From Lachnospiraceae bacterium (lineage in GTDB: Bacteria > Bacillota > Clostridia > Lachnospirales > Lachnospiraceae): a stretch of 53,742 bases of DNA. The notes beneath the pieces were generated by a model. It did not search any database and was not told the origin of the DNA. It worked only from the letters and a program-made list of their open reading frames with translations. The first letter of the stretch is position 1; every line of letters begins with the position of its first letter. Where the stretch lies: contig JAFTAP010000069.1 of assembly GCA_017455525.1 (NCBI GenBank), positions 1 to 53,742 of the forward strand. The letters run 5' to 3'. The position numbers were made by a program, and so were the translations under genes. Positions 1 through 53,742 of this stretch are shown here, piece after piece.

Positions 1-134
1 TAAGCGAAATATGTAATTTCGCTTACTATAAAGCCTCCGGCGGATGCGCTCGGATTTTGTAAGGAAATATGCCGCTTTCAGCGGCCAAAATCCGACGCAG
101 TAAACGCCAAAACGAAAAGAGTTTTGTCGTTTAC
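1..134. repeat. Cluster of three hairpins at window start
   Basis: Three consecutive inverted repeats are visible: TAAGCGAAAT (1-10) with ATTTCGCTTA (16-25); CGGATTTTG (51-59) with CAAAATCCG (86-94), enclosing GCCGCT-ttc-AGCGGC; and GTAAACG (100-106) with CGTTTAC (128-134). No T-run follows, so they are not obvious terminators. They resemble the other extragenic hairpin clusters in this window. Confidence 0.6.
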
Positions 135-158
135 TATACAATGTTGTGAGGAAGCAGA

Positions 159-665
159 ATGAAAAATTTTGTTAAAGAAGGACAGAAGCTGCCGCTCTAT
201 GGTGTCGGACCATATATTGTATACGGCATGGCAGGTGTGACGATTATCGGAATCATACTCTTTAATTATGTTTTTAAGACCGGCAGGCTGAATGCGCCGT
301 GGACTATCTGTTTTAGAATTCTTGGAGGAGTGTTTGTTCTCCTTGGACTCGTGATCTGGTTTATCGGAGCATTGCGCTCCGGTATGGGTGAGAATATCAC
401 GGATAACAAGCTTAAGACAGACGGAATTTATGCATGGGTAAGAAATCCGATGTACTGCGGATGGTGGTTCCTGATCACGGGTATCAGTTTGATGTGGGTA
501 AATGTATGGGTGCTGATAACGATTCCAATTAATTGGCTTATTATGACGATTTCTCTGAAAAATACAGAGGAGAAGTGGCTGACCGATCTGTATGGTGATG
601 AGTATGAAGCATATAAGAAAAGGGTAAACCGGTGTATTCCGTGTTTTCCGAGAAGGAATGGATAA
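159..665 (+). CDS. Isoprenylcysteine carboxyl methyltransferase-like membrane protein
   Basis: This 168-residue protein is rich in membrane segments (about residues 15-38, 50-70 and 100-125). It carries the C-terminal signature of the ICMT/PEMT-like methyltransferase family: a TDGIYAWVRNPMY segment, then an EEKWLTDLYGDEYEAYKKRVNR helix. In characterised relatives this region binds S-adenosylmethionine at the membrane and a small molecule, lipid or thiol is methylated; the substrate here cannot be read. The ATG follows GAGGAAG at a suitable distance. It lies just after a hairpin cluster and shows no operon partner. The family call is fairly sure, the function is not. Confidence 0.75.
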   Translation: MKNFVKEGQKLPLYGVGPYIVYGMAGVTIIGIILFNYVFKTGRLNAPWTICFRILGGVFVLLGLVIWFIGALRSGMGENITDNKLKTDGIYAWVRNPMYCGWWFLITGISLMWVNVWVLITIPINWLIMTISLKNTEEKWLTDLYGDEYEAYKKRVNRCIPCFPRRNG

Positions 666-777
666 AGCGCAGATATAGGATTGGAAAAATGCTATTAACC
701 ATTTTTCCCGGAGACATATTTACATGATTATATGATATGATATAACTTGTATTTTGTCGGTGAGGGTTAATAGAAGA

Positions 778-1470
778 ATGATTGAGACAGAGATCAGAAC
801 ACGGGAAGAGCTTATAGGACTGGTGAATGAGATAGGCTTTCTGCCATTCTTTTCCGGCAGGATAGAGGGATTCTCTCTTGAAGAAAATATCTCGTATGAT
901 GCATGGTATCAGGGACGATGGAGTGGCAGGATCCACTGGGATGCCTGGGACTGGAAGGGAGAGGTTCTTCGGGATAAAGAGCTTGTTTATGGCAAATTTT
1001 TTGAGAAGAAGGCAGGATTTATCAGCCTTAAGCTGTGGCCGGACTTCTGTAATTATCGACGTGACGGATATGATTTCGATGCCAGATTTGATGACGGGCT
1101 TGCACAATATAAAGATAAAGGAGTCGTGGACTATATTACCGGCGCAGGAGCCATGATTACGAGGGATATCAAGGATGGCCTCAATTATAAAAAGGGTGGG
1201 AACAAGGGATTTGAAACTGTTATCACCAGACTTCAGATGCAGACCTATGTTGTTCCGGTAAATTATGAATACAGTAAGCGAAAGAACGGCGATGAGTACG
1301 GATGGGGCAACTGCCGTTACGATATTGCCGAGAATTATTGGGGCAGGAAGATTTGCAGATCTGCTTATAAAAGAAGTCCGGAGGAGTCGCTTGACAGGAT
1401 TATTAAGTATATAAGGAAGGCTCTTCCGAAGCTTGATGAGGAAGACCTTAAGATGCTGCTTAAGGGATAG
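778..1470 (+). CDS. AlkZ-related protein (uncharacterised)
   Basis: The protein of about 230 residues begins with a segment that includes LVNEIGFLPFF. It contains a W-W-W-rich patch (DAWDWKGEV), then KFFEKKAGFISLKLWPDFCNYRRDGYDFDARFDDG and a central VITRLQMQTYVV. This pattern matches small clostridial proteins annotated as AlkZ-related, loosely linked to the winged-helix DNA glycosylase AlkZ/YcaQ, but the catalytic QxQ/QxD motif of AlkZ is not obvious. A TTG at 754 would add eight residues; I prefer the ATG at 778 because GGTGAGG lies upstream. It stands alone between a methyltransferase and a small hypothetical gene. Enzymatic activity is not established. Confidence 0.65.
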   Translation: MIETEIRTREELIGLVNEIGFLPFFSGRIEGFSLEENISYDAWYQGRWSGRIHWDAWDWKGEVLRDKELVYGKFFEKKAGFISLKLWPDFCNYRRDGYDFDARFDDGLAQYKDKGVVDYITGAGAMITRDIKDGLNYKKGGNKGFETVITRLQMQTYVVPVNYEYSKRKNGDEYGWGNCRYDIAENYWGRKICRSAYKRSPEESLDRIIKYIRKALPKLDEEDLKMLLKG

Positions 1471-1555
1471 GCAGTTTCTTGCAGGTTTTGCGGATAAGAC
1501 GCTTGGAATGAAGATCGTGAGATTTGATTTCTGATAAAGTTAGGGAGGATGAGAT

Positions 1556-1897
1556 ATGGCGTGGAAATCTATGATACCGGGGCAGGAGATCCCGAATATA
1601 AAGGATGACAGGAAAACATCAGTCGGAATAGAGCAGTACAAGGTGTCGGCGGCAGCGATATATTCCAAGGGAGAATATCTGCCTGTATCTGCGATCAAGG
1701 AAATAAAGATGCAGCAATCCACCTATACGCCCGCCTGTGCCTGTGGCAAGGGTATCCCTGTATATAAGCTTCGCATAGATTATGGCATGGAAAAGCCAAT
1801 GGTCCTCATGATCGAGAAAGAGAAGAATGCAAAGAAGCTTCTGTCCGTCATATCTGAGGCCCGTCCGGATATAAGGATAGAAAGACCGACTCCATGA
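1556..1897 (+). CDS. Small hypothetical protein
   Basis: This reading frame encodes 113 residues after a strong AGGGAGG site about eight bases before the ATG, which argues that it is a real gene. I do not recognise the family. It has no signal peptide or membrane segment. It has a Cys pair in TPACACGKGIPVYKL, alternating hydrophobic strands, and a basic helix (IEKEKNAKKLLSVISEA). The composition suggests a small, mostly beta domain with a C-terminal helix, PH-like in outline, but that is a guess. It is separated from its neighbours by about 85 and 350 bases. Confidence 0.55.
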   Translation: MAWKSMIPGQEIPNIKDDRKTSVGIEQYKVSAAAIYSKGEYLPVSAIKEIKMQQSTYTPACACGKGIPVYKLRIDYGMEKPMVLMIEKEKNAKKLLSVISEARPDIRIERPTP

Positions 1898-1964
1898 TTA
1901 AATAAATAATTGTGATAGCCAGATTGTAAGATAAGAGAGCGGCTTCCTGATACATCGGGGACAT

Positions 1965-2249
1965 TATGAGAGAATTAAGCCTATTTCTCTCATAGTGAGA
2001 AAAAAATGCAACATTGTGAATTGAAATCGTTTTTGTGATGGGTATAATTTATATTGTTGGTTGCACACAATTTTATATTGCGCAATGAATGTGAATCTCA
2101 ACCGGAGAGGAGTTACAAATTCCCGCAGATGAAGAAAGCGGAAAGCATGCGTGAAGACACTTTTATAAGCGTATGACAGTTGGCGATTGTTTTATTTATC
2201 AGGGAAACTTAAGTAATAAAAATATAAATCATAACGGAGGTAGATCAAG
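1965..2249 (+). promoter_or_regulatory. Hairpin, promoter and long leader before the ferritin-like gene
   Basis: This is most of the 352-base gap at 1898-2249. ATGAGAGAA pairs with TTCTCTCAT at 1966-1992, giving a terminator-like hairpin after the upstream gene. TTGAAA (2021-2026) and TATAAT (2043-2048) with a 16-base spacer form a good promoter. The transcript would carry a leader of about 190 bases with no recognisable riboswitch. Two tiny frames occur in it, neither convincing. Confidence 0.55.
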
Positions 2250-2699
2250 ATGACAAAGATTGAATTTCTGAAGGGGTTGGCAAAGGGCTGGTTTGGCAAT
2301 TCACAGCAGCATTCCATCCATGCGCAGCTTTTAAAGGCACGGGGGCTCAATAAGCTTGCTGACAAGATTATGGCGGAGTCCGACGAGGAGTGGGAGGAAG
2401 CCAAAAAGGTAAATGCCCGCCTGATCGAGCTTGGTGAGACGCCTGTCGTAGAGCTTCAGGAGTATCCTATTATCAAGGACATAAAGGAAATGCTGGAGTA
2501 TGACTGCAAGGATGCTACTGAGGCACTGCCGATGATGAGCAAGTCCTTGGCTTTATTTGATGATGATTATGTAAGCAGGCACATGATCGAAGAATTTATA
2601 ATTGATGAGCAGGATCACCTTAACTGGGTGAAGGGGCATCTTTGCCTTATCGACCAGATCGGCATAGAGAACTATATGATCGAAATGCTGGGTGAATAA
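2250..2699 (+). CDS. Bacterioferritin-like protein with degenerate diiron site
   Basis: The 149-residue protein aligns by eye with bacterioferritin: a HAQLLKARGLNKLADKIMAES helix, a DYVSRHMIEEFIIDEQDHLNW helix keeping the E-x-x-H pair, and the ending CLIDQIGIENYMIEM. Bacterioferritins are four-helix-bundle cages that oxidise and store iron, with haem between dimers. Here the first-helix and third-helix glutamates of the ferroxidase site appear replaced (W and A by my alignment). The His of the second-helix ExxH is Glu, and the haem-ligand Met is Trp. It may therefore be a structural or non-ferroxidase relative. The start follows GGAGG. It precedes an MBL-rubredoxin gene, which suggests an oxygen or iron stress context. 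Confidence 0.75.
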   Translation: MTKIEFLKGLAKGWFGNSQQHSIHAQLLKARGLNKLADKIMAESDEEWEEAKKVNARLIELGETPVVELQEYPIIKDIKEMLEYDCKDATEALPMMSKSLALFDDDYVSRHMIEEFIIDEQDHLNWVKGHLCLIDQIGIENYMIEMLGE

Positions 2700-2849
2700 G
2701 CAGGCGGAAGGCCCCGTATAAGCGATTGAGATTTCCGGTATATCTCATAGCGGATGTATCGATCTGCCGGAAGACGAGCTGATACAGTTGAAGCATCTGT
2801 TAGACAAGGCACTTATTAAAATGGAAATAAAATAAAGGAGACAGGGCAA
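2700..2849 (+). other. Intergenic stretch with a short open fragment
   Basis: From 2722 to 2835 one frame is open for 37 codons after a TAA and ends in TAA. It has a protein-like composition ([20 protein letters not shown]) but no ATG, GTG or TTG near its beginning. It may be the tail of a decayed gene or chance. The ribosome site of the next gene (AAAGGAG) overlaps its end. Confidence 0.3.
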
Positions 2850-3791
2850 ATGGAAATCAAGGCAGTGAAATTCAGAAAAGACGGATTTTATACGCAGCCG
2901 ATGGTATTCGGCGGAGAGGAAGGGGCTGACAAATTCGATCCGTCCGTCAGGTACCGGGGAAGCATGCAGAATTATCTGATCGACACGGGAGATGAGGTTA
3001 TTCTCGTGGATACAGGATTTCCTGCGGGAACTCCGGAGGAGAAGCCTGATGAGAAGAGCATGGGCTTCACGGGGAAAGACATCTGCACATATATGGAGGC
3101 TTTTGCGGCGTTAGGGTATAAGCCGGAGCAGGTTACGAGGATATTGCTTACCCACAGGCATGCCGACCATTCGGGAGAATTGAAGTCTTTTCCGAATGCG
3201 AAGATATACGTTAATAAGGACGAATTATCCGCCGATGAGCTGAAGGGAATAAATAATATCGTTCCGGTTGAATTCACTGATGGGGCATATTATAACTTCC
3301 CTGAAAGCCAGAAGATCTGTGACAATATTTATTTTATCAAGGCAAAGGGACATACTAACGGCAACAGCATTGTGATAGTGGAGCTTGAAGGTCTGTTTTA
3401 TATGCTTCATGGGGACATCTCATATGTAGACGAGGCGATTTATGAGGATAAGCTCTCCGTTGTCTTTGATGATCTTGCATCTGCCAGGGAGACTCAGGAT
3501 CGCGTGCGTGAATTCATCAGGAATCACCCGACAGTATACTGCGGTACGCATACGCCGCAGGGCTATGAGAATCTGGAAGCGAAGCGTGTGATGGATCTCG
3601 ATAACCCTGTTCCGACTGTCTTTGCAGAGGTTGATTTTAGCGGGAATGAGGCTAGCGGGAAATATGTATGCTCCGTGTGCGGATATGTCTATGATCCGGC
3701 GGAGAATGACGGCGTGGCTTTTGAGGATCTGCCGGACGATTGGAAGTGCCCGCGCTGCAAGCAGGGTAAAGAGAAGTTTAACAAGGCCTAG
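2850..3791 (+). CDS. Metallo-beta-lactamase-fold protein fused to rubredoxin
   Basis: The 313-residue protein has two parts. Residues about 1-255 are a metallo-beta-lactamase fold with the metal-binding THRHADHSG motif near residue 101, a later GHTNGN and HGD, and a final GTHTP. Residues about 262-313 are a rubredoxin with C274-x2-C277 and C300-x2-C303 in [10 protein letters not shown]...[18 protein letters not shown] proteins carrying electron-transfer domains include flavodiiron oxygen/NO reductases, but there is no flavodoxin domain here. The usual diiron ligand pattern is only partly matched, so it may be a hydrolase-like redox protein. Rubredoxin implies reduction by an NAD(P)H:rubredoxin reductase. 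The start follows AAAGGAG. The role in oxygen defence is inferred. Confidence 0.85.
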
Positions 3792-4009
3792 AATTTGAAA
3801 CTCCATCAGGAGTTTCGAATTCGTATTTTCCTAGCACCGCAGGTGCGTACCCGCTGTAAGCGGGTTATGAGACGCTTTCCTTAAGCGTCTCATAAGGTGT
3901 AGGTTTTGAAATTGCATCAGCAATTTCGAAACCGTATTTCGCAGGATTCGTAAGAATCCTGTCCGTAGGATTTTGACGCATATTACCTTAATATGCGTCA
4001 AAACGCGGG
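3790..4009. repeat. Dense cluster of seven extragenic hairpins, copy A
   Basis: Successive hairpins fill this gap: GAAACTCC-atca-GGAGTTTC, GCACC-gca-GGTGC, CCCGCT-gta-AGCGGG, GAGACGCTT-tcctt-AAGCGTCTC shape, GAAATTGC-atca-GCAATTTC, CAGGATTcgtaAGAATCCTG, and TTTTGACGCATATTA-cct-TAATATGCGTCAAAA. Bases 3932-3977 are 45/46 identical to 36606-36651. Loops recur (atca, tcctt) while arms change in a paired way. Confidence 0.8.
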
Positions 4010-4018
4010 AGGTTGTTT

Positions 4019-5119
4019 ATGAATGAGACATTTGATATTCAGGAATACATGACAAAGGGCGTGGAGCGGGTTGTGAGAGACGCCGTAAAAGCAACTCTTA
4101 AGAACCCCCGCGAGAGCGCTTATATGGCGAAGTTTGCGCTCGCAAGCCGTAAGGCCTCTGAAAAGAGAAGGAGGGCAGAGGATGCCGGGGAGCATATACC
4201 GCCGTTTCTTATCGCAAGCATAACAAGCAAGTGCAACCTGCACTGTGCGGGCTGTTATTCACGATGCAACCATGCGACAGTTGACGCAGAACCTGTGAGA
4301 CAGCTTGACTGCGATGACTGGAAAAGGGTTTTTGATGAGGCGGGCGATCTGGGCGTAAGCTTTATACTGCTTGCGGGCGGAGAGCCTATGCTTCGCCGGG
4401 ATGTGGTCGAGGCTGCCGGAGATAGGCAGGATATACTGTTTCCTATATTTACCAACGGGACATTCGTAGATGAGAGATATCTTGAGCTTTTCGACCGGTG
4501 CAGGAATCTTATCCCGATCATGAGTATAGAGGGTGAGAAGGAGATAACTGATTCAAGGCGGGGAAACGGCGTGTACGACAGGCTTATCGCAAATATGGAT
4601 CAGTTTTACAGCAAGGGACTGATATTCGGAGCGTCAGTTACGGTTACTACGCAGAATATAAAAGAGGTTTCATCGGAGAGATTTATAGGAAAGCTCATAG
4701 ATAAGGGCTGCAGGACTGTTATTTTCGTGGAGTTCGTCCCTGTAACAGATGACAGCTATGACCTTGCGCCTCAGGAAGAAGACAGAGAATACTTGAAGGG
4801 AGAGATCGAAAGGCTTCGCAAGGAGCATTCGGAGATGGTATTTATTTCTTTCCCCGGCGATGAGAAAAACTCCGGCGGCTGCGTCGCTGCAGGCAGAGGC
4901 TTCTTTCATATCAATTCCCACGGAGGAGCGGAGCCATGTCCTTTCTCGCCGTATTCTGATATCAATGTAAAGGATACTTCGCTCAAGGAAGCAATGAATT
5001 CAAGGCTTTTCAGTAAGCTTCGGGACGGCGGTTATCTCCTTGAGGACCACCCCGGAGGCTGCACTCTCTACGAGCGTAAGGAAGATGTCGAGAAGATTAT
5101 GATTGGTCTTGCGGGGTAA
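4019..5119 (+). CDS. Radical SAM protein
   Basis: The 366-residue protein has the 4Fe-4S binding motif C72-x3-C76-x2-C79 (SKCNLHCAGCYSRC), an LLAGGEPMLR segment matching the family GGEP motif, and a FTNGT strand. Radical SAM enzymes cleave S-adenosylmethionine to make a radical. The C-terminal part (EPCPFSPYSDINVKDTSLKEA) resembles the SPASM/twitch tail of peptide- and haem-modifying members, with Cys residues at GGCVAAG, CPFS and GGCTL. I chose the ATG at 4019 because GGGAGG lies six bases upstream. It is followed by a small gene and a 2Fe-2S protein, suggesting a dedicated electron donor. The substrate is unknown. Confidence 0.85.
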   Translation: MNETFDIQEYMTKGVERVVRDAVKATLKNPRESAYMAKFALASRKASEKRRRAEDAGEHIPPFLIASITSKCNLHCAGCYSRCNHATVDAEPVRQLDCDDWKRVFDEAGDLGVSFILLAGGEPMLRRDVVEAAGDRQDILFPIFTNGTFVDERYLELFDRCRNLIPIMSIEGEKEITDSRRGNGVYDRLIANMDQFYSKGLIFGASVTVTTQNIKEVSSERFIGKLIDKGCRTVIFVEFVPVTDDSYDLAPQEEDREYLKGEIERLRKEHSEMVFISFPGDEKNSGGCVAAGRGFFHINSHGGAEPCPFSPYSDINVKDTSLKEAMNSRLFSKLRDGGYLLEDHPGGCTLYERKEDVEKIMIGLAG

Positions 5120-5130
5120 TATTTAAGTAA

Positions 5131-5409
5131 GTGAAGCTTTATATAATTTTGTTGAAAACAGAATCAGGGAATATACCTGCCTTAGAAGCTTATATTGACA
5201 GGAAGGGCGGACACGACGGGTTTGATATCAGCTATGAGACAAAGAACTGTCAGTATATCGAAAATCCGCCGTCCGGACTTCCTACACGCTATAGAAAGAC
5301 AGAGGATTATAAGTTGATAAGCAATAAAACCGGCGTGTATATGTTTGGCAATGATGCCAGTCAGCTTATGACGGCGTGGAATGAAGTGATGTGTGTACAA
5401 GAGCGGTGA
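5131..5409 (+). CDS. Small hypothetical protein between radical SAM and ferredoxin genes
   Basis: A 92-residue frame starts with GTG eleven bases after the radical SAM stop and ends four bases before the ferredoxin ATG. The ribosome site is weak. The protein begins MKLYIILLKTESG and ends with a segment including NEVMCVQER; it has two Cys residues and no membrane segment. I do not recognise it. Its tight packing in the gene set is the main argument that it is expressed. It could be a partner or substrate of the radical SAM enzyme, but nothing in the sequence proves this. Confidence 0.5.
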   Translation: MKLYIILLKTESGNIPALEAYIDRKGGHDGFDISYETKNCQYIENPPSGLPTRYRKTEDYKLISNKTGVYMFGNDASQLMTAWNEVMCVQER

Positions 5410-5413
5410 GACT

Positions 5414-5653
5414 ATGATAATTGAGTGTCCGTCAAATGTGCGTCTGCAGGATTATCTGCTCAGCAAGGATATCCATATCCTGACAGCATGCGGGGGTCGC
5501 GGAAACTGTGGCAAGTGTGCTGTCAAGATCATTGAGGGAGAGGCAGATGTTAATACAATGGACGAGGTCTGGTTTTCAGAGGCAGAGCTTGAAGAAGGAT
5601 GGCGTCTCGGTTGTCAGGTGTTCACAAAAGAAAAGATAGTGGCGGAAGTGTGA
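5414..5653 (+). CDS. 2Fe-2S ferredoxin-like protein
   Basis: This small protein of about 79 residues has the ferredoxin beta-grasp cysteine pattern C26-x5-C32-x2-C35 and C67 (ACGGRGNCGKC and LGCQV), which holds a 2Fe-2S cluster. The same pattern occurs at the N-terminus of larger clostridial proteins that reactivate corrinoid enzymes, but here the domain stands alone. An earlier in-frame ATG exists at 5393; I prefer 5414 because GGTGAG lies just upstream. It sits directly after the radical SAM gene and the small hypothetical gene, so an electron-carrier role for that enzyme is plausible. Confidence 0.85.
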   Translation: MIIECPSNVRLQDYLLSKDIHILTACGGRGNCGKCAVKIIEGEADVNTMDEVWFSEAELEEGWRLGCQVFTKEKIVAEV

Positions 5654-5714
5654 ACACAGGTGAGTATGGCGGTAGTAATCAGCAAATTTAATATTTAATG
5701 AAGGAGGCTACAGG

Positions 5715-5735
5715 ATGCAGAACTGGTTTACCTAA
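5715..5735 (+). other. Six-codon mini-ORF with a strong ribosome site before the ZIP gene
   Basis: AAGGAGG followed by eight bases leads into ATG-CAG-AAC-TGG-TTT-ACC-TAA (MQNWFT). The downstream ZIP protein has an internal MEDWIL near its start, so this looks like a partial duplicate of the gene's 5' end that keeps the ribosome site but stops at once. It could be a leader peptide or a scar. Confidence 0.35.
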
Positions 5736-5815
5736 AACTATATTCATATGGTACAATCAGACTTATAAATAGTATCAGCATACGGATGGATTCGGGCAGA
5801 TCAGTACTGACATTT

Positions 5816-6610
5816 ATGGAGGATTGGATTTTGACGAGTGAAGTGATTACAGGACTGCTGATCCCTTTTGCGGGAACAAGTCTCGGCGCTGCGATGGTAT
5901 TCTTTTTTTCAAAACAGATCTCGGACAACCTGCAGAAAATCCTTACAGGGTTTGCGGCGGGTGTAATGGTTGCCGCTTCCTTCTGGAGCCTGCTGCAGCC
6001 TTCACTTGACAGCAGTGAAGCTATGGGGAAGCTGTCCTTCATACCTGCTGCAGTGGGATTCCTTATCGGAATCGGCTTTCTGCTTCTCCTTGATGAGGTA
6101 ACGCCTCACATGCATATGGACAATCAGATTGAAGGTCCCCAAAGTAAGTTGAAGAAGACTACAAAACTGATCCTTGCGGTGACGCTTCATAATATACCTG
6201 AGGGAATGGCGGTCGGAGTCGTCTATGCAGGATGGCTTTCGGGACAGGCGGGTGTTTCACGGACTGCTGCTTTAGCGCTTGCGCTTGGAATCGCAATCCA
6301 GAATTTTCCCGAAGGAGCGATCGTTTCCATGCCTTTATTGGCAGAAGGGATGCCGAAGAATAAGACCTTCTGGTATGGCGTTTTATCAGGAGCGGTTGAG
6401 CCGGTTGCTGCCGTAATTACGATACTCGCGGCAAGTGCCGTAGTTCCTGTCCTGCCCTATCTGCTTGCATTTGCCGCCGGGGCAATGTTCTATGTAGTAG
6501 TCGAGGAGCTGATCCCCGAAATGTCCGAGGGAGAGCACTCCAACGCCGGTACTATCGCATTCTCCTTCGGATTCGTGCTCATGATGATACTTGATGTCGC
6601 GCTTGGATAA
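5816..6610 (+). CDS. ZIP family metal transporter
   Basis: The protein of about 264 residues is a typical ZIP (Zrt/Irt-like) divalent metal transporter of clostridial type, with about eight membrane segments. Signatures include GTSLGAAMVFFF near the N-terminus, a His-containing loop (PHMHMDNQIEG), and the transmembrane metal site in VTLHNIPEGMAVGVVYAG and IQNFPEGAIVSMPL. It would import zinc, iron or a similar ion. Neither ATG 5786 nor ATG 5816 has a good ribosome site. I prefer 5816 (MEDWIL) because family members start close to that point. The only strong ribosome site is at the upstream mini-ORF. The gene follows iron-sulfur genes, consistent with metal homeostasis. Confidence 0.85.
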   Translation: MEDWILTSEVITGLLIPFAGTSLGAAMVFFFSKQISDNLQKILTGFAAGVMVAASFWSLLQPSLDSSEAMGKLSFIPAAVGFLIGIGFLLLLDEVTPHMHMDNQIEGPQSKLKKTTKLILAVTLHNIPEGMAVGVVYAGWLSGQAGVSRTAALALALGIAIQNFPEGAIVSMPLLAEGMPKNKTFWYGVLSGAVEPVAAVITILAASAVVPVLPYLLAFAAGAMFYVVVEELIPEMSEGEHSNAGTIAFSFGFVLMMILDVALG

Positions 6611-6932
6611 GTATACAGACAGCAAAGACTTCCGGACAGAGAACGCACGGCATCGCTCGAATCTTTGAACACTCACAGGTCTTTTTTATTTGTACTTAAT
6701 TGCGGAATTAAATTCCGCAATTAAGTCGAAAAATCGGGATTTGTTTAGGTGATAAGAGAAAAAATGGAATATATAGAGATTAACAACTCATAGAAACAAA
6801 GCGGCGGTGAAAGCGTAAAAATATTACTTGACCGCCGCACGAACGCATGCTAATATACCATTAAACAAAACGGCGGTGAAATAGTACTTTGCATACTTTA
6901 CCGCCGTGTGGATATAGCGGTAGAGGTTTAGC
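6611..6932. repeat. Intergenic palindromes: one 31-bp perfect palindrome and two CGGCGGT hairpins
   Basis: CTTAATTGCGGAATT and its complement form a near loopless palindrome at 6695-6725. GCGGCGGT (6801-6808) pairs with ACCGCCGC (6831-6838), and CGGCGGT (6871-6877) pairs with ACCGCCG (6900-6906), the latter extended by AAA/TTT and GTA/TAC. The two hairpins share a 5' side (ACAAA, then CGGCGGTGAAA) but different interiors, and both precede the DUF234 ATPase. Confidence 0.65.
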
Positions 6933-8372
6933 GTGATTGGAAGAGAACAAGAAGTCAAAGAATTAAACAAGCTATATAATAAAAACAAGGCTGAACTTGT
7001 AGCCATATATGGAAGACGCCGGGTGGGCAAGACATACCTGGTAGATGAAACATTTTCGGGCAGATTAACATTTCGTCATGCGGCTCTGTCACCTGCGGAT
7101 GAAGAAGCCAAGGGACTGCTTCAGGCACAGCTTGAACATTTTTATAATTCGCTTTTATTTCATGGGATGGAAAAAACAGAAAAACCTAAAAGCTGGCTGG
7201 AAGCGTTTTTTTTATTAGAAAAGCACCTGCAAGATATAGATGACGGATCAAGACAGGTTGTTTTTTTGGATGAATTGCCTTGGCTAGACACACCACAGTC
7301 CGGCTTTATAAGGGCATTTGAAGGCTTTTGGAACAATTGGGGCTGTCACAGGAAAAACCTTATGGTTATTGTGTGTGGAAGCGCAAACTCGTGGATATTG
7401 GATAAGCTTATAAACAATCATGGCGGTTTATATGATAGGGTGACTTATGAGATAAAGCTTTCGCCATTCACGTTACATGAATGTGAGGAATTCTATAAAG
7501 AGAATAATGTGTTATTTTCAAGGTATGATATAGTACAGAGCTATATGGTTTTCGGCGGTATACCATATTACATGGGGTATATGGATGGAGAAAAAAGTTT
7601 TGCACAGAACGTTGATCAGGTGTTTTTCGCAAAAAAGCCGAAGCTGTTAAATGAATTTGACAGGCTCTTTGATTCAGTATTTGTAAGTCCAGAGGCGGTT
7701 AAATCCATAGTACGTTTGTTATATACACGAAATGCAGGATTTACAAGACGTGAGATAACGGAAAAGTTAAAAATCACTGATGGGGGACGGTTGTCCGGAA
7801 ATCTCAATGCACTGATTGCAAGTGATTTTATAATAAAGTATGTTCCATTTGGGTTTAAGAAGCGAGAAGAGCATTATAAGCTAATAGATCCATTTTGTAT
7901 ATTCTATCTGCGCTTTATTAATCTTCAGCCGAATAATAATCCGAAATTCTGGCAGCAGAACACAACGGAACAGTCGGTCGTAATATGGCGGGGATTCGCA
8001 TTTGAAAATGTATGCTTTAACCATGTCGATCAAATAAAAGATGCGCTTGGGATATCCGGAGTTATAACGACAAATTCGGCGTGGTCAAAAAGAGATGATG
8101 ACGAGGAAGGCATGCAGATAGACTTGATTCTGGGCAGAAATGACAATGTTATAAATATGTGTGAGATAAAATTCTATTCAGAAGATTTTGTGGTGACTAA
8201 AGCTTATTATAAGACTTTGATGCACAGACAGGAAGTATTAGCGAAAGCCGTTTCACGGAAAATGGTTGTTCATAGTACACTTATCACGACAAATGGGATT
8301 ACAAAGAATGAATATAGTGGAATATTTACTAATGTATTAACATTGGATGATTTATTTAGGCAGAGCAGATGA
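6933..8372 (+). CDS. AAA ATPase with C-terminal DUF234 nuclease-like domain
   Basis: The 479-residue protein has Walker A (GRRRVGKT, about residues 27-34), Walker B (VVFLDELPW, about 109-117), a winged-helix region (TRREITEKLKITDGGRLSGNL) and a C-terminal DUF234 part with D...CEIKFYSE, resembling PD-(D/E)XK nuclease cores. Such prokaryotic ATPases (PF01637/PF03008) are widespread, poorly understood and often move between genomes. The GTG start has TAGAGG seven bases upstream. The gene is AT-richer than its neighbours and preceded by paired hairpins, which suits an acquired element. The family call is firm, the function unknown. Confidence 0.9.
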   Translation: MIGREQEVKELNKLYNKNKAELVAIYGRRRVGKTYLVDETFSGRLTFRHAALSPADEEAKGLLQAQLEHFYNSLLFHGMEKTEKPKSWLEAFFLLEKHLQDIDDGSRQVVFLDELPWLDTPQSGFIRAFEGFWNNWGCHRKNLMVIVCGSANSWILDKLINNHGGLYDRVTYEIKLSPFTLHECEEFYKENNVLFSRYDIVQSYMVFGGIPYYMGYMDGEKSFAQNVDQVFFAKKPKLLNEFDRLFDSVFVSPEAVKSIVRLLYTRNAGFTRREITEKLKITDGGRLSGNLNALIASDFIIKYVPFGFKKREEHYKLIDPFCIFYLRFINLQPNNNPKFWQQNTTEQSVVIWRGFAFENVCFNHVDQIKDALGISGVITTNSAWSKRDDDEEGMQIDLILGRNDNVINMCEIKFYSEDFVVTKAYYKTLMHRQEVLAKAVSRKMVVHSTLITTNGITKNEYSGIFTNVLTLDDLFRQSR

Positions 8373-8454
8373 GGCGATTTTTATGTATATGGATATTGTA
8401 ATGATATGATAGTAAGCAAAATCGGGATTTTATTAAAAGGAGGATGCAATCATT

Positions 8455-9093
8455 ATGAATGTACTTATGGTAAACGCTTCGCCAAGAATTAAGGGCAATA
8501 CTTCCATAGCTCTTGATGAGATGATAAGGGTATTTGAAAGAAAAAGTATAGAGACAGAGATATTGAATATTGGTAATCAGGATATAAGAGGCTGTATAGC
8601 TTGTAATTCCTGTGCGCAGAAGGGAAGGTGCGTATTTGACGATGCGGTTAATAAGGCTGCACCGCTGTTTGAGGCGGCTGACGGGCTTGTAATTGCAAGC
8701 CCGGTGTACTATGCATCTGCAAACGCTACTCTTATAGCATTTCTGGACAGACTCTTCTACAGCACAAGCTTTGATAAGACCATGAAGGTAGGGGCTTCTG
8801 TTGTTGTGGCAAGGCGTGGAGGCTTGTCTGCAACATTTGATGAATTAAATAAGTATTTCACCATATCAGGTATGCCTGTGGCCTCTGCCGAATATTGGAA
8901 CAGCGTACATGGCAGGGAACCCGGCGAGGCTGCATATGATGCGGAGGGTCTCTACAATATGCGTGTTCTTGCAAGAAATATGACTTTCCTGATGAAAAGC
9001 ATAGCTCTTGGAAAAGCTGAGTATGGTATGCCGGAAAAAGAAAATCACGCATGGACACATTTTGTGAGAGATGATTTAAGATATCAAGAGTAG
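8455..9093 (+). CDS. NADPH-dependent FMN reductase / iron-sulfur flavoprotein family
   Basis: The 212-residue protein has the flavodoxin-like phosphate loop near its start (NASPRIKGNTSIALDEM), a Cys cluster (GCIACNSCAQKGRC, residues about 45-60) and an IASPVYYASANATLIAFLDR strand, all typical of NADPH-dependent FMN reductases and the related iron-sulfur flavoproteins. It would reduce quinones, flavins or similar acceptors in the cytoplasm. The Cys spacing is shorter than the 4Fe-4S motif of true Isf proteins, so cluster binding is unsure. The start follows AAGGAGG. It lies 20 bases before a DUF3592 membrane protein. Confidence 0.88.
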   Translation: MNVLMVNASPRIKGNTSIALDEMIRVFERKSIETEILNIGNQDIRGCIACNSCAQKGRCVFDDAVNKAAPLFEAADGLVIASPVYYASANATLIAFLDRLFYSTSFDKTMKVGASVVVARRGGLSATFDELNKYFTISGMPVASAEYWNSVHGREPGEAAYDAEGLYNMRVLARNMTFLMKSIALGKAEYGMPEKENHAWTHFVRDDLRYQE

Positions 9094-9113
9094 CTTTGTG
9101 GAGATAACGTACT

Positions 9114-9560
9114 ATGGAAAGATCAAAGTATAATAAAATCAGGGCTATGGCGATCCGTATATTCGGGATATTTATGCTCTTTAATGGCATAATGCTGGCT
9201 ATTGTTGCGCCTTATGAAAGAATTTCCGAGGAGAAAAACTGCACAGAATTCGTCGTGGGGGAAGTCACAAAGGTCGAGGGCAGCACAGTATGGATATATT
9301 ATGAGCTTCCCGGCGAAGGTGAGATATGGCATGTGACGAGAGGAAACAGAGGAAATAAAAAGGGAGATGAGCTCCGTGTCTTCTATAATCCTGATGATCT
9401 GTCAGAGAGATACATCGAGGGATATGATGAAGATTTTCCTTGGGGTGATATCGCTATTGGTATGGTCGGCATAGCGGTTGGTATCGGTGCCATAGTTATC
9501 TCAGTTTACGCAAAGAAGAGTGAGCAGCTGAATAATGTCATTGATGTGCTTGATCAATGA
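9114..9560 (+). CDS. DUF3592-like membrane protein
   Basis: The 148-residue protein has one N-terminal membrane segment (about 12-32), an extracytoplasmic beta-rich domain (VVGEVTKVEGSTVWIYYEL ... GDELRVFYNPDD) and a C-terminal segment (about 108-128). The phrase GDELRVFYNPDDLSE is characteristic of DUF3592 proteins, whose role is not known. The ribosome site (GTGGAG) is moderate. It follows the flavoprotein closely and may be co-transcribed. Confidence 0.7.
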   Translation: MERSKYNKIRAMAIRIFGIFMLFNGIMLAIVAPYERISEEKNCTEFVVGEVTKVEGSTVWIYYELPGEGEIWHVTRGNRGNKKGDELRVFYNPDDLSERYIEGYDEDFPWGDIAIGMVGIAVGIGAIVISVYAKKSEQLNNVIDVLDQ

Positions 9561-9701
9561 TTGGCATATTATCGCATGTGACTTGAATTCTGATAAAGTG
9601 ATGGTAAAAGGGCTGTTAGCACTTATCGGAAGGCAGATTTTGGGATATAGCAAACCGCAGGGATAAGTAGTGTGAGCAGTCTGGGCGATGAATTTTACTC
9701 G

Positions 9702-9881
9702 TTAAGTTTTTGCCATCAAAAAGCTGTCTAAGGAAACCCTTTTAGAACGGTACTGATTGATTCTCGCCTCCTTATCCTCATATCCAAGCGCAATCCCCAT
9801 AACAATGTCTTTTTCCTCTGTTACCGGAAAATGCTTTCTGATAATATCGGGATATTTGCGGATTACTTCCCTGTACTCCAT
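9702..9881 (-). pseudogene. C-terminal fragment of a nitroreductase
   Basis: The 59-residue frame matches only the last part of a nitroreductase-family flavoprotein: YPDIIRKHF, then VMGIALGYEDKEARINQYRSKRV, which is the conserved FMN-binding tail (GIALGY...N.YRS). The normal protein is about 170-200 residues and the N-terminal two thirds are absent. The fragment still has AAGGAGGG and an ATG at 9881, so it may be translated as the last gene of the HxlR-linked operon. A longer open frame begins at 9941, overlapping the upstream stop. It is most simply a deletion remnant. Confidence 0.75.
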
Positions 9882-9915
9882 CGTCAGATTCCCTCCTTCA
9901 TTATCGTTTACTGCC

Positions 9916-10794
9916 TTAAACCGCGATGATAAAATACTCATTTTTGACAGGATAACGCTTTATCCTCCCATTATTTATCAGGTGATCAAGAATTTCATCC
10001 AATATTTCAATATCCTGTATATCAAATGCTTCTCTTAATTCCACACTGCATATAAGGTTTCGTTTACTTATAAAATCAGCAATTACAGCCTCTGAAGCAA
10101 CCGGTTTCTGCGGCAGCACCTTACCTTCCGTAAGTTCAAAAATCGCCTTCTCAAAATCATGATATCCAATCAAAGCATTGATCAGAATCCCCCTGTCACC
10201 ATACTGCAGCAGATAAGCCGGAAGAGAGTATATATTAAGCTTCCGTGTCAAAGAAAGGTCTATGTTTAATGCTTCCTCTGCCTCACCGTTTCTGTATTTT
10301 TCCTCAAATTCAGTCTCATCTATTCCGATGCTCTGCACCACCTTCATTATCTCGTCAAAATGTGTCGTCGGTCTTGTATCAACGATCGTCGCATAACGAA
10401 GCAAATAAAGAAAAAATTCTGCTTTATCGGGCGCAATTAACTCTATTGTCTTAAAGGCAAGATCAAGCGGAAGCGATGTGGTATGCTCCTCGTCAAATAA
10501 GCGGAAATTCTCCATGCAGATCGGCATACCGCTTATTGCTTCTTCATCCTCATAGATTCCCGCAAGCCGTTTGCAGTAAGCTTCAACGCCTTCTTTTTTG
10601 CTCATCTTAAGTTCTCTCGGCAGCATAAAATCATGGACATCCCGGACGAGCAGTGACATACAGCAGCGAAATTCTATACTATCCCCGAAATGCGTTTCCA
10701 GTCTCCGAAATACCGGCTCGCTTTCATAGGATAATCCCATCATCGGATCGGTAAAGGTTGTAAGTATGACCTTATGCGTAGCTGTTCCTGTCAA
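9916..10794 (-). CDS. DsbA/FrnE-like thioredoxin-fold protein lacking CXXC
   Basis: The 292-residue protein has a DsbA-like fold start (VILTTFTDPMMGLSYESEPVFRRLE), a helical insertion, a cis-proline loop (YSLPAYLLQYG) and a C-terminal winged-helix-like tail. The position that is CxxC or CxWC in active relatives reads MMGL, so the catalytic cysteines are missing. It resembles the redox-inactive or adaptor-like branch (compare SpxH/YjbH, which deliver Spx to ClpXP). The start is TTG with GGAGGG seven bases upstream, overlapping the tautomerase end by 23 bases, so translation is probably coupled. An adaptor role in thiol stress is inferred from the operon. Confidence 0.75.
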   Translation of the reverse strand: MTGTATHKVILTTFTDPMMGLSYESEPVFRRLETHFGDSIEFRCCMSLLVRDVHDFMLPRELKMSKKEGVEAYCKRLAGIYEDEEAISGMPICMENFRLFDEEHTTSLPLDLAFKTIELIAPDKAEFFLYLLRYATIVDTRPTTHFDEIMKVVQSIGIDETEFEEKYRNGEAEEALNIDLSLTRKLNIYSLPAYLLQYGDRGILINALIGYHDFEKAIFELTEGKVLPQKPVASEAVIADFISKRNLICSVELREAFDIQDIEILDEILDHLINNGRIKRYPVKNEYFIIAV

Positions 10795-11134
10795 AATTTA
10801 TCCCTCCGACCCCCCAGTCCGGTATATCACTATATCTGATATACACGTGATCCGGTGCAATATTTAATATCTCCGAAAAGATCAATGTCGCCTCGGCAGT
10901 AAAACGGTCATACCCAAGATGTCCTTCATTGCCCCATATGGCAGCTTCAATGTAAGCAATGGGAGTATCGCCGTTTCCACGCAGATACATATGGCGATTA
11001 TCCTCAATATTGCATAAAAGATATTCCTCGCTCTTACCCGGAACCGCCTCAATCGCTTTTCCAAGCCGGGATTTGATCATAAGCTCCTGTTCTTTTTTTA
11101 CGGGTACATTCACCCTTGCAGTAATGAACGGCAT
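10772..11134 (-). CDS. MIF/tautomerase-superfamily protein
   Basis: The 120-residue protein starts MPFITARVNV; removal of Met exposes Pro1, the catalytic base of the tautomerase superfamily. Length and pattern (DTPIAYIEAAIWG, then SEILNIAPDHVYIRYSDIPDWGVGG) match the macrophage migration inhibitory factor/phenylpyruvate tautomerase branch rather than short 4-oxalocrotonate tautomerases. It would interconvert keto and enol forms of small carbonyls. GGGAGG lies nine bases before the ATG at 11134; a longer open frame up to 11191 has no support. Its start overlaps the hydrolase gene's end by 25 bases. Confidence 0.85.
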   Translation of the reverse strand: MPFITARVNVPVKKEQELMIKSRLGKAIEAVPGKSEEYLLCNIEDNRHMYLRGNGDTPIAYIEAAIWGNEGHLGYDRFTAEATLIFSEILNIAPDHVYIRYSDIPDWGVGGINFDRNSYA

Positions 11135-12039
11135 TCGTCTATATCCTCCCATACCCCAATTTGAACCTTTGGCTGTTCTTCGTTTTTCCATTCCTTAACA
11201 ATGTGCAGGATATCGTCAGCAATCTCCTGATGTTTCCCCTGATAGGTATGCCCTGTTTTTTCAATAAAGATTAGCTTATTTTCCCTTGCTGTCGGCAGAT
11301 GACGATTCAGGTTGCGAAGGAACTCCGCCGGATCGCCGTCCGTAAAATTATCATAGGTTCCTACGATCAGCGCTCCGCTGTGCGTGATCTTCTCCGCCTG
11401 TGAGAAATCACCGTTTTTGTCCGTATGCACATTATTGAGCAGACCGCTGAAATACCAATCATAAGCCGTATTCGCAATACACTCTACCCAGCCCATAAAA
11501 GGAAACGGCAGCATTTTATCTCCGTCACCATTTTCCACCTGCCTCTTTATAATTTCCGCTTCCCTTTTCGTTACGCCGGACATCATATAAGACAGATTCG
11601 CCGGAGAAAGGAAGAGAAAATGCTCCACCCTTCTGTCACGGTGCCGTGAGAGATAGTAGATTACCTTGTTTGCACCAAGGGAATGCCCCGCCAGATAGAT
11701 ATGCTTGTAGCCGGCTTTTTTAGCATAGCTTAAATATGCGTCAATATCTTCATCAGTATAGGAAAAACGCTCATTCCACGAACCTATTATTTCTTCTTTG
11801 TCTGTATTTACATTGACTGTCGGTATCTGTCCGAATGCATCATTAGTCTGCGCATTGATGAAATCAATCCCGCCCGCATTCAAAGTATCACCGATATTAT
11901 AATAAAAAGGATTGGAATAAAAATTTCCGTGAATACCCGTGATCGCAATGACCACAGTATCCGTTCTGCCACCTGAGAAAATCACGCCGTTTAGTACGAC
12001 TCCGCGCTTCGTCGCCACATCAAGTCTTTCCATCGCCAT
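11110..12039 (-). CDS. Alpha/beta hydrolase
   Basis: The 309-residue protein has an alpha/beta-hydrolase core: an oxyanion region VVIAITGIHGNFYSNPF, the nucleophile elbow GHSLGANK (Ser near residue 120), an acidic strand GTYDNFTDGDP and the catalytic His in KTGHTYQGKH. It resembles the DUF1749-type esterases. The natural substrate is unknown; ester or lactone hydrolysis is likely. AGGAGG stands eight bases before the ATG at 12039. It lies six bases after the ene-reductase stop, which fixes it in the operon. Confidence 0.85.
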   Translation of the reverse strand: MAMERLDVATKRGVVLNGVIFSGGRTDTVVIAITGIHGNFYSNPFYYNIGDTLNAGGIDFINAQTNDAFGQIPTVNVNTDKEEIIGSWNERFSYTDEDIDAYLSYAKKAGYKHIYLAGHSLGANKVIYYLSRHRDRRVEHFLFLSPANLSYMMSGVTKREAEIIKRQVENGDGDKMLPFPFMGWVECIANTAYDWYFSGLLNNVHTDKNGDFSQAEKITHSGALIVGTYDNFTDGDPAEFLRNLNRHLPTARENKLIFIEKTGHTYQGKHQEIADDILHIVKEWKNEEQPKVQIGVWEDIDECRSLLQG

Positions 12040-12044
12040 GACGC

Positions 12045-13109
12045 TTACCTCCTAAATACACATTTATGTGCTCTTGATGAATAGCAGGCATTACATGATA
12101 CACACTGTGATTCTGTGCTTTCCCCCGATTCCAGCTTAAGCGGCAGATCAGGCTCTCGAAGGAGCGGTCTCGATAAGGATAAGAGTTCAATCTTTGTATC
12201 ATTAAGTACAGATTCCATCTCCTCAACGCTACGCAGCCCGCCCACAAGGATAACGGGAACCGATACTGTCTCAGCCAGCCTTGCAGCAAACTCCTTAAAG
12301 TATGCCTCGTTTACATGCGCTCTGATGCCTCCCACACTCGTTCCGTTGCCGCTCACTTCAATGGAGTCTATTCCCACATCAGCAAGCATCCGGCATATCT
12401 TAAGGCTTTCCTCAGAAGTAAGTCCACCGTGTGTAAAGTCGCTTGAATTGATCTTTACTGTCACATGAAGTCCCGGAGCGTTTCTTCTTATCTCCTGTAA
12501 AGCCTCGGTCAGTATCCTGCTTCTGTTTTCCGTGCTTCCGCCGTATACATCATTCCTGTGATTCACAGCCGGAGATATGAAGCGACTTAGGAAGAAGAAA
12601 TGCGCCGCATGGATCTGGACGCCATCAAATCCGGCATCCTTCGCACGTCTCGCGGCCTCCCCGAATATCCCGACCACCTGCCTGATTTCATCTGCCGTCA
12701 TTCCATCGGGTTCTATCTGTCTGTACGCCTCCCCCTCACATACACGGTAATATGCTCCGAGCGCAAGCTGGGCGATTACCGGACAATTCTGCTTATGGAT
12801 AATATCTGTCAGACGCTTATACTGTGGGATCAGATCGTCGCTGCAAAGACGCATCATCCCGTTAAAATAAAAGTCATCCGCAGAAACACTGGTAAATCCT
12901 GTAATGATTGCACCGACACCGCCTTTCGCCAGCTCCTCATATATCTCAAATACTTCCTCCGGAAGACTCCCGTCAGGCATTCCCAGTCCCTCCCATGTCG
13001 CCGAGCGCACCAACCTGTTTTTTAGCTTCAGTCTGTTTACGCTAACTTCTTCAAATACCTTTTTCGTTTTACTTTTTCCAACAAGATCCTGCATTATCTG
13101 ATTGTCCAT
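12045..13109 (-). CDS. Old yellow enzyme-type NADH:flavin oxidoreductase
   Basis: The 354-residue protein is a single-domain old-yellow-enzyme barrel binding FMN: KLKNRLVRSATWEGLG at the start, GFDGVQIHAAHFFFLSRFISPAVNHRNDVYGGSTENRSR with the active-site HAAH/H-N type motif, and VPVILVGGLRS near the FMN phosphate site. The C-terminus keeps a Cys-rich tail (CVSCNACYSS). These enzymes reduce activated C=C bonds of enones, quinones and nitro compounds. AAAGGAG precedes the ATG. It is the first gene of the minus-strand operon and is divergent from an HxlR regulator, whose operator probably controls it. Confidence 0.9.
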   Translation of the reverse strand: MDNQIMQDLVGKSKTKKVFEEVSVNRLKLKNRLVRSATWEGLGMPDGSLPEEVFEIYEELAKGGVGAIITGFTSVSADDFYFNGMMRLCSDDLIPQYKRLTDIIHKQNCPVIAQLALGAYYRVCEGEAYRQIEPDGMTADEIRQVVGIFGEAARRAKDAGFDGVQIHAAHFFFLSRFISPAVNHRNDVYGGSTENRSRILTEALQEIRRNAPGLHVTVKINSSDFTHGGLTSEESLKICRMLADVGIDSIEVSGNGTSVGGIRAHVNEAYFKEFAARLAETVSVPVILVGGLRSVEEMESVLNDTKIELLSLSRPLLREPDLPLKLESGESTESQCVSCNACYSSRAHKCVFRR

Positions 13110-13155
13110 CTTGAAATTCTCCTTTACAAATCCACTAAACTACATTATGATTATC

Positions 13156-13195
13156 TGCGACAAGAAAACAAGTATGCAGAATATTCTTTGTCGCA
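13156..13195. promoter_or_regulatory. Probable HxlR operator (inverted repeat)
   Basis: TGCGACAAGAA at 13156-13166 and TTCTTTGTCGCA at 13184-13195 form an inverted repeat with one extra base in one arm. It lies between the divergent ene-reductase operon and the hxlR-type gene, the usual place for HxlR autoregulatory sites. A further TTGCGAT half-site occurs near 13212. Confidence 0.65.
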
Positions 13196-13234
13196 ACATT
13201 TTATATAGTATTGCGATAAAATAAGGGATTTCAG

Positions 13235-13582
13235 ATGAAAAAAACTTTATTGCCTAAGAATGAAAATATCTATGAAACCGATTGTCCGATCCTCTTTGCC
13301 ATGGAAATAATCGGACAAAAGTGGAAGCTGCCAATCCTCTGGTATATCGCCGACAAGGAAGTGATCCGCTATAATGAGTTACAAAGAAAAGTAGTCGGCA
13401 TTACCGCTACAATGCTGACCAAGGATCTTCGTGAATTAGAACGGGATGGTTTGATAAAGCGAAAGCAGTACAGTACAATACCGCCGACTGTAGAATATTC
13501 ACTAACCGATAAAGGAAAAACCCTGATTCCGGCACTTGATACCCTTTATCAATGGGCGGATGAGCAAATGAAGGCAAAGTAA
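13235..13582 (+). CDS. HxlR-family transcriptional regulator
   Basis: The 115-residue protein is an HxlR (DUF24) winged-helix regulator: CPILFAMEIIGQKWKLPILWYI, RYNELQRKVVGITATMLTKDLRELERDGLI and the wing SLTDKGKTL. It has Cys17 at the position of the redox-sensing cysteine of HxlR members such as YodB and HypR. That suggests response to quinones, aldehydes or disulfide stress. It is divergently transcribed from the ene-reductase operon across an inverted repeat. Sensing by Cys17 is by analogy; DNA binding is near certain. Confidence 0.9.
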   Translation: MKKTLLPKNENIYETDCPILFAMEIIGQKWKLPILWYIADKEVIRYNELQRKVVGITATMLTKDLRELERDGLIKRKQYSTIPPTVEYSLTDKGKTLIPALDTLYQWADEQMKAK

Positions 13583-13604
13583 TACGTTTGGCTCGTCATT
13601 TGCT

Positions 13605-14087
13605 GTGATGAGATTTGAAATGACCGGAGGAATGTTTGATGGTTCAGAGGTTCAGTTGCAGGATATAAGGCATGTACCGTCAAAACTACGAAATCCGATT
13701 CTTGCAGATGTTTTTGGAAGAATGAGGCTTATGGAGCGAAGGGGAAGTGGATTTAAGAAAATTCTTGACGCATATGAGGCAGAGGAACGATATAAGGAAG
13801 AACTAAAGCCTGTGTTTTATACGGATGGTTATAATTTCTTCCTTACGCTTTGGAATTTGAACCATGCTTATGATAAAGCGCAAAATAAAGCGCAGAAAAG
13901 CCAGATGACTGACCGTGAATATATATTGCTACTTCTTAAGGAAAATCCGTCATTAACACAGGTTGAGTTGTCAGAAATGATGGATAAGTCCAGAAGAACA
14001 GTACAAATGCTAATGAAGGAATTATTGGACGAGGGTTTGATTGAAAGGATCGGATCTAAGAAAATAGGTTCATGGCTTGTGAAATAG
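13605..14087 (+). pseudogene. C-terminal fragment of an AlbA/AAA_4-type ATP-binding regulator
   Basis: The frame encodes the C-terminal part of a RecG-like/AlbA_2 ATP-binding protein: the segment RNPILADVFGRMRLMERRGSGFKKI is the HATPase_c_4-type core of that family, and the end has a winged helix (LTQVELSEMMDKSRRTVQMLMKELLDEGLI). Normal members exceed 400 residues and begin with an AlbA_2 domain that is absent here. The start codon has no convincing ribosome site. It is best read as a truncated remnant next to the AT-rich gene at 14106. Confidence 0.75.
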
Positions 14088-14105
14088 TAGTGATGTGGAT
14101 TAAAC

Positions 14106-14918
14106 ATGTTGATTAAAATAGGCGAATTTGATTGTACTGAATGTTGGGATGGAGTCTTTTATAAAAAACTTGCATATTATCCTGTCATTACAGAATGGGA
14201 AATCCAAACGGTATTAGATTTTGAACATTATGAAAAACAAAATGGTAGGGACTGTTTTATAGAGGCTGATCATAGCATTTTAAAAGCGATTGAAGAATAT
14301 AAGAAAACATATGAATCTGGTAAACGTGTAAATGTTCCGAAAAAAATAACAGAGTGTGTAGCTTGCCCTAAGTATAAAGGATGTATGACGGATTATGTTT
14401 GTCATACTGCTCCTGTTGAAAATGCAGTTAATATTTTTAAATGTGGTTCGCTCCAAGCTCCTACTAAATGGAGAGGAGTATCTGCTTCAGTGCTAAAAGC
14501 CGAGGATAGAAATGCTGCTAATGACCCGGAGGATTATTTTGATTATGTAATGTTTGCTTGGGGAAATTGCCAGGCTGGAGACAGATTAGTCATGGAGAGA
14601 AAAATGAGACGATTTCCTACCGAGGCGGATTTAAGCGTAGATTTCACGCCGGGAGTAAGGTTTTTCTTTAAGTATGATAAGATCGTTAGCCATCCAAATG
14701 CAACATTTGAGGGCGTATTACCGCTAAAGATTGAGGAAGAAGTAATACTATCAGACTGGGTAGATACAATTATAATTCCATCTGCGGAAAGAAAAGCGTT
14801 TGAAGCAATCATTCCATATGAGCTGGAGAGTAGGACATTCTATTTAGATAATGATTGTAAAGACATCTGGAGCTGGTCAGAAAAGGTATATGAGTTCGTA
14901 AAAAATAGAGAATGCTGA
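14106..14918 (+). CDS. Hypothetical protein, possibly ADP-ribosyltransferase-like
   Basis: The 270-residue protein is not firmly recognised. It has an N-terminal domain with a Cys cluster (CVACPKYKGCMTDYVC, about residues 82-98), then a pattern HTAPVENAVNIFKCGSLQAPTKWRG resembling the start of DarT/ART-type folds (H-x-n-L/V-x-x-I-x-x-x-G-x-L). It has a later segment ending SDWVDTIIIPSAERKAFEAIIP, comparable to the end of such domains. The catalytic Glu cannot be placed with certainty. The ribosome site is weak. The gene is AT-rich compared with flanking genes and follows a decayed ATPase fragment, so transfer is likely. Confidence 0.5.
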   Translation: MLIKIGEFDCTECWDGVFYKKLAYYPVITEWEIQTVLDFEHYEKQNGRDCFIEADHSILKAIEEYKKTYESGKRVNVPKKITECVACPKYKGCMTDYVCHTAPVENAVNIFKCGSLQAPTKWRGVSASVLKAEDRNAANDPEDYFDYVMFAWGNCQAGDRLVMERKMRRFPTEADLSVDFTPGVRFFFKYDKIVSHPNATFEGVLPLKIEEEVILSDWVDTIIIPSAERKAFEAIIPYELESRTFYLDNDCKDIWSWSEKVYEFVKNREC

Positions 14919-14945
14919 AAGAATACAAATGACGAAAGGAATCAT

Positions 14946-15266
14946 ATGATAACGGTCAATCTATATTATAAGGGTATAAACGGAAACGCTCGCGCATTTG
15001 CCGAAGAAATGGAATCGTCAGGTATTGCGGATGCTATTCGGGCAGAAGAGGGAAATCTCCGATATGAATACTTTCAGCCTATTAATGATCCGGAAACGGT
15101 ATTGCTCATTGATTCGTGGCGTGATCAAGCCGCTATAGATGCTCATCATGTTTCTCCAATGATGAAACAGCTTGCCGAGCTTCGCGATAAGTACGATCTT
15201 CACATGACTGTGGAACGTTTTGTGAGCGATAATTACACATCGGATGAAAAGTATATAAGGAACTGA
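14946..15266 (+). CDS. Antibiotic biosynthesis monooxygenase-like (YgiN type) protein
   Basis: The 106-residue protein has the ferredoxin-like ABM fold pattern: an N-terminal strand ITVNLYYKG, a Glu/Asn-rich EEGNLRYEYFQPINDPETVLLIDSW and the HHVSPMMKQLAELRDKY helix. Small ABM proteins include quinol monooxygenases and haem-degrading relatives; the signature D.W.....D.H is present here (IDSWRDQAAIDAHH). The start follows GAAAGGA. Its role may be quinone or stress related. The function is inferred from family only. Confidence 0.8.
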   Translation: MITVNLYYKGINGNARAFAEEMESSGIADAIRAEEGNLRYEYFQPINDPETVLLIDSWRDQAAIDAHHVSPMMKQLAELRDKYDLHMTVERFVSDNYTSDEKYIRN

Positions 15267-15443
15267 TAAATTCCGGCTTAAGCGCCATATGTCACTGATG
15301 CGCAGCGGACGAATCGGCGGTGAGACTGTTATGCGTCCGATTACGGTTGTAAATAATATATCAAGTGGCATTTCAGTCTCTGATACGGATGTGATAGAAT
15401 AAGATCTGTACGGATGAAAACTATATGATCAGAGGAATACGGA

Positions 15444-16367
15444 ATGAGGAAGAATAAAAAGATAAACTCATGGTCTATAGTGTTATTCATATCGCTCATG
15501 ATCCTCGTGGTAATGGGGCTTATAAGCAACGCACTTGAGATTGGCGAGAGGCTGGGAAATGTCCATATAGCTATTGAGATCCTGTTCTATGTACTGATAG
15601 CGGTGGTGGTGATCGTCGGTATCATCTACCCGCTTGTGGGCGTTTTCTTTGCACCGATATTTTCACTTGAAAAACTCCATAACGCAGATGGCACGGCAAG
15701 GCAGAAGTGGTGTAAAAGGCTGGTTAAGAATCTTCTTGAAAACGTGGATCTGACTCCTGAGGAGCAGGAAGAGGTGAAGGGGTTTCTTGCACTCGAAGAC
15801 AGTACGGATGATAAGTTAATAGAGTTTTTTGATCGTAAGATTACCCCTGAACTTAACAGCGAGATATACGATATCGCAAAAAAGATTTTTATAATTACCG
15901 CAGTGTCGCAAAATTCTGTATATGACATGCTCGGCATGGCATCAGCAAACTTCTCGCTTATTAAAAGGATTGTGGAGATATGCGGGTTCAGACCGAGCAA
16001 TGCACAGGTATTGCGTATTTATACCAGAGTGCTTTCCATGACACTGCTGGCCGGAAGCCTTGAAGATATGGATATAGAAGAGCTGATACCTATGGTCACG
16101 GAAGGAGCGCTTGGAAAGGCACTTGGAATCTTAGCGGCATCTGCAGCGCAGGGAGCGGTAAACGCCCTCACAACACTCCGGATTGCAGCCATAACAAAGA
16201 ATTATCTCTTGAATGCTGACGTATCATTGACAAGGAAGGAACTCCGCAAGAAATCATATGCCGAGGCCTTGAACATCTTAAAAAATATTGTGAAACAGAG
16301 CATGGACGAAAAGGTTAAGGAACCGGTAAAAAATTTCTTCGGACGAAATAAGACAGCTTTGGAATAA
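15444..16367 (+). CDS. DUF697-domain membrane protein
   Basis: The 307-residue protein has two N-terminal membrane segments (about 8-27 and 37-62), a cytoplasmic helical stretch and a C-terminal DUF697 domain. The key phrase is TAVSQNSVYDMLGMASANFSLIKRIVEICGFRPSNAQVLRIYTRV, characteristic of YcjF-type proteins, followed by more hydrophobic helix. DUF697 proteins often accompany GTPases, but none is adjacent. The ATG has AGAGGAA upstream. The molecular role is unknown. Confidence 0.75.
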   Translation: MRKNKKINSWSIVLFISLMILVVMGLISNALEIGERLGNVHIAIEILFYVLIAVVVIVGIIYPLVGVFFAPIFSLEKLHNADGTARQKWCKRLVKNLLENVDLTPEEQEEVKGFLALEDSTDDKLIEFFDRKITPELNSEIYDIAKKIFIITAVSQNSVYDMLGMASANFSLIKRIVEICGFRPSNAQVLRIYTRVLSMTLLAGSLEDMDIEELIPMVTEGALGKALGILAASAAQGAVNALTTLRIAAITKNYLLNADVSLTRKELRKKSYAEALNILKNIVKQSMDEKVKEPVKNFFGRNKTALE

Positions 16368-16439
16368 TGAGTTGCCTATCCGTGTGCTTGAACAAAAAGA
16401 GTAATAAATAATAACAAAACAAGGAGCAGGGAAGACAAA

Positions 16440-17039
16440 ATGATAAAGAATATAGTTTTTGATATAAGTAATGTTCTGGCGCCGTTCAGATTTAAGGAGT
16501 ACCTTGCGGAAAAAGGTTTCGATGGGGCCATGATAAAAAGGATAATCAAGGCTTCCGCAATGACACCTTATTGGACTGAATATGAAAAAGGAAAGCTCAC
16601 GTATGAGGAAGCAATGGACGCCTTTATCAGCATGGATCCCGCTATAGCGGATGAACTGCATAAAGCCTATGATTCGTGTTCGGGAATCATGGGAAAATAT
16701 GACTATACGGAGGGCTGGATAGGTGAGTTGAAAGAAGCCGGGTATAAGCTGTATTGCATTACCAATTTTACACCTGCCGGATATGAACAGTGTTACGATT
16801 GCATTTCATTTATAGAGGAATTTGACGGTTGTGTTTTTTCATTCAGGGAAGGCATTGTAAAGCCGGATCCGGAGATATATAAGACATTGCTAAGACGGTA
16901 CAACCTGAAAGCGGAAGAATGCGTGTTTATAGATGATACGGAAGAAAATGTACTCAGCGCCGAAAATCTTGGGCTGAATGGGATAGTATTTACGGGATAC
17001 GAAGATGCGGTTTCGAAGCTTGCGGAACTAGTAAGATAA
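16440..17039 (+). CDS. HAD-superfamily hydrolase (subfamily IA)
   Basis: The 199-residue protein has HAD motifs: I, FDISNVL near residue 10; II, CITNF near 105; III, the Lys of VKPDPEIY near 142; IV, CVFIDDTEENV near 162. The small helical cap follows motif I, as in subfamily IA phosphatases and dehalogenases. In motif I the second Asp is Asn, as in many FDIGNVL-type members. It probably removes phosphate from a small metabolite. AAGGAG precedes the ATG at a slightly long distance. Confidence 0.88.
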   Translation: MIKNIVFDISNVLAPFRFKEYLAEKGFDGAMIKRIIKASAMTPYWTEYEKGKLTYEEAMDAFISMDPAIADELHKAYDSCSGIMGKYDYTEGWIGELKEAGYKLYCITNFTPAGYEQCYDCISFIEEFDGCVFSFREGIVKPDPEIYKTLLRRYNLKAEECVFIDDTEENVLSAENLGLNGIVFTGYEDAVSKLAELVR

Positions 17040-17082
17040 GATTCCACTTCCGGATGCACAAGATAAGTATGAGTTAAAGGAA

Positions 17083-18267
17083 ATGGAGGAGAAAGAAAAG
17101 GCTGCTGATAGGATGGATACGATATATGACTATATAAGATGGAGAGGCGATGAGCGCTTTTCCTACAGATCTTTTAATGATGTGGACGCTTTGATAATAT
17201 GCTATCTTGCGTACCTTGATATGTCGCATGGAATAAAGACGGATAAGGGCGTGGGTTCAAAGAGGAGTGCGGACATAGCTGAAGATATTGCCCGTGAACG
17301 CATGAAGCCGATGAAGCTGCGTGAGATCTGCAAGCGTATCAAGGCGAGGGACGGAGGCTACAATATACTTTCAGTCAGCGGCGGATTCGGTGAGTCGCCG
17401 ATAATAGACGCAGCTGCGGCATCAAAAAGATTCGGGGATTTATATATATCGGATTATGTTGAGATATTCGATACAGATGAAGCCACACAGTTTTCCGCTA
17501 TGACTGTGGATCTGGATAATCATACTTCATTCATTGCTTACAGGGGCACGGACGATTCGCTTCCCGGTTGGAAGGAGGACTTCATGCTCGCCTATAGGAT
17601 GATACCGGGACAGAAGCTTGCTTATGATTATGCGAGGCGACATATAGAAGCAGATAAAGACTCCGGTAGCGGGATCGGGCGAAGGTATTATATTGGAGGA
17701 CATTCAAAGGGAGGCAATCTCGCCCTCTACGCTGCGTCCTTGCTTCCTGATGAGTTATGGCAGAGAGTGGAGCATGTGTATATTCTTGACGGACCGGGGC
17801 TTTGCAAGGAGGTATTGCCGGGGATTGACATGTCGCATATTGCGGACAGGACTACGAATATAAGACCGGAATTTTCCGTGATAGGGAGCCTGTTTGATAC
17901 TGACATTTCGGATACGAGGATTGTAAAAAGCAACGCTCCCGGCATGATGCAGCATGACCTTTCAAGATGGGGCATAGAGTATGGGGAGCTTTCATGTTCT
18001 GACAGATACGATCCTGCCGCAGAGTGGCTAAACGCCGGAATCGACAGGTGGATAGAAAATGCCGATATGATGACGAGGAAACGCTTCGTGACAGATCTTT
18101 TCGATGCCTTCGCTGCCGGAGGGTATATGCATCTAAAAGACTTGAACAACATAGATAAGAAGGGCATCCAGAGCATAATAACAAAGATGTCGAATATGAG
18201 CCCCGAAGCCAAAAGCATGGCGCATGATCTTCCGAAAAGCCTGCTCCGCACTCTGCGGAGAAAGTGA
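17083..18267 (+). CDS. DUF2974 alpha/beta-hydrolase-like protein
   Basis: The 394-residue protein carries the Mbeg1-like/DUF2974 signature: FIAYRGTDDSLPGWKEDF around residue 150 and the nucleophile elbow GGHSKGGNLALYAA around 207, with DGPG downstream (YILDGPGLC). The lipase-like architecture and GHSKGG motif suggest hydrolysis of a lipid or ester, but no function is established. The ATG (17083) has AAAGG just upstream. The gene stands alone, with about 335 noncoding bases after it. Confidence 0.85.
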   Translation: MEEKEKAADRMDTIYDYIRWRGDERFSYRSFNDVDALIICYLAYLDMSHGIKTDKGVGSKRSADIAEDIARERMKPMKLREICKRIKARDGGYNILSVSGGFGESPIIDAAAASKRFGDLYISDYVEIFDTDEATQFSAMTVDLDNHTSFIAYRGTDDSLPGWKEDFMLAYRMIPGQKLAYDYARRHIEADKDSGSGIGRRYYIGGHSKGGNLALYAASLLPDELWQRVEHVYILDGPGLCKEVLPGIDMSHIADRTTNIRPEFSVIGSLFDTDISDTRIVKSNAPGMMQHDLSRWGIEYGELSCSDRYDPAAEWLNAGIDRWIENADMMTRKRFVTDLFDAFAAGGYMHLKDLNNIDKKGIQSIITKMSNMSPEAKSMAHDLPKSLLRTLRRK

Positions 18268-18474
18268 TCCTCCCGACTAAAAAGGTCTGACTGATTCTAT
18301 TTAATTCCATTATTGCTGTGCTTATGATAGAACAATGCAAGAGGCTCTGTCACAACAAATGGTTGATAAATAGGTATATTATATAATTCATGACGATATA
18401 AAAATCAGAAGGTATTTCAAATCATTATGGATCATTGAAAATTTTTCGCCCAAATAATTGAATTCAAATTCTTA

Positions 18475-18503
18475 TTGACATCACATATCCGTGGGAGTAT
18501 TAT
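18475..18503 (+). promoter_or_regulatory. Sigma-A promoter of the truncated metB/patB operon
   Basis: TTGACA (18475-18480) and TATTAT (18498-18503) are separated by exactly 17 bases. Confidence 0.75.
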
Positions 18504-18523
18504 CATTTTATAAACATATTATA

Positions 18524-18540
18524 CCTACCGAGATAATAGG
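18524..18540. promoter_or_regulatory. CCTA-N9-TAGG operator-like palindrome
   Basis: CCTACCGAGATAATAGG lies about 21 bases downstream of the -10 box. The same CCTA-N9-TAGG geometry overlaps the promoter of the O-acetylhomoserine sulfhydrylase gene at 28410-28426. Confidence 0.55.
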
Positions 18541-18602
18541 AATTAAACAATGCATAAATTTCAAGCAGAGAGTAGGTGAATATTTGATGGGGGCGGTGCA
18601 GC

Positions 18603-19181
18603 GTGAAATGGGACGTTAGTTTTGAAACAAAGTGTCAGGGCATGGATCTTAGCATACAGGATCAGTATCATGCTATCAGTTTTCCTATATACCAGACCGC
18701 AACTTTTTCAAGGAGCAGGCTTGGGGAAGAGAGCGGTTTTGATTACACGAGGCAGTCCAACCCTACGAGAAGCCAGCTTGAAAGCGTGATGGCAGGACTT
18801 GAGAATGCGGAGCATGCGATAGCATTTTCAAGCGGTATGGCAGCGATAAGCGCTGTGATGAACCTTTTTGAGCCCGGAGATCATATCATAGTCGATGCTG
18901 ATCTCTATGGCGGTTCCATGATCTCCTTTGAAGTAAGATCAAAGGATTTTGCGGTATCGGTGCTTAATAACGTGGAGCTCTTTTATTTTGCGGAGAGCCT
19001 CGGCGGGACAGAGACGCTTATAACCTACCCTATAACCCAGACGCATGCTGCTGTGCCAAAGGAGCTGCTTGATAAGAACGGCATAAATGACAGGCTTTTA
19101 AGACTTTCCGTAGGCATAGAGGGAGCGGAGGATCTGATAGGGGAGATAGAAAGGGTATTTAAGATAGCGGCTAAAAAGTAG
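18603..19181 (+). pseudogene. Cys/Met metabolism PLP enzyme with large in-frame internal deletion
   Basis: The 192-residue frame begins like a cystathionine gamma-synthase/lyase or methionine gamma-lyase (FPIYQTATFSRSRLGEESGFDYTRQSNPTR, then AFSSGMAAISAVMNL). It reaches IVDADLYGG near residue 105 and jumps to SMISFEVRS, which belongs about 200 residues later in the family, and then continues to the normal C-terminus (RLSVGIEGAEDLIGEIE). The missing part includes the PLP-binding Lys (HSATKY in relatives), so the product cannot be a normal enzyme. Both joined segments carry GG at the junction, suggesting deletion between short homologies. It uses a GTG start behind a strong promoter. Confidence 0.85.
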
Positions 19182-19211
19182 GATTTGGTCTGAAATAAAG
19201 GGAGATCTGAT

Positions 19212-20381
19212 ATGGGATATGATTTTGATAAGGTATATGACAGGCGAGGGACTAATTCGCTCAAATGGGACTTTGCGAAGGAGCGCCACCATAGCGAGGA
19301 CGAGATACCGTTATGGGTTGCGGACATGGACTTCAAGGCTCCCGACGCTATCATCAAGGCTTTGCATGAGGCAGCGGAAAGGGGCTTCTTCGGGTATACT
19401 CAGGATAAGCGGGAAGACAGGGAAATAGTTTCGGAATGGCTTTATAGAAGACATGGATACAGGCCTGATCCTGACGAAATCTTATTTGCTCCGGGGGTGG
19501 TCTTTGCATTGACCATGGCGGTGCTTGCATGCACGGAGCTAAATAACGCCGTCATGATATCGGAGCCTGTGTATTATCCGTTTTCGTCGCTTGTTAAAGA
19601 CACGAAAAGAAGGCTCGTCCGTAACGTGCTTTTTCACGACGAAAAGGGGCATTATGAGATAGATTTTGATTCCTTTGAGAAGCAGATAAAGAATAATGAT
19701 GTAAAGGCGTATATTCTATGCTCTCCGCACAATCCTGTCGGAAGGGTGTGGACTTTAGAGGAGCTAACAAAACTTGGCGAAATATGCTTAAGGCATGGCG
19801 TCATCGTATTTGCCGATGAGATACATGCGGATTTTGTATATGAGGATAATAAACACATACCTTTCGCGGCGATATCCCCTGAATTTGAGCGGGGTTCAGT
19901 TACCTTCACTTCTCCTTCAAAGACCTTCAATATTGCCGGTCTTCAGATCGCAGAGGTCATAGCGCATGACAAGGAAATAAGGAATAAGATACGCAGCACG
20001 ACATCGGGAATGGGCTACGCCGAGGTGCCTGTTACCGGACTTGCTGCAATGAAGGCTGCATATACAGAATGCGATGAATGGGTTGATTCGCTGGTGGCTT
20101 ATATTTACGGTAATGTGACTTATATGGAGAACTATATAAAGGAGCGGGTTCCGAGGCTTCGCATGACGCATCCCGAGGGGACATATCTGCCGTGGGTTGA
20201 CTTCATGGGATTAGGGCTTAAGAAGAGAGATCTTGAAGAGTTGATAAGAAATAAAGCAAAGCTCTGGCTTGATGCCGGTTATATTTTCGGAGAGTCTGGC
20301 GAGGGATTCCAGCGCTTCAATGTCGCCTGCCCCAGAGCGACGTTAACAAGTGCTATGGAACGATTGACATCTAACATCTGA
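19212..20381 (+). CDS. PatB/MalY-type cystathionine beta-lyase
   Basis: The 389-residue protein is a fold-type I aminotransferase-like lyase of the MalY/PatB family: PLWVADMDFKAP at the start, FAPGVVFAL, the CSPHNPVGRVW segment, an ADEIHADF Asp and the PLP Lys237 in SPSKTFN. It would cleave cystathionine or related C-S compounds to homocysteine, ammonia and pyruvate. Length and motifs are complete. The GGGAGA site precedes ATG at 19212. It follows the deleted gamma-family gene by 30 bases, so the pair likely shares the promoter at 18475, and this intact enzyme may keep the transsulfuration step. Confidence 0.9.
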   Translation: MGYDFDKVYDRRGTNSLKWDFAKERHHSEDEIPLWVADMDFKAPDAIIKALHEAAERGFFGYTQDKREDREIVSEWLYRRHGYRPDPDEILFAPGVVFALTMAVLACTELNNAVMISEPVYYPFSSLVKDTKRRLVRNVLFHDEKGHYEIDFDSFEKQIKNNDVKAYILCSPHNPVGRVWTLEELTKLGEICLRHGVIVFADEIHADFVYEDNKHIPFAAISPEFERGSVTFTSPSKTFNIAGLQIAEVIAHDKEIRNKIRSTTSGMGYAEVPVTGLAAMKAAYTECDEWVDSLVAYIYGNVTYMENYIKERVPRLRMTHPEGTYLPWVDFMGLGLKKRDLEELIRNKAKLWLDAGYIFGESGEGFQRFNVACPRATLTSAMERLTSNI

Positions 20382-20573
20382 TGTCTATGTGGATCAACAT
20401 TCACAACGAATGCAGTTCGGCAATATGTATCAGGGCATTCCATTTCGGATACTCTAATGGATATTGGATGTCAATAAAAAATTGAGCAAAGACAAAAAGA
20501 TGATTATGAAGTATAATAAATAAACCTAACCACTATATTTTAGCAATCCGTATATAGCGAAGGATGCGGCTTC

Positions 20574-21125
20574 ATGGTAAAGAGACAGACAGCAAAAGAT
20601 ATCCTCGCAGAGTCCTTTAAGGAACTGGCGGAAAAGAAGGATATAGATAAGATCACTATAAAAGAAATAACGGATAACTGCGGATATTCGCAGGCAACCT
20701 TTTACCGGCAATTTAAGGACAAATACGATCTTATTGCATGGGATTATGCAAGGGGCATCGAGGAGATCATGGATCGTATCGATGATAATGGATATACGTG
20801 GAGACAGTCGCTTTCAGACGCTGCTGATTATTATGAGAGAGGAAAGAATTATCTCGCTAATCTTATGCTTCATACATCAGGCCACGATGCGTTCATCCTG
20901 TATATGAATGAGATCAACTTCAATGCTTTGGAAAAGCATATCCTTAAAGTCAGCGGTGAGGAAGTTCTCGTCGAGGCAACTCGTATGTATATAAGACTTT
21001 ATTGCTTCGGAACTGTAAGCCTGACATGCGAATGGGTGCTTGGAAGGTATGAGGCTGCTGCGGTGGAGCTTGCGGAAGTGTTTGAAAAATCACTGCCGGA
21101 GCCTTTGAAGCCTTATCTTTCATAA
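20574..21125 (+). CDS. TetR-family transcriptional regulator
   Basis: The 183-residue protein has an N-terminal TetR helix-turn-helix (AKDILAESFKELAEKKDIDKITIKEITDNCGYSQATFYRQFKDKYDLI), followed by an all-helical ligand domain with little conservation. The DhaS/TetR_C-like C-terminal region has YMNEINFNALEKHI. It probably represses neighbouring genes in response to a small molecule. The downstream NhaC antiporter, 370 bases away, is a possible target. The site GAAGGA lies a little far from the ATG. HTH identity is sure, ligand unknown. Confidence 0.9.
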   Translation: MVKRQTAKDILAESFKELAEKKDIDKITIKEITDNCGYSQATFYRQFKDKYDLIAWDYARGIEEIMDRIDDNGYTWRQSLSDAADYYERGKNYLANLMLHTSGHDAFILYMNEINFNALEKHILKVSGEEVLVEATRMYIRLYCFGTVSLTCEWVLGRYEAAAVELAEVFEKSLPEPLKPYLS

Positions 21126-21126
21126 A

Positions 21127-21154
21127 ATGAGAGAATTTGATCTAAAATTCTCAT
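21127..21154. terminator. Hairpin after the TetR gene
   Basis: ATGAGAGAATTT and AAATTCTCAT pair around gatct just after the stop codon, with no T-run. The same ATGAGAGAA start is used by the hairpin at 1966-1992. It may act as a 3' end for the tetR-type gene. Confidence 0.4.
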
Positions 21155-21185
21155 GATGAGAAGAAACTATCCTAAGTCTTAATTG

Positions 21186-21433
21186 AAATATTCGCCGTAT
21201 GGAGTATATTTATAGAATACTACGTTGTAACTGTTCAGAACAGCAATACGCGCTTGTCGCGGATTGCGTACGAAAACATTGGGCTGTCAGCATCTGGCTC
21301 CTTGCCCATAGGGCAAATTTTAATGAGCCAGATGCCCGTATCTATGAAGAACCCAAGGGTTCTGAATAGATACACTACGTTTAACAAAAGGGCATAAAAT
21401 TAGCTGACATAAAACGGATTGAGGCGAATATTT
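21186..21433. repeat. 248-bp element bounded by an 11-bp inverted repeat and filled with hairpins
   Basis: AAATATTCGCC (21186-21196) and GGCGAATATTT (21423-21433) bound the element. Inside are CTGTTC-a-GAACAG; GCAAT-a-CGCG-cttgt-CGCG-g-ATTGC; CATCTGGCTC...GAGCCAGATG enclosing TTGCCC-ata-GGGCAA; TATCTAT...ATAGATA enclosing AACCC-aa-GGGTT; and TGTCAGC...GCTGACA around the last two. No gene is seen. It lies just upstream of nhaC. Confidence 0.7.
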
Positions 21434-21492
21434 TCCTGATATCCGGAATACAGATAAAAGATAAAGATATGGAATGACGGAGAGATTATCTT

Positions 21493-23004
21493 ATGGAATT
21501 TACTATGATTGAAACAGGGTGGCTTTCTATATTGCCGCCGCTTATAGCGATAGTGCTTGCGCTGATAACCAAAGAGGTCTATTCGTCTTTATTTATCGGG
21601 ATTTTCTCGGGAATGCTGATCTACAGCTTCAGTACCGGCGGTTCGATCATCTCAGCGTCAGCGCTTACCTTTGACATGATGAGTTCAAAGATAGCCGATA
21701 ATGCATATATGATCATATTCCTTGCCCTTCTATGGGCTGTCGTCATGCTCGTGTCGAGATCGGGCGGAAGCCTTGCCTACGGACAGTGGGCGGGAAAGAG
21801 GATAAAAAATAAGAGGGCGGCTGCCTTTGCGACTTCTCTTTTGGGAATATTGATATTCATTGATGACGGCTTCAACTGTCTCACCGTAGGAACCGTTATG
21901 CGTCCGATCACTGACAGGCTTCGCATATCAAGGGAGAAGCTGGCATATATTATTGACGCTACGGCTGCGCCTGTATGTATAATCGCTCCGGTTTCAAGCT
22001 GGGCGGTTGCGGTTGCCAGCGAGGTCAGTGAGACCAATGGTTTTCATGCTTTTCTCTCGACGATCCCTTATAACTTTTATGCTCTCATGACGATCCTTAT
22101 GGTATTTGTCATATCCTTTACGGGAAGGGACTTCGGACCAATGAAAAAGGCTGAGGAGAGGGCTTTGGAAGAGAATTCTGACGATGATAAAAAACTATCT
22201 GAACATGAAAAAACCAATGGAAAAGTTATAGATCTTGTACTTCCCATACTTGTGCTCATTATATGCGCTATACTTGGCATGGCTTATGTGGGAGGCTTTT
22301 TTAAAGGCGTGAGCTTTTCCGAGGCAATAGGGTATAATCCAACGGCGGGGCTTTCTCTTGGTGCATTTGCGGGGCTTATCACGGCACTGCTTTTATATAT
22401 TCCAAGGAAGCTTATGAAGCCCAAAGAATTCATAGATTGCATCGTAAACGGCATAGGAAATATTGTACCGCCCATGCTTATCCTGATCCTTTCATGGACG
22501 CTTGGCGGCGTGTGCAGGCAGCTCATAGGTACGGGGGTATTTATTTCGGGGTTCGTTGGCAGTTCGGGCCTGCCTCTTGGATTTTTGCCGTTTCTGATCT
22601 TTGTGATAGCCGCGCTTATGAGCTTTTCAATGGGGACCTCATGGGGAACCTTCGGTATGCTTATCCCTATAGTCACGATGATATGCGAGGCGGACGGAGC
22701 GGCTGCGCTTTTGATCCCCGCGCTTGGAGCAACTCTTGCGGGCTCGGTATACGGCGACCATTGCTCTCCCATTTCTGATACGACGATCCTTGCGTCCACA
22801 GGAGCAGACTGCAAGCACATAAGGCATGTAGAGACACAGCTTCCTTATGCTACGTTAGCTGCAGTCGTATGTGCGATTGGATACCTGATAGCAGGATTCA
22901 TGCTGTCTCCGTGGATCGCGATCATAGTCGAGGCAGTTCTGCTGGTGGCGGCTATCATGGTTCTAAGCAGATCAGGTGATCATTTATTCAATAAAAGCGT
23001 CTGA
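21493..23004 (+). CDS. Na+/H+ antiporter NhaC family transporter
   Basis: The 503-residue protein has about 11-12 membrane segments and the family phrases LPPLIAIVLALITKEVYSSLFIGI, FIDDGFNCLTVGTVMRPITDR, TAAPVCIIAPVSSWAV and SFSMGTSWGTFGMLIPI. It ends with GSVYGDHCSPISDTTILASTGA. These belong to the NhaC/YheL/MleN-like group that exchanges Na+ or an organic acid for protons at the cell membrane. The charged loop at about 220-245 is cytoplasmic. The ATG has CGGAGAG upstream. The long structured leader before it is unusual. The exchange partner cannot be told. Confidence 0.9.
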   Translation: MEFTMIETGWLSILPPLIAIVLALITKEVYSSLFIGIFSGMLIYSFSTGGSIISASALTFDMMSSKIADNAYMIIFLALLWAVVMLVSRSGGSLAYGQWAGKRIKNKRAAAFATSLLGILIFIDDGFNCLTVGTVMRPITDRLRISREKLAYIIDATAAPVCIIAPVSSWAVAVASEVSETNGFHAFLSTIPYNFYALMTILMVFVISFTGRDFGPMKKAEERALEENSDDDKKLSEHEKTNGKVIDLVLPILVLIICAILGMAYVGGFFKGVSFSEAIGYNPTAGLSLGAFAGLITALLLYIPRKLMKPKEFIDCIVNGIGNIVPPMLILILSWTLGGVCRQLIGTGVFISGFVGSSGLPLGFLPFLIFVIAALMSFSMGTSWGTFGMLIPIVTMICEADGAAALLIPALGATLAGSVYGDHCSPISDTTILASTGADCKHIRHVETQLPYATLAAVVCAIGYLIAGFMLSPWIAIIVEAVLLVAAIMVLSRSGDHLFNKSV

Positions 23005-23362
23005 TTATCTTTGTGCAAGGCAGATAGAGGCGATACTCAGGCGGGCGAAGATATCGAGCGAGAAGGAGATAGCGATAGGTGATTTCCTGCTGTCGGAGGA
23101 ATCCATGTCGGCTAAGTGGAAGGGAGACACGATAGAGCTGACAGAGAAGGAATTCATGCTCCTGCATAAGCTTCTCTCCTATCCCGGCGTGCTATTTACC
23201 AAGCAGCAGCTTATGGATGAGGTATGGGGCTATGACACGGAGTCGGACTATAACACGATAAAGACCTATGTGAACAGGCTTCGGAATAAATTAGCAGACT
23301 GTGATATGTTTGAAATCATATCAGCAAGAGGGATTGGATATAAGGCAGAGATACATGCTTAA
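22976..23362 (+). pseudogene. Response regulator remnant lacking the receiver domain
   Basis: The 128-residue frame overlaps the 3' end of nhaC and carries an OmpR/PhoB winged-helix DNA-binding domain (ELTEKEFMLLHKLLSYPGVLFTKQQLMDEVWG, then IKTYVNRLRNKL and ISARGIGYKAE). It begins with SDYLCARQIEAILRR, which looks like the last helix of a receiver domain (normally GADDYL.KPF..LLARI.ALLRR). The phospho-accepting receiver of about 100 residues is missing, apparently deleted against nhaC. It may be expressed as a stand-alone DNA-binding protein, but no ribosome site is evident. Confidence 0.75.
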
Positions 23363-23483
23363 AAATAAAAAGGATGAAACAGAAAAGCTTTATAGCCTAT
23401 GGAGGCTGAAATGGCCCTTTCTGACCGGAGCTGTAGTCGTTATAGGCGGAGTGATGGCGGATGACAGGAATTTACTTTTCTGA
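23355..23483 (+). pseudogene. N-terminal stub of a sensor histidine kinase
   Basis: A 42-residue frame overlaps the response-regulator stop by eight bases (the usual RR/HK arrangement) and reads MLKNKKDETEKLY, then a hydrophobic segment WPFLTGAVVVIGGVM, before stopping at DDRNLLF. The kinase dimerisation and ATP-binding domains are absent. With the regulator remnant it marks a decayed two-component system. Confidence 0.5.
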
Positions 23484-23560
23484 AAATCCTCTCTATAATT
23501 ATATATCGAAAATAAATCAACAGGAAATATTATCTGATTTCAAAGAGAAGGAGCATAGGT

Positions 23561-24700
23561 ATGGTTTATAACGATTTTCAGGGAATCAAGCTGTCTGCTT
23601 TGGGGATGGGAAATATGAGGCTTCCGGTTATTGACGGAGACGACAGCCGTATTGATAAGGGAACCGCAAAGGAGATGATCGCCTGCTGCATGGATTCGGG
23701 GATCAATTATTACGATACGGCCTATGGTTATCATGGGGGTAACTCCGAGCTTGTAGTAGGGGAAATACTTGCGGAATACCCGCGGGATAAATTCTATCTT
23801 GCCTCGAAATTCCCCGGATATGACCTTTCCAATATGCCGAAGGTGAAGGAGATATTTGAAGAACAGCTTAAAAAGTGCAGAGTGGAATATTTTGATTTCT
23901 ATCTTTTCCATAATGTCTGCGAGATGAATATCGACGCTTATCTTGATCCGAAATACGGTATTTATGATTACCTTTTGGAGCAGAAGAAAAACGGCAGGAT
24001 CAAGCACCTTGGCTTTTCTGCTCATGGGGATATTGACTGCATGAAGAGGTTCCTTGATGCTTATGGTAAGGATATGGAGTTCTGCCAGATAGAGCTTAAC
24101 TATTTCGATTATATTTTCCAGAATGCCAAGGGGAAAGTAGAGCTGCTTGACGAGTGGAATATACCTGTGTGGGTTATGGAGCCGGTGCGTGGAGGTCAGC
24201 TTGCGACATTATCAGATGAGGCTACGGCAAAGCTTAAAGCCTTGAGACCCAATGAGAGCGTGCCTGCATGGGCTTTCAGATTCCTTCAGTCGATACCGGG
24301 CGTTACAATGACGCTTTCAGGAATGTCTGATATGAAACAGCTTAGGGAAAACATTAAGACCTATGAGACGAATGAAGCGCTCAATGATGAGGAGTTTCAG
24401 CTTGTCCTTGATATTGCGGATGAAATGATTAAGAAGACGACGGTTCCATGTACTGCTTGCCATTACTGCGTATCGCACTGCCCGAAGGGGATAGATATTC
24501 CTTTCCTGCTCAAGCTATACAATGAAGCAATGGTCGCAGGCTCCGGCGATTTCATAGCACCGATGGCGCTCGCTTCCATAGCTTCCGACAAGCAGCCCGA
24601 ATCCTGTGTTGCCTGCCATAGCTGTGAGAAGGTGTGCCCGCAGAACATACATATCCCTGACGAGTTAAGGAATTTTGCGGTAAAGCTTGGAAGAGCCTGA
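23561..24700 (+). CDS. Aldo/keto reductase with C-terminal 4Fe-4S ferredoxin domain
   Basis: The 379-residue protein has an aldo/keto-reductase barrel: LGMGNMRLPV, the Asp-Tyr of NYYDTAYGYH, KFPG, and FYLFHNVCE with the His. Residues about 290-379 are a ferredoxin-like tail with two Cys clusters, CTACHYCVSHCPKG and CVACHSCEKVCPQN, consistent with 4Fe-4S centres. Such clostridial fusions probably link oxidoreduction of a carbonyl substrate to ferredoxin electrons. The GAAGGAG site precedes the ATG. A second fusion of this type lies at 46642. Confidence 0.92.
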   Translation: MVYNDFQGIKLSALGMGNMRLPVIDGDDSRIDKGTAKEMIACCMDSGINYYDTAYGYHGGNSELVVGEILAEYPRDKFYLASKFPGYDLSNMPKVKEIFEEQLKKCRVEYFDFYLFHNVCEMNIDAYLDPKYGIYDYLLEQKKNGRIKHLGFSAHGDIDCMKRFLDAYGKDMEFCQIELNYFDYIFQNAKGKVELLDEWNIPVWVMEPVRGGQLATLSDEATAKLKALRPNESVPAWAFRFLQSIPGVTMTLSGMSDMKQLRENIKTYETNEALNDEEFQLVLDIADEMIKKTTVPCTACHYCVSHCPKGIDIPFLLKLYNEAMVAGSGDFIAPMALASIASDKQPESCVACHSCEKVCPQNIHIPDELRNFAVKLGRA

Positions 24701-25230
24701 TAGCAGATTCGGTTATGGAATAGAAAGGGTGAATTCTGTTTTTGTTCCTTATTTGCAATATAATCTTCCGATTTTATTCCTTTTTAAATGACTAAAACCT
24801 CCGATTTTATTCCTGGCACGGGAACGGGGGCAATTTTTAGGTAGGGCAGTGTGAGAGGGCAAAGCTTATAACCACATACATGTATCACAAATAACGAAGG
24901 GGGGCTTTTGTTCCCGATATCATTATATGATGCTAGGGTCACAAGTTCCAAATCCTATTTGTGCAAGCACAATCGGATTTGTACCTTTTGACCCTAGCAT
25001 CATATTATATCGGATATTATGTGCGGTTTGTTTCTGTCCATGTAGTGAACGGCTGATTTTTCGAGGTAAGCGGTATTTACTGTTCAACGGCGATAGTGTG
25101 AAGACCTGTGGGATGATAACGCAGACTTGCCGGTTTGTGGTAAAGCATTCATTGACAAATCTGCGGATAAAGTGCATATTAATTGTGGAAAGACTTTAGA
25201 ATATTTAGCTTGAGCAGGAAGGGGGTTGTT
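24701..25230. other. 530-base intergenic region
   Basis: It holds a direct repeat of TCCGATTTTATTCC about 33 bases apart near 24768 and 24801, the long foldback listed at 24913-25015, and a promoter-like TTGACA (25152-25157) with TATT about 20 bases on. An open 39-codon frame without a normal start (25097-25213) reads like a zinc-ribbon remnant (LPVCGKAFIDKSADKVHINC). No intact gene is seen. Confidence 0.45.
24913..25015. repeat. About 100-bp foldback with GATGCTAGGGTCA arms
   Basis: ATATGATGCTAGGGTCA (24925-24941) pairs with TGACCCTAGCATCATAT (24989-25005); outer CCGATAT/ATATCGG extends it, and the interior continues imperfectly to the apex GTGC-aa-GCAC (24961-24970). Parts of the same sequence recur at 53518-53742. 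Confidence 0.8.
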
Positions 25231-25569
25231 ATGCTTATTAGATTTAAGACGGTCAATGGTAAGCCGGGCGAAGAGCCTGTAAGCGAAATCTGTACGTTCG
25301 AAGGCATAAGGTATGAGCAGGAAGCCGAGATTGCTATACTTTCGACTGAACACCGTGCGCATGATTACCTGCTCCCGATGAGAAAAGCTGTGTACGAGAA
25401 ATTCGTAGACACCCTTTATAATACGATATCCCGTGCCATGAAGAACCCCGGTCTCATGGTTGAAATAAGAGGAAGTTCCGTGCTGAGGGTGAAGCACGGT
25501 TCGCTTACAAGGGGGCTGGGTATCGACCAATATAAATACGAAGTGCTTTTCAGTGCTATTAAGGATTAA
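25231..25569 (+). CDS. Hypothetical protein, first gene of the ECF/LarC cluster
   Basis: The 112-residue protein starts at an ATG with AAGGGGG upstream (a longer frame reaching 25183 lacks this support). It begins MLIRFKTVNGKPGEEPVSEIC and continues with a mixed alpha/beta pattern and no membrane segment. I do not recognise the family. It lies 30 bases before two small membrane-protein genes and an ECF S component, and may belong with them. Confidence 0.6.
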   Translation: MLIRFKTVNGKPGEEPVSEICTFEGIRYEQEAEIAILSTEHRAHDYLLPMRKAVYEKFVDTLYNTISRAMKNPGLMVEIRGSSVLRVKHGSLTRGLGIDQYKYEVLFSAIKD

Positions 25570-25599
25570 TATTTAATAATCAAAGAGGAGGATAAAAAA

Positions 25600-26001
25600 A
25601 TGGCTTGTTTTATAGTACCGGCGGCTGAAGCGGTGGTGGCTTCCGTCATAGAGAAGGCAGAGGAGAAGAAGGAGCTTAATCTTGCGGAGCATGGGACAGC
25701 GGAGGCTGAAGAAGCGAAGATACCTATGAGCAGGAAGCTTAAATGGCTTACCTATATGCTCTGGGGCGGAGTGGTGCTTCTTTTATTCGAGCATATATGG
25801 CATGGTGAGGTTGCGCCGTATTTCCCGTTCCTGACGGCAATGTCTAGTCCTGCCGATACGGCGGAGATGCTTCGCGAGATGGCGACTGTCGGAGTGTGCA
25901 TGGCTCTTTTGGTTACGGCTGTGTGGGCTATAGTCTGTGTCGCTGCGGATGCTATCGTGAAACGCCCTGCGGCGGAGACTGTGGCTGATACTGCAAAGTG
26001 A
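25600..26001 (+). CDS. Small two-helix membrane protein
   Basis: The 133-residue protein has an acidic N-terminal stretch and two membrane segments (about 48-68 and 98-120), with a loop containing HGEVAPYFPFLTAMSSPADTAEM. Family not recognised. A strong GAGGAGG site precedes the ATG. It is followed 53 bases later by another two- or three-segment membrane protein. The setting next to an ECF S component suggests a membrane partner, but this is inference. Confidence 0.6.
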   Translation: MACFIVPAAEAVVASVIEKAEEKKELNLAEHGTAEAEEAKIPMSRKLKWLTYMLWGGVVLLLFEHIWHGEVAPYFPFLTAMSSPADTAEMLREMATVGVCMALLVTAVWAIVCVAADAIVKRPAAETVADTAK

Positions 26002-26054
26002 TATAGGGCTGGCAATTAGCCATGCGGATGCACGAAGCTGAAGGAGACTGATCA

Positions 26055-26363
26055 ATGACTTTACTTATTACTGTGTTTGCTGCCGTTATTGCCACTGTCA
26101 AGTGGTATGGGCGGAAGGATGACAGCATGAGGCTTGGAATCCTCTGCTTCATGTACTGGGGAGCCTCTATAATGTGGTTTGTGGATGCGATATTTGAGTA
26201 TGCATCTTCTGGTGCAGAGTATTTCACGCCTGCGCCTGCTGATATGCTTAATGATGCGTTTCTCGGTTTGTCGGTGGTGGCACTGGGGCTTGTCATATGG
26301 CTTGTGCGTCTGCTCATAGTCGATCCAAAAGGAACTGTCAGATCTGCGCTTAAGAGGGCTTGA
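26055..26363 (+). CDS. Small membrane protein
   Basis: The 102-residue protein is mostly membrane: segments at about 1-17, 26-48 and 68-88, with a SGAEYFTPAPADM loop between. AAGGAG lies seven bases before the ATG. I do not recognise the family. It is packed between the preceding small membrane protein and the ECF S component (12 bases), so the three are probably translated together. Confidence 0.6.
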   Translation: MTLLITVFAAVIATVKWYGRKDDSMRLGILCFMYWGASIMWFVDAIFEYASSGAEYFTPAPADMLNDAFLGLSVVALGLVIWLVRLLIVDPKGTVRSALKRA

Positions 26364-26375
26364 CCTTATATTATT

Positions 26376-26915
26376 ATGAATGAAAACACAAGGAAAATTC
26401 GCAAGCTTGTTTATTCTGCGATCTGTCTGGCTTTGTGTATGGTCTTGCCATTCTTTACAGGGCATATCCCACAGATAGGGAAGATGATCTCGCCAATGCA
26501 TATTCCGGTGTTCTTATGCGGAATGCTCTGTGGCTTTGGCTGGGGGGCAGCGGTCGGATTTATCGCACCGCTGCTTAGGAGCGTGGTCTTCGGTATGCCG
26601 GCTTTATTTCCGGGCGGTGTGGCTATGGCTTTTGAGCTTGCGACTTACGGGTTTCTGTCGGGGATTTTATACAGCTTATTTCCTAAGAAGACAGTGTATA
26701 TCTATGTGAATCTTATTATTTCCATGATATGCGGGCGCATTATATGGGGGCTTGCCCGTTTTATTCTTGCGGGGATAGTGCAGACGGATTTTACCGTGGC
26801 GATGTTCGTGGCAGGCGGGGTAACGAACGCCATTCCGGGGATCATACTGCATCTGATACTTATTCCTATAATTGTAGTGGCGATGGAAAGAGCCGGGCTG
26901 GTTCTGAATGGGTAG
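26376..26915 (+). CDS. ECF transporter S component
   Basis: The 179-residue protein has six hydrophobic segments and the substrate-specific (S) subunit features of energy-coupling-factor transporters: an N-terminal KLVYSAICLALCMVLPF, then MHIPVFLCGMLCGFGWGAAVGFIAPLLRS and a GGVAMAFELATYG region. It would capture a vitamin or metal-like ligand and rely on a shared EcfAAT module encoded elsewhere. The ligand cannot be told; LarC next door raises the possibility of nickel or a nicotinate-related precursor. The ribosome site is weak. Confidence 0.8.
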   Translation: MNENTRKIRKLVYSAICLALCMVLPFFTGHIPQIGKMISPMHIPVFLCGMLCGFGWGAAVGFIAPLLRSVVFGMPALFPGGVAMAFELATYGFLSGILYSLFPKKTVYIYVNLIISMICGRIIWGLARFILAGIVQTDFTVAMFVAGGVTNAIPGIILHLILIPIIVVAMERAGLVLNG

Positions 26916-27002
26916 TGTAAAGCAAATGATGAAAACGGAGAACGGCATCAGGACTCCGTCTGCTAGCGCAGACACCTCATGCCAAATAAAAAAGGTGAAA
27001 GA

Positions 27003-28223
27003 ATGAAGACGCTTTATATTGACTGCGGAATGGGAGCTGCCGGCGATATGCTGACGGCAGCATTGCTGGATTTATTTCCTGATAAAGAGAAGATGGCAGG
27101 AAGGCTTAATGCTCTTGGGATTCCCGGCGTGGAATACAGGCTGTCTAAGGTTTCTAAATGCGGGATAGGCGGATATCACATGGATGTGATAGTGAACGGT
27201 CAGATAGAAGATGAGCATATGCATGAGGGTCATGGGCATTCGCATGATCACGGACATCATCATATGGGGATGCACGGAATAGAACATATAGTACGTGATC
27301 TTGGACTGTCTGCTGATGTAGAGAAGGATGTCCTTGCCGTCTATAAGCTGATCGCCGATGCTGAGAGTGAGGTTCACGGAGTGCCGGTGTCGGAGATTCA
27401 TTTCCATGAGGTAGGGACTATGGATGCCGTGGCTGATATAGTGGCGGTATGCTATTTACTTAAGGAGCTTTCCGTAGATGAGATAGCAGCAAGTCCTGTG
27501 AATGTCGGGAGCGGCTCGGTGCATTGCGCACATGGGATACTTCCTGTTCCTGCTCCTGCTACCGCACTTATTCTGAAAGGGATACCAATATATAATGATG
27601 GTATAAATGGAGAGCTTACTACGCCTACGGGAGCGGCATTGTTGAAATATTATGTTAACCGATATGCAGATATGCCGAAGATGACGGTCGCTTCTATCGG
27701 CTATGGAATGGGGAAGAAGGACTTTGAAAGGGCGAACTGCGTGAGGATGATGCTGGGGGAGACTATGGCAGAAACCGACACGGACGAAGATACGGTTATC
27801 ATGTTGAGCTGCAACGTGGACGACATGACGGCAGAGGAAACAGGCTTTGCCACGGAGCAGCTTTTTGAAGGCGGGGCGCTTGAAGTTTATACGGTCGCTG
27901 TAGGAATGAAGAAGAACCGCCCCGGAACTTTGATCAGGGTTATTTGCACCGAGGATAATAAAGAGAATATCATAGGTCTTATTTTTAAGCACACAACTAC
28001 CATAGGTATAAGAGAAAGCGTAATGCATAGATATATTCTGTCGAGGGAAGCTTACTCTGCTGAAACACCTTATGGCACGGTTCATATCAAGAGATCATCA
28101 GGCTATGGAACTCAAAAAGAAAAGGCGGAATACGAAGACCTCGCCCGCATCGCAAGGAATGAAAGAATAAGCCTCAGAGAAGCAAGCCGTATTATAGAAA
28201 AGCCCAAACCTGTTAGTAACTGA
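27003..28223 (+). CDS. larC: Nickel pincer cofactor biosynthesis protein LarC
   Basis: The 406-residue protein begins MKTLYIDCGMGAAGDMLTAAL and has a His-rich stretch (HMHEGHGHSHDHGHHHMGMHG) that probably binds nickel, then FHEVGTMDAVADIV and LSCNVDDMTAEETGF. LarC inserts nickel into the pyridinium bis-thiocarboxylate to form the cofactor of lactate racemase and related enzymes. The gene is a single frame here, whereas in Lactobacillus plantarum larC is made by programmed frameshifting from two frames. larA, larB and larE are not in this window. AAAGGTG precedes the ATG at 27003. Confidence 0.9.
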   Translation: MKTLYIDCGMGAAGDMLTAALLDLFPDKEKMAGRLNALGIPGVEYRLSKVSKCGIGGYHMDVIVNGQIEDEHMHEGHGHSHDHGHHHMGMHGIEHIVRDLGLSADVEKDVLAVYKLIADAESEVHGVPVSEIHFHEVGTMDAVADIVAVCYLLKELSVDEIAASPVNVGSGSVHCAHGILPVPAPATALILKGIPIYNDGINGELTTPTGAALLKYYVNRYADMPKMTVASIGYGMGKKDFERANCVRMMLGETMAETDTDEDTVIMLSCNVDDMTAEETGFATEQLFEGGALEVYTVAVGMKKNRPGTLIRVICTEDNKENIIGLIFKHTTTIGIRESVMHRYILSREAYSAETPYGTVHIKRSSGYGTQKEKAEYEDLARIARNERISLREASRIIEKPKPVSN

Positions 28224-28499
28224 AATTAATCATCATACTTATTTTCGTAAAACTGTGGAGTCACAACGAATGGCTCCTTTTTCTACGCTAATATATCAAT
28301 CATAAGTAGGTTTGACTGCAACGGCTTTCGCACAAGGTTAAGTGTACACCTTGCTGTATTTACTTTGAAAATCTTTTCTTGATAACAATTCAAAATAAAT
28401 TATATAAAACCTATTGACATACTAGGGATATAGTGATATGGTATTTTCAATTCGTGATGAAGGTAAATTAATTTATTTAAGGAAAAGGAGATGAAGGAC
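28224..28499 (+). promoter_or_regulatory. Intergenic region before metY
   Basis: A possible terminator after larC is GGAGTC...GGCTCC with TTTTT at about 28257-28281. Promoter TTGACA (28414-28419) with TATGGT (28437-28442) at 17 bases lies upstream of metY. Confidence 0.55.
28410..28426. promoter_or_regulatory. CCTA-N9-TAGG palindrome over the metY promoter
   Basis: CCTATTGACATACTAGG spans the -35 box (TTGACA). A protein bound here would block RNA polymerase, so repression is the likely mode. It has the same geometry as 18524-18540. Confidence 0.6.
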
Positions 28500-29783
28500 A
28501 TGAGCGAATACAGGTTTGAGACATTACAGTTGCACGTCGGACAGGAGCAGGCTGATCCTGCTACGGATGCGAGGGCGGTGCCTATTTACCAGACAACGTC
28601 TTATGTGTTCCATAACAGCAAGCATGCGGCGGATCGCTTCGGGCTTGCGGATGCGGGAAATATTTACGGGAGGCTCACGAACTCCACGCAGGACGTATTG
28701 GAGAAGAGGCTTGCGGCGCTTGAAGGCGGAAGCGCGGCGCTCGCTCTTTCGTCGGGAGCCGCGGCTATCACCTATGCGATTGAGGCTCTTGCAGCAAACA
28801 GCGGGCATATCGTGGCACAGAAGACGATATATGGTGGAACGTATAACCTTCTGGCTCATACGCTTCCGCAGTACGGTATCAGGACGACCTTTGTTGATAT
28901 TCATAATCTTTCAGAGGTTGAGTCGGCGATAAAGGATGATACAAGGGCGGTCTTCCTTGAGACGCTCGGCAATCCTAACAGCGATATACCGGATATTGAT
29001 GCGGTTTCGGAAATAGCGCATAAGCACGGGCTTCCTGTAGTTATTGACAATACATTCGGCACGCCTTATTTGATAAGACCGATCGAGCATGGGGCGGATA
29101 TCGTGGTTCATTCCGCAACGAAGTTCATCGGCGGTCATGGCACCACGCTTGGTGGTATCATCGTGGAGTCGGGCAAGTTCGACTGGAAGGCGAGCGGGAA
29201 ATATCCGAATATAGCGGCTCCGAATCCGAGCTACCACGGAGTTTCTTTCTATGATGCGGTAGGTCCTGCGGCGTTCGTGACATTTATCAGGGCTATCTTG
29301 TTAAGGGATACCGGTGCGACGATTTCGCCTTTTAACGCATTCCTTCTTTTGCAGGGAGTGGAGACCCTTTCATTAAGGCTTGAGAGGCATGCGGAGAATA
29401 CGAAGAAGGTCGTGGAGTTCTTAAGCAGTCATCCGCAGGTGGAAAAGGTGAATCACCCTTCGCTTGCAGAGCATCCGGACCATGAGCTTTACAAAAAGTA
29501 TTTCCCGAACGGCGGAGGTTCGATTTTCACCTTTGACATAAAGGGCGGAAAAGATGAAGCATGGAAATTCATTGACAATCTGAAGATTTTCTCGCTTCTT
29601 GCAAACGTCGCAGACGTGAAGAGCCTTGTGATCCACCCTGCCTCGACCACGCACTCCCAGCTTTCAGAGGAGGAGCTTTTAGATCAGGGCATAAAGCCTA
29701 ACACGATAAGGCTTTCTATCGGAACGGAGCATATAGACGATATCATTAACGACCTGTCGAACGGCTTTGATTCGATAAAATAA
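28500..29783 (+). CDS. O-acetylhomoserine aminocarboxypropyltransferase/cysteine synthase
   Basis: The protein of 427 residues is a gamma-family PLP enzyme with the MetY length and motifs: RFETLQLHVGQEQAD, IYQTTSYVF, ALSSGAAAITYAI and the PLP-binding Lys208 in HSATKFIGGHG. It ends with SLVIHPASTTHSQLS, then IRLSIGTEH. It makes homocysteine (or cysteine) from O-acetylhomoserine plus sulfide in the cytoplasm. The ATG at 28491 is too close to GGAG; ATG 28500 has it nine bases upstream. The promoter carries a CCTA...TAGG operator. Unlike the gene at 18603, this family member is complete. Confidence 0.93.
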   Translation: MSEYRFETLQLHVGQEQADPATDARAVPIYQTTSYVFHNSKHAADRFGLADAGNIYGRLTNSTQDVLEKRLAALEGGSAALALSSGAAAITYAIEALAANSGHIVAQKTIYGGTYNLLAHTLPQYGIRTTFVDIHNLSEVESAIKDDTRAVFLETLGNPNSDIPDIDAVSEIAHKHGLPVVIDNTFGTPYLIRPIEHGADIVVHSATKFIGGHGTTLGGIIVESGKFDWKASGKYPNIAAPNPSYHGVSFYDAVGPAAFVTFIRAILLRDTGATISPFNAFLLLQGVETLSLRLERHAENTKKVVEFLSSHPQVEKVNHPSLAEHPDHELYKKYFPNGGGSIFTFDIKGGKDEAWKFIDNLKIFSLLANVADVKSLVIHPASTTHSQLSEEELLDQGIKPNTIRLSIGTEHIDDIINDLSNGFDSIK

Positions 29784-29850
29784 AAACAGAACCATATCCG
29801 CTTCCGAGATAACACGGAGAAAGATATAGCGTAAGAGGATATGAAGAACA

Positions 29851-29890
29851 GGGCATTCGAGCCGGTGACTGGCTTGAATGCCCTATTTGA
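29851..29890 (+). terminator. Terminator after metY
   Basis: GGGCATTCGAGCC (29851-29863) pairs with GGCTTGAATGCCC (29871-29883), with one G-T pair; a weak T-rich tail follows. Confidence 0.7.
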
Positions 29891-30066
29891 TCAACAGTAT
29901 GTGCGGCTGTGTATATTCTATTTTTGAGGGAAGATTAGTCCTACAAAAACTCCTACAAAAATTCGGAGGAGTCTGCGGATATATGCAGAACTTTTAGGAT
30001 AAATACATAAGATGACCGTAGGCAAGAGGCACTACTTAAAGTATATAGAAGCATTTTGGAAAACAA

Positions 30067-30117
30067 TTGAGAGCCATTATTATTCACATTTACAATGTAT
30101 AAATAATGTGTTACATT
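30067..30117 (+). promoter_or_regulatory. Promoter and operator-like palindrome of the toxin-antitoxin operon
   Basis: TTGAGA (30067-30072) and TACAAT (30091-30096) with an 18-base spacer, followed by the palindrome AATGT-gtt-ACATT (30105-30117) before the RelB ribosome site. Type II operons are usually autorepressed by the antitoxin at such sites. The rest of the gap at 29784-30138 holds a small ACTCCT...AGGAGT hairpin near 29949. Confidence 0.5.
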
Positions 30118-30138
30118 AATCATACAAGGAGGTACGGT

Positions 30139-30396
30139 ATGAGTAGCACGATCACTGTAAGAGTAGAAGAAAAGGTAAAGAAGGCAGCAAATGATGTTTT
30201 TAAGGAAGTAGGAATGGACATGTCAACAGCTATAAATGTATATCTAAAGCAGGTCATCCGAAGCAATGGGATCCCCTTTACCGTATCGGCTGATATTCCT
30301 AACGAAGTAACAATAAAGGCGATAAAAGCCGCTGAACAAGGCGAAATGGCTTCTTTTTCATCCATAGATGAGCTTATGGAGGATCTTAATGATTAA
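30139..30396 (+). CDS. RelB/DinJ-family antitoxin
   Basis: The 85-residue protein has the ribbon-helix-helix start typical of RelB/DinJ antitoxins (STITVRVEEKVKKAANDVFKEVGMDMSTAINVYLKQVI) and the linker GIPFTVS. Its C-terminus would wrap the toxin. AAGGAGG precedes the ATG at 30139; a longer frame from 30106 is unsupported. It overlaps the toxin gene by eight bases, the usual translational coupling, and the upstream palindrome probably serves autoregulation. Confidence 0.92.
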   Translation: MSSTITVRVEEKVKKAANDVFKEVGMDMSTAINVYLKQVIRSNGIPFTVSADIPNEVTIKAIKAAEQGEMASFSSIDELMEDLND

Positions 30397-30670
30397 AGAA
30401 ATAAAGCGTACAGCTCAGTTCAAGAAGGATTATAAAAAGGCTATAAAAAACGGATGCAACGAAGAGGATTTTAAGGAGGCACTGAAGTACCTGGTTAAGC
30501 AAAAGCCTCTTCCTGCTATATACCGGGATCATCTTTTACAGGATTCCAAGGATTACAAGAATGTCAGGGAATGTCATATATACCCGGACTGGCTGTTGGT
30601 CTACAGGATTAATAAATCAGAGCTTATTCTTGAATTGATCCGAACAGGAACCCATAGTGAGTTATTTTAG
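30389..30670 (+). CDS. YafQ-family mRNA interferase toxin
   Basis: The 93-residue protein has the RelE/YafQ fold signature: KRTAQFKKDYKKAIKNG, LLQDSKDYKNVRECHIYPDWLLVYRI and the closing ELIRTGTHSELF. YafQ cleaves mRNA in the ribosome A site; the conserved His residues in ECHIYPDW and TGTHSELF correspond to those near its active site. The start at 30389 is set by GGAGG inside the antitoxin gene. It is encoded directly after its antitoxin. Confidence 0.92.
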   Translation: MIKEIKRTAQFKKDYKKAIKNGCNEEDFKEALKYLVKQKPLPAIYRDHLLQDSKDYKNVRECHIYPDWLLVYRINKSELILELIRTGTHSELF

Positions 30671-30695
30671 GTATTATCAGGGAGGAATACGACAC

Positions 30696-31022
30696 ATGAA
30701 ACTTGCAGATATCTCGAATAAATTCGAGGAAAAACTTGAAGACAGAAAGGAATTGGAACATCTGCTGGGATTAAACGAAACGCTGAATGTATATGAACAT
30801 GACGGAATAGTTTATATTCAGTTGGGCCACAGCACTGGCAATGGCGCGGTGATATCAAAATCCCCTATTGAATTTGATCGTGAATACAATCATGTAGCGC
30901 AGACCATTTTTGACAGGGGTTTGAAATGCCTGACTGTCAATAATGACAGCTATGATACTGACAACAAGGTGTCTGTAAAGGAATTGATCGGAATGTTAAA
31001 GGCAGAATTATCGAGTCATTAA
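30696..31022 (+). CDS. Hypothetical protein after the toxin-antitoxin pair
   Basis: The 108-residue protein starts with MKLADISNKFEEKLEDRKELEHLLG after GGGAGG, 25 bases past the toxin stop. It has no membrane segment or metal motif; HDGIVYIQLGHSTGNGAV hints at a beta-rich core. I do not recognise it. It ends before a clear terminator at 31108, so it is probably the third gene of the toxin-antitoxin operon, or simply a passenger. Confidence 0.55.
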   Translation: MKLADISNKFEEKLEDRKELEHLLGLNETLNVYEHDGIVYIQLGHSTGNGAVISKSPIEFDREYNHVAQTIFDRGLKCLTVNNDSYDTDNKVSVKELIGMLKAELSSH

Positions 31023-31107
31023 CGATTTTATAAAACGTAATCCGGGAAGAAGTATAAGCGGAAACTCGAATAGATACTAACTGAATACAGCGCAAGATAA
31101 TTAAGGG

Positions 31108-31148
31108 CGCAGCATTGATGGATTTTTATCTCTGCTGTGCCTTTTTCA
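31108..31148 (+). terminator. Terminator of the toxin-antitoxin operon
   Basis: GGCGCAGCA pairs with TGCTGTGCC (one G-T pair) and is followed by TTTTTC. Nothing else is seen in 31149-31284. Confidence 0.7.
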
Positions 31149-31284
31149 TTTTAAATTTTCAATCGTAACGGTGGCAACAGAAAAGGTTATTATTTGATAA
31201 AATATAAATTAAGACAGGAATGCGAATAAATGTTCGACAACATAGTCCGTTTTAATGGACAGTATATGTAGTAGGATTTAAGTC

Positions 31285-31770
31285 ATGAAAAAAATCAAGA
31301 CTGTAGCACTCATAGGACTCGGTGCGATAGGCGCATATTTTGCAGACAGCATACTGCCTGTGCTAGGGGATAATCTTAGGGTAATTGCTGGCGGGGAGCG
31401 TAAGAAACGTCTGGCAGAAGAAGGGCTTATCGTCAATGGGAAACAGGAATTTTACAATGTAACAGCACCTGACGAAGACACAGGATTTGCTGACTTGATT
31501 ATTATTACGACGAAAATCACCGGATTGAGGCAGGCATTGGAAGAGGTGAGGCTTCAAGTCGGTCTTGATACTCTCATACTTGCTCCTCTTAATGGCGTTG
31601 AGAGTGAAGATATTACTGCGTCAGTATACGGATGGGACAAAGTGCTTTATTCGCTTATGAGGGTAAGCAGCGTAAAGGACGGAAATCGGGTTACATTCGA
31701 CCCTAAAACTTCGCACGTAGAGTTTGGTGAAAAAATAAGGCTGTCTCATTTTAAATTTCTCTTGTTATGA
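31285..31770 (+). pseudogene. Truncated 2-dehydropantoate 2-reductase (panE/apbA-like)
   Basis: The frame encodes the N-terminal Rossmann part of a ketopantoate-reductase-like protein (VALIGLGAIGAYFADS, then LIIITTKIT and LAPLNGVESED). It breaks at FGEK and ends with an unrelated tail IRLSHFKFLLL. Family members have about 300 residues; the catalytic C-terminal domain is absent here. The break falls at AAGGCTGTCTCATTTT, a sequence resembling insertion-sequence ends, but no transposase is seen. The product is probably nonfunctional. The ribosome site is unclear. Confidence 0.75.
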
Positions 31771-31802
31771 CGGGATAAAAATATTATAATGATTTTAGGA
31801 GA

Positions 31803-32013
31803 GCGGACGGCATTCCGCTGATGTGACTGACATTCTTAATCCGAAATAAGTGCAGGACGAATGAGCCTGAGGTTGGCAGGCAACGATAAAACCTGATAAG
31901 TGCAGGACGAATGGGCCTGAGGTTGGCGGACAACGATAAAATCAGTCATTAAAGGAGGCGCATGGCACTATGGTGTTGTGGTCTCCTTTTAAATTTGTTT
32001 CCTAGGAGCAGAA
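31803..32013 (+). ncRNA. Structured leader: tandem 50-nt repeat, closing stem and terminator
   Basis: Before the PBECR4-HAD gene lie a hairpin (AGCGGA...TCCGCT), then TGACTGA (31824-31830) pairing with TCAGTCA (31942-31948) around two nearly identical 50-nt units (31846-31895 and 31896-31945; three differences in the first 46 bases). Then comes a hairpin AAAGGAG (31951-31957)/CTCCTTT (31983-31989) with a long paired interior. The CTCCT of that hairpin could instead pair with the AGGAG of the gene's ribosome site (about 32004-32008). This layout is riboswitch-like, but I match it to no known class. Confidence 0.5.
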
Positions 32014-33459
32014 ATGAAGAAGGAAGATGCGTTAAGGATCATATTTGCTTGTGCAGAGGAATATAAGGAAAATCTGGCGAACAGGAATCTTTTGTTCATA
32101 TGCGCCAATAGTGCAATGAAGACAACTGCTATTGAGACTGTATTTGGGGTTGGGAATTTTCTTCATATGACCGGAGTGAAGTTTAGGAAGGGAAGGGAGA
32201 TATCTGCAAACGGCTTTTATAGGCGATGTGTTGATAAGAGACTCACTCTGAACGACTTTGATATGGCAAAAGACGGAACCACAGATTTGAAACTTGAGGT
32301 GCTGCCTATATGCGTAAAGGCTAATATTTCTGCAAACATGGCGGGAAATTATAACGGGTTAAGACCATATTTATATACGGAAAAGCTTGTGGGAGGCGTA
32401 AGGGGTGGAATAGGGTTCGTCTATGATGAAAAGAGAGGTCTTTATGCACCTAATACCATACTCAATGAGGACATAAGAAAGATAACTGACGAAAAAATCC
32501 GTATAATAGCTACTTACAGGAAAAGTACAAAAGAAAGTGAATATTCTGAGTATGTTTATATGGCAAAAAAGCTGGACTGGTCAAAAATGAGATATCCAGA
32601 AGCATATCATAACCTTCAGCCGCAACTGTATGAGGATAAAGAGAAGCAAGATAGAAATTGGAGTAATGGAATAAGGCTTGCTGTATCAGACCTTGACGGA
32701 TGCCTGCTTGACGGGGAGGGGAAACTTCCTAATGACTTTTCTGATGTACTGAAGGCCATGGAAAAAAGAGGGGTTTTATTTGCGGCAGCCAGCGGCAGGT
32801 CGATAATCGGCTCACGCATGGCGTTCGGTACATTCTCTGATTCTATTGCATTTATTACGGACAATGGCGCAAGGGTTTTTAAGGACGGGCGGAATATATA
32901 CAACCGCATCCTTCCGTATGAGGAATACAGTGATGTAATAAAGGAGATGCGGCGGCATGAGGGGCTTCTTGCCGTTGCATGCGGGACAGAGGGGGCATGG
33001 GTTGAAGATAAGAGCGTGATCACTCTTGAGATGGAGCGGGAGCTTTCAAAATACTATCCGGAATATCACGAATGCAGCTTTGACAGCATACCCGATCAGA
33101 TAATCAAATTCGCACTCTTATATTTCGACGATATAGAAAAGAATATCTATCCCTTTTTTCAGAAGTATGACAATGACAGGATCTGCGTGCAGGTAACGGC
33201 TTTCGTATGGCTGGATATATATGAGAAGGGCATATCGAAGGGACTTGGGATAGAAGCCCTTCAAAGGGAGCTAGGCATATCCCCGAAGGAGACAATCGTA
33301 TTCGGAGATTATCTGAATGACATTCCTATGGCAGATTTTGCAGTCAGATCCTACGCTCCGGAAAATGCTCATGAAAAAGTAAAGGAATGCTTCACGGAAA
33401 CCATAAGATCAAATACGGAATCAAGCGTCACGAATAAAATCATAGAGCTGATAAATTAG
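32014..33459 (+). CDS. PBECR4-like domain fused to Cof-type HAD phosphatase
   Basis: The 481-residue protein has two parts. Residues about 1-170 look like PBECR4, a phage-associated member of the barnase/EndoU/colicin/RelE-like nuclease superfamily: VGNFLHMTGV, ANGFYRRCVDKRLTLNDFDM, GLRPYLYTEKLVGG and FVYDEKRGLYAPNTILNEDIR. Residues about 221-481 are an intact Cof/HAD-IIB phosphatase: SDLDGCLLD, AASGRS, the Lys region of KGISKGLGIEAL and FGDYLNDIPM. A predicted RNase-like domain joined to a phosphatase suggests nucleotide or RNA processing, possibly toxin plus end-healing or detoxification. TAGGAG lies six bases before the ATG. Catalytic residues of the first domain are not assigned. Confidence 0.75.
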   Translation: MKKEDALRIIFACAEEYKENLANRNLLFICANSAMKTTAIETVFGVGNFLHMTGVKFRKGREISANGFYRRCVDKRLTLNDFDMAKDGTTDLKLEVLPICVKANISANMAGNYNGLRPYLYTEKLVGGVRGGIGFVYDEKRGLYAPNTILNEDIRKITDEKIRIIATYRKSTKESEYSEYVYMAKKLDWSKMRYPEAYHNLQPQLYEDKEKQDRNWSNGIRLAVSDLDGCLLDGEGKLPNDFSDVLKAMEKRGVLFAAASGRSIIGSRMAFGTFSDSIAFITDNGARVFKDGRNIYNRILPYEEYSDVIKEMRRHEGLLAVACGTEGAWVEDKSVITLEMERELSKYYPEYHECSFDSIPDQIIKFALLYFDDIEKNIYPFFQKYDNDRICVQVTAFVWLDIYEKGISKGLGIEALQRELGISPKETIVFGDYLNDIPMADFAVRSYAPENAHEKVKECFTETIRSNTESSVTNKIIELIN

Positions 33460-33487
33460 GGAAAACTTATAAACAAGGAGGACTTAT

Positions 33488-33841
33488 ATGGTCAGAAGGA
33501 GTGAGGAAATAAAGGAGCGGAGAGTGCAGAATGCGCAGGGCGGGGACAACGAGGTAATATTTTATGACTGGCTCCTGCCGGATGAGGCCAAAGGACACGG
33601 CAGAGTGTTCAGCAAGGTGGTCATTCCACCCGGAGCGTCCATAGGTTATCATGAGCACAGCGGAGAATTCGAGGCATACTATGTTCTGTCAGGGGAAGCG
33701 ACCGTGGATGATAATGGGAAAGAAGTCATCCTTAAGCCCGGAGACATGAATCTCTGCAAGGACGGCTGTGGTCACAGTACCAGGAATAACGGCACGGAGG
33801 ATCTGGTGCTGATGGCGCTTATCATGAATACCTTGGGGTAG
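33488..33841 (+). CDS. Cupin-domain protein
   Basis: The 117-residue protein is a single cupin barrel: the first motif GYHEHSGEFEAYYVLSG supplies His, His and Glu metal ligands, and the second motif is KPGDMNLCKDGCGHS with a His. The substrate is unknown; small cupins of this type are often sugar isomerase-like or binding proteins. AAGGAGG precedes the ATG. It follows the PBECR4-HAD gene by 28 bases and may share its transcript. Confidence 0.85.
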   Translation: MVRRSEEIKERRVQNAQGGDNEVIFYDWLLPDEAKGHGRVFSKVVIPPGASIGYHEHSGEFEAYYVLSGEATVDDNGKEVILKPGDMNLCKDGCGHSTRNNGTEDLVLMALIMNTLG

Positions 33842-34093
33842 ACATCAGTTAGTGGATTTAAGCACCCACATTAGGTGATTCTTAAAGTAAAGCAGATTAA
33901 AGGTGCGCTTCCATACGAACTGCGTGTGGGGATCTTCTTCACGGCTTATGCAGACAAATTCAAGTGCTGAGAATATACATCCAATAAATGCACGATAACG
34001 AGCATTATTCGCCCGGAAAACGCAGAATGATATTGAATATTCGTCCGGAAAATGTTATTCTGTCTGTGAAAAAACTTTACTGAGGTATCGGAT
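33842..34093. other. Intergenic region with short direct repeat
   Basis: TATTCGCCCGGAAAACG near 34007 recurs as TATTCGTCCGGAAAATG about 35 bases later, directly upstream of the DUF4143 ATPase. CAGAAT...ATTCTG flanks the second copy. This could be a repressor site or chance. Confidence 0.35.
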
Positions 34094-35443
34094 ATGATGG
34101 AAAGGCTGGTTTTAGAACAGTTTAAGGTCTGGAAGAATAAAGCTGGAAGCAAGAGAAAGCCCCTGCTGATCACCGGGGTGCGTCAATGTGGCAAGACTTA
34201 TATAATAAAGAATTTCGGTGAGACTGAGTTTGAGGATATGGCTTACTTCAATTTCGATGGTAACGCCGGACTTCAATCCGTATTTGATTATGATTTTGAT
34301 ACGAAAAGAATAATCGATGAGCTTGGAAGCATTATATTTGGAAAGGCTATCGAGCCGGGGAAAACATTGGTAGTGTTTGATGAAATACAGGACTGTCCGA
34401 GGGCGATCCAGTCACTGAAATACTTTTGCGAAGAAATGCCAGAGCTTCATATTATAGCCGCAGGTTCGCTATTAGGCGTAGCTTTGAAGGATGAGGGAAT
34501 ATCTTTTCCTGTAGGCAAGGTGGAGAGAATCAATATGCATCCCATGAATTTTGAAGAGTTCGTGAGGGCTGATGGAGGCGGGAAATATATCGACGGACTT
34601 AAGAAACTGCCGCTTGAAAGGGAGATTCCGGAGCTTTACACTGTTCCTCTTGAGAAGTACTTAAAAAACTATTATATAGTTGGCGGGATGCCGGAGGCCG
34701 TCAGGACATGGGCTGAAACACATGATTATAGGGAAGTTGAAGTTATTCAGGATAATATTCTAAGAGATTATGCGGATGATTTCTCAAAGCATACCACCCC
34801 GGAGACGGCAATCAAGATCCGTATGATATGGGATTCTATTCCCTCACAGATATCAAGGGAAAACAATAAGTTCATTTTTTCACATGTGAAGCAGGGGGCA
34901 AGATCAAAGGATCTTGAAGATGCATTAGAATGGCTCGTGAACGCCGATATTGCCGGCAAACTTTGTATGGTACCGACTCCGGAGATACCATTATCCGGAA
35001 AGGCTGATTATACATACTTTAAGGTATATATGTCAGATGTGGGGCTTTTGAGGAGAAAGTCAAACTTAAACTATAGGACGATTCTTGAGGGAAACGAGGC
35101 CTATATTCACTATAAAGGAGCGATAGCTGAAAATTATGTTTACAGTCAGCTAAAATCCATGGGTATTGATAGTTATTTCTGGAGAGCCAAGTCCGATGCG
35201 GAACTGGATTTCATTACTGACTATGAAGGCGTTCTTGTGCCTGTTGAAACAAAATCGGCGGATAATACCAAGGCCAAGAGCCTGCATCAGTTCTGCAGCA
35301 GATACAAACCGAAAATGGCAATAAAGTCGTCCTTGAAAAATGTTGGCGATAATCTGGACGGAGAGACCCACGTTTGGTCGATTCCCTTATATACACTGTT
35401 TAGGTTTAAGGAATACGTATATAAGGAAATGGAATGGGATTAG
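34094..35443 (+). CDS. AAA ATPase with DUF4143
   Basis: The 449-residue protein has Walker A GVRQCGKT (about 27-34), Walker B TLVVFDEIQDCP, the sensor-like IIAAGSLLGVAL and the DUF4143 C-terminal region. The late segment SDAELDFITDYEGVLVPVETKS is a restriction-nuclease-like core. This is a second prokaryotic ATPase family with the same general plan as the DUF234 protein at 6933. Such proteins are common, mobile and of unknown function, sometimes linked to toxins. ATGATG at 34094 or 34097 could be used; the ribosome site is unclear. Confidence 0.9.
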   Translation: MMERLVLEQFKVWKNKAGSKRKPLLITGVRQCGKTYIIKNFGETEFEDMAYFNFDGNAGLQSVFDYDFDTKRIIDELGSIIFGKAIEPGKTLVVFDEIQDCPRAIQSLKYFCEEMPELHIIAAGSLLGVALKDEGISFPVGKVERINMHPMNFEEFVRADGGGKYIDGLKKLPLEREIPELYTVPLEKYLKNYYIVGGMPEAVRTWAETHDYREVEVIQDNILRDYADDFSKHTTPETAIKIRMIWDSIPSQISRENNKFIFSHVKQGARSKDLEDALEWLVNADIAGKLCMVPTPEIPLSGKADYTYFKVYMSDVGLLRRKSNLNYRTILEGNEAYIHYKGAIAENYVYSQLKSMGIDSYFWRAKSDAELDFITDYEGVLVPVETKSADNTKAKSLHQFCSRYKPKMAIKSSLKNVGDNLDGETHVWSIPLYTLFRFKEYVYKEMEWD

Positions 35444-35714
35444 TTAGAAGATAGGAGATGAGTTTTATATTTATTGTAATTGGCGGTGCTATAGGAGATT
35501 AGGAGGCATTGAAAAAAGTTCTTGACAAGCTGCCTAGATAGTTATATATTACTAGGAAATCACAAAGACCTACTAATCATACATAATTGGTGGGAATTAG
35601 ATGATAGAGGAGCCTGGTACTGTCCACGAATGCGAAGCATGAGTGGGTAACAGTACTGGCATCCGGACGGACTAAGTCAGATATAAACTGGCATTTATAG
35701 AGGAGGAAGAGATT
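35444..35714 (+). promoter_or_regulatory. metQ promoter region and three-part leader hairpin
   Basis: TTGACA (35522-35527) and TATATT (35545-35550) are separated by 17 bases. CCTAG...CTAGG (35533-35556) spans the -10 box, and CCTACTAAT-N8-ATTGGTGGG follows at 35569-35594. The leader folds as GTACTGT (35617-35623)/ACAGTAC (35650-35656), CCAC/GTGG and ATGC-gaa-GCAT. No S-box or other known riboswitch is recognised. Confidence 0.65.
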
Positions 35715-36584
35715 ATGAAGAAGATTTTTGCGTTACTCACGGCGGGAATTATAGCCGCATCGGTGCTTGCAGGATGCGGATCATCGGGGACTTCAGCGGA
35801 TGCGGGGGCATCTAACGGAGCGGCGGATGACGGTAAGAGTACAGAGGCAGGCGGCACGATAACGGTTGCGGCAAGCGCTACGCCTCATGCGGAGATACTG
35901 GAGCAGGCGAAGCCTCTGCTTAAGGAAAAGGGCTATGATCTGCAGATCACTATTTTTGACGATTATGTGCAGCCCAATAATGTGGTGGAGAGCGAGGAGT
36001 TTGACGCTAACTATTTCCAGCACATACCCTACTTAAATGAGTTCAACGAGGAACAGGGCACGCATCTTGTGAATGCGGGAGGCATACACTATGAGCCTTT
36101 CGGTATATACGCAGGCAAGAAATCAGATCTGTCCGAGCTTGCGGACGGTGATGAGATAGCCGTTCCGAACGATACGACGAACGAAGCGAGGGCGCTGCTT
36201 CTGCTTGAGGCTAACGGCGTGCTCAAGCTTAAAGATGGGGCAGGGCTTACGGCTACGGTGAATGATGTCGAGTCTTATTCAAAGGACATCAAGATAGTGG
36301 AGCTTGCGGCAGAGAGCGTTAAGGATGCCATACCCGATGCAGCATTCGTAGTCCTTAACGGTAACTATGCTCTTGAGGCGGGACTTTCGGTCGGCAAGGA
36401 TTCGCTTGCTTACGAGGCGCAGGATTCCGAGGCTGCGGCTACCTATGTGAATGTCATAGCCGTCAAGGAAGGGCATGAGAATGATGATAAAATAAAGGCT
36501 CTCGTTGAGGTACTGAAGTCTGACGACATTGTGAATTACATCAATGAAACCTACGACGGAGCCGTAGTGCCTTACAGGAATTGA
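35715..36584 (+). CDS. metQ: MetQ/NlpA-family methionine-binding lipoprotein
   Basis: The 289-residue protein has a lipoprotein signal with lipobox LAGC (Cys near residue 20), a low-complexity Gly/Ala/Asp linker, and the NlpA fold: TITVAASATPHAEIL, DYVQPNNVVESEEFDANYFQH and IHYEPFGIYAGKKSDL. It binds methionine outside the membrane and delivers it to MetNI. GAGGAGG precedes the ATG. The promoter carries palindromes shared in type with the other sulfur loci, so repression when sulfur amino acids are plentiful is likely (inference). A hairpin cluster and possible terminator separate it from metN. Confidence 0.92.
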   Translation: MKKIFALLTAGIIAASVLAGCGSSGTSADAGASNGAADDGKSTEAGGTITVAASATPHAEILEQAKPLLKEKGYDLQITIFDDYVQPNNVVESEEFDANYFQHIPYLNEFNEEQGTHLVNAGGIHYEPFGIYAGKKSDLSELADGDEIAVPNDTTNEARALLLLEANGVLKLKDGAGLTATVNDVESYSKDIKIVELAAESVKDAIPDAAFVVLNGNYALEAGLSVGKDSLAYEAQDSEAAATYVNVIAVKEGHENDDKIKALVEVLKSDDIVNYINETYDGAVVPYRN

Positions 36585-36681
36585 AACTCATCAAGAGTTT
36601 CAATTCCGTATTTCGCAGGATTCGTAAGAATCCTGTCCGAAGGATTTTGACACATGCTTCCTTAGCATGTGTCAAAACGCC
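36583..36681. repeat. Extragenic hairpin element, copy B
   Basis: GAAACTC-atcaa-GAGTTTC, the 46-nt core 36606-36651 (45/46 identical to 3932-3977), and TTTTGACACATGCT-tcctt-AGCATGTGTCAAAA followed by CGC, as in copy A. The arm bases differ from copy A at paired positions, so pairing is kept. Confidence 0.8.
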
Positions 36682-36711
36682 AGAGAATTGAAGTACATCA
36701 AAAGACTTTAC

Positions 36712-36748
36712 AAAGCCCGTAGCAAAGAACTCTGCTGCGGGCTTTATG
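36712..36748 (+). terminator. Hairpin between metQ and metN
   Basis: AAAGCCCG-t-AGCA pairs with TGCT-g-CGGGCTTT (36712-36745), followed by a weak T/A tail. It may end part of the metQ transcripts, giving more binding protein than transporter. Confidence 0.55.
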
Positions 36749-36812
36749 ATTTATCAGGGTTGTGATATTATATTTTCTCGGTCAGATAAACTATTAAGAA
36801 AGGTGGCTTGTG

Positions 36813-37823
36813 ATGAGCGAACCGATGATAAAGCTTGAGAACGTGAGCAAGACATTCACGTCAGGCAGCGGCGAGGTCGAGGCGGTAAGAAATATCGACC
36901 TTGAAATAGAGAAAGGTGACATATTCGGCATCATTGGACTGTCCGGGGCGGGCAAGTCCACGCTTGTGAGATGCCTGAACCTGTTGGAGCGTCCCACGGA
37001 GGGCAGAGTGTATGTGAACGGCAAGGACATGATAAAGCTTACCAATAAAGAACTTTCCGTTGAGAGGCGAAGCATAGGCATGATATTCCAGCATTTCAAT
37101 CTGCTGATGCAGAGGAACGTGCTGGATAATGTGGCGTTCCCTCTTGAGATAGCGGGAGAGAAGAGAAAAAACGCAAGAGAGAAGGCTAAAAAATATCTGG
37201 ATATAGTAGGGCTTTCCGAAAAGGCGGCAGCGTATCCTGCACAGCTTTCAGGAGGACAGAAGCAGAGGGTTGCAATAGCGAGGGTGCTTGCGTCAGACCC
37301 CAAGATACTGCTCTGTGATGAGGCGACATCCGCACTCGATCCGCAGACTACCAAGTCGATACTGGAGCTTATCAAAGAGATAAACCGCGACATGGGGATA
37401 ACCGTCGTGATAATCACTCATGAAATGAGCGTGGTGCAGGAAATATGCAATAAGGTCGCCGTGCTCGATCATGGGAATAAGGTCGAGGAGGGTACAGTCG
37501 AGGAGCTTTTCCGCGCACCTAAGACGGAGGAAGCGAAGAAGCTTGTATTCTCCGAGACGGCGCATATCAGGAGGATGCAGTCAAGCAGGCAGATAAGGGT
37601 TGTATTTGATGGAAGAAGTGCATTCGAGCCGATAATAGGAAACATCATACTCGAGCTTCGCACGCCCCTGAATATTCTCTATGCGAACACCCAGACGATA
37701 AACGGCGACGCGAAGGGAGAGATGATATTGCAGCTTCCTGACAATAAGGAGATCGCTGACAAGATGGTCGAGTATTTCAAGGAAAAGAATCTCGGAGCGG
37801 AGGAGGTAAACTATGTGGACTGA
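36813..37823 (+). CDS. metN: Methionine ABC transporter ATP-binding protein
   Basis: The 336-residue protein is a complete ABC ATPase: Walker A GLSGAGKST, Q-loop FQHFNLL, signature LSGGQKQR and Walker B ILLCDEATSALDP. It also has the C-terminal NIL domain (residues about 260-336) that senses methionine in MetN proteins. It powers import of methionine through MetI with MetQ. ATG 36813 has AAAGGTGG six bases upstream; GTG 36810 is in frame but less likely. It overlaps metI by eleven bases. Confidence 0.93.
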   Translation: MSEPMIKLENVSKTFTSGSGEVEAVRNIDLEIEKGDIFGIIGLSGAGKSTLVRCLNLLERPTEGRVYVNGKDMIKLTNKELSVERRSIGMIFQHFNLLMQRNVLDNVAFPLEIAGEKRKNAREKAKKYLDIVGLSEKAAAYPAQLSGGQKQRVAIARVLASDPKILLCDEATSALDPQTTKSILELIKEINRDMGITVVIITHEMSVVQEICNKVAVLDHGNKVEEGTVEELFRAPKTEEAKKLVFSETAHIRRMQSSRQIRVVFDGRSAFEPIIGNIILELRTPLNILYANTQTINGDAKGEMILQLPDNKEIADKMVEYFKEKNLGAEEVNYVD

Positions 37824-38475
37824 GCAGGAGATACTGATGATATTGCAGGGATTATGGGAGACTATAGTAATAGTCGGCGTATCCACGTTCTTCGGTTATG
37901 TGCTGGGGCTTCCGCTTGGGGTACTGCTTGCCGTGACCGACAGCGATGGAATAAAACCGCATCCAATGCTGTATAAGGTGCTTGATGTCGTGACCAATAT
38001 CCTAAGAAGCGTGCCCTTCATAATACTGCTGGTCGTACTTATTCCTCTGACGAGGGCGATAGTGGGAAAGAGCTACGGAACGGCGGCTACGATAGTCCCG
38101 CTCGTCATAGCGGCGGCTCCCTTCATCGGACGAATGGTGGAATCTTCCATAAAGGAAGTAGATCACGGCGTGATAGAGGCGGCGCAGTCTATGGGAGCAG
38201 GGACCTTCAAGATAATATGGAACGTGCTGCTCGCAGAAGCAAGAACCTCGCTTCTTGTAGGCGTGACTATAGCCTTTGGCACGATACTCGGCTACTCGGC
38301 TATGGCGGGAGCCGTTGGCGGCGGAGGATTAGGAAGCATAGCGATAAGATACGGCTACAACAGATGGCAGCCCAATATCCTCTGGCCGTGCGTTATTATT
38401 CTCGTGCTTTTAGTTCAGCTATTCCAAGTGCTCGGCATGAAGATATCAAAGGATCTGGACCGAAGGAGAAGTTAA
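37813..38475 (+). CDS. metI: Methionine ABC transporter permease
   Basis: The 220-residue protein has five membrane segments and the permease-ATPase contact motif in EVDHGVIEAAQSMGAGTFKIIWNVLLAEA (EAA loop). An N-terminal GLWETIVIVGVSTFFGYVLGLPLG and AVGGGGLGSIAIRYGY are typical of MetI. It forms the membrane channel with MetN. GAGGAGG inside the end of metN precedes its ATG, so the two are co-translated. Confidence 0.93.
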   Translation: MWTEQEILMILQGLWETIVIVGVSTFFGYVLGLPLGVLLAVTDSDGIKPHPMLYKVLDVVTNILRSVPFIILLVVLIPLTRAIVGKSYGTAATIVPLVIAAAPFIGRMVESSIKEVDHGVIEAAQSMGAGTFKIIWNVLLAEARTSLLVGVTIAFGTILGYSAMAGAVGGGGLGSIAIRYGYNRWQPNILWPCVIILVLLVQLFQVLGMKISKDLDRRRS

Positions 38476-38608
38476 GAGCTAACAGCAGATAAAAGCTATG
38501 GAGCGGATTGGCATAGTGTGGTATTATATACCTGTTTTATTTTGATGTTGAATGAAATCAAGGTTTAGGGTGACTATAACCCTGACAGCATGAAATCGGA
38601 GGTAGGAG

Positions 38609-39847
38609 ATGTATTCATTAGAGGAACTAAAGGCGGTAGATCCCGAAATTGCTGATGCGATAGTCGCAGAGCAGAAGAGGCAGAATGACCACATAGAGCT
38701 TATCGCATCGGAGAACTGGGTTTCCCATGCGGTGATGGCGGCTATGGGGAGCGTGCTTACGAATAAATACGCCGAGGGTTATCCCGGCAAGCGCTACTAT
38801 GGCGGTTGCGAGTGCGTTGACGTCGTGGAGGATATCGCAAGGGACAGGGCGAAGAAGCTTTTCGGCTGTGATTATGCGAACGTGCAGCCGCACTCCGGCG
38901 CACAGGCGAATATGGCTGTATTCTTTGCAATGATGGAGCCGGGAGATACCTTCATGGGAATGAATCTCGACCATGGCGGACACTTGACGCATGGCTCGCC
39001 CGTGAATATGTCCGGCAAGTATTTCAACTGCGTCCACTATGGCGTGAATGACGAGGGCTTTATTGATTATGATGAGGTAAGGCGTATAGCAAAAGAATGT
39101 AAGCCGAAGCTTATAGTCGCAGGGGCTTCTGCTTATGCGAGGACTATAGATTTCAAGAAGTTCAGGGAGATAGCGGACGAGGTCGGTGCATATCTTATGG
39201 TTGATATGGCGCATATTGCGGGGCTCGTGGCGACAGGCTATCATCCGACGCCCATAGGCATAGCAGATGTGGTTACGACTACTACGCATAAGACTCTCCG
39301 AGGACCCAGAGGCGGGCTTATCCTCTGCAATCAGGAGGCTGCCGATAAGTTTAACTTCAATAAGGCAATATTCCCCGGCATACAGGGCGGACCTCTGATG
39401 CACGTTATCGCAGCGAAGGCGGTATGCTTCAAGGAGGCGTTGGAACCGTCGTTTAAGGAATACGCAAAGGGCGTAGTCGATAACGCACAGGCACTTGCGA
39501 AAGGACTTATTTCAAGGGAGCTTAGCATAGTGTCAGGCGGAACCGATAATCACCTGATGCTCCTGAACCTTGAGCCACAGGGGCTTACAGGCAAGGCTGT
39601 CGAGGCTCTGCTTGATGAGGCGCATATAACAGCGAATAAGAACACTGTGCCGAACGATCCCCAGAAGCCCTTCGTCACGAGCGGAATAAGGCTTGGCACT
39701 CCTTCTGTCACGACCAGAGGCTTCAATACAGAGGACATGGATAAGGTAGCAGAGGCGATATCCCTCGTCGTGCTAAAGGGCGAGGACGGAGTAGCGCCCG
39801 CAAGGGAGATAATAAAGACGCTCACGGATAAATATCCGCTTTCTTGA
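38609..39847 (+). CDS. glyA: Serine hydroxymethyltransferase
   Basis: The 412-residue protein is a complete GlyA: an N-terminal [40 protein letters not shown] and the PLP-binding Lys228 in [12 protein letters not shown]. It interconverts serine and glycine with tetrahydrofolate, feeding one-carbon units to methionine and nucleotide synthesis. GGAGGTAGGAG precedes the ATG. A small hairpin AGGGT-gactat-AACCCT lies upstream. It follows metI by 133 bases but has a -10-like box of its own, so it may be separate from metNI. Confidence 0.95.
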
Positions 39848-39965
39848 TATCGTCCTTGAAATAGTTTACATAAGAGAGTATGATAGACACCGCAGGCTTG
39901 GAAACAGGTCTGCGGTATGTTATGACTTTGCCATAATTTTGTGAGCGGAGCAGATGTTTTCGAGC
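39848..39965 (+). other. 3' region of glyA with hairpin
   Basis: ACCGCAG (about 39889) pairs with CTGCGGT (to about 39916) around ttggaaacag-type loop bases; there is no T-run, so terminator function is uncertain. Confidence 0.45.
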
Positions 39966-40125
39966 CTAGTGTACTGACACATTCGTTTCTGAACTAATTG
40001 TGTAGTATGGTTTTCATATGCTAGGCGGCTGAATGAGCCAATGCGGGCATTGGCGATTGAGGCCAACGCAGCATATGGAAATCATACAAGCAATTAGTTC
40101 GAATAAGAATGTGTCAGGACACTAG
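39966..40125. repeat. Long imperfect inverted repeat with inner hairpins
   Basis: Two arms of about 56 bases face each other: CTAGTGT-A-CTGACACATTC...CATATGCT at 39966-40022, and AGCATATGG...GAATGTGTCAGGACACTAG at 40070-40125. The 47-base centre contains GGCT-gaatg-AGCC and CCAATG-cggg-CATTGG. No reading frame is present. It immediately precedes the ABC ATPase gene. Confidence 0.75.
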
Positions 40126-40141
40126 TTAGCTGGGTATAGCC

Positions 40142-40825
40142 ATGAACGGAAGCGTAATATCAGGTAAAAACATATATAAGATATTCAAGTTAGGCGAGGA
40201 GAGGGTTGCGGCGCTTAACGGCGTGAGCATGGAGGTGAAGCGGGGCGAGTTCGTGGCGATAGTAGGCACTTCCGGTTCGGGCAAATCTACTCTTCTTAAT
40301 ATGCTTGCGGGACTCGATAAGCCTACGAAGGGTGAGATAATCATCGCAGGACAGCATATAGAGAAGATGAGCGAGGGCGAGCTTGTGAAGTTCCGCAGGG
40401 ATCATGTCGGTTTTATATTTCAGGCATACGATCTGCTCCCGCAGCTTAATGCGATAGAGAATGTAGCGCTTCCGCTGTCTTTTAAGGGTATGAATAAGAG
40501 CAGACGCACGAAAGAGGCGATGCATGCCCTGAAGCAGGTGGGGCTTGAGAAATACATGAGACACCGTCCTACGGAAATGAGCGGTGGACAGCAGCAGAGA
40601 GTAGGCATAGCAAGGGCATTGGTGGTGAGGCCTGAGATAATATTTGCGGACGAGCCCACGGGAAACCTCGATACGAAGACTACGATATCCGTACTGCATT
40701 TATTACAGGAGGTCGTACATGAGGCGGGGAATACTCTTGTGATGGTGACACATGACAATAATCTGGCTTCTTATGCGGACAGAAGGCTCCATATACTTGA
40801 CGGAGAAGTGGTGTATGAGGACTGA
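40142..40825 (+). CDS. MacB/LolD-type ABC transporter ATP-binding protein
   Basis: The 227-residue ATPase has Walker A GTSGSGKST, Q-loop FQAYDLLPQLN, the signature MSGGQQQR and Walker B IIFADEPTGNLD; the LLPQLNAIENVALPL and PTGNLD phrases are typical of the MacB/LolD family that drives mechanotransmission exporters. It pairs with the FtsX-like permease at 42631 and the NEW3/CARDB-like secreted protein between them. The ribosome site is weak; the long inverted repeat just upstream could influence expression. The cargo is unknown. Confidence 0.92.
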   Translation: MNGSVISGKNIYKIFKLGEERVAALNGVSMEVKRGEFVAIVGTSGSGKSTLLNMLAGLDKPTKGEIIIAGQHIEKMSEGELVKFRRDHVGFIFQAYDLLPQLNAIENVALPLSFKGMNKSRRTKEAMHALKQVGLEKYMRHRPTEMSGGQQQRVGIARALVVRPEIIFADEPTGNLDTKTTISVLHLLQEVVHEAGNTLVMVTHDNNLASYADRRLHILDGEVVYED

Positions 40826-40981
40826 TAGCCAGAGGATACCGAATGAGTAGATAAGAATACAATATTATTAATATATGAAACAAGTATTTGAATAATATTT
40901 GAATTATAATAATAAAATATTTAGAATATATCAAAGTGATTTTGAGATAAGGCCATTAAATACAGATGAAAGAGGATGGAT

Positions 40982-42631
40982 ATGTTAAACAAGGCTTTAA
41001 CGTCAAAGATGAAAATAACAGCAGGAGTGCTTTTATCCTGCCTGCTGCTGTCAAATATAAATTTAATATCAGCTAACGCCGCGACGACAACAACTACCGA
41101 GGACGGCACGACGACTACTGTGGATAATGTAACCTATACAGGAAGCACAGGTTCGTCAGGCACGAATCCAAGCTCCACATATAACGAGGGCGGAAGCGAA
41201 GGAACGCCGGCGGAAGAGGGCGAGCGGTACAGCAAGGCGACGACTACAAATCCCTTCCTGATGCCGGGCAACACATGGGTCACGCCTGAGGCGACCTACG
41301 GACAGGACTGCATAGTAGTGCTGCCCATAGTAAATATGTTTAAATATAATATCACTGATATAATAATCACTCCGAGACTTGGCGCAAGGACAGATGATTT
41401 TCCATTTGAGATAAGCAATACAGGCTACACGCAGAAGGTGGACGTGCTGGTCGGGGAGGATGCGCAGCCTAATTATGCGGACAGGATACATAACTGCGTA
41501 TGGGTTTTCCGCACGAGAGAGAATGTAAAGACAGGCTATTACAAGCTTGACTTCGATATAACCTATACCGATCCAACCTGTGCCGTGGATACGACAGTCA
41601 TATCGGTATTCGTAAAGACTACAGGGCTTCCCGAAAACGGCACGATAGACGGTGACGGAGATAAGAAGCTGTCAATGCCGAGACTTATCGTCAAAGGCTT
41701 TACCACAACCCCGGCAGAGGTATACTCCGGAGAACAGTTCACTCTGAATCTATCTATGGAGAACACATCGAGGGAAACCACGGTCAAGAATCTGCAGTTT
41801 GATCTGACGGCTACCGTAGAGGGCTCGACAACACAGGCAAGCTATGCTGCGTTCCTGCCTACGTCCGGTTCTAATTCCTTCTATATAGACAGCATATCTC
41901 CGGGAGGAGTGACAGAGCTTACGATGGATTTCGAGGCAAAGTCAGGGCTGGAGCAGCGTCCTTATGTGATGTCCATAGTAATGAAGTACGAGGATGAACG
42001 GGCAAATGCTTATGACAGCACTGCAAGCATTACTATTCCCGTGAAGCAGGTATCTAAGTTCGATACCTCGACACCGACCTGCGAGCCGTCCGTGATAGAT
42101 ATAGGAGAGCAGTCTGACCTTATGTTTTCCATATATAATACGGGAAAAACGACGCTATACAATGTGCAGGTTACTGTGAACGATAAGACCGTGCAGCCGG
42201 CGCTTGCTTATGTAGGGAATCTTGCTCCGGGTGCTACGGGCAATGTCGATGTTATGTTAACAGGAAAAGAATACTCCGAGAGTGAGACTGCTACGATTCC
42301 TATAGTAATATCATACGAGGATGAGACGGGCTCGGTTTCTACGCAGACAAGGAATATAAGTCTTGGGGTACAGCAGGCTATTGTCGAGGATTGGAGTGCT
42401 ATGGAAGAGCTTCCGGCAGAGGAAAGCGCAGTTAAACTTCAGATATGGCAGATAGTACTTATTGCCGTGGGAGGTCTTATTCTGCTGATAGGCATAATTG
42501 CCGGCATAAAAGCAATGAAAAATAAGAGGAAAAAACGCGAAGAGGAAGAGCTTGCCCTTGGGATTACGGAGTATGACATACCGGACGGAGATAATAAGAC
42601 CGCCGGCAAATCTGATAAGGACGGTGACTGA
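40982..42631 (+). CDS. Secreted CARDB/NEW3-like protein with C-terminal anchor, ABC partner
   Basis: The 549-residue protein has a signal peptide (residues about 8-33, ending ANAA), a Thr/Gly/Ser-rich stretch and three or four beta-sandwich repeats. These contain LSMENTSRETTVKNLQFDLTA, FSIYNTGKTTLYNVQVTVND and LAPGATGNVDVMLTG, the CARDB/NEW3 (NPCBM-associated) pattern. A membrane helix (about 500-520) and a basic/acidic tail follow. It is anchored in the membrane with its bulk outside and sits between ABC genes, overlapping the permease by one base, so it probably acts as the exporter's extracytoplasmic adaptor (inference). AGAGG precedes the ATG at 40982. Confidence 0.75.
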   Translation: MLNKALTSKMKITAGVLLSCLLLSNINLISANAATTTTTEDGTTTTVDNVTYTGSTGSSGTNPSSTYNEGGSEGTPAEEGERYSKATTTNPFLMPGNTWVTPEATYGQDCIVVLPIVNMFKYNITDIIITPRLGARTDDFPFEISNTGYTQKVDVLVGEDAQPNYADRIHNCVWVFRTRENVKTGYYKLDFDITYTDPTCAVDTTVISVFVKTTGLPENGTIDGDGDKKLSMPRLIVKGFTTTPAEVYSGEQFTLNLSMENTSRETTVKNLQFDLTATVEGSTTQASYAAFLPTSGSNSFYIDSISPGGVTELTMDFEAKSGLEQRPYVMSIVMKYEDERANAYDSTASITIPVKQVSKFDTSTPTCEPSVIDIGEQSDLMFSIYNTGKTTLYNVQVTVNDKTVQPALAYVGNLAPGATGNVDVMLTGKEYSESETATIPIVISYEDETGSVSTQTRNISLGVQQAIVEDWSAMEELPAEESAVKLQIWQIVLIAVGGLILLIGIIAGIKAMKNKRKKREEEELALGITEYDIPDGDNKTAGKSDKDGD

Positions 42632-44049
42632 TGAGATTCTCCGATAAGGTAGGTATGGCCTGGAGCTCTCTATGGAAGCGAAAGCTTCGCTCGCTGCTTA
42701 CAATCCTGGGCGTAATGATAGGCGTGGCGTCTATAGTCACGATGATGGCTCTTGGCGAGGGTATGAACCGGCAGAGCATGGAGATGATAGAGGAATACGG
42801 CGGCCTTCGCACGGTCGAGGTCAGGGAAGGTAATAATCAGACCGCGAAGAATGCTTCTTCGGGTGCCGATAATGCGGCTTCCGACCCTACGAAGCTTAAA
42901 CTCACAGATAACACGATAAAGACAATACAGGAGATGGGGCATGTGGAGCAGGTGTATCCTACGCTCGAATTTCAGGCGGTGATGCAGAGCGGGGGCTACC
43001 GACTTGGCATTTATGGCGGTCAGGCGATACCGCTTGAGGTTCTGCGTGACATGAAGTGGGAGTTTGCTGACGGAGGATGGCCGAATAAGGGCGATGAGCT
43101 CAAGTTTGTGTTCGGGAACATGGTAATACAGGATTTCGAGGATTCAAGAGGAAATGCCGTCTATTGGAACACCGGAAGGGTTGCGGACGTGGATCTTATG
43201 AAATCAAAGATGTTCACAGTGTTTGACACGGAGGCTTACTATGCTTCGCAGAATAGCGGCGACGGAGGGCGGACTGCAGAAGCTGGAGACGACTTAGAGG
43301 GGGCGGACGGAGAAGCACCGGGGGCTGCGACGGCGACACCCGCACCGAAGAAGTATATGATCCCTACGGCCGGCGTGCTGGCAGGAAGCCTTGAGGATTA
43401 TAAGGAATATTCGTGGAGCGTGTATTGTGATCTGGAAGCTTTAGAGAAGATGTATAAGAAGGTATTCAAGGGAAAGGCTATACCCGGACAGCCTGTGAAG
43501 AAGAACGGGAAGCCGTATCCTGAACTCTTTTATTCCAAACTTAGCGTGATAGTGGATGATGTAGAGAATGTCGAGGCGATACAGAAGGAGATAGGCGACA
43601 TGGGCTATCAGGCGAGCAGTAATTCCGAATGGATCGCACAGGCTAAGGAGCAGTCAAGGAGCACGCAGGCGTTGCTTGGCGGGATAGGAGCGGTCTCGCT
43701 TATCGTTGCTGCGATAGGCATAGCGAATACCATGATGATGTCTATATATGAGAGGACGAAGGAGATAGGGGTCATGAAGGTCTTAGGCTGCGGGCTTTTT
43801 GACATACAGCAGCTCTTCCTTATAGAAGCAGGCATGATAGGCTTCGGGGGAGGCGTGACGGGGCTTTCGCTTTCGGTCCTGGTGTGTCTTATAATTAATA
43901 AGATAACGGGGGCGATGACTGCCGTGATACCTTTCTGGATGTATTTTGCCGCCGTTGTCTTTGCCATAATAGTGTCGATGCTCGCAGGCTTTGCGCCGAG
44001 CAAGAGGGCGATGTCGCTCTCGGCGCTGGAGGCGATACGGAATAATTAG
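42631..44049 (+). CDS. MacB-type ABC transporter permease (FtsX-like)
   Basis: The 472-residue protein has the MacB/FtsX layout: an N-terminal segment (WKRKLRSLLTILGVMIGVASIVTMMALGEG), a long extracytoplasmic domain (about 40-350) with an Ala/Gly/Pro-rich insert, and three C-terminal segments (QALLGGIGAVSLIVAAIGIANTMMM; KVLGCGLFD; FAAVVFAIIVSML). It is the membrane part of a mechanotransmission exporter for peptides, lipids or envelope remodelling. Its ATG overlaps the preceding stop by one base. Confidence 0.9.
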   Translation: MRFSDKVGMAWSSLWKRKLRSLLTILGVMIGVASIVTMMALGEGMNRQSMEMIEEYGGLRTVEVREGNNQTAKNASSGADNAASDPTKLKLTDNTIKTIQEMGHVEQVYPTLEFQAVMQSGGYRLGIYGGQAIPLEVLRDMKWEFADGGWPNKGDELKFVFGNMVIQDFEDSRGNAVYWNTGRVADVDLMKSKMFTVFDTEAYYASQNSGDGGRTAEAGDDLEGADGEAPGAATATPAPKKYMIPTAGVLAGSLEDYKEYSWSVYCDLEALEKMYKKVFKGKAIPGQPVKKNGKPYPELFYSKLSVIVDDVENVEAIQKEIGDMGYQASSNSEWIAQAKEQSRSTQALLGGIGAVSLIVAAIGIANTMMMSIYERTKEIGVMKVLGCGLFDIQQLFLIEAGMIGFGGGVTGLSLSVLVCLIINKITGAMTAVIPFWMYFAAVVFAIIVSMLAGFAPSKRAMSLSALEAIRNN

Positions 44050-44087
44050 TGGATTACCGGCATGCCAGAGAGGCTTACATAAATTAA

Positions 44088-45461
44088 ATGGTATTCAGTT
44101 CGCTTGAATTCATATTCAGATTTCTACCGGTATTCATGCTCGTTTATTACATCGTGCCTGTCTACTGGAGAAATGCGGTGCTTCTTTTGGGAAGCATTGT
44201 TTTCTATGCCTTCGGCGAGCCGAAGTATGTGTTGCTTATCATAGTTTCCGTGCTTGTGAATTATCTTATTGCAAGAGGCATAGGGAGGAGTGATAAGGGG
44301 TTTGCGAGGGGATTTCTGCTTGCGGTTGACATAATTTATAATATAGGTCTGCTTGCTGTTTTCAAATATCTTGCTTTTATTATAGAGAATATTAATAATA
44401 TTGGCGGGTATAGTTTTGTAATACCGAGGATAGCCCTTCCGCTCGGCATTTCTTTCTTCACGTTCCAGATTCTTTCTTATGTTATTGATGTGTACAGGCG
44501 CAGGATTCCGTATGACAGATCGCTTGTGGATCTCGGTACGTATATACTTATGTTCCCGCAGCTTATTGCGGGACCGATAGTGACATATAGTGAGGTGGCG
44601 CTTGACTTGAAGTGCAGGCAGAAGAAGCTTGCGGATTTGGAGCAGGGCTTGAAGCCCTTTATTATCGGGCTTGCGATGAAGGTCTTGCTTGCGAATAACT
44701 TAGGCACGATATGGAGCGACATAGGCACGGCGGGATATGAGAATATATCCACGCCCTACGCGTGGATAGGGGCGCTGTCCTATACCTTCCAGATTTACTT
44801 TGACTTTGCGGGATATTCGATGATGGCTGTCGGTCTTGGACGGATGCTCGGATTTTCCTTGCCGGAGAACTTTAATCACCCATATTCTGCTGTTTCGGTA
44901 AGGGACTTCTGGGGCAGATGGCATATCACGCTTACCAACTGGTTTCGCGAGTACTTATATATCCCGCTCGGAGGGAACCGAAAAGGCAGGATCAGAACTT
45001 ATGTAAACTTATTGATCGTATGGTTCGTGACCGGACTCTGGCATGGAGCCGCATGGAACTTCGTGCTGTGGGGACTGTATTACTTCTGTTTTATTGCAAT
45101 TGAAAGGATTTTCCTCGGTAAGATATTAAGGAAGCTGCCGGGGGTCATAGGATGGCTGTATACTATGCTGGTCGTAGTAGTGGGATGGGTAATGTTTGCT
45201 GTGAACGGGGTAGATGACTTTTTGATTTACATAACTAGAATGTTTGGCGGTTACTACGGGGATGACTATTTAGACCATATAGTAAGCGTAGCGTTATTGC
45301 TGGCTGCGGGAACGTTCTTCTCTGCTCCGCTTTTTCGCAGATTTTATGATGGGATAAAGGATAAAGCGTTAGGGCTTATACTGCATCTGATCTTATTCTG
45401 GGCATCAGTAGTAGCGCTCGTGGATGCGGCATATAATCCATTTTTGTATTTTAGGTTTTAG
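44088..45461 (+). CDS. MBOAT-family O-acyltransferase
   Basis: The 457-residue protein is an AlgI/DltB-type membrane-bound O-acyltransferase with about ten membrane segments. It has the conserved phrases FQILSYVIDVYRR, FPQLIAGPIV, FWGRWHITLTNWFREYLYIPLGGNRKG and WFVTGLWHGAAWNFVLWGLYY with the catalytic His (near residue 319). Such proteins transfer acetyl groups across the membrane onto surface polysaccharides. The next gene encodes a secreted SGNH-like protein, the usual partner. The ribosome site is weak. Confidence 0.92.
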   Translation: MVFSSLEFIFRFLPVFMLVYYIVPVYWRNAVLLLGSIVFYAFGEPKYVLLIIVSVLVNYLIARGIGRSDKGFARGFLLAVDIIYNIGLLAVFKYLAFIIENINNIGGYSFVIPRIALPLGISFFTFQILSYVIDVYRRRIPYDRSLVDLGTYILMFPQLIAGPIVTYSEVALDLKCRQKKLADLEQGLKPFIIGLAMKVLLANNLGTIWSDIGTAGYENISTPYAWIGALSYTFQIYFDFAGYSMMAVGLGRMLGFSLPENFNHPYSAVSVRDFWGRWHITLTNWFREYLYIPLGGNRKGRIRTYVNLLIVWFVTGLWHGAAWNFVLWGLYYFCFIAIERIFLGKILRKLPGVIGWLYTMLVVVVGWVMFAVNGVDDFLIYITRMFGGYYGDDYLDHIVSVALLLAAGTFFSAPLFRRFYDGIKDKALGLILHLILFWASVVALVDAAYNPFLYFRF

Positions 45462-45478
45462 GCATGAGGTTAACATAA

Positions 45479-46603
45479 ATGAAGAAGTGTCCTTTGTTTA
45501 TTATTTTAATATTGACGATGCTGATTGTGTCGGTGCCTGGGGCGGTGATAAGCGTGCAGGATATGAATTTCGCTTATCCTGCGGCTGCGGTTATGATTCA
45601 GACGGTGAAGAACCATCAGTTTGAAAGGGTTATCTATCCAAGAGGACAAGGGCTTCCTGACAGGATGATGTATCATCCGGATCGGGAAGTGGAAGAAGAT
45701 GCGGAGAGATCGCGCTCTGATGACAGAGTGGTTGAGGGCAAGGCTTCTGCTGTATCGGTAAATAATAAGAAAAACGATATACGGATCGATAAGGATATAA
45801 CTGAGAATATTTCAGGTGAAGATTCATCATCAGGAAACAGGATCGATGCAAGAGATAGTGTTTCTGAAAATGGCGAAACTGTCGATGAAGATATGTATAA
45901 CTCTGATCATGATGAAGATGAGACGGCAAATGATGTGGATGATGAAGGTGAAGATGAGGCTTCAAATGATGATGCGACTTATGATGAAGCTTCCGATGAC
46001 GATGAACTGAAGGAGTTCACGACCGTTGATGATGACTATTTTACTGATGCTTGCTTCATCGGTGATTCTAGGGTTAAGGGATTAGGTCTTTATTCTGATC
46101 TTCCTGCCGTGAATTACGGCACGGTCGGTATGCAGCTTTATCGTATATTTGATAAAAAAGTGATAAGTACGGACATGGGCAAGGTCACGATCCCGGAGAT
46201 GCTTGCAGTGGAGCCGAAGTATGGAAAGATATACATGAAGTTCGGGCTCAATGAGATGGGCTGGGGCAATGATGAGATGTTTGCGAATTATTATTACGGG
46301 CTTATCGACTATCTAAAGGCGGTCCAGCCTGATGCGATCCTCTATGTGATGGGGCTTATCCATGTTACCGAGGGAGAGGAGCAGAGGTCTTCTCTCTATA
46401 ATAATGATGCAATAAATAAGAGAAACGAGCTTCTCCGTCAGATCGCGGAGGATGAGCATGTATATTATCTTGATCTGAATGAGGTTTTTACCGATGAATA
46501 CGGCAGGCTTGCGACCGAGGATTCCTTTGATGGCATCCATATCAAGGCGTCTGCGATAAATAAATGGGTTGATTATCTAAAGACGCATGCGATAGTCAAG
46601 TGA
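45479..46603 (+). CDS. Secreted SGNH/GDSL-like hydrolase or acetyltransferase
   Basis: The 374-residue protein has an N-terminal membrane/signal segment (about 5-30), a highly charged, Asp/Glu-rich linker (about 60-185), and a C-terminal SGNH domain. That domain has GDSR (Ser near 197), KFGLNEMGWG with the block III Asn, and SFDGIHIKA with Asp-His. SGNH proteins beside MBOAT transporters carry out O-acetylation of exopolysaccharide or cell-wall polymers. The acidic spacer would hold the domain away from the membrane. It starts 17 bases after the MBOAT stop. Confidence 0.85.
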   Translation: MKKCPLFIILILTMLIVSVPGAVISVQDMNFAYPAAAVMIQTVKNHQFERVIYPRGQGLPDRMMYHPDREVEEDAERSRSDDRVVEGKASAVSVNNKKNDIRIDKDITENISGEDSSSGNRIDARDSVSENGETVDEDMYNSDHDEDETANDVDDEGEDEASNDDATYDEASDDDELKEFTTVDDDYFTDACFIGDSRVKGLGLYSDLPAVNYGTVGMQLYRIFDKKVISTDMGKVTIPEMLAVEPKYGKIYMKFGLNEMGWGNDEMFANYYYGLIDYLKAVQPDAILYVMGLIHVTEGEEQRSSLYNNDAINKRNELLRQIAEDEHVYYLDLNEVFTDEYGRLATEDSFDGIHIKASAINKWVDYLKTHAIVK

Positions 46604-46641
46604 TGCGAAGTGGGAAGGCTTTATTTATAGGAGGGATGCAA

Positions 46642-47664
46642 ATGAAACAGATTATATTAGGAAAGACCGGAATAACTACGCCGCAGAATGCTTTCGGCGC
46701 GCTTCCGATACAGCGGGTGGATATGGATACGGCGGTGAAGATACTGCGTAGAGCTTATGATGGCGGGATGACCTACTTTGATACTGCAAGGGCTTATTCC
46801 GACAGCGAGGAGAAGCTGGGTGAAGCATTTGACGGAATGAGGGATAAGATATATATCGCTACGAAGACTCAGGCGACGACTCCGGAGAAGTTCTGGGCTG
46901 ATCTGGATCAAAGCCTGCGACTGCTCCGTACCGATTATATTGATGTGTATCAGCTTCATTGCGTGCCGCAGTGCTACAAACCGGGCGACGGAACAGGCAT
47001 GTATGAAGCAATGACCGAAGCAAAGAAGCAAGGCAAGATACGCCATATAGGAATAACGGCTCATAAAATCGGCGTGGCAGAGGAAATAGTCGCAAGCGGG
47101 CTTTACGAGACGCTTCAATTTCCGTTCTCTTATCTTGCGACTGACAGGGATATAGCTTTGGTAAAGGCTTGTGAAAAGGCGGAAATGGGTTTTATCGCCA
47201 TGAAGGGGCTTTCCGGCGGACTGCTTACTAATGCTGATGCATGCATGGCTTTCATGAGCGATTATCCCGTGCTCCCGATATGGGGGATACAGCGGGAGAG
47301 CGAGCTTGACGACTGGCTTTTCTTCTTTGATAAGGAAGTCACTATGACTGATGAACTGCAGGAAATAATAAATAAGGACAGGGATGAGCTTCTCGGAGAG
47401 TTCTGCAGAGGGTGTGGTTATTGCTCTCCATGTACGGTTGACATAACTATAAACCAGTGCGCGAGAATGTCCCTTATGGTCAGACGAGCCCCTTCTGAGG
47501 CTTGGCTTAATGAGCATTGGCAGGCGGAGATGATGAAGATCGAGAAGTGCGTTGAGTGCGGCGTCTGTATGACGAGATGTCCGTATGGGCTGAATATTCC
47601 GGAGCTTCTGAGGAAGAATCTGGCGGATTATAAGGAGATATTGGCGGGGAACGTGCAAGTTTGA
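46642..47664 (+). CDS. Aldo/keto reductase with C-terminal 4Fe-4S domain
   Basis: The protein of 340 residues has an aldo/keto-reductase barrel (LGKTGITTPQNAFGALPIQRV, TYFDTARAYSDSEEKLGEAF, KTQATTPEKFWADLDQSLR, IDVYQLHCV). Residues about 255-325 form a Cys-rich tail (CRGCGYCSPCTVDI, CVECGVCMTRCPYGL) for 4Fe-4S clusters. It resembles the protein at 23561 in architecture but not in sequence detail. Of the possible ATGs, 46642 has GGAGGG seven bases upstream. The physiological substrate is unknown; electron exchange with ferredoxin is likely. Confidence 0.9.
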   Translation: MKQIILGKTGITTPQNAFGALPIQRVDMDTAVKILRRAYDGGMTYFDTARAYSDSEEKLGEAFDGMRDKIYIATKTQATTPEKFWADLDQSLRLLRTDYIDVYQLHCVPQCYKPGDGTGMYEAMTEAKKQGKIRHIGITAHKIGVAEEIVASGLYETLQFPFSYLATDRDIALVKACEKAEMGFIAMKGLSGGLLTNADACMAFMSDYPVLPIWGIQRESELDDWLFFFDKEVTMTDELQEIINKDRDELLGEFCRGCGYCSPCTVDITINQCARMSLMVRRAPSEAWLNEHWQAEMMKIEKCVECGVCMTRCPYGLNIPELLRKNLADYKEILAGNVQV

Positions 47665-47692
47665 GGTTTATGTAAACTGAATTTTTTGCGAG

Positions 47693-47968
47693 CGGAACGC
47701 CCCGGGATGCTGATGCGCATGGCGCGTCAAAACGTGCCTGCGGATGCGTTACTTTAGGCGTTCTCGACCGGAACGCCCCGGGGCACTGACGCGCATGTCG
47801 CGTCAAAACGTGCCTGCAGATGTGTTACTTTAGGTGTTCGCAACCGGGACGCCCCGGGATGCTGACGCGCATAGCGCGTCAAAACGTGCCTGCGGATGTG
47901 TTACTTTAGGCGTTCTCGACCGGAACGCCCCGGGGCACTGACGCGCATGGCGCGTCAAAACGTGCCCG
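47693..47968. repeat. Four-copy tandem repeat with exact 76-bp period
   Basis: Units begin at 47693, 47769, 47845 and 47921 (CGGAACGCCCCGGG or near); the fourth stops after CGTCAAAACGTGCC. Units 1 and 3 share GGATGCTGA, units 2 and 4 share GGGCACTGA, so the array looks like a duplicated 152-bp dimer. Each unit has a hairpin of type GACGCGC-atg-GCGCGTC followed by AAAACG, as in the dispersed hairpin elements. Confidence 0.85.
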
Positions 47969-48118
47969 TAAAACGTCCACTGGACGTTTTACCACACGAA
48001 ACAATCTGTCCAAAATGTCCATTGATGTAATATAGGCTCTATGCTACAATCCTGCTAATGATTTTGAACTTAGGAATATATTATTATGTAAACCATAAAT
48101 ATATGCGGGAGATAGTGT
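47969..48118 (+). promoter_or_regulatory. Hairpin and promoter before degV
   Basis: GTAAAACGTCC-act-GGACGTTTTAC forms a perfect hairpin near 47968-47992. TTGATG (48022-48027) and TACAAT (48045-48050) with a 17-base spacer are a likely promoter for the DegV-family gene. Confidence 0.6.
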
Positions 48119-49006
48119 ATGTCGGTTGCTATAGTTACAGACAGTAATAGCGGTATCACGCAGGCTCAGGCAAAGGAGCTTGGGATTAGCGTGCTTCCTA
48201 TGCCATTTACGATAGACGGAGAGACTTATTACGAGGACATTAATCTTACGCAGGATCAGTTCTATGAGAAGCTCGCAGATCCTAATGCGGAAATACATAC
48301 GTCACAGCCCCTGCCGGGCGACATCATGTCGTTATGGGATAAGCTGCTTGAAGAGTACGATGAGCTTGTATTTATTCCCATGTCTTCCGGACTTTCCGGA
48401 ACCTGCGAAAGCGCTACGGTATTTGCCGCAGATTATGACGGCAGGGTTCAGGTAATAAATAATCAGAGAATATCCGTTACCCAGTACATGAGTGTCCTTG
48501 ATGCGATGCAGATGATAAAGGACGGTCATGATGCAGTTTACATAAAACGGAGACTCGAAGAAACTAAGTTTGATTCAAATATTTTCATAACTGTTGACAC
48601 GATGAAATACCTGAAAAAAGGCGGGAGAGTCACGCCAGCTGCCGCGGCTTTTGCAGATCTTCTGGGGATAAAGCCGGTTCTCCGCATCTATGGCGAGAAG
48701 CTGGATGCCTTTGCCAAGGCTCGTGGAATGAAGAATGCGAAGAAGGTAATGATCAAGGCGATAACCGATGACCTTGAGAAGAATTACGGCGGTATCACGC
48801 CGGATAAGCCCAACGCATGGCTCGGTATGGCGTATACGCACAATCTTTCCGAGGCTGAGGAATTCAAGACGGAAGTAGCCGAAGCCTTCCCTAACTATCA
48901 TATAGATATGTATCCCCTGTCTCTTTCTGTATCCTGCCATATAGGTCCCGGCGCCCTTGCCGTGACCTGCGTGAAAGTCCTCGAAGACGGCTGTAAATAT
49001 AACTGA
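48119..49006 (+). CDS. DegV-family fatty-acid-binding protein
   Basis: The 295-residue protein has the DegV fold: VAIVTDSNSGITQAQAKELGISVLPMPFTIDGETYYEDI, HTSQPLPGDI, FIPMSSGLSGTCESA and TMKYLKKGGRVTPAAA. It ends with LGMAYTHNLSEAEEFK and CHIGPGALAV. DegV/FakB proteins bind a fatty acid and present it to FakA kinase for phosphorylation. No fakA gene lies nearby. The GGGAGA site precedes the ATG. The family is sure; the exact lipid is unknown. Confidence 0.92.
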   Translation: MSVAIVTDSNSGITQAQAKELGISVLPMPFTIDGETYYEDINLTQDQFYEKLADPNAEIHTSQPLPGDIMSLWDKLLEEYDELVFIPMSSGLSGTCESATVFAADYDGRVQVINNQRISVTQYMSVLDAMQMIKDGHDAVYIKRRLEETKFDSNIFITVDTMKYLKKGGRVTPAAAAFADLLGIKPVLRIYGEKLDAFAKARGMKNAKKVMIKAITDDLEKNYGGITPDKPNAWLGMAYTHNLSEAEEFKTEVAEAFPNYHIDMYPLSLSVSCHIGPGALAVTCVKVLEDGCKYN

Positions 49007-49021
49007 ATTCAATAACGCCGG

Positions 49022-49053
49022 GCAGGCGGGCTGGATATATCCAGCCTGCCTGC
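49022..49053 (+). terminator. Strong hairpin after degV
   Basis: GCAGGC-g-GGCTGGAT pairs with ATCCAGCC-t-GCCTGC. It is a stable stem but lacks a T-run after it, so it may protect a 3' end rather than terminate. Confidence 0.45.
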
Positions 49054-49242
49054 AAACACACAACCCCAACATCTTGATTTTCCTCGACGTTTAAGTAATT
49101 GTCTACAAATCTCTTGCCTATTATTTGTGAATAATTTCTGATTGTTTTTATTTAAAAACAATTTAGTGATTTGATATAATTGCCGATATAAATGAAGAGA
49201 ATAATTACGCATATAAATATGTAATGCAAAAGGAGAGGAACT

Positions 49243-52200
49243 ATGAAGAACAAAGAAGTTAATCGCAAAGTGCTAATGGCAATAAGCATTGGGCTATCGG
49301 CAGCTCTTTCTCTCATGCCGACAGTTAGCGTGCTCGCAGATGACGATGTCGAGCCTGAGAACGGCGGAAATGATGCTTCCGAGGAAAGTCAGAGCGAAGA
49401 GTCGCATGAAAGCGATGAAAATAATGATGTAAAAGAGACTGTAAACGAGGCGTCTGAAACTGCAGCGGAGGTTTCAGAAGAGGCTGCCGCATATGAGTCC
49501 GCATCAGAGGATGCGAATACCGAGGAGACCGCTGCGTATGAATCTGCATCTGAGGATGCTGATACAGGAGAGAGCGGTGAAATCGGAGAGACTATGACAG
49601 AACAGTCATCGGAAGAGGACAGCGGATCGGGAGCTGTTTCTGAGGAAGGAATCATATCAGACGTGGGGGATGAAACTACTGAAAGCGAGGAGACTGTACA
49701 CGAGGCAACAATATCAGAGGAGCTTAACATAGCATCTGAAAATATGGACAGCCTGGGGAAAGATATATCGGCTTTAGATCAGTCCATTTATGACATGAAT
49801 GAGGCTGCACAGGATTATGAGGCGGCTGAGAAGGCTGCTGATGCATCGATTTCTTATGCGGAAACGAAGACAGGAGAAGCGGTTTCGGCTGTAGAAGATA
49901 CAGTTAAGACTGCTGAGGATGTGCATACGGCGACAGAGGAGCAGAGTGAAGAGACAGCGAAGGCGGCGGCGGTTATTTATTCAAGTGAGGAGACAGCGGA
50001 AAGCGCTAAGGCAGAAGCTGTTTCAGCCGTATCGGATACTCAGGCTGCACTAGATGAAAGCAAAGCGGCAGTAGAGGATGCCCAAAAGAAGCTTGATACA
50101 GCGGCTACAGCCCTTGAAGTCGCGGAAGGGGCAGTTGAGAGCGCGGAGCGGGAGAAGGCTGATGCGGATGCTAAGGAAGCGGATGCAAGAGCTAAGCTGG
50201 AAGCCATTCTTAAGGACAGCAATGTGGAATACGAGGTATCGAAAGATGGTGACGTGAATGTAATTGATTCAGAGAACCTTGACAGCAGGACAAGGAAGGC
50301 TATAGAGGCTGCTCAGAGGGCGGTAGATAAGGCTAAGCAGGAGGCGGAGGTTGCTGCGCAGGCACTGAGTGATGCCAATACTCAGGAGTATAAGGATGCC
50401 AAGGCTGCAGCGGAGGCTGCTAAAAAGCTTCTTGAAGAGACAAAGACAGCTCTTGATGAAGCTAAGGAAGCGGCAAAGACGGATGCAGTGCTTGATGAAT
50501 GGATCGCTAAGATAAGGGAGCAGCAGGAAAAGATCAGACAGGCAACAGATAAGACAAATTCATGGACAGCAAAAAGAACAGAGGGAACTGTATTCTACGA
50601 GAGCAATGTCCTGGCTGCCTATATTGAAGCGTATCAGGTTGCCCAGTGGGATGGCGTTGATGCTTCATCCGTAAGCGTTCACAGTGATTTTTCTGATAAC
50701 AATCAGAACCTGTGGTACGTGACTTATAAAAAGACCGGCTCGGATACAGTTATAAGAGTATATGCAGATGTGCATTGCAATCTGAATAAGCCTGGAAATG
50801 TGGAGGCATGCGAACACATTGTTACCGAATATAATGTGCTTAAATTCGGAACAAGCGAGAATGTATGCGACTTTACGAAAGGCACGGAATTTACGGTTAC
50901 TTCTGAGAATGCTTCGGATGAATATAAGGCTCTGGCAGAAGAAATAAATCAGAAGCTTCAGGAAACCGGACTCGATATCAATAATTGGAAGAATAAGCTA
51001 TACCTTACCGAGCGTGCTGCAAAGCTGAACCTGGCAGACAGTTACGGATATGATGTGTCAAAGCTTTATGTTCCTAAATGGGCTGCGGGTGCTACTCCAA
51101 AGACTGGTGACGGTGAGTATTATATGCCGGTATATTATACTAATGACGACGGCTCTACGGAACAGTATTATTTCTTCTATAGTATAAATAATAAAGACGT
51201 GGATGCAAGCGGAAATACCGTGAGAATCTATCTGAAGAACCCGGCTGAAATGGGTGTACGTACGCGTGTGGATGGAAATGTATATACCGAGAAGGACTTT
51301 GAATCAGGGACAGATGCGTATCAGACTGCTAAAAAGTATTATGAGGAAATGCAGACGAAATATGCCGAGGCAGAAAGTGCTAATGCTGAGGCAGAGGATA
51401 AGTTAGCGGTGTTCGATGAGAAGTTTGAAGAGCTTCAGGAGCAGAAGACTAAAGCGAATGCACTGGCGGATCGTGTAAAAGAAGCGAGGGATAAGGTCGT
51501 AGAGGCTGCGAATGCATTAAAGGATGCAAGGATTTCACAAGCACTTAATTCAGATAAGCTTGAAGAATTAAAGGCTGATCTGGAAGCGGCAAAAGCTGAA
51601 TACGAGGCTGCTTCAGGTTCCTTGGAAACTGCGAATGCAAAGGTCGCCGATATTGAGTCTATGATAGGCGGGATGCTTGAAGATATCGAGAATGGATTCA
51701 AATATCAGACAGCTTCGGATGAGGGCGCTGAGGAGAATAGTTCAGATACTGATGATTCTGAAGAGGAAAATACTGACAGCGAAGAAAATGTGATTCAGGA
51801 TTCAGAGAGCGATGACATTGAGGAGGATGAGACGCAGGAATCAGATTCTGAGACAGATGAAGATGAAGAGAAGCAGGATTCAGATTCCGAGGCAAATGAG
51901 GATGATGTGGATACAGAGGATTCAGAGTCTGATGCAGGTGAAGATGATCCGGTCAGTGATGAGACAGAAGATAGTGAATCATCGGAGAAAACGGTTACCG
52001 AGGATTCTGATTCAGGTGCTTCAACAGGAGAAGAGATTGATGATAAAGCAGCAGAGATTGTCACCGATGTATCAGAATCAGTATTTGAGAACAATGGATT
52101 TCCTACGCTCGAATTAGGCGGAAATACTGATGTTGCGAGAGGTGTATTTACAAGAGTTTCCTCATTACCGTCCGTTGAGGAATCTAATGCCGGGGATCTG

Positions 52201-52422
52201 GATGCGGCAGTGACTGAGGGGGAGATTCTTGATGATGACGTGCTCGGTCAGAGGATGGCACCCATCGTAGAGGCACTTGAGAACGGTACGTTTACCAGAG
52301 GGATGATGTTTACGGAGGACGGTCTGAAGGTATCCTTCATGTGGTGGCTTCTTATAGTGGCACTCGGTGCGAAGGGAGTGCAGATGTATGTGAAGAGTCG
52401 TAAGAAGAAAGCGGAAAAGTAA
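49243..52422 (+). CDS. Large secreted coiled-coil surface protein with C-terminal anchor
   Basis: The 1059-residue protein has a signal peptide (about 8-32), a very acidic Ser/Glu/Asp/Ala zone (about 33-160) with a near repeat around AAYESASEDA, and long Ala/Glu/Lys heptad-like coiled coils (about 160-400 and 690-830). A Tyr/Asn/Trp-rich globular part (about 430-690) lies between them. Asp/Ser/Glu repeats (about 835-930) and a C-terminal membrane helix (WWLLIVALGAKGVQMYV) with a basic KSRKKK tail follow. There is no LPxTG. It is probably an anchored adhesin or stalk protein. TGN-TATAAT (49172-49180) is the likely promoter; AAAGGAG precedes the ATG. Confidence 0.8.
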   Translation: MKNKEVNRKVLMAISIGLSAALSLMPTVSVLADDDVEPENGGNDASEESQSEESHESDENNDVKETVNEASETAAEVSEEAAAYESASEDANTEETAAYESASEDADTGESGEIGETMTEQSSEEDSGSGAVSEEGIISDVGDETTESEETVHEATISEELNIASENMDSLGKDISALDQSIYDMNEAAQDYEAAEKAADASISYAETKTGEAVSAVEDTVKTAEDVHTATEEQSEETAKAAAVIYSSEETAESAKAEAVSAVSDTQAALDESKAAVEDAQKKLDTAATALEVAEGAVESAEREKADADAKEADARAKLEAILKDSNVEYEVSKDGDVNVIDSENLDSRTRKAIEAAQRAVDKAKQEAEVAAQALSDANTQEYKDAKAAAEAAKKLLEETKTALDEAKEAAKTDAVLDEWIAKIREQQEKIRQATDKTNSWTAKRTEGTVFYESNVLAAYIEAYQVAQWDGVDASSVSVHSDFSDNNQNLWYVTYKKTGSDTVIRVYADVHCNLNKPGNVEACEHIVTEYNVLKFGTSENVCDFTKGTEFTVTSENASDEYKALAEEINQKLQETGLDINNWKNKLYLTERAAKLNLADSYGYDVSKLYVPKWAAGATPKTGDGEYYMPVYYTNDDGSTEQYYFFYSINNKDVDASGNTVRIYLKNPAEMGVRTRVDGNVYTEKDFESGTDAYQTAKKYYEEMQTKYAEAESANAEAEDKLAVFDEKFEELQEQKTKANALADRVKEARDKVVEAANALKDARISQALNSDKLEELKADLEAAKAEYEAASGSLETANAKVADIESMIGGMLEDIENGFKYQTASDEGAEENSSDTDDSEEENTDSEENVIQDSESDDIEEDETQESDSETDEDEEKQDSDSEANEDDVDTEDSESDAGEDDPVSDETEDSESSEKTVTEDSDSGASTGEEIDDKAAEIVTDVSESVFENNGFPTLELGGNTDVARGVFTRVSSLPSVEESNAGDLDAAVTEGEILDDDVLGQRMAPIVEALENGTFTRGMMFTEDGLKVSFMWWLLIVALGAKGVQMYVKSRKKKAEK

Positions 52423-52458
52423 ATTAAATAGAATAATATTATAATAATATCAGGAATG

Positions 52459-52490
52459 CTCTCCGTAGAGATGTAATTCGGGGAGTGTTT
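52459..52490 (+). terminator. Probable terminator of the surface-protein gene
   Basis: CTCTCCG pairs with CGGGGAG (one T-G pair) and is followed by TGTTTCTGT. Confidence 0.5.
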
Positions 52491-52644
52491 CTGTATTTGA
52501 GGAAATGGTGTATAATCAGAAGCATGTTGGAAGTTATTCCGTGGCATTGCTTGAGATAGCGTTAAGTTTAAACAGCGAATGCTGAAAGTAAAAAGGAATT
52601 TGTCGTTCGCTGTGAATAATAAAACAATATGAGGGAGATCGGAT

Positions 52645-52992
52645 ATGACACTTGAAGCAGATGTAACGAGCGAGAAGCGTAAGATAGGCAGGGTTGAGTT
52701 CAAGGCGCCGAGTATAGTGGTGATCTGCGACACGGGCGAGACTATATATGTGCAGGTAGAGGATGCGAGCCCTAAAGGCATGGGGCTCTGGATGAAGGAT
52801 GATCGCCCTGACATCATGGGAAGGGACGTGATCATAGTCGCAGATACCGTTATCATGTATGCTGCTGTAGCCCGCATGGAAAAGAGGGCTGACGGCACAT
52901 ATACAGTGGGAATAAGCGCAAAGAAGTTTACTAAGGAGGTGCTGGAGTATCTGTTCAGCCATATAGGTAATCCTGAGGAGAGCGAGGGATAG
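52645..52992 (+). CDS. PilZ-domain protein
   Basis: The 115-residue protein has the two cyclic-di-GMP-binding motifs of PilZ: RxxxR as R12-K-I-G-R16, and DxSxxG as D40-A-S-P-K-G45, followed by MGLWM and a beta-barrel-like strand set. It would sense c-di-GMP and act on a partner, perhaps motility or surface proteins. The neighbouring gene encodes a large surface protein, but no direct link is visible. AGGGAGA precedes the ATG. Confidence 0.8.
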   Translation: MTLEADVTSEKRKIGRVEFKAPSIVVICDTGETIYVQVEDASPKGMGLWMKDDRPDIMGRDVIIVADTVIMYAAVARMEKRADGTYTVGISAKKFTKEVLEYLFSHIGNPEESEG

Positions 52993-53036
52993 CCTTGTAA
53001 AAATGACGAAAAAAAATATTTTTTTAGAAAAAAGTG

Positions 53037-53065
53037 TTGACATTGCACAAAGGGTATGGTATAGT
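53037..53065 (+). promoter_or_regulatory. Near-consensus promoter of a noncoding transcript
   Basis: TTGACA (53037-53042) and TATAGT (53060-53065) have an exact 17-base spacer; transcription would start near 53072. Confidence 0.85.
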
Positions 53066-53071
53066 TTAATC

Positions 53072-53503
53072 ATTCCAAAGAGAGATGGGGAGGTACAGTC
53101 CAATGTACAGATTAGTAAGGAGTATTATTAACTGAAAGGAGGGCCAAACCACCAGCATAGGAATGTAGCTTCACAGCTTTTCAAATCCGGTCAGAGTCGT
53201 GAAGTGAACAATCAAAAGAAGTGAAGGTATCTGATACCAGGCCGGATTCACATAGAGGAGCAATTCGAGAAGGGCTGGAGAAAAGCGACAGACGAGATTT
53301 GCAAAAGGCAGAACCGATGCAATATGATGGCTAAAATTACATATAAGAGGTCCTACCGGAAGGGTGAGGACGATAAGCCATAGACGAGTAGAGAGCAGAG
53401 GGGAAGCAGATTGAGAGGTATGGTCCAATGGGACAGGAAGCGATGGATGAAATATCCAAATAGGCGGAGCACTTGATGATCAGAAGTGCTCCGCCTTTTT
53501 TCT
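53072..53503 (+). ncRNA. Candidate structured noncoding RNA, about 430 nt
   Basis: A strong promoter at 53037 and a strong terminator at 53462-53503 enclose a stretch with no + strand frame longer than a few dozen codons. Inside, AATCCGG and CCGGATT are complementary across about 50 bases, and GTCCTACC-ggaa-GG...AGGAC shows a GNRA-type loop. A 16-base motif occurs near both ends: GAGGTACAGTCCAATG (53090-53105) and GAGGTATGGTCCAATG (53415-53430). It does not match RNase P, tmRNA, 6S, SRP or T-box signatures known to me. A ten-codon frame (MYRLVRSIIN) follows GGGGAGG near the 5' end. Confidence 0.65.
53462..53503 (+). terminator. Strong intrinsic terminator of the noncoding transcript
   Basis: AGGCGGAGCACTT (53462-53474) pairs perfectly with AAGTGCTCCGCCT (53484-53496), followed by a T-run. 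Confidence 0.9.
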
Positions 53504-53517
53504 TTACAACATAGGAA

Positions 53518-53742
53518 TGATGCTAGGGTCAAAAGCCCCTTTGCGTTGTTTATGATGCTTATGCATGGCGTCTTCGCTTCGCTACGGTCGGTGCTAAGCA
53601 AACAGCCACTGGCTGTTTAGCACCGCAGCAAGCTGCTTTCGCCATGCTCCGTCCATTCGGAATCCGCTACTTTGCTACGCAAATTGCTACTTCCTCATGT
53701 TCGGGCGGGTCACAAGTTCCAAATCCTATTTGTGCAAGCACA
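53518..53742. repeat. GATGCTAGGGTCA repeat element running off the window end
   Basis: GATGCTAGGGTCAAAAG at 53518 matches the complement of the right arm at 24986-25002. GGGTCACAAGTTCC and the following bases up to 53742 repeat 24936-24971 exactly. Between them lies another hairpin set: GCATGGCG...CGCCATGC enclosing AAACAGCC-act-GGCTGTTT. The element continues beyond the window. Confidence 0.75.

What the first reader, a model, noticed from the sequence alone, without database searches (positions are those of the whole stretch)
32014..33459. PBECR4-like nuclease domain fused to a Cof-type HAD phosphatase
Seen: an N-terminal ~170-residue region with PBECR4-like phrases (VGNFLHMTGV, GLRPYLYTEKLVGG, APNTILNEDIR) and an intact four-motif HAD-IIB domain in one frame. 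Known: PBECR proteins are predicted phage-linked RNases of the barnase/EndoU/colicin/RelE superfamily; HAD-IIB enzymes are phosphatases of sugars and nucleotides. Inferred: a two-step nucleic-acid or nucleotide enzyme, possibly a toxin with built-in detoxifying or end-processing activity. The locus sits in an accessory island with RelB/YafQ and a DUF4143 ATPase.
Basis: partly seen in the sequence, partly recalled or inferred. Interest (0 to 1): 0.75.

Follow-up and report, generated by a model that had tools for sequence, protein, structure and literature searches.

The report
RNA-controlled toxin fused to a phosphatase
A predicted RNA-cutting bacterial toxin, here joined to a sugar-phosphatase-like protein, is preceded by a folded repeat RNA that very probably keeps the toxin switched off.

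Summary
The fusion is real as assembled. Window 32014-33459 encodes 481 residues: a full PBECR4 domain (Pfam, 92.3 bits, residues 9-185) and a complete HAD-IIB phosphatase domain (224-476). The larger finding lies just upstream. At 31797-31997 there is a promoter-like site, a structured RNA with two 50-nt repeats, a terminator-like hairpin, then the gene: the layout of type III toxin-antitoxin systems.

The RNA is not peculiar to this window. A covariance model finds it upstream of 77 of 80 PBECR4 loci from named genomes, and its helices covary. The 'tag' of each repeat pairs with the hairpin loop of the other: 58 of 61 RNAs have all eight cross-repeat pairs, against 3 of 61 for within-repeat pairing. 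No Rfam family reaches its score on it. Some divergent PBECR4 genes carry other RNAs, including Rfam's drum RNA.

I propose that solo PBECR4 proteins are toxins of an unrecognised type III-like system. The HAD fusion looks accidental: 1 of 48 genus genomes, standalone HAD siblings, and an independent PBECR4-RimI fusion.

The parts
31762..31790 (+). promoter-like site TTGTTA-17-TATAAT before the RNA
   Evidence: 10 of 12 matches; shuffles give a mean of 1.1 such sites, so weak by itself; a similar TTGACA/TATAAT-like stretch is seen by eye before the RNA in many homologous loci
31797..31997 (+). structured leader RNA with its terminator (putative antitoxin, class I); start inferred from the -10 box
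   Evidence: CM R1 match 31819-31954, 115 bits (the window RNA is one of the 19 used to build R1); folds better than 200 of 200 shuffles, z -2.78; covariation; no Rfam family reaches its gathering score here (one chance-level snoRNA match at 31876-31916, 15.5 bits against 50)
31846..31941 (+). tandem repeats, period 50, 1.9 copies, 93% match
31825..31830 (+). loop of the first hairpin (GACTGA), pairs with 31942-31947 (TCAGTC)
   Evidence: sequence; outer helix (five pairs counted) paired in 100% of cells in A2 and A4
31840..31843 (+). tag of repeat 1 (TCCG), pairs with the loop of repeat 2
31877..31880 (+). loop of repeat 1 hairpin (CAGG), pairs with the tag of repeat 2
31892..31895 (+). tag of repeat 2 (CCTG)
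31927..31930 (+). loop of repeat 2 hairpin (CGGA), pairs with the tag of repeat 1
31951..31989 (+). terminator-like hairpin between RNA and gene
   Evidence: one search finds the inner part (31961-31980; shuffles give a mean of 0.4 such sites); folds a 17-bp stem followed by T-rich sequence
32004..32008 (+). ribosome-binding-site-like AGGAG
32014..32655 (+). PBECR4 nuclease domain (residues 1-214): putative toxin; H51, K93 and T148 conserved
32665..33456 (+). Cof-like HAD-IIB phosphatase domain (residues 218-481), fused in frame
33488..33841 (+). small cupin gene next to the HAD; a cupin-like gene (by eye) also adjoins the standalone HAD in L050

Best explanation
The locus is a type III-like toxin-antitoxin module whose toxin has become fused to a downstream host gene. 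A leader RNA made of two pseudoknot-forming repeats is transcribed in excess because a terminator sits before the gene. Read-through gives a little mRNA for the PBECR4 protein, a predicted metal-independent RNase with H51 and T148, probably also K93, at its active site. The folded RNA binds the protein and blocks it. The two repeats are locked to each other: the tag of each pairs with the loop of the other, so that, processed or not, they form one closed RNA unit that could hold two toxin molecules. If the RNA falls away (phage shut-off of transcription, loss of the module), the longer-lived RNase is freed and stops growth. The HAD domain is an ordinary Cof-like sugar or nucleotide phosphatase whose gene start lay just behind the toxin gene and was captured by an in-frame join; it is probably not part of the toxin mechanism. 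Shown by computation: domains, conserved residues, RNA linkage, covariation, cross-repeat pairing, rarity of the fusion. Inferred: RNase activity, RNA-protein binding, toxicity, neutralisation, the accidental nature of the fusion.
For: 1. Linkage: model R1 finds the RNA upstream, on the same strand and mostly within about 200 nt (L110 about 375 nt), in 77 of 80 PBECR4 loci from genome contigs; by my length and stop rule 64 of 66 intact and 13 of 14 broken or partial. Of the three misses, L121 has 20 nt and L133 198 nt of upstream contig, and L183 is partial. 2. In the first set (window plus 44 loci) R1 hits 32 of 45 (19 of these built the model). Of the other 13, four have drum RNA, one of them below Rfam's score; five have repeats of about 32 nt; three have another leader with a terminator by eye (L014, L045, L046); one is cut by its contig (L039). 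3. Structure: A2 92.2% of cells paired (0 of 500 shuffles), covariation 0.405 against 0.194. On 61 RNAs from loci not in A2, the loop-tag pairs, which are not in the model, are 99.4% paired, and 58 of 61 rows have 8 of 8 Watson-Crick cross-repeat pairs. 4. Asymmetry: of 30 RNA loci kept (of 45 places), 10 have an intact toxin, 10 a broken or truncated one and 10 none; an intact class I toxin without the RNA was not seen where upstream sequence sufficed (L133 unresolved). 5. Toxin-like behaviour: frequent broken copies; relatives on 80 plasmid records, 56 typed conjugative (76 of the 80 are Enterococcus). 6. Layout matches the type III definition (passages of PMC5086642; PMC12373285). 7. Fusion incidental: 1 of 48 genus genomes, standalone HADs at 59-67%, and an independent PBECR4-RimI fusion between tsaB and rnz.
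Against: No experiment. A leader RNA before a gene could also be a cis-acting attenuator. The repeats number about two and have diverged: Tandem Repeats Finder flags such an array in only 6 of the 30 upstream stretches. ToxI is given 34-36 nt repeated 2.8 to 5.5 times (passage of PMC12373285), though CptI and TenpI are given 2.1. The known type III repeats are described as individual pseudoknots, whereas class I pairs across repeats. Broken toxins and orphan RNAs come largely from draft or MAG assemblies. A4 includes near-identical RNAs, so its counts are not independent events. One intact toxin (L133) shows no RNA in the 198 nt available. L072 and L075 have leaders I did not classify. The fusion rests on a single assembly.
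Confidence: 0.78

Rival explanations
1. The leader RNA is a cis-regulator (attenuator or riboswitch) that sets read-through into PBECR4; it does not bind the protein. PBECR4 may be a defence or housekeeping RNase.
For: It lies in cis before a terminator-like hairpin; pseudoknots are common in riboswitches (recalled).
Against: The RNA, with a terminator-like hairpin by eye, is kept where no PBECR4 gene was detected behind it: 10 of 30 loci. Divergent PBECR4 genes carry unrelated RNAs in the same place, which suits co-evolving RNA-protein partners better than one sensed ligand. The two repeats pair reciprocally.
Confidence: 0.15
2. The fusion is a selected bifunctional enzyme: PBECR4 cuts RNA and the HAD trims phosphates or removes a toxic product.
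For: Both parts look catalytically intact; the frame is clean.
Against: 1 of 48 genus genomes. Among 66 genome-contig loci intact by my rule, one has a tail over 72 residues and it is RimI, not HAD; L157 runs off its contig and could not be measured. Cof-type HADs act on sugar and nucleotide phosphates (recalled).
Confidence: 0.1
3. The fusion is an assembly or sequencing artefact at the junction; two separate genes overlap in reality.
For: Single contig of an unnamed 110-contig assembly; close siblings of both halves are separate.
Against: As assembled there is no in-frame start at the HAD beginning, and a similar in-frame capture of another gene exists in L153, itself also a MAG contig.
Confidence: 0.2
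4. PBECR4 is a phage effector, as in the original description of PBECR domains in polyvalent and injected proteins; the chromosomal copies are prophage debris.
For: PBECR was defined from phage polyvalent proteins, with solo versions noted (passages of PMC5512222). Two phage records and two IMG/VR contigs (L186, L187) hold the gene with the RNA upstream.
Against: Only 2 of 50,697 phage records match the L034 protein, against 80 of 72,556 plasmid records. No virion gene is named among the neighbours.
Confidence: 0.05

Closest known systems
Type III toxin-antitoxin systems ToxIN, CptIN, TenpIN
   Same: Tandem-repeat pseudoknot RNA, terminator, then a predicted endoRNase gene; on plasmids and chromosomes. 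CptI is a 45-nt unit in a 2:2 complex (passages of PMC4627078), and repeat length and number here (about 50 nt, about two) are close to CptI and TenpI (passage of PMC12373285).
   Different: PBECR4 matches no solved type III toxin by sequence, and the solved ones share a fold with Kid (passages). Class I repeats pair across repeats rather than within one.
AbiF with its abiF RNA (RCd22)
   Same: A conserved RNA motif before a toxin gene that was shown to neutralise the toxin by direct binding; two motifs (abstract and passages of PMC12373285).
   Different: AbiF is an Abi_2 protein with HEPN similarity; different RNA.
AvcID (deaminase toxin with RNA antitoxin)
   Same: Called a type III system, with a toxin of another kind (abstract of PMC10511110 in the search listing).
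   Different: Deoxycytidylate deaminase, not an RNase.
Pfam PBECR4 / PBECR domains
   Same: Domain match over the whole profile; H and S/T active-site pair as described (passages of PMC5512222).
   Different: Described as phage and polyvalent-protein RNases; no RNA partner is mentioned in the passages I read.
Rfam drum RNA RF02958
   Same: Lies directly upstream of divergent PBECR4 genes in the same layout.
   Different: Not the RNA of the window; I found no stated function for it (passage).
BECR toxins of the RelE/ParE superfamily
   Same: Same predicted fold class; multidomain toxins are known (outline and abstract of PMC11980606).
   Different: Those are described as type II toxins with protein antitoxins.

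Membership tests
PBECR4 (PF18813) | profile match above the gathering score over most of the model | tested here: met
   92.3 bits against 27, profile 1-187 of 188
[quoted passage not shown]
   H51 in 24 of 24 and 67 of 67 sequences; position 148 T in 65 and S in 2 of 67, and S or T in 24 of 24 of A1 read by eye; that these are the catalytic residues, and their place in helix and strand, is inferred
PBECR4 (PF18813) | BECR fold | not testable with these tools
   structure prediction switched off; no convincing PDB sequence relative
Type III toxin-antitoxin (as a class) | repeat RNA gene, then terminator, then toxin gene | tested here: met
   Tandem Repeats Finder flags such an array in 6 of 30 upstream stretches, the other repeats having diverged
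Type III toxin-antitoxin (as a class) | pseudoknot-forming repeats | tested here: met
   covariation of loop-tag helices; H-type pseudoknots of 7 bp in at least one copy of four of five class II RNAs
Type III toxin-antitoxin (as a class) | toxin is an endoRNase that inhibits growth | not testable with these tools
   only predicted from the domain
Type III toxin-antitoxin (as a class) | RNA neutralises the toxin by direct binding | not testable with these tools
   supported indirectly by linkage and by orphan RNAs
ToxIN, CptIN, TenpIN families | toxin sequence similarity to ToxN, CptN or TenpN | tested here: not met
   no hit to any solved type III toxin with the protein or the profile; Pfam gives PBECR4 as the only match above its cut-off in the N-terminal half; TenpN was not compared directly
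Cof-type HAD-IIB phosphatase | HAD-IIB profile and intact motifs | tested here: met
   Hydrolase_3 146.8 bits; TIGR01484 45.5 against 41.8; but the Cof subfamily model TIGR00099 scores 116.8, below its 137 cut-off; best PDB relative 1rlm, E 7.6e-22
drum RNA RF02958 | Rfam match at the window RNA | tested here: not met
   no drum match in 31000-32100 and none in the own genome

The most novel reading that the evidence does not exclude
Solo PBECR4 proteins are a new toxin class of RNA-antitoxin systems with a fold unrelated to ToxN, and the family has recruited at least three unrelated antitoxin RNAs: the cross-repeat 'handshake' RNA found here, 32-nt H-type pseudoknot repeats, and Rfam's drum RNA, which would thereby get a function. 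In class I the reciprocal pairing of two non-identical repeats makes a built-in RNA dimer that cages two toxins. The modules sometimes capture the next host gene in frame (HAD here, RimI in L153), which could tie a useful gene to the module.
Probability: 0.6. Interest if true: 0.85.

Novelty: new variant of a known kind. Interest (0 to 1): 0.77.

Why it matters
Genes of this family occur on chromosomes of gut and rumen bacteria (titles) and on 80 plasmid records, 56 of them typed conjugative. The held library has no paper that names PBECR4, and in the passages I read on PBECR domains no RNA partner is mentioned. Reading these proteins as RNA-neutralised toxins gives a role to the family, to an RNA not in Rfam, and to an Rfam RNA for which I found no stated function (drum). 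The AbiF case, where a conserved RNA motif before a gene proved to be an antitoxin, shows that such a claim can be settled at the bench (PMC12373285). The cross-repeat pairing is an unusual RNA design that can be tested by mutation.

Tried and rejected
Fusion as a conserved architecture: rejected, 1 of 48 genus genomes, no other HAD tail among the measurable genome contigs frames. First protein scans of genome contigs and viral contigs with the window's sequence gave nothing, probably because the patterns used were not conserved; an alignment of six relatives worked. Match of the toxin to known type III toxins by sequence: none. Rfam identity for the window RNA: none. GP20-b (RF03003) for class II: only sub-threshold hits at the RNA of L017, L010 and L043 (30, 27.5 and 20 bits against 36.2), and the same model also rings below its score in two of 14 control genomes, so not claimed. 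Another toxin family behind the orphan RNAs: looked for by eye, various genes and no common one. Intra-repeat folding: 3 of 61 rows with 8 of 8 pairs. It still shows 83.1% of cells paired and beats its shuffles on several measures, because tags and loops are similar, but columns 79 with 145 fail in 55 of 60. The drum link is weaker in reverse: of six drum matches at or above the gathering score, four adjoin PBECR4 (G508, G004:C137, G027, G032); G548 and G004:C3 do not, the latter followed by a short frame that stops early. Below the score, G030 adjoins PBECR4 and G658 seems to lie in a coding region. Leaders not classified: L014, L045, L046, L072 (no Rfam match at the leader for L014, L046 and L072; L045 not scanned) and L075 (left out, so not scanned with Rfam). 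Window's truncated panE: an ApbA_C domain in a 327-codon open frame lies elsewhere (G000:C49).

Full report
What is there. The reported ORF is real: 32014-33459 (+), 481 aa, with a whole PBECR4 domain (PF18813, E 6.4e-26, residues 9-185) and a whole HAD phosphatase domain (PF08282, E 1.3e-42, residues 224-476). The HAD half scores best among NCBIfam models with the Cof subfamily, though below that model's cut-off, and is related to solved sugar phosphatases such as 1rlm. The N-terminal half has no convincing solved relative. In an alignment of 24 PBECR4 proteins six columns are invariant, among them H51 and K93, and position 148 is S or T in all 24 by eye. In a second alignment of 67 (window plus 66), H51 is 67 of 67, K93 is 66 of 67 (one X), and position 148 is T in 65 and S in 2. 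This fits the histidine plus S/T configuration that the PBECR description gives (passages of PMC5512222).

The fusion is rare. In 48 genomes of the genus (22 of them at least 90% complete and at most 5% contaminated) only the window's own has a match over all 481 residues (E up to 1e-25). Three have a standalone HAD in open frames of 269-279 codons at 59-67% identity, and three show only the PBECR4 half at that threshold. Among 397 genomes of the family 29 have a relative of the N-terminal half; the longest open frame listed there besides the window's is 304 codons. Of 80 PBECR4 loci from genome contigs (80 kept of 98 confirmed), 66 are intact by my rule (no stop inside the match, match of at least 540 nt); one of these, L153, has a tail of 153 residues, the next longest is 72, and L157 runs off its contig. 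In L153 PBECR4 is fused to RimI (TIGR01575, 128 bits against 86.4; PBECR4 133.6 bits). It lies behind TsaB and before ribonuclease Z, with a TsaE-like and a TsaD-like frame beyond them by eye. So two unrelated host genes were joined to PBECR4 near their own starts. I read both as accidental captures of the next gene. A junction in one assembly can also be an artefact; reads were not available.

The RNA. Directly upstream of the window ORF is a 50-nt tandem repeat, 1.9 copies, preceded by a promoter-like site and followed by a terminator-like hairpin. When I printed the upstream stretches of 30 PBECR4 loci, a similar leader was visible by eye in most, and some leader with a terminator-like hairpin in the rest; Tandem Repeats Finder flagged an array of this kind in only 6 of the 30, since most repeats have diverged. 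Nineteen were aligned (A2). The structure that I wrote by hand has 92.2% of cells paired against 80.4% in shuffles, and a covariation score of 0.405 against 0.194, with 0 of 500 shuffles as high; sliding the partners drops the score to 0.113 or less. One measure, further pair types, does not differ from shuffles (181 of 500 as high). A covariance model (R1) holds only the nested helices.

Test on other loci. R1 was searched in 83 loci, 80 from genome contigs and 3 viral: the RNA is upstream of PBECR4 in 77 of 80 and in 2 of 3. L106 and L135 hold a second copy, and L167 a second weaker one. I gave 60 of these 83 loci (59 genome, 1 viral) to a second search that made alignment A4, 61 RNAs. I left out loci that repeat places of A2, several near-identical ones and cut ones; some near-identical ones remain. 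The loop-tag pairs are not in the model, yet 99.4% of cells are paired. All eight cross-repeat pairs are Watson-Crick in 58 of 61 rows; within-repeat pairing reaches that in 3 of 61, and in 0 of the 58 rows whose two tags differ. The stored nested structure has 97.5% of cells paired, but A4 was fitted to it. The RNA thus has a definite design: the tag of repeat 1 pairs with the loop of repeat 2, the loop of repeat 1 pairs with the tag of repeat 2, and the first hairpin loop pairs with the 3' end.

Beyond class I. Of the window and 44 loci, R1 hits 32 of 45 (one, L041, is cut). Among the other 13, L008, L009 and L012 carry drum RNA above Rfam's gathering score and L015 just below it (39.2 against 43). 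L010, L017, L042, L043 and L044 carry repeats of about 32 nt; in four of these five at least one copy shows a 7-bp H-type pseudoknot by a simple complement search, and L042 shows only 3 bp. L014, L045 and L046 have another leader with a terminator-like hairpin by eye, and L039 is cut. In the 99 relatives searched with drum, five matches were found and four adjoin PBECR4. In 249 genomes of the phylum, three were found and one adjoins PBECR4. Of seven further loci, an E. faecium plasmid, an Erysipelothrix phage and a Streptococcus phage match R1 upstream of PBECR4; L071 and L073 have drum, and L072 and L075 stay unclassified. By eye the plasmid and the Erysipelothrix phage show the same reciprocal loops. 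The Erysipelothrix phage copy has a stop in the frame that I gave.

Toxin-like asymmetry. R1 found 16 RNAs in 10 of 99 relatives; ten lie beside a PBECR4 place and six do not, two of the six being weak matches (38.1 and 32.8 bits). In 397 family genomes it found RNAs in 38, at 45 listed places. Of the 30 loci kept, 10 have an intact PBECR4 behind the RNA, 10 a broken or truncated one, and in 10 none was detected. In the genome contigs set 64 of 66 intact genes have the RNA, and the two without it have little upstream sequence. So the RNA survives without the toxin, while an intact toxin without the RNA was not clearly seen. That is what an antitoxin predicts.

Comparison with print. Searches of the held library: 'PBECR4' no paper; 'PBECR' six papers, of which by title two concern the domain (passages read); type III searches and drum/GP20-b showed no paper in their listings whose title or abstract start links PBECR4 or drum to a toxin-antitoxin system. 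The library lacks most subscription journals and bioRxiv, so this is not proof of novelty. The review PMC5086642 (passages) lists three type III families with a shared fold; AbiF (PMC12373285, abstract and passages) and AvcID (abstract in the listing) extend the class to other proteins.

Verdict. Observation confirmed; interpretation partly supported. The thing of interest is an unrecognised RNA-toxin module, with a one-off fusion to a phosphatase. Whose genome: the same genus probably includes Lachnospiraceae bacterium NK4A144, inferred because G014:C15 and KE384177.1 have the same length, 93293, and overlapping places.

Noticed in passing
window 30106-30670: Complete RelB/YafQ-type type II toxin-antitoxin pair upstream of the island (TIGR02384, YafQ_toxin), followed at 30657-31022 by a 121-aa frame without any Pfam or NCBIfam match.
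   Followed up: partly
window 31285-31770: Truncated ketopantoate reductase (161 aa, N-terminal domain only) ending just before the RNA promoter-like site; an ApbA_C domain in a 327-codon open frame lies elsewhere in the genome (G000:C49). The sequence GGCTGTCTCATTTTAAATTT at 31739 looks to me like a mobile-element end (by eye).
   Followed up: partly
window 34094-35443: DUF4143/AAA ATPase that matches PADLOC's candidate defence family PDC-S01 at 547.7 bits, next to two toxin-antitoxin-like modules.
   Followed up: no
L008, L009, L012, L015, L071, L073: Rfam drum RNA lies directly upstream of divergent PBECR4 genes; L015 is below and L073 at the gathering score.
   Followed up: yes
L153:3220-4326: PBECR4 fused in frame to RimI (ribosomal protein S18-alanine N-acetyltransferase) between tsaB and a ribonuclease Z gene, with the class I RNA at 3031-3166.
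   Followed up: yes
L106:3297-4488: Two class I RNAs in tandem: the first before an intact PBECR4, the second before a shorter PBECR4-like frame that seems to lack an inner stretch.
   Followed up: partly
L074 (NZ_OR234015.1): PBECR4 relatives on 76 Enterococcus plasmid records; the one looked at has two 55-nt repeats upstream of the gene.
   Followed up: partly
L021/L135 and L104/L105 (G157, G460): Two class I RNAs on opposite strands about 2 kb apart, with a longer first part; the second is followed by no detected PBECR4 but by a lipoprotein-like frame.
   Followed up: no
Lactococcus lactis control genome: PF18813 also rings in one of 14 named control genomes, Lactococcus lactis; its upstream region was not looked at.
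   Followed up: no
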